Source of the DNA: Nitrospirota bacterium
Lineage (GTDB): Bacteria > JACPQY01
Assembly (NCBI GenBank): GCA_016180645.1
Contig: JACPAV010000035.1
Coordinates: 1 to 34,894, forward strand
DNA length: 34,894 bases
Reading direction: 5' to 3'
Shown here: piece after piece, positions 1 through 34,894 of the stretch
How the letters are laid out: every line of letters starts with the position of its first letter
Numbering within the stretch: the first letter of the stretch is position 1
Program-made: the position numbers and the translations under genes
Notes under the pieces: generated by a model
What the model was told of the DNA's origin: nothing
The model's database searches: none
The model's input: only the letters and a program-made list of their open reading frames with translations

Positions 1-187
1 CCGCCACGCCGTTGAGGGCCGCGGCCACTTCGGGGGAGAGGGGGATCGCGATGTCGAGGGGCACCGAGGCATTAGCGGGCGCTTTCTTCACCGCGGGCAT
101 GTCGAAGTTGCGGTAGCAGGAACCAAAGGTGACCAGCACAGTCCCCAAACCGAATACTGAAACGGCGCGTTTGCACGATCCGAACAT
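1..187 (-). CDS. Lipoprotein, N-terminal part (gene runs off window)
   Basis: Only the first 62 codons are present; the rest lies beyond the left edge. The start ATG (185-187) is preceded by a strong Shine-Dalgarno sequence (GGGGAGGTAA on the minus strand), which fixes the start. The N-terminus has a basic stretch (CKRAV), a hydrophobic core and the lipobox-like FGSC around residue 24, so lipidation at that Cys and envelope anchoring are likely (inference from signal II rules). The mature part begins YRNFDMPAVKKAPANASVP and matches no family I can name. A promoter and a CRP-like site lie upstream (see separate entries), giving a leader of about 50 nt. Function is unknown. Confidence 0.75.
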   Translation of the reverse strand, partial: MFGSCKRAVSVFGLGTVLVTFGSCYRNFDMPAVKKAPANASVPLDIAIPLSPEVAAALNGVA

Positions 188-245
188 TGGATTACCTCCC
201 CTTACTCGTCAGACAGGCCCCGGGCCTCGGTGATTGCATGGTGGT

Positions 246-274
246 TTTCTATCAGGATTCAAATGTGCTGTCAA
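246..274 (-). promoter_or_regulatory. Sigma70-type promoter of the lipoprotein gene
   Basis: Read on the minus strand, TTGACA (269-274) is followed by a 17-nt spacer and TAGAAA (246-251). The -35 is perfect, the -10 is 4/6. Transcription would start near 239, leaving a leader of about 50 nt before the ATG at 187. A short perfect hairpin (AGGCCC/GGGCCT, 215-227) falls inside that leader. Confidence 0.6.
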
Positions 275-300
275 GTAGCTTTTCAAAATACTGTCGATAG

Positions 301-321
301 AAATGTGATGTAGATCACAAT
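301..321. promoter_or_regulatory. CRP-type operator (TGTGA-N6-TCACA)
   Basis: The palindrome TGTGATGTAGATCACA (304-319), extended by AAA on the left, is close to the E. coli CRP consensus (TGTGATCTAGATCACA) and also resembles HcpR/FNR-superfamily sites. Its centre (311.5) is about 72 bp upstream of the start site predicted from the TTGACA/TAGAAA promoter, a helical phase used by class I activators. The Crp/Fnr-family gene at 4186 is one candidate ligand, but its recognition helix keeps only the Glu and distal Arg of the CRP triplet, so another family member may be the real one. Confidence 0.65.
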
Positions 322-431
322 CGTGAAATACTTGGGAGTACCGACAGTTAGCACGTACTTCGGTGGAGAACGCGAGCTGGTGATTACGATCGCCTCATGC
401 AACTTGAATTTCTAGGTCACCAATAGCCGGT

Positions 432-626
432 ATTTAGAGCCTCTAACAGAATGCGTAGGGGAGGGCCTTCATGCGTAGGGGAGGGCCTCCATGCGTAGGG
501 GAGGGTCTTCAGACCCTCCCGACAAGAGGGAGCACCTGTAGGTGCTCCCCTACGAGGAGGCAAGGACAAGAGGGAGCATCTGAAGGTGCTCCCCTACGAA
601 TCGGTATTCTGTTGGAGGTTCTTAAG
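432..626. repeat. REP/MITE-like palindromic element, family A copy 1
   Basis: The element is bounded by imperfect inverted ends (432-454, containing AGAGCCTCTAACAGAATGC, and 603-626, its inverted counterpart). Inside are three tandem 20-bp units of the type ATGCGTAGGGGAGGGYCTYC (451-510), a hairpin AGGGTCT/AGACCCT, and two further hairpins of the form GGGAGCAYCT / AGGTGCTCCC, each closing with CCCCTACG. Family copies recur at 26201 and 34799. The GTAG tetranucleotide at the foot of each hairpin is the hallmark of REP sequences mobilised by RAYT transposases; no RAYT gene is visible here. It fills the gap between the lipoprotein gene and the 3' end of the kinase gene and may also terminate transcription. 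Confidence 0.75.
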
Positions 627-642
627 GTGACATCGGCGGTCT

Positions 643-3288
643 TCAATCCCGGGGGGGGGGACTCGGCGTTGTGCCCGGCGACCTTGGCAGGGAGTCCAGC
701 ACTTCGCGGACTTTAGCGGTGAGACCCGCAGCGGTAAAGGGCTTCTGCAAGAACGGCGTTCCCGCGGCCAAGACGCCTTGCTGCACAATGGAGTCGTCTG
801 TGTACCCGGACATGTACAGGATCCGCATGGCCGGTCGGTCCACGGCCAGCCGTCCTGCCAATTCACGCCCGTTCATTTGGGGCATCACCACATCCGTCAG
901 GAGCAGGTGGATCTCGCCGGAGTGGTCCCCCGCCAGCGAGAGCGCCTCCGCGGGGCCGGAAGCCTCGATGATTCGGTAGCCGTGGCGTTCAAGAATTTCC
1001 TTGGCGAGGCCTCGGACGCGATGCTCATCTTCGACCAGAAGAATCGTTTCTTCCCCGGTCTGACGCCGTTCGCCTGCGCGCATCGGTGCGGACGCGGGTT
1101 GATCGGCTGAAACCTCCGGCCAAAACAACTTGAAGGTGGTCCCGCGCCCGGGCTCGCTGTATACGCCGATGTGGCCCCCATACTGATTGACGATTCCGTA
1201 GACGATGGAAAGCCCCAATCCCGTGCCTTTGCCACGCTCCTTCGTGGTGAAAAAGGGCTCGAAAAGGTGGGACTGCACCTCGCGGGTCATCCCGACGCCC
1301 GTATCACTGATGGCCAGCATCACGTATCGCCCGGCACGGACCCCCGCATGTTCCGCGGCGTAGGCTGAATCGAGCGTCATGTTTCGCGCTTCAATGGAAA
1401 GCTTTCCCCCCTGGGGCATCGCGTCGCGTGCGTTGACGACGAGGTTCATGACGACCTGCTCCACCTGTCCGGCGTCGGCCCGGATGTGCCCCGACCCGGC
1501 GCGCAGGGAGGAGTGGAGTTCAACGTCCTCGCCGATGATCCGCCGAAGCATGTTCTCCATGTTGGAGACGATGGCGCTGAGTTCGATCTCCCTGGGTTCC
1601 GCCACTTGGCGCCGGCTCAAAGCGAGGAGTTGGCGGGTGAGGGCGGTGGCCCTCTCGCCGTCCCCTTTGATCTCCTCCACGTATTTTCGCAGCGGATCGC
1701 TTTCCCCAAGGCGGTCGAGAAGGAGTTCGCTGTAACCGGTGACGGTCGTCATGAGATTGTTGAAGTCGTGCGCGATGCCGCCGGCGAGACGGCCGAGGGC
1801 CTCCATTTTCTGGGAGTGGCGGAGCTGCTCTTCGAGATGGTGGGCCTGCTGTTCGGCCCTCCGCCGTTCGGAGATGTCGATCGCCAGCCCGCCGATGAAG
1901 ATCGGGACGCCGGACCGGTCGGCAATGGGGTACTTGGTGACCAGCCAGTGATGGGGACCATCGTCGTGCGGTACTTCCTCCACGACTTGAAGGGGCCGGT
2001 TGGTCTCCAGCACGCGGCGGTCGTTCCGCTTGAACTGCGCGGCGGCCTCCGGGGGCCAGAATTCGTCGTCGGTCTTGCCGGCGAGATCCCCGAGGGTGAC
2101 GTGGAAGGTCTTTTCGAAATGCGGGTTCACGTACACGTATCGGCCTTGGGCATCCTTGGTGAAGGCCACGCCCGGCAGATTCTCCATGACCCGCGCGAGC
2201 CGTTCCTCACTCTCGCGCAGGGCCTCTTCGGCGCGCTTCCGCGCGGTGATATCCCGAAGGATGCCGAGGAACATTCTTTTCCCCTCCGCCCGCATCTCAC
2301 TCACGGCGAGGTCGAGCGGGAAGATTTCGCCGCTCTTGCGCCGTCCGACCACTTCCCGCCCGATGCCGATGATCTTCGCGTGTCCCGTCTCGACGTAGCG
2401 GCGGACATAGTCGTCGTGCTCGGTGTGCATGGGCTCCGGCATGAGCATCTTCACGTTGCGGCCGACCATTTCGGGCGTGTCGTAACCGAACAGGGTTCGC
2501 GCGGCCGGGTTCACGGAATGAATCGTGCCGTGCTCATCGATGATGATGATGCCGTCGACCGCCGTGTCCACGATGGCCCGCGAATGGGCCTCGGAGCGCT
2601 CGATATCGCGCACCTCGCGATCGAGCCTCCGGATCGTGGGGAGAAAGACGAAGAGAGCGGTCAGAAGCAAAACGGCGAGCGTCGATCCGAGCACCCAGCC
2701 GTTGCGCCGTTTGAGCCCCGCCAGGTGGCCCTCGGCGTCTTTCTGCCGTTCGTGCGTGAAGTGTTCGAGTGCTTGAAGCAGCGTCTTTTCACTCGCGGTG
2801 GCCATCAGGCGGCGCAGCAGCGGTTGATGGGGCGTGAGTTTTTCCTCCGGGGTGTTGCTCCACGATCTTGCGTCGTCAAGGTAGCTATGCAACCGCCGGT
2901 CGAGATCCGCGGGGGGCTGAAAAAAGATGGCGCGGGCTTTCTCCGGCAGGGCGACGGGAAAAGCGGACTCGCCCCTATCATGCACGAGACCGGCATGGGA
3001 GGTCTCCATGTCCTTGACGGCATCGCGGAGGGCCCCGCGGAGGATGCTCTTTTCCTCCGGATCGGTTTCGAATCCAAGCTGCTGGGCGAGAAGTCCGACC
3101 CTCTCCACCAGCATGCGTTGGCGGCCGCAAGCATTGATGACCGCCGAATGCAGCTCGCCCGCCCGCGTGTAGTCCCGCATGATCACATAGTTGGAGCCCG
3201 CCAGAAGCGTGAGAACGGCCAGGGCGAGGAGGGATCGGAGCGTCAGTCCTCGTGTGGAAGGCCTCCGTGCCGCAGGCATCGGATTCAC
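643..3288 (-). CDS. Hybrid sensor histidine kinase (PilJ/NarX-like sensor, 2 PAS, HK, receiver)
   Basis: This 881-residue protein starts at a GTG overlapping the regulator's TGA by 4 nt; an ATG three codons later is an alternative. Domains in order: TM1 (about 15-37); periplasmic region opening with INACGRQRMLVERV (51-64), a P-box-like segment of PilJ/NarX nitrate-sensor type; TM2 (about 197-217); PAS 1 (about 235-350); PAS 2 (about 362-475); HisKA with the H-box phosphoacceptor H507 (GGIAHDFNN); HATPase with N619 (NLVVNARDAM) and G-boxes SDTGVGM and GKGTGLGL; C-terminal receiver with ED acidic pair (753-754), D799 and K849. It would autophosphorylate at the inner membrane and relay to its own receiver and probably to the adjacent regulator. 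The gene ends in a ten-base C run (G on the plus strand, 651-660), so its last residues (SPPPRD) depend on exact tract length. The ligand is unknown; nitrate/nitrite is only suggested by the sensor-domain resemblance. Confidence 0.9.
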   Translation of the reverse strand: MNPMPAARRPSTRGLTLRSLLALAVLTLLAGSNYVIMRDYTRAGELHSAVINACGRQRMLVERVGLLAQQLGFETDPEEKSILRGALRDAVKDMETSHAGLVHDRGESAFPVALPEKARAIFFQPPADLDRRLHSYLDDARSWSNTPEEKLTPHQPLLRRLMATASEKTLLQALEHFTHERQKDAEGHLAGLKRRNGWVLGSTLAVLLLTALFVFLPTIRRLDREVRDIERSEAHSRAIVDTAVDGIIIIDEHGTIHSVNPAARTLFGYDTPEMVGRNVKMLMPEPMHTEHDDYVRRYVETGHAKIIGIGREVVGRRKSGEIFPLDLAVSEMRAEGKRMFLGILRDITARKRAEEALRESEERLARVMENLPGVAFTKDAQGRYVYVNPHFEKTFHVTLGDLAGKTDDEFWPPEAAAQFKRNDRRVLETNRPLQVVEEVPHDDGPHHWLVTKYPIADRSGVPIFIGGLAIDISERRRAEQQAHHLEEQLRHSQKMEALGRLAGGIAHDFNNLMTTVTGYSELLLDRLGESDPLRKYVEEIKGDGERATALTRQLLALSRRQVAEPREIELSAIVSNMENMLRRIIGEDVELHSSLRAGSGHIRADAGQVEQVVMNLVVNARDAMPQGGKLSIEARNMTLDSAYAAEHAGVRAGRYVMLAISDTGVGMTREVQSHLFEPFFTTKERGKGTGLGLSIVYGIVNQYGGHIGVYSEPGRGTTFKLFWPEVSADQPASAPMRAGERRQTGEETILLVEDEHRVRGLAKEILERHGYRIIEASGPAEALSLAGDHSGEIHLLLTDVVMPQMNGRELAGRLAVDRPAMRILYMSGYTDDSIVQQGVLAAGTPFLQKPFTAAGLTAKVREVLDSLPRSPGTTPSPPPRD

Positions 3289-3977
3289 TGCTCCGAAAAC
3301 CGGTAGCCCACGCCGCGCACGGTCTCGATCCGGTCGCCATATGTCCCCAACTTCTCCCGCAGACGGGTGATGTACATGTCCACCGTTCGGGTGAAGACGT
3401 CCGCATTGATCCCCCAGACCTTGTCGAGCAGTTCTTCTCTGGAGGTCACCTTCCCCCGGTGCTGAACGAGAAACGTCAGGAGACGGAATTCCGTTGCCGT
3501 GAGGGTGAGGGATGCGCCGTCGAGCGTCGCTCGGTGAGCGCCGACGTCGATGGCCAGCCCGTCGGCTTGCACCAAAGTGGCCGCCTCGTCCGGTGACGTC
3601 CGACGAAGAATGGCACGGACCCGCAGGATGATCTCCCGGGGGCTGAACGGCTTGGTCACGTAATCGTCCGCGCCGAGTTCGAAGGCGGCCACCTTGTCCG
3701 CTTCGTCCGCGCTCCCGGTGAGCATCAGGATGGGGATGCGCGAGGTCGCTTCCTCTTTCCGAAGTTGGCGGCAGACTTCCACTCCCGACAGGTCGCCGAG
3801 CTTGAGGTCGAGGATCATGAGATCCGGCGGGCGTTGGCGCGCCTGATCGAGGGCGGATCTCCCATCCACCGATTCCCGGACTTCAAAACCGGCCTGGGTA
3901 AGGGTTTCCCTGAGGAGCTGAACGATCCTTTTCTCATCGTCGACGACGAGTACCGTTTGTTTGGACTCGACAACCAT
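3285..3977 (-). CDS. OmpR/PhoB-family response regulator
   Basis: A 230-residue DNA-binding response regulator. The receiver domain (about 8-122) has the acidic pair DD (13-14), phosphoacceptor D57 (LILDLKLGD), switch Thr in MLTGS and Lys in YVTKPFS. A short linker leads to a winged-helix effector (about 135-228) with the typical TATEFRLLTFLVQHRG, recognition helix TRTVDMYITRLREKL and wing VRGVGYRF. The ATG at 3977 has an AGGAGGGG sequence about 10 nt upstream. Its stop overlaps the kinase GTG (GTGA), so the two are translationally coupled and almost certainly partners. Direct gene targets cannot be read from this window. Confidence 0.93.
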   Translation of the reverse strand: MVVESKQTVLVVDDEKRIVQLLRETLTQAGFEVRESVDGRSALDQARQRPPDLMILDLKLGDLSGVEVCRQLRKEEATSRIPILMLTGSADEADKVAAFELGADDYVTKPFSPREIILRVRAILRRTSPDEAATLVQADGLAIDVGAHRATLDGASLTLTATEFRLLTFLVQHRGKVTSREELLDKVWGINADVFTRTVDMYITRLREKLGTYGDRIETVRGVGYRFSEQ

Positions 3978-4185
3978 AACTGGGAATTCCCCTCCTGCCT
4001 CCCTGTTCGGGAGAGAGGCATGTGGGGATTCGCAGCCCGGGTCAGGCCCCCCTTTTTACCATTTTTTTACATTCGATTGAAAATCCTGTGATGCGTCTCC
4101 CGGATAATCCCTGCGTGAAACAAGGTTGGTTCCACGGCACGGCGGTCACGAGGACCGACGAAGTCGCAAACGAAGGGAGATGGCC

Positions 4186-4878
4186 ATGACGACGTGTGAA
4201 GCATGCCCCGCAACGAAGGACTGCTTTTTCTCAAGCGCCGATCCGAAGGTGCAATCGACTCTCGGTCGTCACCTGGTGCGAAACAAATACAAGAAGGGAC
4301 AAGTTCTCATTTACGACGGGATGAAGCCGCATGGCGTCTTTGTCGTCTGCGAAGGGAAGACGAAAGCCTACAAGGCGGATGAATCGGGACACCAGCTTGT
4401 ATTGCGGTTCGACGGTCCCGGTTCGCTGGTTGGGTCCAGAGCATTGGTCTCGGGTGTGCCCTACATGAAGACGATTGAAGTGGCGGACGACTCGCTCATC
4501 GGATTCCTGGACCGGGACATCTTTCTGACGCTGATCCGGATGGACCAGGAACTGGCCTTGCGTCTGATGCGGGGCCTGGCCCGACAGTTGGGCGATGCCG
4601 AAGACAAGGCGCTCAAGATGGCCTTCCACGGGGCGCACCGGCGAATCGCTGAGCTGCTCCAAGTGGGCAGGCCCGGTGTGGTGGAACGGCAAAACGGCTC
4701 GGGTCGAACTGTTTCGCTTCCCCGAAGACAGGACCTGGCCGAAATGGCCGGGCTCGCATTGGAAACGACGATCCGAACGCTCAAGCGGATGGAGGCCAAT
4801 CAAGTCATTCGCATGAAGGGAAGACAGATCACGATATTGGATCCCCAGAAGCTGGAGGCGCTCGCGGCAGCCGCGTGA
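4186..4878 (+). CDS. Crp/Fnr-family transcriptional regulator with FNR-style Cys motif
   Basis: The start at ATG 4186 (MTTCEACP) is preferred over upstream in-frame ATGs because GAAGGGAG ends 6 nt before it; this gives 230 residues, a usual Crp/Fnr length. A cyclic-nucleotide-type beta-barrel (about 20-130) is followed by the dimer helix and a winged helix-turn-helix (about 150-215; RRQDLAEMAGLALETTIRTL). The N-terminus carries C4-X2-C7-X5-C13, the same spacing as C20/C23/C29 of E. coli FNR, which bind an oxygen-labile [4Fe-4S] cluster; the only other Cys is C55. The recognition helix reads L-E-T-T-I-R: the Glu and final Arg of CRP/FNR are kept, the intermediate residues differ. It is divergent from the two-component operon across a 208-nt gap and sits upstream of a UspA gene, a common stress or redox pairing. 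Confidence 0.9.
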   Translation: MTTCEACPATKDCFFSSADPKVQSTLGRHLVRNKYKKGQVLIYDGMKPHGVFVVCEGKTKAYKADESGHQLVLRFDGPGSLVGSRALVSGVPYMKTIEVADDSLIGFLDRDIFLTLIRMDQELALRLMRGLARQLGDAEDKALKMAFHGAHRRIAELLQVGRPGVVERQNGSGRTVSLPRRQDLAEMAGLALETTIRTLKRMEANQVIRMKGRQITILDPQKLEALAAAA

Positions 4879-4888
4879 TGGAAAGCAC

Positions 4889-5034
4889 CTAGCGTTCAGC
4901 TCTCAGCCGTCAGCCTCGGATCAGGAGGGGGATACGAGCCACGAGCACCTCCCGACGGATCGACGATTCCGTCGCGTCGTCGACCGTTCCCTGTCCGGAA
5001 GCTGAAAGCTGACTGCTGAAGGCTGAACGCTTGG
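4889..5034. repeat. Interspersed palindromic repeat with TCAGC-rich arms (family E)
   Basis: Left arm 4889-4915 (AGCGTTCAGCTCTCAGCC and on) pairs imperfectly with right arm 5000-5033 (ending GGCTGAACGCT). The arms are runs of TCAGC/GCTGA units. The middle holds ACGAGCCACGAG-type units like those at 24868-24895. It occupies the whole spacer between the crp-like and uspA-like genes, and its right end abuts the uspA start codon. Confidence 0.7.
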
Positions 5035-5039
5035 ACGAT

Positions 5040-6149
5040 ATGAGGTCTCTCAACCGAATTCTACTCGCCACTGATTTCAGTGATGGCGCGGGCGGCGCTC
5101 TAAAACAGGCCATTGTTCTCGGCCGCGCGTTCGGGGCGGAGGTCCATCTCATGCACGCCCTCCACCACAGTGTTCCCGAACTGGAGCGTGCCGGTCAGAA
5201 GGCGGTGCTCCAGATGCTCTGGGGGATGCAAACGGAGATCGAAAAAGCGGGAGTGAAGGCGGCCAAGGAACCGCTCGTCATGTTCGGGCGCCCGTCCGAT
5301 TGCATCCTGAATACCGCCGATGAACGGACGGCCGGCCTGATTCTGATCGGCGCGCGCCAGCGGAAAGAGTTGGGACGATTTCCCCTGGGAACGACCGCCG
5401 AGAAAGTCATCCGGAGATCGCTGAAGCCCGTCTGGGTGGTGCGACCGGATGGAAGAGAGCGTCCGGAGAAGATTCTGTGTGCCGTGGATTTTTCGGATCC
5501 CTCCAGGAATGCGTTGGTCCACGCGATCCAGCTCTGCCGCGTCATGGGTGCGAGTCTGATCCTGTTGAACGTTTTGAGCGCCGAAGCTCCGTATCCCCGG
5601 ATACCGGATCTGGGTCTCGTTCCCCTCCCGCCGGGAGACACGGCGGACGACCGCGGAAAGCGGCTGGCGGAGTTTCTGTCACCCCTTGGGCCGGCGGGTC
5701 TACACGTGGAGTTGAAAGTGGTCTTGGGAACCCCCCACGAAGCCATCCTGCACGCCGCGGAGGAATCCAAATGCGACTTGCTGGTGTTGGGATGCGTGGG
5801 ACGCTCCGGACTGAGCCGGATCTTGATGGGCAATACGGCGGAGAAGGTTGTTCGGGAAGTGCCGTGTTCGCTCCTGACCGTTCGCGAGGCGGATGGTGCG
5901 CCGATCGGCCTCGAGGGAGAGCTTGTGGATGCGGAGACGCATTTCCGGCGCGGGCGGGATCTGGCCGAGAAAGGTTTTTTCGAGGAGGCCCTTCGCCAGC
6001 TCGGCCTCTGCCTTGCCGTGGACCCCTATTTCTCCTCCGCGTACGACGTGCAGGCGGATGTCCACCAGAAGTTGGGCCACGGGCCTATCGCCCGTGTTCT
6101 TCGCGAGCAGGCCCGAATCAGCCGGGAGAACAGGGGAGCGAAAGTCTAG
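5040..6149 (+). CDS. Tandem universal stress protein with C-terminal TPR-like region
   Basis: About 369 residues from ATG 5040 (a TTG three codons earlier is possible; no clear Shine-Dalgarno because a repeat abuts the start). Two Usp domains are present: the first with ATDFSDGAGGALKQA and the nucleotide-loop segment GARQRKELGRFPLGTT, the second with AVDFSDPSRNA and GCVGRSGLSRILMGNT. Both fit the G-2X-G-9X-G-[ST/N] ATP-binding pattern of UspA, the second best. The last about 75 residues (ETHFRRGRDLAEKGFFEEALRQ..) form a TPR-like pair of helical hairpins, an uncommon addition suggesting a protein-interaction role. Likely a cytoplasmic ATP-binding stress protein; its placement after a Crp/Fnr gene suggests co-regulation. 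Confidence 0.88.
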   Translation: MRSLNRILLATDFSDGAGGALKQAIVLGRAFGAEVHLMHALHHSVPELERAGQKAVLQMLWGMQTEIEKAGVKAAKEPLVMFGRPSDCILNTADERTAGLILIGARQRKELGRFPLGTTAEKVIRRSLKPVWVVRPDGRERPEKILCAVDFSDPSRNALVHAIQLCRVMGASLILLNVLSAEAPYPRIPDLGLVPLPPGDTADDRGKRLAEFLSPLGPAGLHVELKVVLGTPHEAILHAAEESKCDLLVLGCVGRSGLSRILMGNTAEKVVREVPCSLLTVREADGAPIGLEGELVDAETHFRRGRDLAEKGFFEEALRQLGLCLAVDPYFSSAYDVQADVHQKLGHGPIARVLREQARISRENRGAKV

Positions 6150-6252
6150 CCCCTCCCTTCCGCCACTCCCCCCGCATTCCGCGCCCCGTGTCGACTTGGG
6201 CCCGGGGTCATGGTATCGGGGGAATTCCGATGGACATGCATCCGGCCAGGAC

Positions 6253-7527
6253 ATGATCAGGCTGTGGAGTGGCGCGACTCGCGGCCCGGCGGGGTCCACC
6301 GTCTCCGGTGCCTCCCCGGCCCGAAGAGCTCTCCTCCGCGGAGGATTCGGCCTGATTCTTCTGGCCGGATGCGATCTCCTGGCTTGGCTTCTCCTCGCGG
6401 TGTCGGCGAGATTCGGCGTGGTCTATCGGCCCATCTCCGATTTCCGGCTTCTCGAAGAGGATCGACGGGCCGTCGTTCGGCTTCTCGCGGATGGGACCAC
6501 CTATCTTGTCCACAGCCCGAGCCTGGGATGGAGCATCCGCCCGCAGGCCGCGACGCCGGACGGAATGTATCGGGCGAACTCGCAGGGGATACGGGCGGGC
6601 CGGGAGTACACGGCCCGCCCACCCCACGGCCTCACCCGAATCTCGGCCTACGGAGATTCGTTTGTCCACGGGGATGAAGTCGGCTTCGACGATACGTGGG
6701 AGGCCGAGTTGATGCGTCTCGATCCGCGCCTGGAGGCGTTGAACTTCGGCGTGATGGGATTCGGATCGGACCAGGCCTTCCTTCGGTATCGGGAAGAACG
6801 AACGAGGTTTCAATCGCAAGTGGTCCTGATCGGCTACATGTCCGAGAACATCCAGCGGACCGTAAACGTGTTCCGGGCGTTCTACACGCCGGGATACGGA
6901 ATGCCTTTCACCAAGCCCCGATTTGTCCTTGACCCGTCCGGACTGAAGCTGCTCGAAAACCCATTGCCCACGCGGGCCGACTACCGGGCCATGCTGGAAA
7001 GCCCGGGCCCCACATTGCGGCGGCTTTCGAAGGATGACGGTTGGTTCAAGTGGATGCCCCATGAGGGGAAATGGGATGGGCTTGCGGTCGTTCGATTGGG
7101 CAAGACGGCTCTGTTCTGGTATCGGCGAGTTCTGGCGCCGGACGCGATTCTGACCCCGGAAGGCGTGTACCGTCGAGGATCGGATGCGTTTGAGTTGACC
7201 CGGGCCATTCTCTCCGCCTTCTACGCCGAGGTGGAGATCCACGGAGAGTTTCCCGTCATCGTCCTCTTCCCCAGTCCCGCGGATGTTCGTCGATATCGGA
7301 AAACCGGAAAAGCCCGCTACGCTCCCCTGGCGGACGATCTACAAAAGATGAAACGGCGAGTCATTGACACATTGCCGGCGTTGGCGGGCCTGACCCCGGA
7401 TCCCCTGACCCCGGATCCAGGGGGAGGCGCGGTCAACGTGCACTATTCGGCCGCTCAGAACAAGGCGGTCGCCCGCAAGATCCTGGAGGAGATGTCTCAC
7501 TCATGGCCGGACGCTCTGAAGCCCTGA
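6253..7527 (+). CDS. SGNH/GDSL-hydrolase-like membrane-anchored protein
   Basis: Start at ATG 6253 (MIRLWSG) with CCAGGA just upstream, giving 424 residues. An N-terminal membrane helix (about 28-52) precedes a periplasmic domain with SGNH signatures: block I YGDSF with Ser136, a block II Gly region (NFGVMGFGSDQ), a possible Asn in GYMSENIQ and a C-terminal NVHYS with H397 in the position of the catalytic His. Such proteins are esterases or O-acetyl transferases/esterases acting on glycans or lipids. A tandem CTGACCCCGGATCC duplication gives LTPDPLTPDP near the C-terminus. It overlaps the next gene by 25 nt, so the two are translationally linked. The substrate is unknown. Confidence 0.72.
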   Translation: MIRLWSGATRGPAGSTVSGASPARRALLRGGFGLILLAGCDLLAWLLLAVSARFGVVYRPISDFRLLEEDRRAVVRLLADGTTYLVHSPSLGWSIRPQAATPDGMYRANSQGIRAGREYTARPPHGLTRISAYGDSFVHGDEVGFDDTWEAELMRLDPRLEALNFGVMGFGSDQAFLRYREERTRFQSQVVLIGYMSENIQRTVNVFRAFYTPGYGMPFTKPRFVLDPSGLKLLENPLPTRADYRAMLESPGPTLRRLSKDDGWFKWMPHEGKWDGLAVVRLGKTALFWYRRVLAPDAILTPEGVYRRGSDAFELTRAILSAFYAEVEIHGEFPVIVLFPSPADVRRYRKTGKARYAPLADDLQKMKRRVIDTLPALAGLTPDPLTPDPGGGAVNVHYSAAQNKAVARKILEEMSHSWPDALKP

Positions 7528-8579
7528 AGCCGGCGCTTCTCTCCCTTCTCGTTCGGGGCGCTTACCTCGCCGTCGCCTGGGCTCTGAGTCCGGATTTCTC
7601 GGCCGTGGGCCGGTACGATGACTCCTCCAGCTATCTCGTGCTGGCCAACGCTTTCCAGACGGGTGAGTGGGCCGATCTGACCCTCCAGGCTCGCAAGTTC
7701 TGGCCCGGCTACCCGATGGCGGTGGCCATGTTTTCCGGCCTGCTGCACCTGTCGACGCCGACGGCTGCGATCGGGGTCTCGATCCTCGCTGCATCCGGCT
7801 CCACGTACCTGGTGGCGAGGCTGCACGGGGCCCGCGTGGCGGTTCTTTTCGCGTGCCTGCCGCCGGACTGGGTTTTTTACGGGAGTCTCATTTTCAGCGA
7901 AGCGCTGGCCACCCTGCTGATTTGGCTGTCCATCTTCCTTCTGTCAAGAACCCGGCGATACGACCTCGGGATCGGCGTGGCGTCTTTGGCCGCCCTCGCC
8001 CGGCCGCAGGGTGTATTCCTGCTTGCGGCGCTGGGGATTCAGGGCATCAGGGAGCGCCGGACGCGATCGGTCGTGATGGGAGGAGTCTTCGCCGCTGCCG
8101 TCGCGGCCTCGTGGTTCCTCTACCTCTACCTCAAGACCGGGGAACCGTTCTCGTCGCTGACCGGCTACGGCGCCGTTGGCCAGTGGCGGGGATTTCCCAT
8201 GACGATCCCGTTCGCGTCGGTGGCGCATGAATTGTTCGCGAACCGAGTCGCCTGGGTGCGAAAGGTCTACCTGGTTGGGCTTTGGGCGGTCACGCTCTGG
8301 GCCGCAGTCGTCGGAGTTCGGCGTATGAGGTCGGCCACCGAGCCTGTGGTTCAGGTGGAGTCGATCTTTCTCCTGGTCTTTGCCGCGTACTTTGCGTGTG
8401 AGAACAGTGCGTGGGGGTTTACCGCCTTTTCCCGGTTCGTCATACCGGTGTCCCCCGTCGTTCTAGCCGCCTTCGGGGAACGACTTCCACCGGGGAAATG
8501 GGCCTATGGGGTGGCGTGCTCCATCTCATTCGCGCTTGCGGTGGCGATATTCCTGAGGAGCCCCGCCGGCCCGCTCTGA
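7503..8579 (+). CDS. Polytopic membrane protein, probable GT-C-type glycosyltransferase
   Basis: 358 residues, about eight to ten hydrophobic helices. The first extracytoplasmic loop contains a DD pair (VGRYDDSSSYLVLAN), as expected for metal/lipid-phosphate-sugar handling in GT-C enzymes, and the later segment SLAALARPQGVFLLAALG resembles the R-P-x-G motif of PIG-V/ArnT-like transferases. By analogy it would transfer sugar from a polyprenyl-phosphate donor on the outer face of the inner membrane. The start ATG lies within the 3' end of the SGNH gene (25-nt overlap), suggesting the pair modifies a common glycan. Family assignment is tentative; a generic membrane protein cannot be excluded. 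Confidence 0.55.
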   Translation: MAGRSEALKPALLSLLVRGAYLAVAWALSPDFSAVGRYDDSSSYLVLANAFQTGEWADLTLQARKFWPGYPMAVAMFSGLLHLSTPTAAIGVSILAASGSTYLVARLHGARVAVLFACLPPDWVFYGSLIFSEALATLLIWLSIFLLSRTRRYDLGIGVASLAALARPQGVFLLAALGIQGIRERRTRSVVMGGVFAAAVAASWFLYLYLKTGEPFSSLTGYGAVGQWRGFPMTIPFASVAHELFANRVAWVRKVYLVGLWAVTLWAAVVGVRRMRSATEPVVQVESIFLLVFAAYFACENSAWGFTAFSRFVIPVSPVVLAAFGERLPPGKWAYGVACSISFALAVAIFLRSPAGPL

Positions 8580-8638
8580 GTTTTCAGAAGGAGGAATTTC
8601 CGTGAAGGGGGTGTCCCGTTCTGCTAGGATGGGCGCCA

Positions 8639-11600
8639 ATGGTCAGCCGACCACGAGCCGGGGGAGTTCTTGCCAGCCGTGCGCTCATCGCCGCATTTTG
8701 GGTTCCGGCCCTTCTCATCGTCTTCACGAATCCCTCATGGTCGCAGACCGAAGAATACCAACGGCGTGTTCCCGGCCCCATACAACGCCCGGCTGAAGAT
8801 ACGAAAGCGCTCATCCAGCTCATGAATCCCTACGATCCGTTGAAGCGGATCCAGGCTGCCGAGAGACTCGGCCGGACCGGGAACCCCATCTACGCCGAAC
8901 CGCTGGGATGGGCGATGGTCGATCGAAATCTGGCGGTGCGAAAGTCGGCCGCCCGCGCGCTCGGCCATTTGCCGGAAGGAGACGCCCTCCCGGTGCTGGT
9001 CCGCGCCCTCTCGAAGGAGAAGGATGACGGCGTGCTGGAATCGGTGTTGGACGCAATGGCCGGGTTCCAGGGTTCCATGGTCGATTGGCAGCTCAAGCAT
9101 TTCATCTCAAGCGCACTGGCCTCGGAACGGGTGCGCCTCAAGGCATTGGACATTTTCGGCACGCGCGCGCCACCCGATGGTCGGGTTTTTCTTGACCTGA
9201 ATCGCGGCTCGTTCCCGCCTGCGATGAGGACCAAGGCGGAGGAAATCATGGCCGAGAGCTACGGGGTCAAACCTCAGGTGCAGGTCTTTCCTCCGGTCTT
9301 CGTCGGTCCCCAAAAGCCCGAACCGGCCCCCGTGCCGGCGCCGACGCCGGTCCCCGCGGTCGAGGAGCCTCCCCCCGATCCCCGCGCGCGCGGTCGATGG
9401 CTTCTGGTAACCAGTTCCGGACTCTATGGTGCATCGTTCCTGGATCTCATGCGACGGGCGTCCGATTCCCAGGTTTCACCGAGCTGGACGATGCCCATCG
9501 GCCTGACCGTGGGCGGCGGCACGGCCTACCTCATGACCCATTTCTCGCACGGTGTGAGCCCCGGCCCCGCCCTTTGGTGGACCTCCTCGGGCATCTGGGG
9601 CGTGGCGGCGTCTCACTGGACCGCCAACGGGATGGGTGAGGGTCACGGTTCCACGAGGCGGCTTTACAACCTGGCGGGCGAGGGGATCGGCCTGGGCGCC
9701 GGGGGGATCTCGGCCTTCGCTCTGGATTGGACGATCAGTGACACCACGTACGTCAACACAGGAGGTGTGGGTGGTGCCCTTTGGGGTTGGGGGCTCGAGC
9801 TGATGAGCGGGCCGGAACGCGATCCGGCCAAGGCGGGCTGGCTCACCCTGGCGGGGGCCACGGGCGGATTGACCCTCGCGGCGCTCTCGACAGAACGGGT
9901 GACCCTCCGGAATTCCAACCTTTCGATGCTGTTCCTGGCCTCCGGCTACGGCGCGTGGGCGGGCGCATGGGCGCCGGGGCTGGGACGACGGTCCATTCCC
10001 GGCCACAAGGCGTGGGGGGGGAGCTTGACGGGACTGACCACTGGATACGCCGCCGGCGTGTTTCTCTCGCAGCGAGTGACCGAGCCGCCCGAATTCGCGT
10101 GGCGCGTGGTGGGCGCGGGCGCGATGGGGAATCTTCTTGGCGCGGGCCTCGGTTTCATGTTCTTCGACACGTTCGACCAACCTTCGATCGCACTAATGGA
10201 GGGGTTGGGTATCGGCGGTCTCGCGACGGGCGTGTACTACGATCACCTTTTCCCAGCCTCGCGGGAGCAGCCGGGCTTCAAGTCATTCGTCTTTCTTTCA
10301 GGGGCCTACTACGGTGCTCTGGTTCCGCGCGCGCTCAACCGGACTCCGCATGGGCGGCGGAGGACGGGACGGATCATGGCAGGATTTCCGATGCTGACCG
10401 CGGCCACGTTGGCATTTGGCAATGGCCTTGAAATCCCTCCGCGCGGAACCGCGGGGCTCTACTGGGGCGAGATTCTAGGGAGTGTGTCGGGCGCGGGCTG
10501 GGCCCTGACCTCCCGCTCCGACCAAGCTCTGCTTTCGGCCCTCGCGATGGGCGGGGGCGTTCTCGGCGCGGCTGGGGGATACGGTATGAGCCAGAGTCTG
10601 TCGTGGGCCCCGATGACGGAGCGTGAACATTCATTCGTCATGCTCCTGACGGCCTCGGGCGCATGGTACGGGGCGTGGGCGCCGGTGATGCTGCCGGGCC
10701 GTGTGGATCTGGACCGTGTGGGTGGCGGCGCGCTCGCGCTCTCCCCTCTGGCTCTCGGTACATCGCTTGTGCTGGCCGATCAGATCGAGCTGCGGCCTCG
10801 CATCAATCACGGGCTTTTCTTCGGGGAGGCCGTCGGATTTCTGGCGGGAGCCGGGGCCGGGTGGTCGCTGCTGGCCGATAGGCGGACGACCACGGCCATG
10901 ATGCTCGCCGGAGGCGCAGGCGGGATGTTCGGCGGCTACGTGTTCGTGCGGAACATGGCGGCGGCGTCTCCGGTCCGCGCGTGGCGGGAAAGCATCCTCG
11001 TGGCTCACGGCACGCTGGCGGGCGCGTGGTACGGCGGGTGGACGGCGAGGTCGTTCCGATTGTCCGGCCGCCGCATTTCGGCCCGACGGGTTTCGGGCGG
11101 CGCACTCCTGGGGGGAACCGTCGGCCTCACGGGTACGATGTGGATCACCAATCACTACGACGTGCAGAATCGAGTCCTGCCGGGGCTGTTCTATGGTCAG
11201 GTGATGGGCGGTACGTTCGGGCAAGGCGTCGGGTTCCTCATGACGCGATCGACGGGGCGCAATCCATCGGACGAAACGCTGGGGAAGATCGACCGCGAAG
11301 TGGATCGTTCCTACTACATCATGGCGGCTTCGAGCGCCGCGGGGATGACCGGAGGGTATTTCTTCGCGACCCGGATGGCCGATCCCTCCTCTTGGAGAGG
11401 GAAGGAGACGTCGTGGTTCTTTCTCCACTCGTCGTTTGCGGCATGGTACGGGGCATGGCTTCCCACCATGGGCCGTTCGCGCGTGGCGGACGTGGAGCAG
11501 CGCCACGTCTTCGGGGGTGTGATGACGGCCGTGCCGACCGCGATGGCCGCCTCGATCTGGAGTGCAAACCATATGGATCTGTCGCCGAGGACCGTGCCGT

Positions 11601-13927
11601 CGCTCCTGCTGGGAGGAATCTTGGGCACTTCAACCGGCATCGGAGTCGCGGAAACCACGCTGGGTTCGGGCCGGTTCAGACGAGCGTCCATGCTGACGGG
11701 TGGCGCGGCAGGTGAACTCTTCGGCTACGCCTACGGCCGCGCGTTGAGAGCGGGATCGCCGAACACGACGCCAATGGCGGCGGCCGTCACGAGTCTGGGC
11801 ACGTTCTCCGGCCTTTGGTACGGCGCGTGGCTGCCGACGCTCGTTGCGCGGGATCTTTCGGATGTGTCCGATCGGCGCATCGCGGGCGGGGTGATGGTGG
11901 GCGGGCCGGCAGCCTTCGCGGTTTCGTTGTGGACAGCCAATCAAGTCGGCATCAGCCCGCGGTCGGCCACGGGATTTTTTCTCGGCGAGGGGTTGGGCAC
12001 GTCGTTTGGCGCGGGCCTCGGGTTGCTGATCCATTCGGACGATCGCTGGAGAAGCACATTCATGCTCTCTTCGGGGGCACTGGGCGCATGGAGCGGCTTG
12101 GAAATGGCGCGCCGGATGATCGGGCCGTCCGCTTTCCGGGATGACGAGGGGGCGGTGGCCGTGGCGCTCTCGACGGCGTCGTTCACGTGGTATGGAACGT
12201 GGCTGCCGACGCTTGCCGTGCGCGATTTGAAGAAGGGTTCGCCTTCGGGGGTCATCGGCGGGGCCATGATGGCGGCGCCGGTCGGATTCGCGGCGTCCAC
12301 ATGGATCGTGAATCACCACGTCGTTCGGGAGCGGGACCTGAAAGGAATCTTCGGCGGCGAGGTGATGGGATTCTCCGTCGGCGCCGGGATCGGGATGGCC
12401 GGTTTGAGCTCGCGTAGATGGACCACCTCGCTCATGCTCGGGACCGGTGCGGTGGGCGCCCTCGCGGGCTACCGGGTCGCTCAACGTCTGCCCGGTCAGG
12501 CGCTGGAGGACTATCCGCCGCTTCTGGCATTCACCGCTCTCACCGGGCTGTGGTACGGAGGGTGGTCGCCCACGTTCACGGCGCGGAGGTGGTCCGACAT
12601 CGAGTCCAGGCGCGTGACCGGCGGCCTCATGATCGGCGGTCCGTTGGGCCTGGCGACGGGTCTCATTCTCCGCCATCGCCAAGTGGAGCCGTTGGCCTAC
12701 ACGGGATTCTTCATGGGGGAAAGTCTCGGTTCCATGGGGGGGGCGGGGGCCGCGATGACGCTGGATTCGTCCCACAGGAAGACCACGGCCGCGATGCTCG
12801 CCTCGGGCGTCGCCCTGGGGGCCGCGGGGTCGAGGGTGCTGCCGCGGATGAAACTCTCCGATCCGCAGCAGAAGGCGTTGGGGATGGGCGCGTTCTTCGG
12901 CGTGAGCTACGGAGCGCTCCTGCCGTATGTGGTGGAAGGCCGCAGGCGCGAAGTTGAAGGCAAACAGATTGCCGGCGGCGTGATGTTCGGTCTGCCGGCG
13001 GGTCTGGTGACCACGACGGCCGCTTTCGCTTTCTGGGACCCCGCAGGGGGTTCGGTGGGCCTCACCTGGTTGTCCGGCATCATCGGCTCGGCTGCCGGGC
13101 TGGGCCTCGGTCTGACGATCGAAGATTGGAACTCGCGGGCCGTCATCGGTTCGATGTATTCCACCGGCCTCAGCGGACTGGCGTTGGGCGCGCGCGCGCC
13201 GCAAATCAAGTACACCTCGGGAGCGCTTCTCTTCTCCACCTTCGGCACCGTCTACGGGTTCAGCCAGGGGTTGGCGCTGAGTATTTTCGGCGATTTTTCC
13301 GAGCGGCAGGCGATCGGGGCGATGATGTTGGGTTCGTCTCTCGGCCTCGGCACGTCGTTGATCATCACCTACGATCTTCAAGTGGGGACGGGCGGGGCGG
13401 CCGTGGCGTACACGGGCGGGATCTGGGGCGGATTCGTTGGGGCGATGCTCGCGCAGGTGGCGGCGGGCGGCAAAGAGGAGACGACGACGGCCGCCGTCAT
13501 CGTGAGCAATGCAGGGCAACTGGCGACCACGTTTTCCCTCTTGTATCTCCGTATTCCGCCGAGACGCATGGGTTGGATCAACTTGTTTGGTCTGACCGGC
13601 TTGGGGATCGGGAGCGCCATCGGACTTCCGCTCAGCGAGGGAGGCGATGTGTTCTTCATCACCGCGCCGGCGGGGAGTTTGATCGGGCTGACGACGGGGG
13701 CGATCGTCACATCCTACTGGGACTGGGAAGAGGAGCGGAAAGATTCGGGGCAGACGCCTTCAATCGGTGGCGCGTCGCCGCTCCGCGAGACATCGCCCGG
13801 ACACGGTTGGCGTTCGCTCGTTCCGCGCGTGGATGCCGTGGCGCCGCAATTCGGACTCCTTCCCGATCCGAGCGGCCGGGACCCCGAAGGGCGATATACG
13901 GTTGGCGTCATGATCTGGTATCACTAG
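8639..13927 (+). CDS. Giant HEAT plus Gly-rich repeat membrane/secreted protein, unknown family
   Basis: 1762 residues. A signal peptide or anchor (about 12-36, ending PSWSQ) is followed by HEAT-like repeats (about 50-200; e.g. DPLKRIQAAERLGRTG, AVRKSAARALGHLP), a Pro-rich linker (about 224-247) and about eleven repeats filling residues 255-1710. Each repeat is marked by W-Y-G-A-W-like residues near 262, 440, 557, 676, 797, 936, 1060, 1184, 1305, 1423 and 1538, so the period is mostly 115-124 residues. A unit holds about four 20-residue Gly-rich hydrophobic stretches, with recurring GG(V/A)M, SPR..TGFFLGE.LG..GAG and ML.SGA.G motifs, separated by charged loops with RDL or RR. This could be dozens of glycine-zipper helices or an unusual barrel; the chain ends VGVMIWYH. 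Start: a TAGGAT hexamer 8 nt before ATG suggests a leaderless transcript; the best Shine-Dalgarno (GGAGG, 8591-8595) instead serves GTG 8602 in another frame. I recognise no named family. Confidence 0.85.
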   Translation: MVSRPRAGGVLASRALIAAFWVPALLIVFTNPSWSQTEEYQRRVPGPIQRPAEDTKALIQLMNPYDPLKRIQAAERLGRTGNPIYAEPLGWAMVDRNLAVRKSAARALGHLPEGDALPVLVRALSKEKDDGVLESVLDAMAGFQGSMVDWQLKHFISSALASERVRLKALDIFGTRAPPDGRVFLDLNRGSFPPAMRTKAEEIMAESYGVKPQVQVFPPVFVGPQKPEPAPVPAPTPVPAVEEPPPDPRARGRWLLVTSSGLYGASFLDLMRRASDSQVSPSWTMPIGLTVGGGTAYLMTHFSHGVSPGPALWWTSSGIWGVAASHWTANGMGEGHGSTRRLYNLAGEGIGLGAGGISAFALDWTISDTTYVNTGGVGGALWGWGLELMSGPERDPAKAGWLTLAGATGGLTLAALSTERVTLRNSNLSMLFLASGYGAWAGAWAPGLGRRSIPGHKAWGGSLTGLTTGYAAGVFLSQRVTEPPEFAWRVVGAGAMGNLLGAGLGFMFFDTFDQPSIALMEGLGIGGLATGVYYDHLFPASREQPGFKSFVFLSGAYYGALVPRALNRTPHGRRRTGRIMAGFPMLTAATLAFGNGLEIPPRGTAGLYWGEILGSVSGAGWALTSRSDQALLSALAMGGGVLGAAGGYGMSQSLSWAPMTEREHSFVMLLTASGAWYGAWAPVMLPGRVDLDRVGGGALALSPLALGTSLVLADQIELRPRINHGLFFGEAVGFLAGAGAGWSLLADRRTTTAMMLAGGAGGMFGGYVFVRNMAAASPVRAWRESILVAHGTLAGAWYGGWTARSFRLSGRRISARRVSGGALLGGTVGLTGTMWITNHYDVQNRVLPGLFYGQVMGGTFGQGVGFLMTRSTGRNPSDETLGKIDREVDRSYYIMAASSAAGMTGGYFFATRMADPSSWRGKETSWFFLHSSFAAWYGAWLPTMGRSRVADVEQRHVFGGVMTAVPTAMAASIWSANHMDLSPRTVPSLLLGGILGTSTGIGVAETTLGSGRFRRASMLTGGAAGELFGYAYGRALRAGSPNTTPMAAAVTSLGTFSGLWYGAWLPTLVARDLSDVSDRRIAGGVMVGGPAAFAVSLWTANQVGISPRSATGFFLGEGLGTSFGAGLGLLIHSDDRWRSTFMLSSGALGAWSGLEMARRMIGPSAFRDDEGAVAVALSTASFTWYGTWLPTLAVRDLKKGSPSGVIGGAMMAAPVGFAASTWIVNHHVVRERDLKGIFGGEVMGFSVGAGIGMAGLSSRRWTTSLMLGTGAVGALAGYRVAQRLPGQALEDYPPLLAFTALTGLWYGGWSPTFTARRWSDIESRRVTGGLMIGGPLGLATGLILRHRQVEPLAYTGFFMGESLGSMGGAGAAMTLDSSHRKTTAAMLASGVALGAAGSRVLPRMKLSDPQQKALGMGAFFGVSYGALLPYVVEGRRREVEGKQIAGGVMFGLPAGLVTTTAAFAFWDPAGGSVGLTWLSGIIGSAAGLGLGLTIEDWNSRAVIGSMYSTGLSGLALGARAPQIKYTSGALLFSTFGTVYGFSQGLALSIFGDFSERQAIGAMMLGSSLGLGTSLIITYDLQVGTGGAAVAYTGGIWGGFVGAMLAQVAAGGKEETTTAAVIVSNAGQLATTFSLLYLRIPPRRMGWINLFGLTGLGIGSAIGLPLSEGGDVFFITAPAGSLIGLTTGAIVTSYWDWEEERKDSGQTPSIGGASPLRETSPGHGWRSLVPRVDAVAPQFGLLPDPSGRDPEGRYTVGVMIWYH

Positions 13928-13934
13928 ATCGCAT

Positions 13935-14507
13935 ATGGAATTCCGTATCCAACTTCCTGCGATGCTGGCCGGACTCCTGACGCTGATCGCCTCCGCCCTC
14001 CCGGCCCAAGCCGAAGGACCCCGAATCACCATCGAGTTCCGGGACAATCGCGGGGATTTTGCTTACGACGTGTACAAGGACGGAGAGTGGCAGGAGATGG
14101 ACTACTACGGGCGGCAGCTTGAGAGGCTCGTCAAAGAGGACGAACAAGCGAGGAGGTTCGCGAGGGACCTGGCGGACGATCGGGAGGAGGGGAGGCAGGG
14201 CAGGATCTTTGGGCATGTACTCCTGTGGGGCTCGGTGCTGGGGACGATTGTGGCGGCGAGCTCCGAATCGACGGGCGGCACATTGCTGGGCGTGGCTGGG
14301 ATGGTCGGCGGGATCGTAGTTGCATCCAACGGAAAATCGAAAGGCCGGAAGGCCTACCGGTACCTTTTCCGGGCCGTGAACACGTACAATGAATCCATGG
14401 CCGTTCGGGGTGCTGTGCCTTCGGGTCCGGCCGTTGGCCAGCCCGGTACTCCGGATTGCTCTTGCGGCGAAGGAACTTTTCCACCCGGCGGCGCAGGGAA
14501 TCCATAG
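13935..14507 (+). CDS. Small secreted protein with glycine-rich hydrophobic segment
   Basis: 190 residues, beginning 7 nt after the stop of the giant gene, so probably co-transcribed. A clear signal peptide (cleavage likely after LPAQA, residue about 26) leads to a charged region (ITIEFRDNRGDFAYDVYKDGEW, then an acidic/basic helix KEDEQARRFARDLADD). A hydrophobic Gly/Ala/Val stretch (about 95-130; GVAGMVGGIVVAS) has the spacing of a glycine zipper, like the repeats of its neighbour. The C-terminus is Pro/Gly-rich with two close Cys (CSCGEG). No family recognised; context suggests an accessory of the giant protein. Confidence 0.7.
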   Translation: MEFRIQLPAMLAGLLTLIASALPAQAEGPRITIEFRDNRGDFAYDVYKDGEWQEMDYYGRQLERLVKEDEQARRFARDLADDREEGRQGRIFGHVLLWGSVLGTIVAASSESTGGTLLGVAGMVGGIVVASNGKSKGRKAYRYLFRAVNTYNESMAVRGAVPSGPAVGQPGTPDCSCGEGTFPPGGAGNP

Positions 14508-14517
14508 CGATTCAATT

Positions 14518-14550
14518 CGCCGTCCCCGAAGCGAAGCGGAGAGGGGCGGG
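14518..14550. repeat. Short palindromic element, family D (intergenic copy)
   Basis: CGCCGTCCCC, a central GAAGCGAAGCGGAG and a GGGGCGG arm form a hairpin of about 33 nt. The same core occurs inside the coding regions of mlaF (17466-17494) and twice inside the MmgE/PrpD gene (32008-32039 and 33165-33197). This copy lies just past the stop codon at 14507 in a convergent intergenic region, where it could also act as a terminator. Confidence 0.7.
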
Positions 14551-14611
14551 CCGTGAAGGGAGGTATTACGCTCTATTTGAAAACCCCATCGTTGCCGGGA
14601 GGGATGTCTTG

Positions 14612-14666
14612 GTAGTCGCACCCTTTACGGGTGCATCCTCAGACGCAGGCTGAAGCCTGCGTCTAC
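14612..14666. repeat. REP/BIME-like double hairpin, family B copy 1
   Basis: Plan: GTAG, hairpin GCACCC-TTTAC-GGGTGC, short linker, hairpin AGACGCAGGC-TGAA-GCCTGCGTCT, then closing CTAC-like end (TCTAC). The outer GTAG/CTAC can pair, giving a three-way junction. It lies between convergent genes (stops at 14507 and 14693), the usual location for REP elements and bidirectional terminators. Confidence 0.75.
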
Positions 14667-14692
14667 CGGGTCCGACGCGTTTTCAACAGAGC

Positions 14693-15457
14693 CTAAGCCG
14701 GAATCCGCCAGACGGTGGCCTGGAGGACGACGGTCATCACGAGGGAAACGACGTACGCCATGTACAGGTTGGCCACCACATTTTGCGTCACGGCCCGTCG
14801 CACGCCATCAGGACCCGGCGACGCGGAGAGGGCCTTGAAGCACGAGACGATGATTTCGAGAAAACACATCAGCGTTCCAAACAGGATGGAGAAGATAATA
14901 TCCTGGCTGGAAATCACGTTCAGAATCCACTGATTGACGACCCACGTTCCGAGGCCCGCGGCGAGGGTGGCGAGAACGGCCGCGAGGTAGCCCGCCGCCA
15001 TCGTGACGGCGGTGAAGAGTGGACCGAGGAGAACGGCGGCCAACACGCGGGGCGCGGCGAGTTCGTGCAGCGGGTCCACCCCCATCACCGTGAGGGCGTC
15101 CACTTCCTCGTTGATTTTCTGCGTGGCGATCTCCGCGGTATTGAGCGTGGTCCATGTTGCGTTGAAGAGCAGGCCCACCATGAACGGTCCCTGAAATCTG
15201 AAAACGAGGATCGCGATCAGCAGGCCGAAATACGGCTGGGCGCCGAGTCGCGCGAAGAAGGTGTAGCCACCCAGGACGAGCACGAACGTGACGATGAACG
15301 TGAGGAGAATGAGGATGGGGAGGACCCGGACGAGCATCCGGGTAATGGCGCGGGCGGTCGGGCGGATCAGATCCGCCGGATGGTGCACGGCGGCGGCGCA
15401 GGCATCGGCGGCAAAGAAGACCCCCGCGCCGATATTCTCGATTGAGGCCCTAACCAT
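14693..15457 (-). CDS. MlaE-family ABC transporter permease (second copy)
   Basis: 254 residues with about five to six membrane helices and the MlaE/YrbE family core, including INEEVDALTVMGVDPLHELAAPRVLAA, equivalent to the E-x-D-A-L-x-V-M-G-x-x-P coupling segment of MlaE. Starts at ATG 15457, overlapping the upstream mlaE stop by 8 nt. Two non-identical MlaE permeases in tandem are typical of actinobacterial mce operons (YrbEA/YrbEB), whereas proteobacterial Mla systems use a single MlaE homodimer, so a heterodimeric permease is inferred here. The complex would move phospholipid between the inner membrane and the MCE ring. Confidence 0.88.
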   Translation of the reverse strand: MVRASIENIGAGVFFAADACAAAVHHPADLIRPTARAITRMLVRVLPILILLTFIVTFVLVLGGYTFFARLGAQPYFGLLIAILVFRFQGPFMVGLLFNATWTTLNTAEIATQKINEEVDALTVMGVDPLHELAAPRVLAAVLLGPLFTAVTMAAGYLAAVLATLAAGLGTWVVNQWILNVISSQDIIFSILFGTLMCFLEIIVSCFKALSASPGPDGVRRAVTQNVVANLYMAYVVSLVMTVVLQATVWRIPA

Positions 15458-16256
15458 AAACGAAGAGATCGAACAGGAACAGAATGATCAGGCCGATGAG
15501 GTAACTGTAGTTGATGCTCTTGTTGGACGCCTCGCCGACGCCCTCCGCGCCGGGCTTGCTCGTGAAGCCGCAGTAGACCGTGGCCACCCCGAGAGCAAAG
15601 CCGATGATCATGGCCTTGATGCCCACGAGGTAGAAATCGCCGGGCTTGATCATGAGCGTCAGGCCGTCCATAAAATCTCCCGCCGTGGTCAGTCCCTTCA
15701 CGGTGACGGTGAGAAACAGTCCGAGTCCGATCACGATGGCCACGCCGATGTACGTGTAGAGGACGCTCATGACGAAGAAGGCGACGAAGCACGGCACGCC
15801 CAGATACTTCACGGGGTGGATGCCCATGACTTCGAGGGCATCGACCTCCTCGCTCGCGCGCATCGTGCCGATCTGGGCGGCAATGGCGCATCCGGCGCGT
15901 CCCGCAAGAATGCTGCCCGTGAGCACGATGGATCCGTCCCCCATCAGAATGGAGAGCGTCAATCCGCCCACGTATTTCGCGATGCCGAGGGCCTGCGCTC
16001 CGGCGATGCCGATGATGATCATCGAGACACCGAACCCGCTGGCCATGAGGATCAAGGGCCACAGCCCCATCACCCCGATGTAGTGCATCTGCCGGATGGT
16101 TTCTCGGACGTAGAACGGCGGCGTGAAAACGTGCTTGAGAAGCGTTCCGGAGTAAAGGGCGATCCGCCCGATCTCCTCTGGGAAGTGGACAAGGGATCGA
16201 GGGGTCGAGCGAAGGGCAGAGAAATCTGACGGCTCTGCGATACTCTTTCCGTTCAC
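15450..16256 (-). CDS. mlaE: MlaE-family ABC transporter permease (first copy)
   Basis: 268 residues, start GTG 16256. It has the family core helix (ILAGRAGCAIAAQIGTMRASEEVDALEVMGIHP), with the RASEEVDALEVMGIHP coupling segment highly characteristic of MlaE. An amphipathic N-terminal helix (about 25-60) and five membrane helices follow, as in MlaE structures. It sits 35 nt downstream of mlaD and overlaps the second permease gene. It is closer to classical MlaE than its neighbour and is expected to form the inner-membrane channel base for MlaD, driven by MlaF. Confidence 0.92.
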   Translation of the reverse strand: MNGKSIAEPSDFSALRSTPRSLVHFPEEIGRIALYSGTLLKHVFTPPFYVRETIRQMHYIGVMGLWPLILMASGFGVSMIIIGIAGAQALGIAKYVGGLTLSILMGDGSIVLTGSILAGRAGCAIAAQIGTMRASEEVDALEVMGIHPVKYLGVPCFVAFFVMSVLYTYIGVAIVIGLGLFLTVTVKGLTTAGDFMDGLTLMIKPGDFYLVGIKAMIIGFALGVATVYCGFTSKPGAEGVGEASNKSINYSYLIGLIILFLFDLFVYG

Positions 16257-16291
16257 CTGATTACTTGATCACATGGCCACATGACCCCATC

Positions 16292-17170
16292 CTACAGGAG
16301 CCACGACTTGCTCAACTTCGTCAGCACTTTCTCGAGTTGATCCAGAAGCGCTTTGACGCGCTTTTCCGTTTCCGGATCGTTCACCTTGGTGAGAATCTGG
16401 TTGAGCTTGGTCGTGATGTCCTTGCCGTTGCGGATGATGGTCTGAAGGTTCTCCTTCTCGGAGTCGGTGAGCCGTCGGATCTCCGCGGCGGTGTGCGAGA
16501 CGTCGTCGAGCGCGGGCTTGGCCTTGTCGGTCAGCTCCTGAAGGTTCCTGACCGTCGTACTGATCTCTCTTTCATGCGTTTGAAAAAACGTTTTCACATT
16601 GCGAATGAGGACGGCCGAGTCCTGAATGGCGGTGGCCACGTTCGCTTGGGATCCGCCCTTCTCCGCGCCGCCGGAAATGACCTCGTTGATCTTGGAGAGG
16701 CTTTTCGCAAAATCATTCATCGCCGGTGAGAACTTGGCGAACATCTGTCCGGCCTGGTTGAGGAGCTCGGAGACATCGGTGCTCGGGAGGACGTTGGATA
16801 TCTCACCGCCGTCCTCAATGAGCGGCGCCTCCGGGCTGCCGGGTGTCAGCTCCACGACCTTTTCGCCGAGGAGGCTCTTGGGACGGATCGTGGCGGTGGC
16901 ATCGGCGTGCAATTGGACATCCTGGTTGATCGACATGGCCATCCTCGCGCCGCCCTCGATGTAGCGGATGCTCTCGACGCGACCGATGGGCACGCCGGCG
17001 ATCTGCACGCTCCCGAGAGCTACGACGCCCTGCGCGTGGGGAAACGTGGCGCTGACGGTGTAGCGGCTGCCGAACTTGAACGTGCCGAACTTGATGCCGA
17101 TGAAGATGATCACCACGATGGAGGCCAGGACGAACAGACCCACCTTGAGTTCCGCGGAGAACTTTTTCAC
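16292..17170 (-). CDS. mlaD: MCE-domain substrate-binding protein of Mla system
   Basis: 292 residues, start GTG 17170 with GAGG about 8 nt upstream. One N-terminal membrane helix (about 10-28; VGLFVLASIVVIIFIGI) is followed by an MCE domain (about 35-115; VSATFPHAQGVVALGSVQIAGVPIGRV.., SLLGEKVVELTPG). The remaining about 175 residues are strongly helical (ISTTVRNLQELTDKAK..), much longer than in E. coli MlaD (about 183 residues total) and reminiscent of MCE proteins with a C-terminal coiled-coil. It should hexamerise on the MlaE permease in the periplasm and bind phospholipid. The gene is separated from mlaF by a repeat-filled gap. Confidence 0.9.
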   Translation of the reverse strand: MKKFSAELKVGLFVLASIVVIIFIGIKFGTFKFGSRYTVSATFPHAQGVVALGSVQIAGVPIGRVESIRYIEGGARMAMSINQDVQLHADATATIRPKSLLGEKVVELTPGSPEAPLIEDGGEISNVLPSTDVSELLNQAGQMFAKFSPAMNDFAKSLSKINEVISGGAEKGGSQANVATAIQDSAVLIRNVKTFFQTHEREISTTVRNLQELTDKAKPALDDVSHTAAEIRRLTDSEKENLQTIIRNGKDITTKLNQILTKVNDPETEKRVKALLDQLEKVLTKLSKSWLL

Positions 17171-17176
17171 AGGTAA

Positions 17177-17400
17177 ACCCTCACCCCCACCCTAACCCTC
17201 CCCCGTCGCCCCCTCCGCGTTGCTCCGGGGACGGCGAGATGAAAGGCCATTCGGAGATAGCGCCGAGGGGGAGGGGGTAGGCGCAGGCTTTATGCCTGCG
17301 TCTGAAGACGCACCCATAAAGGGTGCGGCTACCATCCTTTCCCCCCTTGTCCGCCGCGGCGGACTTGCGGGGGTAGGGGAGTATGGGGGGTGCCGAACGG
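17177..17400. repeat. Composite repeat island between mlaF and mlaD, with family B copy 2
   Basis: The gap begins with C-rich CCTCACCCCCACCCTAACC-type sequence (17179-17215) and ends with a G-rich counterpart (17367-17393), giving loosely inverted ends, with the palindrome CCGCCGCGGCGG near 17351. In its middle, 17277-17332 is a family B double hairpin: GTAG, GCAGGC-TTTAT-GCCTGC, GACGCACCC-ATAAA-GGGTGCG, CTAC. It interrupts the mla operon, so it may attenuate mlaD/mlaE expression relative to mlaF. Confidence 0.7.
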
Positions 17401-17406
17401 ATACAT

Positions 17407-18288
17407 TCACAGCACCTTGATCGGGCCGTCGGAGCGGCCTTCGAAGAATTGGGAAAGGATGTCGTTCGCCCTCTCCGCTTCGCTAGGAGGGCGACGAGTG
17501 GATCCCTCATCCTGAAACCGCGTCGACGCCTTGCGAATCTCGTCCTTCGGCCCGTAGGCCACCAGTTTCGACTGGTAGAGCATTCCGATCGTGTGGGCGA
17601 TCTTGAACGTGCTCTTGATGTCGTGGCTGATCACGATGTAGGTGATGCCGAGCCGCGCCTGAGTGTCCAGGATCAGGCGGTCGATGGCGTCGCTGGTCAC
17701 GGGATCGAGGCCGGAGGTCGGCTCGTCGAACACCACCACCTCCGGATCCATCACGATCGCGCGGGCGAGGGCCACGCGCTTGCGCATGCCGCCGGAGAGT
17801 TCCGATGGATTGTAGTGCTCCGTTCCGGGCATTCCGACCAGGCGAAGTTTCTCAGCAACAATGTCACGGATTTCAGTGTCCTTGAGCTGGGTGTGTTTTA
17901 CGAGGGGGAAGGCGACGTTCTCGCCGACGCTCATCGAACCGAACAGCGCCCCGCCTTGAAACAACATGCCGAATTTCTTGCGCAGGCGGTTGAGGGCGCG
18001 ATCGTCGAGGGAGTTGACCTCGACGTCACCCACGAACACGCTTCCGCGGTCCGGCTTCATCAGTCCCACAATGTGCTTCACCAATACGCTTTTCCCCACG
18101 CCGCTCTGACCGATCACGACGGTGGTTTTTCCTCCCGGGATGTCGAGCGTAACGTCGCTGAGCACGGTTTTGCCCTTGAGTATCTTGGTCACGTTTCGAA
18201 TGCGGATGGCGTGGGGATCGTGGCGGAGTGACAGTCGGTCAATCTTCTCCAGCAGGTCGCGGTGATTCGAATTCCGGAACAATCGCAC
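17407..18288 (-). CDS. mlaF: ABC transporter ATPase of Mla phospholipid transport
   Basis: 293 residues from GTG 18288. Walker A GQSGVGKS, Q-loop LFQGGALFGSMSVGENVAFPL, signature LSGGMRKRVALARA, Walker B VVVFDEPTSGLD and switch His in VISHDI are all intact. The QGGALF and C-terminal EGRSDGPI tail are Mla/Mkl-type hallmarks. The C-terminal region is about 18-19 residues longer than E. coli MlaF between KAS and QFFEG; the extra segment contains RRPPSEAER encoded by a family D palindrome (17466-17494). The N-terminus carries about 25 extra residues before the NBD. It powers lipid movement through MlaE/MlaD at the inner membrane; the direction is not deducible from sequence. Confidence 0.92.
   Translation of the reverse strand: MRLFRNSNHRDLLEKIDRLSLRHDPHAIRIRNVTKILKGKTVLSDVTLDIPGGKTTVVIGQSGVGKSVLVKHIVGLMKPDRGSVFVGDVEVNSLDDRALNRLRKKFGMLFQGGALFGSMSVGENVAFPLVKHTQLKDTEIRDIVAEKLRLVGMPGTEHYNPSELSGGMRKRVALARAIVMDPEVVVFDEPTSGLDPVTSDAIDRLILDTQARLGITYIVISHDIKSTFKIAHTIGMLYQSKLVAYGPKDEIRKASTRFQDEGSTRRPPSEAERANDILSQFFEGRSDGPIKVL
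17466..17494 (-). repeat. Family D palindrome inside mlaF coding region
   Basis: Inverted arms TCGCCCTC (17466-17473) and GAGGGCGA (17487-17494) flank a GCGAAGCGGAG core on the coding strand. It is read in frame as RRPPSEAER, matching the RRPRSEAEG encoded by the copy in the MmgE/PrpD gene. Confidence 0.7.
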
Positions 18289-18294
18289 CGCGGA

Positions 18295-18323
18295 ATGCTA
18301 CACGATCACCCCTCGACGGGCAA
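18295..18323 (-). promoter_or_regulatory. Putative promoter of mlaF within the PLC gene 3' end
   Basis: On the minus strand TTGCCC (18318-18323), 17-nt spacer, TAGCAT (18295-18300), then 6 nt to the GTG start of mlaF. The short distance would yield a leaderless mRNA. It overlaps the last codons of the upstream phospholipase gene. Confidence 0.4.
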
Positions 18324-19211
18324 TGAAAAGCGCCCTTCGAGGAGGGTCCTGAGAGGATACGGAGGGGAAGGGGGGAGGCCGTGGGCGGACACGTGTATCC
18401 CGCCGCGCTTCCAGGCGCGTTTCCGTCCCGGCTTGCCGCGGTGGGTCCGGCGGAGGAAATCGCGAAGCTGCCGCGCCTCGGCGATGTTCTGGAGTCCCGC
18501 CGGGTCCGCCTTCCACTGGGGAGCGGATTCTCCATCTCGAAGAAACTGCCGGGCGTTGCCGAGGGCCAGCTTCAGGAAGGCGTCGATTTCGGCATGGGAG
18601 AGATAAACGTTCTGCTTCAGCCGGCGATTGCGGAACTGGTCCAGAAACATCACGCCCGAGAAAAGGAGGCGATTGGTCTGGAAGTTGAGGAGGGTGGGCG
18701 TGAGTTGCGCCTGGAGAAGATCGTTGTTGCGCCGGGCGGCTTCGCGGAAGATCTGACGAAACGACACGTGAAGCTCCTGGAGAACGTGGCGTTCCACGCA
18801 GAATTCCCAATAGGTGTGTTTGAACGCGCGCTTGTAGAAGAAATTGATGAGCTGGAAGGGAACGAAAATGTTGTGCGATACAATGTCGGCCGCGAGGTGC
18901 GTAAAGTAACCGTAGGTGAACGCGCGGTGGTGATCGTTTTGGGAACGGTCCAGAAGCTCCCGGGCTACGCTCCAGTTGTGGCAGTGATACCGGTATTCAG
19001 CGAGGTTCTTTCCAAAAAGAATATCCGCCCCGATGCACCCATACAGGTAGTCGGACCGGTACGCGGAGATGAGGGAGGCCGTCTCCGAGGCGATCTGGGG
19101 GAGCGAAGACAGGACGTGCTGGCCGATCCAGAGATGGGTGGAGGGGCCCCAGGCCAGGCACTCGGGAGGGAAAAGTAGGCTGATTCCCAGAATACAGAGA
19201 ACAACAATCAT
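18306..19211 (-). CDS. Zinc-dependent phospholipase C-family protein, secreted
   Basis: 301 residues with a signal peptide (about 1-20) whose predicted cleavage leaves Trp21 as the new N-terminus (CLA/WGPSTH), exactly the situation in clostridial/Bacillus zinc PLC where Trp1 ligates zinc. Other ligand-like residues follow: H32, D63 (GADI), H78 (HCHNW), H105-x3-D109 and H113 (GYFTHLAADIVSH) and H132-x3-E136 (KHTYWEF). The C-terminal about 55 residues are basic and Pro-rich and not part of the family core. It should hydrolyse phospholipid head groups outside the cytoplasm. Only 17 nt separate it from mlaF, linking phospholipid cleavage and transport. No clear Shine-Dalgarno precedes the ATG at 19211. 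Confidence 0.85.
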   Translation of the reverse strand: MIVVLCILGISLLFPPECLAWGPSTHLWIGQHVLSSLPQIASETASLISAYRSDYLYGCIGADILFGKNLAEYRYHCHNWSVARELLDRSQNDHHRAFTYGYFTHLAADIVSHNIFVPFQLINFFYKRAFKHTYWEFCVERHVLQELHVSFRQIFREAARRNNDLLQAQLTPTLLNFQTNRLLFSGVMFLDQFRNRRLKQNVYLSHAEIDAFLKLALGNARQFLRDGESAPQWKADPAGLQNIAEARQLRDFLRRTHRGKPGRKRAWKRGGIHVSAHGLPPSPPYPLRTLLEGRFSLPVEG

Positions 19212-19242
19212 GGAGTATTACTACCGCAGTTGGTCGGTTCCG

Positions 19243-19362
19243 GGTAGTCGCAGCCCCTTGCCCAAGACGGCATGGGGCCATGATAGGTTGTGGCCCAGGA
19301 TGGGCCACATGGAACATGGCCTTCAGGCTGCGCACCGAACGCGGGCTGAAGCCCGCGGCTAC
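19243..19362. repeat. REP-like palindromic element, family B copy 3 (expanded)
   Basis: It starts with GTAGTCGCAGCCCC, passes through several nested GGCC/CATGG palindromes (CATGGGGCCATG; GTGGCCCAGGATGGGCCAC) and ends with the perfect hairpin GCGGGC-TGAA-GCCCGC followed by GGCTAC. The ends match the GTAG...CTAC plan of the copies at 14612 and 17277. It occupies most of the spacer between the two minus-strand genes ending at 19395 and starting at 19211. Confidence 0.7.
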
Positions 19363-19394
19363 AAGGACAGAACAGGATGTTGCGGCGCTCAGCC

Positions 19395-20600
19395 TTACGA
19401 CGCCGGGAGATTGACGAGCCGCCGCGCCATCACGATGCGCTGGACCTGGCCGGTCCCTTCAAAGATGTCGAACACCTTCATGTCGCGGAACAGCTTCTCG
19501 ACGAAATAATCGTTCCGAACGCCCGCGTCGCCCAGTACTTCCATCGCCTCGCGGGTGACCTCCAGCGCGGCCGGGGGGCAGTAGGCCTTCGCCATGGACG
19601 CTTCGAGCGTGTTCGGCTTGCCGTGGTCCATGAGCCACACGGCCTTCCAGCAAAGAAGACGCCCGGTATCGAGCTTGCGGCGCATGTGGTTGAGCTTCTC
19701 CTTCAGCTTTTGGTAGCGGGGAATGGGGCGGTTGACCATGTAGTTCTCTTTCACGAAATCGCGGACGTACTCGTACGCTGCGCGCCCGATGCCGATGGCC
19801 ATGGCGGCGACAGCGGGACGCGTCATGTCGAACGTGCCCATCGCGCCCTTGAAGCCTTCTTTCGCCTGGTAGTGCTCTTCGCCGCCGAGCAGATTCTCTT
19901 CCGGAACCTTGCACTCTTCATAGATGAGGGAAGCCGTTTCAGATCCGCGCAGCCCCATCTTCTGTTCGATGCGGCCCACGCGATATCCCGGCGTGCCCTT
20001 TTCGACGACGAACGTGCGATGGCCCTTTCGTCCGAGGCTCTTGTCGATCGTGGCGAACGTTACCGCCCAATCGGCCCTCGCGGCGTTGGTGATAAACATC
20101 TTCTCGCCGTTCAGGATGTAGAACTTGCCTTCCTTGCGGCAGGTCATCTTGATGCTGGAGACGTCCGACCCTGCGCTCGGTTCGGTGAGCGCAAAGCAGC
20201 CCCAGCGGGGCATGGTCTTGTCCTCGAAAATTCCGAAAAATCTCTTCTTCTGGTCCTCCGTGCCCATGATCTGAATCGGGGGGCTTCCCAAGCCGGGTCC
20301 GGGCAGCGACATCGCCACGCCTTGGTCCCAGTAAGCGATTTCCTCCGCCGCCATGATGCCGATGCGGCCCATCTTTTTCGGGCCGCCGCCGTTCTTCTTC
20401 TTGCCGCCCTGCTCTTCGAGCGCCCGCATGCCGAACGACACGCCGAAGCTCATGAACTCCTTGAAGAAAGGATGATCGACCGGCAGGGCTTCGTGTTTCC
20501 TGTCGCATTCGATCCCGAGGGGACGGAATTTCTCCTTCCCCATCCACTTCAGCATGTTGAGAATGTTCTCGGCGCCGGGGTCCAGGCTTAGGTCGATCAT
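19395..20600 (-). CDS. Acyl-CoA dehydrogenase, catalytically complete subunit
   Basis: 401 residues, ATG 20600 with AGAGAGG about 6 nt upstream. The FAD/substrate motif GCFALTEPSAGSDVSS and the middle-domain GEKMFITNAARAD, GLRGSETA are canonical. The C-terminal domain ends KVFDIFEGTGQVQRIVMARRL, where E381 occupies the position of the catalytic base in MCAD-type IYEGTSQIQ. It would oxidise an acyl-CoA at C2-C3 and pass electrons to ETF. A Lys/Gly-rich insertion (EEQGGKKKNGGGPKK, about 62-76) in the N-terminal helical domain is unusual. It lies 12 nt downstream of a second dehydrogenase gene that lacks this Glu, suggesting a heteromeric enzyme. Confidence 0.9.
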   Translation of the reverse strand: MIDLSLDPGAENILNMLKWMGKEKFRPLGIECDRKHEALPVDHPFFKEFMSFGVSFGMRALEEQGGKKKNGGGPKKMGRIGIMAAEEIAYWDQGVAMSLPGPGLGSPPIQIMGTEDQKKRFFGIFEDKTMPRWGCFALTEPSAGSDVSSIKMTCRKEGKFYILNGEKMFITNAARADWAVTFATIDKSLGRKGHRTFVVEKGTPGYRVGRIEQKMGLRGSETASLIYEECKVPEENLLGGEEHYQAKEGFKGAMGTFDMTRPAVAAMAIGIGRAAYEYVRDFVKENYMVNRPIPRYQKLKEKLNHMRRKLDTGRLLCWKAVWLMDHGKPNTLEASMAKAYCPPAALEVTREAMEVLGDAGVRNDYFVEKLFRDMKVFDIFEGTGQVQRIVMARRLVNLPAS

Positions 20601-20612
20601 CTCAAACCTCTC

Positions 20613-21665
20613 TTACTCGGCGAGCACGAGTTCGCAGGCGTCGAGATCCGCCTGGTCGACTCCGCCCCAGATCGTGGTGAGCACCTGCGCCTCACGCATC
20701 CATTTTTCGACGGGATGGTCCTTGATGTAGCCGTGCCCGCCCAGAATCTGAAGACCCCAATCGGTGACGAAGCGCGATTGCTGCGCCGCTTCCTGATAGG
20801 CGGCGGCGGCGTGCCAGCCGACCTGGCTGCCGAGGTTGAGCTGGTGGATGGCGCGCCATACGGCAAGCCTCGCGGCATCCACGGCCATCGCCATTTCGGC
20901 GATGTAGAACGCAATGGCTTGATGGTGCGCGATCGGTTTCCCGAAGGCCGAGCGTTCCTGCGCGTATTTCATGGCGTACTCGAAGGAGGCTCGCGCCACG
21001 CCGACGAGAAGCGAGGCCGTGTAGATCCGGATCCGTGCCACGATTTTCTCATAGGCCGCCGCATCCTTCACCGCATGAAGCACTTTGGCTTTGGAAAACT
21101 GAACTTCCGACGGTCCGGAGGCCTGGAGGGCGCACCCAACGAGCGGCTTGAACTTGAGGCCCTGGCCCTCGATGATGAGCGCCTGCTTGTCTTTCAGCAC
21201 CACTGCCACGTCCGCGCCGGAACCGGTGACAAATGAAGCCGTGCCCTCGACCGAACCGTTGACTTGAAGTCGGGCGTCCGTGTCGACCACGAGCACGCCC
21301 TTGGGCGCTTCGCCCGAACCGGAGAGCTTGCCGAGAAGCGACTTCTGGAGATCTTTCGGCGCGCCTTCGGTGATCGCGTAGTAAGCGGGCCAACAGCCTT
21401 CGATGGCGAGCGCGGCGCCCGCGTCCCCCCAGCCGAGTTCCTCCATCACGAGGCTCTTGGCGAATGGGGTGAGCCCCGCGCCGCCGAGATCGGTCGGCAA
21501 TTCCAGGAGGCCGAATCCGAGCTTCTTGTATTCCTCGGCGATATCGGATTGCACGCGGCCGGAGTCTTCGTGCTTCTCCCCTGCGGGGCGGAGTTTGTCG
21601 GACGCGAAACTCCTGGCGCTCTCGCGGATCATTTCTTCTTCTTCGGTGAGGGTAAAGTCGATCAT
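20613..21665 (-). CDS. Acyl-CoA dehydrogenase-like protein lacking catalytic Glu
   Basis: 350 residues. N-terminal helical domain (MIDFTLTEEEEMIRESARSFA) and C-terminal FAD-contact motifs (RSAFGKPIAHHQAI, QILGGHGYIKDHPVEKWMRE) are clear, but the middle beta-domain is short and has lost the T-E-P-x-A-G-S-D motif, and the IYEGT position reads TTIWGGVD (G334 in place of Glu). Thus it probably cannot deprotonate substrate itself. In mycobacterial FadE heterotetramers one partner supplies the active site and the other is degenerate; the adjacent complete dehydrogenase fits that pattern. A strong promoter (TTGACA/CAGGAT) ends 7 nt before its ATG. Confidence 0.88.
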   Translation of the reverse strand: MIDFTLTEEEEMIRESARSFASDKLRPAGEKHEDSGRVQSDIAEEYKKLGFGLLELPTDLGGAGLTPFAKSLVMEELGWGDAGAALAIEGCWPAYYAITEGAPKDLQKSLLGKLSGSGEAPKGVLVVDTDARLQVNGSVEGTASFVTGSGADVAVVLKDKQALIIEGQGLKFKPLVGCALQASGPSEVQFSKAKVLHAVKDAAAYEKIVARIRIYTASLLVGVARASFEYAMKYAQERSAFGKPIAHHQAIAFYIAEMAMAVDAARLAVWRAIHQLNLGSQVGWHAAAAYQEAAQQSRFVTDWGLQILGGHGYIKDHPVEKWMREAQVLTTIWGGVDQADLDACELVLAE

Positions 21666-21672
21666 GCCGGAA

Positions 21673-21702
21673 ATCCTGACAGAGCATGACGCGCCTTGTC
21701 AA
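21673..21702 (-). promoter_or_regulatory. Promoter of the acyl-CoA dehydrogenase pair
   Basis: On the minus strand TTGACA (21697-21702), 18-nt spacer, CAGGAT (21673-21678), then 7 nt to ATG 21665. Transcription would start at or next to the A of the start codon. The CAGGA could alternatively be read as a distant Shine-Dalgarno. Confidence 0.55.
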
Positions 21703-21738
21703 GGGGTTTTGACATGGTGCGTCAAATTAGGAAATTCC

Positions 21739-21768
21739 TTGACCGCCGCGGGCACAGAAAGCTACAAT
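21739..21768 (+). promoter_or_regulatory. Promoter of the MoxR/VWA genes
   Basis: TTGACC (21739-21744), 18-nt spacer, TACAAT (21763-21768). The first in-frame GTG follows after 5 nt, so the mRNA would begin at about the start codon. It is divergent from the acyl-CoA dehydrogenase promoter, both within a 108-nt gap. Confidence 0.6.
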
Positions 21769-21773
21769 AGGAC

Positions 21774-23189
21774 GTGGATATAGTGAACAAACCCAAGACC
21801 GTCGGCGAACTCCGGGCCTCCGGCACCCGCCTCCTTACCGTCAAGCAGGAACTTCGCAAGAACCTCCTCCATCGATTGAAGAACAAGGAGGAGTTGTTCC
21901 CCAAGATCGTCGGATACGAGGAGACCGTTACCCCCGCCATCGAGAATGCAATTCTGGCCGGGCACGACGTGATTTTCCTGGGCGAGCGCGGACAGGCGAA
22001 GAGCCGGATCATCCGGCATGTCGTCGAATTGCTGGACGAAGCGATCCCGGCCATTGAAGGCTGCGAAATCCACGACCATCCGTTCGCCCCGATCTGCTAC
22101 GGGTGCCGTGAGCGGGCAGCGAAGGAAGGTGACGCGCTTCCCATCCGCTGGGTCGGACGCGAGGAACGGTTCGGCGAAAAGCTTTCAACGCCGGACGTAA
22201 CGGTGGCCGATCTCATCGGCGAAATCGATCCGATCAAAGTGGCCGAGGGCCGGTATCTGGCCGACGAACGCGCGATCCACTACGGCCTCATTCCCCGGAG
22301 CAACCGCGGGATTTTCGCCATCAACGAACTGCCGGACCTCTCGGAACGGGTGCAGGTGGGCCTCTTCAATCTTCTGGAAGAGCGCGACGTGCAGATCAAG
22401 GGATTCAGAGTGCGACTGCCGCTCGACGTTTTCATCATGGCGAGCGCCAACCCGGAGGACTACACGAGCCGAGGCCGGATTATCACGCCGCTGAAGGACC
22501 GGTTCCAGGCGCAGATCCGCACGCACTACCCGAAAACGCGCGACATCGAGATCAAGATCATGGAGCAGGAATCGAGCTGTCCGGCGGGGAACGGCGTCTA
22601 CAAGATCGAGGTGCCCGCCTTCATGAAGGAGATCGTGTGCGAAGTGACCTTTCAGGGGCGGAAGAGCGCGGAGATCAACCAGCGGTCCGGCGTAAGCGTG
22701 CGACTGTCCATTACGAACATGGAAACCCTCGTCGCGAATGCCGAGAAGCGGGCGATTCGGAACGGCGAAGATGTGGTGGTTCCCCGAATCACCGATCTGG
22801 ACGCCGTGCGGAAATCCACCGAGGGCAAGGTGGAGATGGAATACTCCGGAGACGAGAAGGTGGAGGGCGAAGTGGTGGACAAGCTCCTCCGCCGCGCGAT
22901 CAAAGAAGTGTTCCACAAGTATTTCCGGGTGGAGGAACTCCAGTCTGTGGTGGACGCCTTCGCCTCCGGCCAAATGCTCTATGTGTCGGACCGCCTGCCT
23001 TCCGCCGACTACATCAAGGGCGTGTCCGGGATTCCCGACCTGATGCGCTGCCTCTCCCCGCTGGATCTCAAGGAATCGCCCCCGTGGATCGCCAGTGGAA
23101 CCGAGTTTCTCCTCGAGGGGCTCTACCTGAATCAAAAGCTCTTCAAACAGTCCGTCGACCATACCTTCCAATACAAGGGCATCAAGTAG
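21774..23189 (+). CDS. MoxR/Mg-chelatase-type AAA+ ATPase
   Basis: 471 residues from GTG 21774 (GTG 21783 is an alternative with AGGA 10 nt upstream). The AAA+ core has Walker A GERGQAKS (70-77), a Walker B region GIFAINELPDL in which the usual Asp-Glu reads Asn-Glu, and sensor-like ASANPEDYTSRGRIITPLKDRF. An insertion after the first helix carries C97, H100, H102, C108 and C111 (CEIHDHPFAPICYGC), a possible zinc site. The C-terminal about 170 residues form the helical lid and a family-specific tail. Such ATPases act with a VWA partner as metal-chelatase-like or chaperone machines; the VWA gene follows 57 nt downstream. The physiological substrate is unknown. Confidence 0.85.
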   Translation: MDIVNKPKTVGELRASGTRLLTVKQELRKNLLHRLKNKEELFPKIVGYEETVTPAIENAILAGHDVIFLGERGQAKSRIIRHVVELLDEAIPAIEGCEIHDHPFAPICYGCRERAAKEGDALPIRWVGREERFGEKLSTPDVTVADLIGEIDPIKVAEGRYLADERAIHYGLIPRSNRGIFAINELPDLSERVQVGLFNLLEERDVQIKGFRVRLPLDVFIMASANPEDYTSRGRIITPLKDRFQAQIRTHYPKTRDIEIKIMEQESSCPAGNGVYKIEVPAFMKEIVCEVTFQGRKSAEINQRSGVSVRLSITNMETLVANAEKRAIRNGEDVVVPRITDLDAVRKSTEGKVEMEYSGDEKVEGEVVDKLLRRAIKEVFHKYFRVEELQSVVDAFASGQMLYVSDRLPSADYIKGVSGIPDLMRCLSPLDLKESPPWIASGTEFLLEGLYLNQKLFKQSVDHTFQYKGIK

Positions 23190-23246
23190 CGGCCGGATCC
23201 CGCCGCCGCCGGGAATGCCTGTATAATGACCCGCGGGTGAACAACC

Positions 23247-24866
23247 GTGGCCACGTACGCCTATCTTAAACGCACCGCGACCGACACGGGTCCCGATTTC
23301 AGCGCGGACGACGTGTTCGGCGAGCTGGCGGAGCACCTGCTGGACTACGGCGATCTCAATTGGGCGCTCGACAAGCTGCTGCGCGAAGGGGTCACCTCGC
23401 CCGAAACGGGGAAGCGCGTCAAGGGCCTCAACCAGATTCTCAAGGACATCGAAAACAAGCTCCGGGAGTATTTCCGGAATTACGACGTCGATCCCGCGCG
23501 GGAGGAACTGGACGAAATGCTCAACGAAATGGTCCGCAAGGCCCTCGATGACCTGGATCGACGGCAGCGGCAATCCCCGGGGGGGGGGGAGGGTTCGAAG
23601 GAGCGCCGGGAGATCGAAGATCGATGGAAACAACTCGCGCAGTCGCCGGCCCAGTTCATCAAGGAGATGGGGTCCGATTCGGATCTCACCCAGGGATCAC
23701 CCGAGGACGCCGGATGGCTCCAAGATCGTCAGGAACAGATCCGCAATTTCGAGGAATTCTACGACGACTACAGCTACCGGTTCCGGGGCCGGCAGCCCCT
23801 TTCGTTGCAGGAAGCGATGGACCTCGTCGATGAAATCCGGAAGCTCGAAGAGATGGAGCGGAATCTGCGCAAAGGAAGCCTCGATCGCGTCGATCAACAG
23901 GCGGTGGACCACGTGGCCGGCGAAGACACCATGAAGGGGTTGTCGTCCTTGAAGGAAATCCGGAAGATGCTCACCGAGAGCGGTCACCTCGTGGAGGAGG
24001 GGTACTACCTCCGACTCACTCCGATGGCCATCCGCAAGATCGCCCAGAAGGCCCTTCGCGACATCTTCTACGGACTGAAGCTCTCCCAGCTCGGGCGGCA
24101 CCCGGTGCGCGGATTCGGCCAGGGACTCGAACTCCAGGAGGACCTCAAAGACTACCAGTATGGCGATGCGTTTCACGTGAACCTCACGGAGACGCTCAAG
24201 CGGAGCCTCGTCTCGGGCGAGTTGAAGCGGGGCCGCATCGGACCGAAGGATTACGTGGTCCACAAGATGGAAAAGCTGAACAAGTTTTCCACGGCGCTCC
24301 TCATCGATATGAGCTGGTCCATGGCTTGGGGCGGAAAGTTCACGGCGGCGAAGAAGGTGGCCCTCGCGCTGGAGCACCTCATCCGGACGCAATTTCCCAC
24401 GGATCGGCTTCATCTGGTTGGGTTTTTCACCTACGCGATCCAGATCAAGTCGAAGGAGCTTCCATTCGCGAATCTGAATCACATCGAGCCGTTCACGAAT
24501 ATGCAGGACGCGCTTCGTCTGGCCTCGAGACTCCTGGAAAAGGACGGGAACGCCAACAAACAGATCATCATGGTGACGGATGGTCAACCCACCGCCTACG
24601 TGCGGGAGGACGGCATGCACATCGAGTGGCCGTATCTCGGGCTGTCCCCGAACGCGTTTTTTTACACGCTCGAAGAAGTGAAGAAGATGACCAAAAAGAA
24701 CATCGTGCTGAACGTATTCATGATCGACGAGAATCCGGCGTTGCGATCGTTTGTAGAGGAGATGGTGAAGATCAATCACGGTCGCGGGCTGTTCACGCGT
24801 CCCGATCAGCTCGGGCGCTACATCATCGTCGACTATATCAAACAGCGATCGAGGTTCGTGAATTGA
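23247..24866 (+). CDS. VWA-domain partner of MoxR ATPase
   Basis: 539 residues from GTG 23247; a TATAAT (23222-23227) lies 19 nt upstream and no good Shine-Dalgarno is seen. The N-terminal about 330 residues are highly charged and helical (e.g. REELDEMLNEMVRKALDDLDRRQRQ). The C-terminal VWA domain has an intact MIDAS: D354-M-S356-W-S358, and MVTDGQPT providing the later Asp. This architecture is that of BchD/CobT-like and MoxR-associated VWA proteins, which dock on the AAA+ ring through the MIDAS metal. An 11-base G tract (23579-23589) encodes PGGG in a flexible linker near residue 113; slippage would shut off the downstream VWA domain. Confidence 0.88.
   Translation: MATYAYLKRTATDTGPDFSADDVFGELAEHLLDYGDLNWALDKLLREGVTSPETGKRVKGLNQILKDIENKLREYFRNYDVDPAREELDEMLNEMVRKALDDLDRRQRQSPGGGEGSKERREIEDRWKQLAQSPAQFIKEMGSDSDLTQGSPEDAGWLQDRQEQIRNFEEFYDDYSYRFRGRQPLSLQEAMDLVDEIRKLEEMERNLRKGSLDRVDQQAVDHVAGEDTMKGLSSLKEIRKMLTESGHLVEEGYYLRLTPMAIRKIAQKALRDIFYGLKLSQLGRHPVRGFGQGLELQEDLKDYQYGDAFHVNLTETLKRSLVSGELKRGRIGPKDYVVHKMEKLNKFSTALLIDMSWSMAWGGKFTAAKKVALALEHLIRTQFPTDRLHLVGFFTYAIQIKSKELPFANLNHIEPFTNMQDALRLASRLLEKDGNANKQIIMVTDGQPTAYVREDGMHIEWPYLGLSPNAFFYTLEEVKKMTKKNIVLNVFMIDENPALRSFVEEMVKINHGRGLFTRPDQLGRYIIVDYIKQRSRFVN
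23579..23589 (+). repeat. Poly-G tract (11) inside the VWA gene
   Basis: Eleven consecutive G in codons for Pro-Gly-Gly-Gly within a charged linker. Tracts of this length are prone to slipped-strand mispairing, and may equally be a sequencing or assembly weak point. Confidence 0.8.
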
Positions 24867-24867
24867 A

Positions 24868-24895
24868 ACGAGTCACGAGCCACGAGCAACGAGCC
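24868..24895 (+). repeat. Four tandem 7-bp units (ACGAGYC type)
   Basis: ACGAGTC, ACGAGCC, ACGAGCA and ACGAGCC follow one another directly after the VWA stop codon. Similar units occur inside the family E repeat near 4936-4950. It fills most of the 38-nt spacer before the rhomboid gene. Confidence 0.65.
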
Positions 24896-24904
24896 CCGCG
24901 ATAG

Positions 24905-25567
24905 GTGATCCCCCTCCGCGACGCCAATCCCACGCGAACGTTCCCCATCGTAACGGTGGGCCTGATCGCCCTGAATGTCCTCGTATTTCTTTATCAGGCG
25001 ATGGGCACGGCCAATCCCCAAGCGTTCGTCATGACGTACGGAGCCATCCCGCGGGTTGTTTTGGGCGCGGGGGCCGCCGCCTACTCCGGAGGTCCGTGGC
25101 CGCCGCTCACGATCCTCACATCGATGTTCCTGCACGGCGGGTTCTTCCACTTGGGTGGAAACATGCTCTACCTGTGGATTTTCGGCGACAACCTGGAGGA
25201 CCGGATGGGGAAGGTCCGGTACGTCGTCTTCTATCTGATCTGCGGCGCGGCGGCGGCGGGGACGCACATTCTCACGGCTCCATCTTCCCCGGTACCGATG
25301 GTGGGGGCGAGCGGCGCGATTTCGGGCGTGCTGGGCGGGTACGTCCTTCTTTTCCCGCGCGCGAAGGTGATGACGCTGTTCTTCTGGGGCTGGTTCACGC
25401 GGATCGTACCGCTCCCCGCCGTGTGGGTCCTGGGCATCTGGTTTCTCATGCAGGTGTTAAACGGCCTGCCGTCCCTCGCCTTCGCGAACATGGGCGGCGT
25501 GGCATGGTTCGCCCACGTCGGCGGCTTCATCGCCGGCTTCCTCCTCGTCCGCCTCTTCGCCCGGTAG
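24905..25567 (+). CDS. Rhomboid-family intramembrane serine protease
   Basis: 220 residues, start GTG 24905. Six membrane helices carry the rhomboid signatures: HGGFFHLGGNMLYLW (the H-x-x-x-N oxyanion region), GASGAISGVLGGY with nucleophile S136, and FAHVGGFIAGF with catalytic H204. The enzyme would cleave transmembrane substrates within the inner membrane. It follows the VWA gene after 38 nt and may be co-transcribed, though this spacer holds a tandem repeat. The substrate is unknown. Confidence 0.93.
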   Translation: MIPLRDANPTRTFPIVTVGLIALNVLVFLYQAMGTANPQAFVMTYGAIPRVVLGAGAAAYSGGPWPPLTILTSMFLHGGFFHLGGNMLYLWIFGDNLEDRMGKVRYVVFYLICGAAAAGTHILTAPSSPVPMVGASGAISGVLGGYVLLFPRAKVMTLFFWGWFTRIVPLPAVWVLGIWFLMQVLNGLPSLAFANMGGVAWFAHVGGFIAGFLLVRLFAR

Positions 25568-25581
25568 CGGAGCCGGAGCTC

Positions 25582-25794
25582 TTACCGCAGGTCGTGAAAG
25601 TGGTTCTGGGGCACGGGCCGGCCATGGGCCGGCAAGGACTCAATGTGCAGCCGGATCGCCTCCCGGATGTTGCGCTTGGCTTCCTCAATCGTCTTTCCGT
25701 TGCTGAAGCAGCCGGGAAGCGCGGGGGAAGGGGCAGAGTATCCCTCGTCCTCGGCCTCTTTCTCGATAACGATTTCGAACGAGAAGTACCTCAT
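25582..25794 (-). CDS. HicB-like antitoxin-family protein (no HicA beside it)
   Basis: 70 residues from ATG 25794 (MRYFSFEIVIEKEAEDEGY). The sequence matches the HicB partial RNase H-like fold: EGYSAPSPALPGCFSNGKTIEEAKRNIREAIRLHIES. A CATAAT hexamer sits 7 nt upstream of the ATG on the minus strand, implying a leaderless transcript; the longer in-frame start at 25830 is therefore not preferred. A C-terminal DNA-binding domain is absent, as in many short HicB proteins. No hicA toxin gene is visible on either side, so it may be an orphan antitoxin or act in another role. It is convergent with the rhomboid gene (14-nt gap). Confidence 0.8.
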   Translation of the reverse strand: MRYFSFEIVIEKEAEDEGYSAPSPALPGCFSNGKTIEEAKRNIREAIRLHIESLPAHGRPVPQNHFHDLR

Positions 25795-25975
25795 GGGCGG
25801 CATTATGCCAGACGGGGGACCCGCAGGCACGAGGCATCGCTTTGCTCAGCCGTGACAATTGCTGGCACTCGCTTTCTCCACTTCCATGCTCGTGCGATTG
25901 TTACCGCCGCGTCGAACAAGGTCGTATGAGCGCCGAAGCTGTGGTTTCCCAAACGGCGATGCTACAATGTGTCCG

Positions 25976-26200
25976 ATGAGAGCAACTCGGCAGGCACAAT
26001 TCCAACGCAAATACAGGGTGATCTACATGCCTGTCAGAGGTGGCGGGTACAGTGCATTCTTCCCTGCTTTCCCGGAGATCACGCGGTTTGGTATCCAAGT
26101 CTGCGTGCCTGCAAGAAGGCAGCTCGGGAGGCCATCGCTCTCCATTTGGAAGGCCTGGTGCTGCTGGGGGAAAAAGCCTCTCCTGATCCCCGGCTGATCC
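25976..26200 (+). pseudogene. HicB-like antitoxin remnant, frameshifted
   Basis: From ATG 25976 the reading frame gives QFQRKYRVIYMPVRGGGY and SAFFPAFPEITRFG, clearly HicB-like, then loses similarity; the continuation SLRACKKAAREAIALHLEG and LVLLGEKASPDP is in the +1 frame, so one indel lies near 26090-26100. TACAAT (25963-25968) is 7 nt before the ATG. The 3' end runs into the family A repeat at 26201 (codons for EPLTECR derive from the repeat end). It could be a real pseudogene or a sequencing error. The protein differs from the HicB at 25582, so the two are not a recent duplication. Confidence 0.72.
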
Positions 26201-26308
26201 AAGAGCCTCTGACAGAATGCCGATTCGTAGGGGAGCATCTTCAGATGCTCCCTCTTGTCGGGAGGGTCTGAAGACCCTCCGCTACGCATTCTGTTAGACG
26301 CACTAAAT
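26201..26308. repeat. REP/MITE-like element, family A copy 2
   Basis: Inverted ends (AGAGCCTCTGACAGAATGC at 26202-26220, and ATTCTGTTAG with flanking at 26288-26308) enclose GTAG, hairpin GGGAGCATCT-TC-AGATGCTCCC, linker TCTTGTC, hairpin GGAGGGTCT-GA-AGACCCTCC, CTAC. It is nearly identical to the copy at 34799 and is in reverse orientation to the copy at 432. It abuts the 3' end of the hicB remnant. Confidence 0.8.
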
Positions 26309-26346
26309 AGCCCCGGCGCGGGATTTGATCGGGACGCGGGTTTCAG

Positions 26347-26375
26347 TTGACAGGAACGTTTCGCGGGCGTACATG
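26347..26375 (+). promoter_or_regulatory. Possible promoter upstream of kdsB
   Basis: TTGACA (26347-26352), 17-nt spacer, TACATG (26370-26375). Perfect -35 but a weak -10. It would give a leader of about 100 nt before the kdsB start. Confidence 0.35.
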
Positions 26376-26483
26376 GTAGGTCCGTGACGCGCCCCGCAGG
26401 TAACACGGAAAGTTCAGCGGGGCAGGAGTCGCTCGTTTCCATTCCAAACATTCCCGGTTTTCAACGGTTCCAGTGTGCAAGGC

Positions 26484-27212
26484 ATGAATAGGGGCGGCGT
26501 GGACGTCGTCGGGGTGATTCCCGCGCGGTATTCATCCAAGCGGCTCCCCGGCAAACCCCTCCGGAAAATTCTGGGACGCCCCCTCATTGAATTCGTTTAC
26601 CGGAACGCCAAGGGGGTCGCGCGTTTCAAACAGCTCATCATCGCCACGGACAACGACGAAATCGCCAAAGTGGCCAAGGCGTTCGGCGCCGATGTGATGA
26701 TGACCTCCCCCGATCATCAGAGCGGAACGGACCGCGTGGCCGAGGTCGCCCAGAAGGTGAAGGCCGATCTTTACGTCAACATTCAAGGGGATGAGCCGCT
26801 GCTCACCGCCGAATCCATCGACACGGTGATCGACGCCCTGCTCGATGAAGCTCTCGCGCCCATGGCCACGATCAAGGTCTCGATGAACGGCCTGCAAAAG
26901 GCCCAGAACCCGAACGTCGTGAAAGTCGTGGTGGACGAACACGACTACGCGCTGTATTTTTCACGATCGACGATCCCTTTTCAGGGAAAGGTTTTCAAAC
27001 ATATCGGACTGTACGGCTACCATCGGGAGTTTCTGCTGAACTTCACGTCGTGGGCGCCGACGCCGCTCGAACAGGCGGAACGGCTTGAGCAGCTCCGCGC
27101 CCTCGAAAAAGGGCACCGGATCAAGGTCCCCACGGTGAAGCAGGACTCGGTGAGCGTCGATACGTTCGAAGACCTGATTTTCGTCGAAAAAATCGTCCGC
27201 GATTTGACTTGA
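26484..27212 (+). CDS. kdsB: 3-deoxy-manno-octulosonate cytidylyltransferase (CMP-KDO synthetase)
   Basis: About 242 residues from ATG 26484 (GTG 26475 and GTG 26499, the latter with AGGGG 4 nt upstream, are alternatives; E. coli KdsB is 248 residues). The N-terminal nucleotide-binding motif IPARYSSKRLPGKPL, followed by ATDNDEIAKVAKAFGADV, TSPDHQSGTDRVAEV and VNIQGDEPLL, is diagnostic. It activates KDO with CTP for lipid A-core synthesis in the cytoplasm, direct evidence for an LPS-bearing Gram-negative cell. pyrG, which makes CTP, follows 60 nt downstream on the same strand, a common and metabolically sensible arrangement. Confidence 0.95.
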   Translation: MNRGGVDVVGVIPARYSSKRLPGKPLRKILGRPLIEFVYRNAKGVARFKQLIIATDNDEIAKVAKAFGADVMMTSPDHQSGTDRVAEVAQKVKADLYVNIQGDEPLLTAESIDTVIDALLDEALAPMATIKVSMNGLQKAQNPNVVKVVVDEHDYALYFSRSTIPFQGKVFKHIGLYGYHREFLLNFTSWAPTPLEQAERLEQLRALEKGHRIKVPTVKQDSVSVDTFEDLIFVEKIVRDLT

Positions 27213-27237
27213 GCGCCCGGCTCGCACGGAGTAGAAT
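27209..27237 (+). promoter_or_regulatory. Putative promoter of pyrG
   Basis: TTGAGC (27209-27214), 17-nt spacer, TAGAAT (27232-27237), at the very end of kdsB. The predicted leader (from about 27244) includes GGAGG at 27263-27267, 5 nt before the ATG, so this gene has a conventional Shine-Dalgarno. Confidence 0.45.
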
Positions 27238-27248
27238 GATGCACTTGA

Positions 27249-28928
<1,680 letters not shown>

Positions 28929-28986
28929 ATTGCTCGCCTTCCTGGCTCGCGTACATCCGGACATCTGCGGACATCTGGCAGACATC

Positions 28987-29045
28987 TGGGGACAGTATAC
29001 TAATTTCGGAAAAGTTGATCCTGAAGAATTAGTATACTGTCCCCA
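28987..29045. repeat. Perfect inverted repeat (19-bp arms) with flanking GGACATCTG repeats
   Basis: TGGGGACAGTATACTAATT (28987-29005) and its exact complement (29027-29045) flank a 21-nt loop. Just upstream, GGACATCTG-type units recur three times (about 28957-28990). GGGGACAGTATACT palindromes are familiar to me as repeats scattered through uncultured bacterial genomes, often beside RAYT-like transposases; none is present here. Being 58 nt past the pyrG stop, it could also end transcription. Confidence 0.75.
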
Positions 29046-29331
29046 GAGTTTCCCCGCACGATGAGGGGCTTGTTCACGAAGTCGTAGAAGGATTGCATAG
29101 CCGCTGCGGCTGTGAAAGTCTGTATCCGGTGTGGAGCATTACTATGCCCCCCTTCCATGAGTCGCTTTTACCATGAATGCCGTTGGGCTGCGACGGCGGG
29201 TTCCACTGGAGTTTACCGATTCTCCCTCGTGCCCAACGGGGCGTGAGCATTCGGTCTGCGACCGTCTCATTGAGGCTAAACCTCGACAGCGGCTATCGAG
29301 GTCTAGCCTCCGGACCGGAGTGGTTGGGTTT
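29046..29331. other. Non-coding spacer with one strong hairpin
   Basis: No convincing gene is seen between the palindrome and the 3' end of the four-helix gene. The one clear structure is GAGGCTAAACCTCGA (29272-29286) against TCGAGGTCTAGCCTC (29296-29310), a 15-bp stem with one mismatch and a 9-nt loop, plausible as a bidirectional terminator or another short repeat. A short frame at 29158 (MSRFYHECRW.., 29 codons) has no supporting signal. Confidence 0.5.
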
Positions 29332-30087
29332 TCAAATTCTGGAGACGCCTTTGCATTCGGGATAGGCCGAACAGCCCCAGAATTGACCGCCTTGGTTCTT
29401 CCCGGTCTTGGCGGTGCGCAGAACCGTCGGTTTTCCGCATTGGGGGCAGGGCGGGATGTGATCGGTCGGATCAGACCGATCGGACGGATCACCTTTCTTC
29501 CTTTCGCGTTCCGCGAGGCGGGCTGCGGCAAGCAGTTCGCTGTAACCGCCTCCCTCGACAAACCGCTTTTCAAGCGCGGCGATCTCCCGGTCAAGCAGAA
29601 AGTTGGCCTGGTGAATCAGGCAGATGACCGCATTTGCGCGCACGGCAGGGTCATCATGCTCCAACCAACGCCCGTAGAGAGACCGGCGCTCTGGGTCGGT
29701 CAGATCTGTCAGATCGGACTGATCTGACCGACCACGTTTGAAAGTCTGCGGTACTTGGCGAACGGCGAGGGCCTCGGGGCCATCCGGCGTCCACTGCTGC
29801 AATCGGCGGTGACGCAGGAAGTCTTCGTAATCCAGAAGCAGTTCCTCCAGACTGGCGCGCGCAACGTTGAGCAGGCGCAATTCTGTTTGCGAGGAGGTGG
29901 CGGCGGCGCGGCTTCCCTCGGCGATGTTCTGGCGTCCGGAGCGGGCGGCCTGGACCATCTGATCCACCGTGCGGGAACGGTGGTCAAGGACTTTCTCGCA
30001 AAACCAGTAGGTCGCGTCGTAAATGAGGGTGGCCGTTTGGAAACTGCACGTCGAGCGATATCCGCCGCTGGGTCTCAGTTTTCCCAT
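29332..30087 (-). CDS. Four-helix-bundle suffix-domain protein with C4 zinc ribbon
   Basis: 251 residues, ATG 30087 with GGGGGAA upstream. The N-terminal region (about 15-110) resembles the four-helix bundle of proteins encoded in 23S rRNA intervening sequences (VDQMVQAARSGRQNIAEGSRA, ELRLLNVARASLEELLLDYEDFL). A longer C-terminal part adds a helical segment and a topoisomerase I-type zinc ribbon with C214, C217, C239 and C245 (CPQCGKP, WGCSAYPEC). Two Ser-Asp/Thr-Asp linkers (about 119-132 and 199-210) are encoded by GATC-rich palindromes, including 13-bp arms at 29694-29706 and 29721-29733. Function unknown; nucleic-acid binding is inferred from the zinc ribbon. Confidence 0.8.
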   Translation of the reverse strand: MGKLRPSGGYRSTCSFQTATLIYDATYWFCEKVLDHRSRTVDQMVQAARSGRQNIAEGSRAAATSSQTELRLLNVARASLEELLLDYEDFLRHRRLQQWTPDGPEALAVRQVPQTFKRGRSDQSDLTDLTDPERRSLYGRWLEHDDPAVRANAVICLIHQANFLLDREIAALEKRFVEGGGYSELLAAARLAERERKKGDPSDRSDPTDHIPPCPQCGKPTVLRTAKTGKNQGGQFWGCSAYPECKGVSRI

Positions 30088-30157
30088 GATTCCCCCGTTC
30101 TCAAGGTTCTGTCTACCACGGATCGGATCCCCTTGGAAATTGTAGCGCGGGATTTGC

Positions 30158-30187
30158 TTGTAGAGGCGCGTTCGCCGTGCGCATAAT
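30158..30187 (+). promoter_or_regulatory. Promoter of the cheR-plsC-like operon
   Basis: TTGTAG (30158-30163), 18-nt spacer, CATAAT (30182-30187), then 8 nt to ATG 30196. The predicted start site falls at or within 2 nt of the start codon, implying a leaderless mRNA. Confidence 0.5.
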
Positions 30188-30195
30188 GCCCCCTC

Positions 30196-31056
30196 ATGGT
30201 TTCACCCACGCGGGCACGGCTCGGGCACAAGGCCTTCGAGTTCTTCAAGGAACTGGTCTACGAGGAGACCGGCATCTCGCTGGGGCCGGAGAAACGATAC
30301 CTGCTGGAAGCGCGACTCCAGAAGCGCCTGAGCGAATTCGAGTTTGATCAGTTCGATTCGTACATCCAGTGGCTGAAGTCCCGCGAGCATTCGCGGGATG
30401 AAATCGACCTCCTGATTGAAACCGTCACGGTGGGGGAAACAAGTTTCTTCCGGCACGCCGCGCATTTTCGCATCCTCAAGGAGATCGTGTTTCCAGCGTT
30501 GGCCGCGGGGCTGCCTCGAAAGGACAACACGCTCAGGCTGTGGAGCGCCGGGTGCAGCACGGGAGAGGAGGCCTACAGTCTGGCGATGGCGTTCTTCGAA
30601 ACGGGTCTGCCCTCACGCGGCTGGAGAATCAAAGTGTTCGCAACGGACATTTCTCGCAATTCCATTCGTCACGCCCAAGGGGGAGTGTACAAACTGTCCT
30701 CCTTCAAGAACACGCCCGACGTGTACACCCAAAAGTACTTCAGCCGAAAGGATGACCAGTTCATTCTTCGGCCGGACATCCGGACGGCGGTGACCTTCAG
30801 CCGGATGAATCTCCTCGAAGTCCGGAAGGTACGGCTCCTCCCCTCGATGGACGTTGTGTTCTGCCGCAACGTTCTCATGTATTTCGACGCGAAGTCCCGG
30901 AAGTCTGGAATGGACCTCATCATGGACCGTCTCCGGCCCGGCGGCTACCTCTTCCTCGGCCACCAGGAGACGCTTCATTCCAAACATCCGCAGATCCGTT
31001 CGGAGGATATCGGCAGCGTCTTGGTCTATCGGAGGCTTGTGGACGGCCATGACTGA
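30196..31056 (+). CDS. CheR-type protein-glutamate methyltransferase
   Basis: 286 residues. N-terminal CheR helical domain (FEFFKELVYEETGISLGPEKRYLLEARL; LKSREHSRDEIDLLIETVTVGETSFFRHAAHF) and the SAM-binding domain with LRLWSAGCSTGEEAYSLAM and DVVFCRNVLMYFD. It should methylate glutamates of chemoreceptor-like proteins using SAM. No receptor, CheA, CheW or CheB gene lies in the window, so it is a stand-alone cheR here. Its stop overlaps the downstream acyltransferase start by 8 nt. Confidence 0.93.
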   Translation: MVSPTRARLGHKAFEFFKELVYEETGISLGPEKRYLLEARLQKRLSEFEFDQFDSYIQWLKSREHSRDEIDLLIETVTVGETSFFRHAAHFRILKEIVFPALAAGLPRKDNTLRLWSAGCSTGEEAYSLAMAFFETGLPSRGWRIKVFATDISRNSIRHAQGGVYKLSSFKNTPDVYTQKYFSRKDDQFILRPDIRTAVTFSRMNLLEVRKVRLLPSMDVVFCRNVLMYFDAKSRKSGMDLIMDRLRPGGYLFLGHQETLHSKHPQIRSEDIGSVLVYRRLVDGHD

Positions 31057-31777
31057 ACGAATCACGACCACCCTGCGTTCCCTTCTCGTGTTCGCCTTCA
31101 TCTACATCATCACGATCTACTTCTCATCACTCTACGTAATCTTGTCTCTGTTCGACCGGCGGGGCCGCATCGTCGATTGGGTGCACCGAAGCTGGTCCCG
31201 CCTGGCCCTGGGCGCTTCGAGAGTGCGAGTGCGGATGGACGGGCACGAACAATTGCGCGCGGGCCGGAGCTACATCATCATCGCCAATCATCAGGGATTC
31301 TTCGACATCTGGTCGCTGCTGTCGGAGTTTCCGCTCCCCGTACGCATGGTGTTCAAGAAGGAATTGCTCCTCATCCCCATCTTCGGCACGGCCCTCAAAC
31401 GCGGCGGTCACATTTGCGTCGATCGCTCGAATCGATCCCAGGCCGTGGAACAGCTCAAACGGGGGAGGGACAAGGTGATGAGTGTCGGGGCTTCGCTTCT
31501 GTTCTTTGCGGAAGGGACTCGAAGCAAAGACGGCTTGATCGGTCCCTTCAAAAAGGGCGGGATCATCACGGCGATGGATATGGGACTGCCGATCCTTCCG
31601 ATTGCGATCCGGGGGAGCTACGAGATTCTCCAGAAGAAGAGCATGGTCATCCGGCCCGGAGTGGTTCGCATCCGAGTGCTCCCGGAAATCCCCATCGAAG
31701 GATGGACGCATGATCGGAAGGACGAATTGACCGCCTTGGTGCGCGAGCGTATCGTCACCGCATTCGAGAAACTGTGA
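31049..31777 (+). CDS. plsC: 1-acyl-sn-glycerol-3-phosphate acyltransferase (PlsC family)
   Basis: 242 residues from ATG 31049 (MTERITTT), which overlaps the cheR stop; longer upstream frames are inside cheR. An N-terminal membrane helix (about 11-34) precedes the acyltransferase domain with block I N80-H81-x4-D86 (NHQGFFD), the glycerol-phosphate-binding block FAEGTRS (E155-R158) and the later IPIAIRGSYEIL. It acylates lysophosphatidate at the inner membrane, giving phosphatidate. The neighbouring MmgE/PrpD gene starts 1 nt after its stop. A specialised lyso-lipid acyltransferase cannot be excluded. Confidence 0.92.
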   Translation: MTERITTTLRSLLVFAFIYIITIYFSSLYVILSLFDRRGRIVDWVHRSWSRLALGASRVRVRMDGHEQLRAGRSYIIIANHQGFFDIWSLLSEFPLPVRMVFKKELLLIPIFGTALKRGGHICVDRSNRSQAVEQLKRGRDKVMSVGASLLFFAEGTRSKDGLIGPFKKGGIITAMDMGLPILPIAIRGSYEILQKKSMVIRPGVVRIRVLPEIPIEGWTHDRKDELTALVRERIVTAFEKL

Positions 31778-31778
31778 A

Positions 31779-33506
31779 ATGAAGATGGGCAACGGGGCAC
31801 TAATCGACGAAATGGCCGAATGGGTGGCCGGAGTTCGGTATGCCGACATTCCGCCGCGCGTGTGCGAGCGGATCAAAGTGCAATCGATCGGCATGTTGGG
31901 GGCGGCGTTTGGAGGTCTGAAATCCGAAGGCGGCCGCGCGGCGCTCAGCGCGGTGAGAAAGCGGACCGCGGAGGGGGCGGCGCAAGCTCCCGATGGAGAT
32001 TCCGATCGCCGTCCCCGGAGCCGAGCGGAGGGGGCGGCGACGATCTTTCCGACGGGGGAGAAGGGTCCACCGCACGAAGCCTTGTTCGCCAATACTGCGT
32101 TATCGATGACGTTCGACTACGATGACTACCTGTATATGGGTCACACGGGGCATTCGGCCATCTTCTCGCCGTGGGCCGTGTGCGAAGGTCTGGGCCGGAG
32201 CGGCGAAGATTTTCTCCTCGCGGCGGCGGTGGCAAACGAGGTCGAAGGGCGAATTGGAGCAACGGTCCTACTCGGGCCTCACAATGGGCAGCTTTGGTCG
32301 TTCATCCACGCCGTCGGCACCGCCTGCGCCGCGGCGAAGCTGATGGGTTTGAACGCGGCGCAGATTCGGAATGCCATCGGGATCAGCCTCTATCTGCCTC
32401 CCTTCACGATGATGCCGGGCTTCATGGGACCGTCGAGCAAGGTCACCACGGCCGCTTTCCCATCGGTGAACGGCCTGCGGGCGGCGGAACTGGCTGCCGA
32501 AGGGTTGACCGGAGCGGGACGGCTGCTGGAAGATCGGCAGGGTTTCCTGCGGCACTTCTCGTTTATTCCCCTGCCGCGGATGCTCAGCGGGTGGGGTAAG
32601 ACGTGGGTGACCGATTCTCTGAGCTTCAAGGCGTATCCGGGATGCGCCTACGTGAGCTCCATCGCGGAAGCCCTTCGGGCCTCACTCCGGGAGCTCGGGA
32701 TGGAAAGCGGCCTCAAGGATCCGGCCGAGATGGATTCGCTGCGGATTCGCGTCACATTGCTGACGCTCGGGATGGACGGGCTTTCCGCGCCGTACCTGGA
32801 AACGCCGCCGTCTTCGATCCACGTCAACTTCTCGGCCGCCTTGAGTGCCGCCGTCACGCTCCTGAACGGCGATCTGCGGCCGGACCATCTTTCGGAAAAG
32901 AAATTGAAGTCCGATTGGCCGGTCCTGTCGTCCTTTGTCGAGAAGACGCGTGTGGAGCATGATTGGGAAATGACGGTGGAACTGGTCCGTGGGATCGCGC
33001 AGGGCGTCAACCTCGCGCCACTCTTTACGCGCATCCCTGTGAGGGAATGGATTTCCCTCCGTAAGAAGGCGCGGGAACAGCATCACGTTTCGCTCCGCGG
33101 CGTCCGTCCGAAACACATCTGGCGGATCATCAAGACGGCGCGAGGCCGGCATGAGGGCTCGTTCCGCCGCCCCCGAAGCGAAGCGGAGGGGACGGCGCGA
33201 GGCAACGGGGTTGGCGGCCGATTCGATCTGGCGAATGCGAAATTCGAGGACCTCCGGATGAACTTTGCGAGTGAGGTGGAAATCCGGCTCAAGGGCGGCC
33301 GAAGCGCGCGGGCGAGGGTGGACCTTCCCCCGGGATCGTCGGGACGTCCGTGGCAGGAGAGCGTGGACTTGATGGCCGCCAAGCTGGACCGTGAAGCGGC
33401 GGGTTGTCTCTCGGCGGAAAAAATCGCCGCGATCCGCGAAGCGGTCATGGGCATCGAGAAGTGCCGCGATCTCCGCGCTCTTTCGCCCCTCTTCAAGGGG
33501 AATTGA
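31779..33506 (+). CDS. MmgE/PrpD-family protein with two in-frame palindromic insertions
   Basis: 575 residues, longer than typical members (about 450-480). The all-helical N-terminal domain (MTFDYDDYLYMGHTGHSAIFSPWA, GRIGATVLLGPHNGQLWSFIHAVG) contains the DYDD-x-x-x-x-GHxGxx signature of 2-methylcitrate dehydratase/cis-aconitate decarboxylase relatives; a second domain follows (YPGCAYVSSIAEAL). Excess length comes partly from segments encoded by palindromes: AEGAAQAPDGDSDRRPRSR (about 64-82, before the active-site region) and TARGRHEGSFRRPRSEAEG (about 453-471). Both are followed by a second copy of their first residues (AEGAA; TARG). Reaction unknown; the family dehydrates or isomerises methylcitrate-like acids. 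It is tightly packed after plsC. Confidence 0.85.
   Translation: MKMGNGALIDEMAEWVAGVRYADIPPRVCERIKVQSIGMLGAAFGGLKSEGGRAALSAVRKRTAEGAAQAPDGDSDRRPRSRAEGAATIFPTGEKGPPHEALFANTALSMTFDYDDYLYMGHTGHSAIFSPWAVCEGLGRSGEDFLLAAAVANEVEGRIGATVLLGPHNGQLWSFIHAVGTACAAAKLMGLNAAQIRNAIGISLYLPPFTMMPGFMGPSSKVTTAAFPSVNGLRAAELAAEGLTGAGRLLEDRQGFLRHFSFIPLPRMLSGWGKTWVTDSLSFKAYPGCAYVSSIAEALRASLRELGMESGLKDPAEMDSLRIRVTLLTLGMDGLSAPYLETPPSSIHVNFSAALSAAVTLLNGDLRPDHLSEKKLKSDWPVLSSFVEKTRVEHDWEMTVELVRGIAQGVNLAPLFTRIPVREWISLRKKAREQHHVSLRGVRPKHIWRIIKTARGRHEGSFRRPRSEAEGTARGNGVGGRFDLANAKFEDLRMNFASEVEIRLKGGRSARARVDLPPGSSGRPWQESVDLMAAKLDREAAGCLSAEKIAAIREAVMGIEKCRDLRALSPLFKGN
31968..32039 (+). repeat. Family D palindromic insertion 1 in MmgE/PrpD gene
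   Basis: Palindrome CGCCGTCCCC...GGGGGCGGCG (32008-32039) is bracketed by direct repeats GCGGAGGGGGCGGCG at 31968-31982 and 32025-32039, exactly 57 nt apart (19 codons). It is read in frame as RRPRSRAEG. Confidence 0.75.
33134..33203 (+). repeat. Family D palindromic insertion 2 in MmgE/PrpD gene
   Basis: Palindrome 33165-33197 (arms CGCCGCCCCC and GGGGACGGCG, core GAAGCGAAGCGGA) is bracketed by direct repeats GACGGCGCGAGGC at 33134-33146 and 33191-33203, again exactly 57 nt (19 codons) apart. It is read in frame as RRPRSEAEG. Confidence 0.8.
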
Positions 33507-33510
33507 AATC

Positions 33511-34743
33511 TTGAGCAAGCTGGTCTGGGCGGCCGTGGTGGCCTTCATGGCCGTGTTCTACGTCTACTCGTACCAATCGGTCGCGAGGGAAACGACGTTG
33601 GTGAAACCGCAGGTGAGCCGCCATTTCGAGTCCCACCTCATCGAACGCGCACGTTTCTATCGCAAGCAGAGCTTGACGATCGCCTGGATGCGCGAGGCGG
33701 TGGAGATGGTTCTTTTGATGCTCCTCATTTGGCCGAGGGTGAATGGGTGGCTCTCGGGGGAAATCGGCAGACTGGGTGGGGGACGGCCGTGGACCGAGAG
33801 CCTTATGGGCATCGTGTTTCTCTTTGTGCTGCTCCAAACCGTTGCTTTTCCCTTTGCCTTGTTCCGCGGCTACCTCATGGAGCATGCCTACGGATTTTCG
33901 CGCCAAACGTTCAGTGAATGGTTCGGGGATCATGCGAAGATGTGGGCCATTCAATTCACAATCACCGTTCCCGTCGGCATGGCCGCCCTCGCCCTGATGC
34001 GTCACGCCCCCGTCACGTGGTGGGTGTGGATGGGCGGTGTATTCTCCGTCTTGCTTGCCGGGATGGTGTTTCTGGCTCCGCTCGTGATCGATCCCCTCTT
34101 TTTCAGGTTCAAGAGGCTTGAAGACACGGCGTGGGAAGCGCGCATGATCGGCATGGCGAAGGAGGCCGGTCTGGAGGTGGATCAAGTCCGCATTGCCGAT
34201 GCGAGCCGCCGTTCGACGAAGAAGAATGCCTACTTCACGGGACTGGGTGGTACGAAGCGGATCGTTCTGTTCGATACGCTTGTGGATGGATCGACGAAGG
34301 CCGAAGTGGAAAGCGTTCTCGCGCACGAATTGGGGCATTGGAAACGAAAACATACACTTGTCGGTGTGCTGCTGGGCGTCGCCGGTTCGTTTCTTGTCGC
34401 GTTCCTGATCCACTCGCTCTATCCACCGCTGGCGGGATGGATTTGGGACGGCGGGGGAAAACTTGGGACGGCCGCCGGCATACCCCTTCTGGTCTTGATC
34501 CTGTCACTCATGGATCAGTTCGGAATGCCGCTGGAGAACATGCTGTCGCGGACGATGGAATCGCAGGCGGACCGTTTTTCGCTCCAGGTGACGCGGGATC
34601 CGAACGTGTTCGTGGATGCCGAGGTGGACCTTGTTCGATCGAATCTGTCGGATCCGCTGCCATCCCCGTGGATCGAGTGGCTTTACTACACCCATCCCGC
34701 GCCGATGAAACGCATTGCGCGGGCGCAAGGGCAAAATCCGTAG
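33511..34743 (+). CDS. M48-family (Ste24/CAAX prenyl protease-like) membrane metalloprotease
   Basis: 410 residues from TTG 33511 (AAGGGG about 10 nt upstream, 4 nt after the MmgE/PrpD stop); the longer in-frame start is inside the upstream gene. The zinc motif HELGH is at 272-276, the third ligand E350 lies in MESQADRF, and the Ste24-type N-terminal helices (about 3-23 and 55-75) and the RGYLMEHAYGFSRQTFSEWFGD segment are present. Several membrane helices flank the catalytic site. Bacterial Ste24 relatives act in membrane-protein quality control; the substrate here is unknown. It ends the run of four tightly packed genes. Confidence 0.93.
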   Translation: MSKLVWAAVVAFMAVFYVYSYQSVARETTLVKPQVSRHFESHLIERARFYRKQSLTIAWMREAVEMVLLMLLIWPRVNGWLSGEIGRLGGGRPWTESLMGIVFLFVLLQTVAFPFALFRGYLMEHAYGFSRQTFSEWFGDHAKMWAIQFTITVPVGMAALALMRHAPVTWWVWMGGVFSVLLAGMVFLAPLVIDPLFFRFKRLEDTAWEARMIGMAKEAGLEVDQVRIADASRRSTKKNAYFTGLGGTKRIVLFDTLVDGSTKAEVESVLAHELGHWKRKHTLVGVLLGVAGSFLVAFLIHSLYPPLAGWIWDGGGKLGTAAGIPLLVLILSLMDQFGMPLENMLSRTMESQADRFSLQVTRDPNVFVDAEVDLVRSNLSDPLPSPWIEWLYYTHPAPMKRIARAQGQNP

Positions 34744-34798
34744 TCAGCCTTTAGAGCCTATCCCAAAACCCGACAGAACCGGAGCGGGATTCGCGGAG

Positions 34799-34894
34799 CT
34801 TAGAGCCTCTGAGAGAATGCCGGTTCGTAGGGGAGCATCTTCAGATGCTCCCTCTTGTCGGGAGGGTCTGAAGACCCTCCCCTACGCATAAGGA
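34799..34894. repeat. REP/MITE-like element, family A copy 3 (cut by window edge)
   Basis: Begins TTAGAGCCTCTGAGAGAATGC and contains GTAG, GGGAGCATCT/AGATGCTCCC, the TCTTGTC linker, GGAGGGTCT/AGACCCTCC and CCTAC, nearly identical to the copy at 26201 and in the same orientation. A partial TTAGAGCCT start also occurs about 47 nt earlier (34752). It follows the protease gene and may terminate the upstream operon. Confidence 0.8.

Follow-up and report, generated by a model that had tools for sequence, protein, structure and literature searches.

The palindromic elements of Rickettsia (RPE) and Wolbachia (WPE) are short stem-loop repeats that lie in frame within conserved protein genes, where the peptide they encode is apparently tolerated (PMC2229807, PMC3767692). 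RPEs measure ~100-150 bp and form one long stem-loop with terminal inverted repeats, and their orthologous copies are often common to several species (PMC2229807, PMC3767692). A second relevant group, the CGTC REPs, have no known dedicated transposase, are in some cases located inside genes, and consist of 8-9-bp stems starting with AT, 4-5-nt loops and CCA tails, arranged mainly as head-head dimers (PMC3733652). Finally, in the IS200/IS605 family and in TnpAREP systems, guide tetranucleotides positioned 5′ of a hairpin pick the cleavage site by complementarity, and an altered guide re-aims the element (PMC8266576, PMC5934647).

Within the window, i.e. the whole 34,894-nt stretch of DNA analysed here, we found five copies of one ~57-nt repeat, which a profile HMM of the full element matched with E-values ranging from 2e-17 to 1.4e-8. 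An earlier note on this DNA had described a palindrome at four positions; those copies are real, yet a fifth (17209-17265, minus strand) had been overlooked, and the palindrome, although present, is merely the 3′ half of an element with two back-to-back stem-loops. The palindrome core, GAAGCGAAGCGGAG, occurs exactly at 14528 and 33175 and with two mismatches at 17473 on the minus strand, while the core at the first site in the MmgE/PrpD gene (GGAGCCGAGCGGAG) is more diverged. By itself the core is weak evidence in the window, with 0.72 matches expected by chance at ≤2 mismatches. An Rfam search of the window gave no match. The copies, with their arms (A and A′, see below) and direct repeats in MmgE/PrpD, are as follows, G001 being a relative from the same family:

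14489-14546, plus strand: element copy over the 3′ end of the open reading frame at 13935-14507 and intergenic region (HMM)
17209-17265, minus strand: element copy between mlaF and mlaD (HMM)
17469-17525, minus strand: element copy in mlaF, 57 nt or 19 codons, empty in two G001 homologues
31968-31982, plus strand: 15-nt direct repeat GCGGAGGGGGCGGCG, copy 1, MmgE/PrpD site 1
31978-32034, plus strand: element copy, 57 nt, MmgE/PrpD site 1 (HMM)
32025-32039, plus strand: 15-nt direct repeat GCGGAGGGGGCGGCG, copy 2
33134-33146, plus strand: 13-nt direct repeat GACGGCGCGAGGC, copy 1, MmgE/PrpD site 2
33136-33192, plus strand: element copy, 57 nt, MmgE/PrpD site 2, encoding the TARGRHEGSFRRPRSEAEG region (HMM), empty in the G001 orthologue
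33136-33140, plus strand: left arm A (CGGCG) at site 2, from the consensus and covariation
33165-33169, plus strand: internal arm A′ (CGCCG), the guide-like pentamer at the 5′ foot of the 3′ hairpin, from A/A′ complementarity and right-flank tracking
33169-33193, plus strand: 3′ hairpin GCCCCC-loop-GGGGAC at site 2, which holds the core palindrome of the earlier note
33191-33203, plus strand: 13-nt direct repeat GACGGCGCGAGGC, copy 2, whose TAR codons are also found in the G001 orthologue

The three coding copies share one reading frame, and both pairs of MmgE/PrpD direct repeats (13 and 15 nt) are exact and spaced by 57 nt. Elsewhere in the window (8639-13927, plus strand), a 1762-aa open reading frame with an apparently HEAT-like start carries many degenerate Gly-rich repeats of the GAWYGAW type and, judged by eye, possibly encodes a repeat-built membrane protein.

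A covariance model recovered at least 149 copies from the whole 4.7-Mb genome, and a profile of the full unit yielded 128 matches in 1.58 Mb of it and none in the reversed sequence. G001, the one other genome of the phylum in the comparison, contains six copies, and 39 further relatives contain none. Plasmid, phage and IMG/VR searches with the consensus or a degenerate core returned no match, and an exact 24-mer of the element had no match in GTDB contigs, where its own genome may be left out. Contigs C20 and C25 of G000 are unusually dense in element copies, and nested copies are concentrated there too. At another position (G000:C11:52688-52746), a copy immediately precedes a likely gene start (MKEISLILKNVPGQLAEVADICAAEG...; by eye, the product resembles an ACT domain), and the CGATGAA found at this start recurs at the left end of the copy.

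The consensus of the element is CGACGCAAGGACCCCATGACGATTCCTCTCGTCGTCCCCGGAGCGAAGCGGAGGGGGC, with the order A (5 nt), 24-nt loop, A′ (5 nt, complementary to A) and 3′ hairpin. Its edges are sharp: the information content is ~0.2 bits immediately beyond the unit but 1.7 bits at its first position, and on the right side it declines over positions 57-62. A (positions 1-5) and A′ (positions 30-34) were perfect reverse complements in 72 of 77 copies, as compared to a mean of 27.5 and a maximum of 40 in 2000 shuffles; related copies may inflate such covariation counts, yet a switch of class requires a change on both sides. Three main A/A′ classes were found, namely CGACG/CGTCG, CGGCG/CGCCG and CGATG/CATCG; 33 of 82 copies belong to the class with A′ = CGTCG, and the copies in G001 include two of the three. 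The second hairpin spans positions 34-58, has the consensus GTCCCC-GGAGCGRAGCGGA-GGGGGC and covaries at 38-54 and 39-53. Taken one by one, the copies have single-strand folding energies that are ordinary for their composition, so the proposed structure rests on covariation; a first RNAalifold consensus, built from 27 copies, showed none, the A/A′ signal appearing in the larger aligned set.

Comparison with G001 revealed empty sites shorter by exactly 57 nt in MlaF (both homologues), MmgE/PrpD site 2, TGT, a Usp-domain protein and an unknown protein at C2:366010, and by 54 nt in SucA, the exact junction at these orthologous sites being ambiguous by up to 5 nt, with A present in both element and target. 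The excess of MlaF, noticed earlier against E. coli, is thus exactly 19 residues relative to both homologues, and the segments that repeat-free orthologues would have shared, were they ordinary parts of these proteins, are lacking in the G001 orthologues. The earlier suggestion that each MmgE/PrpD copy adds 19 codons holds for site 2, which has an empty orthologue. There, the best alignment score was obtained by removing 60 nt; as the repeat spacing and the unit are both 57 nt, one codon was lost or gained. Site 1 is not a clean test and has no clean empty orthologue, since the protein exceeds its G001 counterpart by only 11 residues and the latter carries extra residues of its own. Nested copies provide junctions of a different kind. 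The element at C7:82840 is split as ATTTCG^CGGCGC...GAAGGGGG^TCGCCC (carets marking the junctions), the near-identical paralogous copy at C7:86491 being unsplit, and this internal site, C(G/A)^TCGTCC, was used again by several further nested copies. A composite inner unit (~104 nt) recurs within two different outer copies. The nested junctions place the left A inside the block that was inserted. Whole 57-nt blocks have been inserted singly, nested in one another or as head-to-tail arrays.

Judged against gene calls predicted from codon usage (81% coding), 31 of 82 well-aligned copies lie wholly in genes, 40 are intergenic and 11 extend across a gene edge. This in-gene share is below expectation from the coding fraction but far above that of REPINs: the same genome harbors two GTAG-REPIN families, which together have a single copy out of 82 in genes. 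These GTAG-tagged REPIN-like families (GTAGGGGAGCATCTTCAGATGCTCCC... and GTAGCCGCACCCTTTATGGGTGCG...CCTAC) gave 65 and 17 matches in 1.58 Mb, and their copies in the window are:

14612 onward, plus strand: GTAG REPIN-like copy
17270-17332, minus strand: GTAG REPIN-like copy
26227-26291, plus strand: GTAG REPIN-like copy
34827-34885, plus strand: GTAG REPIN-like copy

Unit lengths of the 57-nt family were 57 (29 copies), 54 (1) and 62 nt (1) in genes, and 57 (35), 58 (3) and 56 nt (2) between them. Frame use, read with a gene caller that may itself favour some frames, was 12:4:1 in sense and 10:3:1 in antisense orientation; the preferred frames, TQGPHDSSSRRPRSGAEG in sense (12/17) and PPLRSGDDEMKNHGVLAS in antisense (10/14), are the most hydrophilic on each strand. 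Relative to the availability of stop-free frames in intergenic copies, this preference had p = 0.003 for sense and p = 0.05 for antisense, so the absence of frame preference that would have spoken against in-frame entry was not what we found. Together with the empty orthologues, it supports the RPE-like entry into genes that had been proposed. Host genes include DnaJ, a carbohydrate phosphorylase, SufBD, TGT and SucA. In-gene insertions can be tolerated as 19-residue hydrophilic segments, since the unit length of 57 nt is divisible by three and stops are mostly absent from two of the frames on either strand. The peptides themselves are probably without function. Because tgt and sucA are both single-copy genes, the lengthened TGT and SucA are presumably the forms that the host uses. 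AlphaFold models were too poor for placing the inserts (mean pLDDT 47 for MlaF and 39 for TGT, from alignments of 2-3 rows).

We next consider the sequence adjacent to the insertions. The five bases that follow the unit on its 3′ side vary with the A′ class, 34 of 82 copies matching at the two variable positions versus 16.5 expected. With tandem and nested copies removed, 29 of 75 matched versus 14.2 expected, and none of 10,000 shuffles scored as high. The left flank, as control, gave 1 of 75 and thus no signal; 10 of 11 shifted registers were likewise without signal, and a p of 0.03, as in the remaining one (shift 10), can arise among eleven tests. A class-matched motif is already present at empty G001 sites (GGCGACG in SucA, GGCGGCG in Usp), and is absent from the right side of the nested insertions at C(G/A)^TCGTCC. 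The position of A′, 5′ of the hairpin, fits a guide role, because the guides of IS200/IS605 and TnpAREP sit likewise. However, no matched motif is seen at the nested junctions and the cut can be placed only to within 5 nt, so we infer this role indirectly: the complementarity between guide and flanking target that marks IS200/IS605-type elements is seen here as a statistical match only.

Direct repeats were assessed across the family. Repeats of ≥7 nt at ~57-nt spacing accompany 23% of copies versus 14% of class-matched control pairs. Target-site duplication was rejected as a family-wide feature, there being no constant repeat length and the longest repeats being tandem arrays; the reading of the MmgE/PrpD repeats as duplicated flanks thus does not generalize, most copies being without long repeats. 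At MmgE/PrpD site 2, the TAR codons also occur in G001. The target thus probably carried the motif already when the element was inserted, one copy of the 13-nt repeat being ancestral target sequence. True arrays of 57-58 nt are located at C2:101670-101844, C13:7259-7375 and C3:236476-236590.

These repeats bear on two explanations that differ in how the copies arose. DDE-transposase MITEs with terminal inverted repeats would make the 13-15-nt MmgE/PrpD repeats target-site duplications, and four further copies (C2:355979, C8:83156, C26:61873, C20:90144) share with the two MmgE/PrpD copies direct repeats of 9-15 nt at 57-nt spacing. We deem this very improbable, given that the ends of the element are not inverted repeats (5′ CGRCG versus 3′ GGGGGC) and that most copies have no repeats of constant length, the nested C7 insertion having none and MlaF at most ~3 nt. 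Replication slippage or short-repeat recombination, with tandem duplication and contraction instead of transposition behind the 57-nt spacing, is less far-fetched but still improbable: it finds support in the true arrays on C2, C13 and C3 and in a stretch upstream of MmgE/PrpD site 1 that matches the element's own end, yet it accounts for local arrays only, whereas more than 100 loci, precise empty orthologous sites and several nested insertions at one type of site require an insertion mechanism. A further explanation, in which lineage-specific insertions of loops or low-complexity sequence in genes merely happen to resemble the repeat, has a negligible probability and is excluded for the aligned copies; the inserts do lie in length-variable stretches, as comparison with solved relatives of TGT and SucA indicated, but in-gene and intergenic copies form one sharp-ended HMM family, for which the reversed-sequence control gave zero.

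The alternative with most weight concerns the guide itself. The right-hand A motif might be a decaying third arm of the element, in which case A/A′ covariation would be purely structural and no guide would exist. Indeed, A and A′ alone make a stem with a 24-nt loop that covariation could simply maintain, and the nested junctions assign the left A to the inserted block. Against this, a net insertion of 57 nt leaves no space for an extra arm unless target bases were replaced, and the empty SucA and Usp sites of G001 already carry the class-matched motif; we therefore regard a third arm as unlikely, albeit a serious contender. The account we favour, with reasonable though incomplete confidence, is that of a non-autonomous ~57-nt mobile family of the RPE/REP kind, tolerated in frame, with A′ as guide and moved in trans by an HUH transposase. 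In this account A′ would base-pair with the target as guides do in IS200/IS605 and TnpAREP, a trans-acting HUH (Y1) transposase would move the element via single-stranded DNA, and out-of-frame or overly hydrophobic insertions would then be purged by selection. A more far-reaching version, which we put forward tentatively as possible, sees a 57-nt guide-programmed miniature element with at least three natural five-base guide classes in one genome, each class directing insertion to the site that matches it. A length equal to a whole number of codons, and hydrophilic frames without stops, would have allowed such an element to spread through protein genes, the single-copy tgt and sucA among them. 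Given that its pentamer tends to match the landing site, the repeat may be a jumping element of very small size whose aim changes naturally.

Mobilization is probably effected in trans by an HUH-type (Y1) transposase. The genome encodes seven Y1_Tnp (RAYT-like) genes (L031-L037), two of them adjacent on contig C34. The element occurs near only one of the seven (~0.6 kb downstream of L031), about what copy density predicts, while two others, L035 and L036, have GTAG REPINs on their flanks instead of the 57-nt element; no Y1_Tnp gene among the seven is clearly linked to it as a cognate transposase. Y1_Tnp gene number is no predictor of copy number, as G001 has eight such genes and only its six elements. 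In a scan of 1.58 Mb, about one third of the genome, for an autonomous relative (split ends around a gene-sized gap), no convincing pair was found.

The best-known examples of palindromic repeats inserted in frame come from Rickettsia and Wolbachia; here, another such family occurs in a sparsely sampled groundwater lineage. Its 4.7-Mb genome offers clean empty sites together with an internal control in the form of REPINs that avoid genes. The natural A/A′ classes within one genome provide a direct route to testing guide-directed targeting and to asking how frequently proteins gain length from selfish DNA.

Compared with DDE MITEs, the element is without terminal inverted repeats or a constant target-site duplication. 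With GTAG REPs and REPINs associated with RAYTs it shares a high-copy, non-autonomous palindromic nature and a guide-like tetranucleotide 5′ of the hairpin (PMC8266576), but we found neither a GTAG tag nor a cognate RAYT, and the true GTAG REPINs of this genome avoid genes. CGTC REPs are matched by a CGTC at the 5′ foot of the hairpin in one class of element only (A′ = CGTCG); the tag, in contrast, varies (CGTCG, CGCCG, CATCG) jointly with the left arm, the stem starts with GT or CT, the loop is ~13 nt and arrays run head-to-tail. The element may work like IS200/IS605 (IS608), with a short motif 5′ of the hairpin that is complementary to the flank, and in IS608 a change of guide changes the target (PMC5934647, PMC8266576); the element, however, contains no transposase gene. 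In the literature compared, such a guide-like feature has apparently not been described for in-gene palindromic elements. RPEs are resembled in that the 57-nt element, too, lies in frame in conserved genes, with empty orthologues in six genes. By their description, RPEs are nonetheless set apart from an element of 57 nt that is G+C-rich, has two back-to-back stem-loops and belongs to another phylum, and whereas RPE copies are often shared across species, the sites here are empty in the one relative compared. The element would be best filed as a new family of the RPE/REP kind, set apart from the known families by their descriptions.

Follow-up and report, generated by a model that had tools for sequence, protein, structure and literature searches.

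A probable dispersed 57-nt palindromic element inserted twice in a MmgE/PrpD-family gene of a Nitrospirota bacterium

The MmgE/PrpD-family gene and its two inserts

The DNA analysed here, referred to as the window, is a stretch of 34,894 nt from contig JACPAV010000035.1 of a Nitrospirota bacterium. A gene of the MmgE/PrpD family is located at positions 31779-33506 on the forward strand and is defined by its open reading frame and by matches to Pfam families PF03972 and PF19305. Two pairs of direct repeats are found in the gene. The first is a 15-nt repeat, GCGGAGGGGGCGGCG, present as exact copies at 31968-31982 and 32025-32039, and the second is a 13-nt repeat, GACGGCGCGAGGC, exact at 33134-33146 and 33191-33203. 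Both pairs have a start-to-start distance of 57 nt, as reported in a preliminary description of this DNA.

Each repeat pair marks one copy of a 57-nt sequence on the forward strand. Copy A is at 31978-32034 and is defined by alignment and by a covariance model match (31975-32039, 70.6 bits); its first pentamer is at 31978-31982, an internal pentamer at 32007-32011 and a hairpin at 32012-32034. Copy B is at 33136-33192, with a model match at 33133-33197 (62.6 bits), and is absent from the orthologue in a related genome, G001. Both copies are in frame, and the 31779-33506 frame runs across them without a stop codon. Copy A is upstream of the FDYDDY motif in this frame, which agrees with its earlier placement ahead of the DYDD motif. 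The two copies have an internal CGCCG(T/C)CCCC and a tail, GCGGAGGGG, in common at equal spacing when aligned side by side, and are identical at 38 of 57 positions. Thus they represent separate insertions of one family, neither having been copied from the other, and the suggestion that the units at 31968 and 33134 differ in nature does not hold: both belong to a single dispersed family.

At site A, the boundaries seen in the family as a whole point to a repeat that is probably part element tail and part host sequence. The left 15-nt repeat (31968-31982) would consist of 10 nt of tail-like host flank followed by the first pentamer, and the right one (32025-32039) of the last 10 nt of the element followed by 5 nt of host sequence.

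The window has five element copies in total. The three further copies are at 14489-14545 on the forward strand (73.8 bits), and on the reverse strand at 17209-17265 (58.8 bits) and 17469-17525 (55.4 bits), the last located towards the 3′ terminus of a gene for an ABC-transporter ATPase (PF00005, frame 17410-18297).

Other repeats are also present in the window. Near both contig ends, at 34826-34886 and 451-511, there are different palindromes with GTAGGGGAG...CTCCCCTAC arms and the appearance of GTAG REPs. Elsewhere in the genome, one of seven Y1 transposase genes, at 35110-35430 of locus L043 (G000:C5), has many GTAGGGG/CCCCTAC motifs within 1.5 kb and is a candidate RAYT with its GTAG REPs. 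A 103-nt stretch at 26202-26304 is 97% identical to a stretch of contig C7 (L122:5747-5848) and represents another dispersed repeat. A further repeat family is seen at 19239-19362, where ~125 nt are 76-78% identical to stretches of C8 and C34, which in turn resemble one in C5. Short tandem repeats are found at 7125-7160 (~18-nt unit), 7389-7418 (~15 nt) and 28958-28994 (~10 nt).

Structure and distribution of the element family

The 57-nt unit consists of a pentamer CGNNG, 24 nt, an internal pentamer CNNCG, and a hairpin TCCCC-GNAGCGNAGCGGA-GGGGR. The first pentamer is complementary to the internal pentamer in 129 of 149 copies with the better placement of the pentamers, and the two are exact complements in 121 of 149 with a simpler placement (shuffles: mean 46, maximum 64), counts that are partly circular, as the model that found the 149 copies includes this first stem. 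In 33 aligned copies, which were chosen by their tail motifs and not by the stem, pairing in the first stem holds for 97.6% of cells, and compensatory changes, affecting both sides of the pair, are seen at two of the five base pairs. The single-strand folding energies of five copies are no better than those of shuffled sequences; thus it is covariation, and not stability, that supports the structure. The first pentamers fall into the classes CGGCG, CGACG and CGATG, with few CGGTG and CTGCG and one CGAGG. The hairpin loop is GCNNNGC in 120 of 149 copies, and in 110 of those the third loop base is A; d(GCGNAGC) forms a DNA mini-hairpin of unusual stability. Two copies (L144:701-795 and one in L094, C20:29586-29680) carry an extra 30-nt loop hairpin of the same kind, and one of these two is in frame within an RND-pump gene.

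The covariance model was built from the 33 aligned copies, 32 from 38 loci plus the window copy; six loci (L002, L004, L005, L006, L036 and L038) were dropped from the alignment as duplicate or poorly placed. A search with the model (E up to 0.0082) revealed at least 149 copies in the 4.7-Mb source genome, a minimum figure, as scoring covered 150 of the 5042 first-look candidates. A 19-nt core from copy B has 115 genome matches with up to 3 mismatches, as opposed to 9 for the reversed pattern. The copies are spread across 39 contigs. Two contigs, C20 and C25 (187 kb; L093-L103), hold 41 of the 149, mainly of the CGACG class. Genes sampled from these contigs mostly have no Pfam or PHROG match, one encoding a primase-like protein, and C20/C25 may be a plasmid-like host for recent spread. 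When 41 genomes were searched with the model under stricter filters, 128 copies were found in the source genome and 6 in G001, which is of the same family, and no match in the other 39. A core pattern, used to look for phage spread, had no exact match in viral_contigs, and one copy used as a blastn query had no match in plasmids or phages. A literature text search for the string GCGAAGCGGAGGGG gave no hit, a result that concerns that string.

The ends of the unit are sharp. In 112 closely similar copy pairs (44 elements), identity stays at background until the base before CGNNG and is high from CGNNG onward, and it returns to background three bases past the last conserved G of GGGG; the 17 independent pairs in this boundary test include one tandem pair. 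Nested copies provide a second measure of length. Eleven copies sit within another copy, and when 30 excision lengths were tried for each, removal of 57 nt at the expected start (±1 nt) best restored the outer element in 7 of the 11. The effect is weak in one of these; in the other six no duplicated sequence remains after the 57 nt are removed. The remaining four comprise one with a third nested element, one whose outer copy is a partial match and two with a different inner unit. Most nested insertions are at one position, inside the internal pentamer of the outer copy, although this shared position may reflect the spread of composite elements instead of repeated insertion. The insert at site A very probably belongs to a dispersed family of non-autonomous palindromic elements, 57 nt long and of the REP/RPE kind.

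Host genes, empty sites and direct repeats

Of 27 open frames scanned, chosen as the best-looking ones (the PrpD frame and 26 taken from a codon-position G+C ranking), 24 have a Pfam match. The carriers include an ABC ATPase, DnaB, Usp, an RND pump, E1 dehydrogenase, DnaJ, an NHL protein, TrkH, FapA, a nucleotidyl transferase, a DinB-type polymerase, a molybdopterin oxidoreductase, SufBD, a B12/radical-SAM protein, TldD and a tRNA-ribosyltransferase (TGT). A sigma-54 activator and Mfd have two copies each, and a histidine kinase (HisK) has a tandem pair. In DnaB, FapA, HisK and TldD the copy precedes the first Pfam match and may be upstream of the true start codon. Among 26 in-gene copies that were translated, 21 are read in the sense and 5 in the antisense direction relative to the element, and the peptides they encode have a polar character (RRPRSEAEG or SSSPERS type). 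Copies inserted in loops or linkers would survive within genes because 57 nt equal 19 codons, the frames used are free of stops and the peptides are polar.

A structured RNA or regulatory hairpin maintained by selection, as opposed to a mobile element, would account for the compensatory changes in the first stem. However, the copies are found inside unrelated coding genes in both orientations and several frames, folding is not above that of shuffles, no Rfam match is present in the window at gathering thresholds, and two genomes of one family hold at least 149 and 6 copies, respectively. A role of this type is very improbable as the explanation.

G001 is the one other genome of the source's family among those searched, and comparison of orthologues gives three usable cases. 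In TGT, the source has CKSA, 19 residues and RQTDQA where G001 has CKAALHSDQA, an exact 57-nt insert, which falls in an alignment gap in a PDB search. The E1 dehydrogenase shows an exact insert of 18 residues (54 nt) relative to G001, and its element copy is itself 3 nt shorter. The sigma-54 activator homologue in G001, which at 44% identity is perhaps not an orthologue, indicates 18+1 residues at one of the two copies and gives no clean boundary at the other. An insert length other than 57 nt, which was named at the outset as evidence against a fixed unit, is seen at the E1 site, in a copy that is short to the same extent, and the TGT site gives 57 nt. For SufBD only weak G001 matches (27-32% identity) were found, and for DinB no full orthologue in G001, so that neither provided an empty site.

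In the MmgE/PrpD-family gene the proposed comparison with an uninterrupted relative succeeded in part: G001 lacks both inserts, but the boundary at site A is not clean, the linkers being 24 and 14 residues long. At site B a TAR motif is present in both genomes, and the linker length difference is 21 residues and not 19, so this site also is not clean. To judge from a DGAAT motif in a distant homologue (L079), GAAT at site A may be an ancestral host sequence, and with it GG(N)GCGGCGACG.

The empty sites also bear on slippage or local duplication, by which 57 nt would be a repeat period and single copies the remains of decayed arrays. True arrays with 57/58-nt spacing do exist (C2:101667/101724/101782, C3:236473/236530, C13:7257/7314 and C2:13849/13906). 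However, copies are distributed over many contigs and in unrelated genes, and the TGT and E1 dehydrogenase orthologues have no precursor unit. For the dispersed copies slippage is contradicted by these clean empty sites, and as a general explanation it is scarcely credible.

The excess of direct repeats at 57 nt is beyond chance, as the preliminary description had supposed: exact repeats of at least 8 nt occur at this distance in 15 of 149 copies, and every other distance in the range 48-65 accounts for 0-4 copies, although part of the peak comes from the true 57/58-nt tandem arrays on C2, C3 and C13. That description had also viewed the repeats as signs of a mobilised or duplicated unit of fixed length. 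The fixed length of 57 nt is borne out, but a regular target duplication is not, since in non-tandem copies the pentamer on the right equals that on the left in 27 of 137 (shuffles: mean 5.8, maximum 12). By class, the match is found in 16 of 57 CGGCG, 8 of 21 CGATG and 1 of 47 CGACG copies. The direct repeats are no regular target-site duplication. Duplication as a general rule was the first model tested and was dropped on the 27/137 count, the sharp family ends and the nested copies.

A rival explanation, in line with the preliminary description, is a classical miniature transposon with a core of ~42-52 nt flanked by a target-site duplication of 5-15 bp. The 27 matches exceed the shuffled expectation, 13 of them extend by at least 2 nt, and among the 20 of 149 copies with mismatched first and internal pentamers the right flank follows the left pentamer in 7 (a single tandem array accounts for 2 of these) and never the internal one, which favours true duplication. 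However, 110 of 137 copies, including the three that score best, show no duplication, and the repeat is nearly absent from the CGACG class. In addition, nested copies are restored by removing 57 nt with nothing left duplicated, and the site A repeat contains residues that are conserved across the family. A miniature transposon of this type is therefore considered unlikely.

Most simply, the repeats would reflect a site preference, in which the element favours targets similar to the junction between its own tail and head. In 114 copies, with nested and tandem ones removed, the host sequence on the right agrees with the head of the copy at 483 of 912 positions (shuffled 407.5, sd 9.3; within-class shuffle 453). 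On the tail side the resemblance is in general a weak excess, 391 of 1140 versus 370. At site A the junction resemblance extends over 10 nt of tail and 5 nt of head. It should be noted that A, B and certain further copies have extended direct repeats that exceed what the weak general preference predicts, and this counts against the reading.

According to the mechanism proposed, the element would insert as an exact 57-nt block without regular target duplication, and would favour targets with the look of its tail/head junction (GG|CGNNGC), among them the internal pentamers of other copies. Insertion would be carried out by a trans-acting enzyme, possibly a Y1 transposase, an IS110-type enzyme or a tyrosine recombinase, that recognises the hairpin and pentamer and acts on a 57-nt form, either circular or single-stranded. 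This mode of insertion, i.e., an exact block, no duplication and a junction-like target, is somewhat favoured. The assignment of any particular mobilising enzyme is doubtful. Seven Y1 transposase genes are present in the source genome; clear copies lie within 1.5 kb of one of the seven and do not flank it, compared with a chance expectation of ~0.7 (our own estimate from copy density). As this is about chance level, no Y1 gene can be tied to the element. IS110-type recombinases join a donor junction to a target with a short core sequence in common; three IS110-type matches were found in the genome, two of them over the cut-off, and no tie to the element is seen for these either.

A further possibility, which is distinctly unlikely, is that the internal pentamer serves as a DNA guide, which would base-pair with the 5′ pentamer of the same element and select matching targets. 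The 57-nt element would then be guide-directed, with the guide sites of its own family among its targets. If so, classes CGCCG, CGTCG, CATCG, CACCG and CCTCG should insert at correspondingly different pentamers.

Comparison with known elements

MITEs of DDE transposons are small, non-autonomous, dispersed elements in many copies, with terminal inverted repeats and target-site duplication. The element described here is likewise small, non-autonomous, dispersed and multi-copy. However, it has no terminal inverted repeats, as its ends are CGNNGC and GGGGR and the sequence complementary to the first pentamer lies in the interior, and it has no regular target-site duplication (27/137; nested copies).

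In IS200/IS605 elements, a guide motif at the hairpin foot pairs with the target. The element is similar to these and to the GTAG REPs with their RAYT in that a motif at the hairpin foot is complementary to an edge motif (129/149 copies here), and in the lack of regular target duplication (for REPs, PMC3733652). However, the pentamer that takes part in the pairing is the 5′ end of the element itself and not flanking target, and no Y1 gene is tied to the copies.

The Rickettsia palindromic elements (RPEs; PMC10969869 and PMC3733652) likewise add a peptide to unrelated proteins of metabolism and repair by in-frame insertion into their genes. They are ~150 bp long (PMC10969869) versus 57 nt here, are found in another lineage, and probably differ in sequence.

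The CGTC-tagged REPs of Di Nocera, De Gregorio and Rocco (2013, PMC3733652) apparently have no dedicated transposase. They have CGTC at the hairpin foot, as do 131 of 149 copies here, occur in many copies per genome, and are intragenic, including in replication and repair genes. Several differences should be considered. Their tag is terminal and unpaired, whereas here the motif is internal (~33 nt into the unit), and pairing with the 5′ pentamer involves its first two bases. Their stem is 8-9 bp and nearly always starts with A/T, in contrast to the short G+C-rich TCCCC/GGGGR stem; their loop is 4-5 nt with a CCA tail, in contrast to 13 nt between the arms and no conserved tail. A fixed 57-nt unit, a 34-nt head and self-nesting are features of the present element. 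Head-to-head dimers predominate among the CGTC REPs. In neighbouring pairs less than 400 nt apart (n=16), 13 are on the same strand here and 3 on opposite strands.

The family supplies an exact unit length, nested-copy junctions, a target preference and filled and empty gene pairs, so that its insertion reaction is directly testable. It also presents a fresh case of elements that add peptides of ~19 residues to core proteins (TGT, Mfd, SufBD, sigma-54 activators), in a lineage with only one close relative among the genomes searched. The CGTC REPs and RPEs are the closest relatives, yet several of their defining features fail here; it is an element that works like them.
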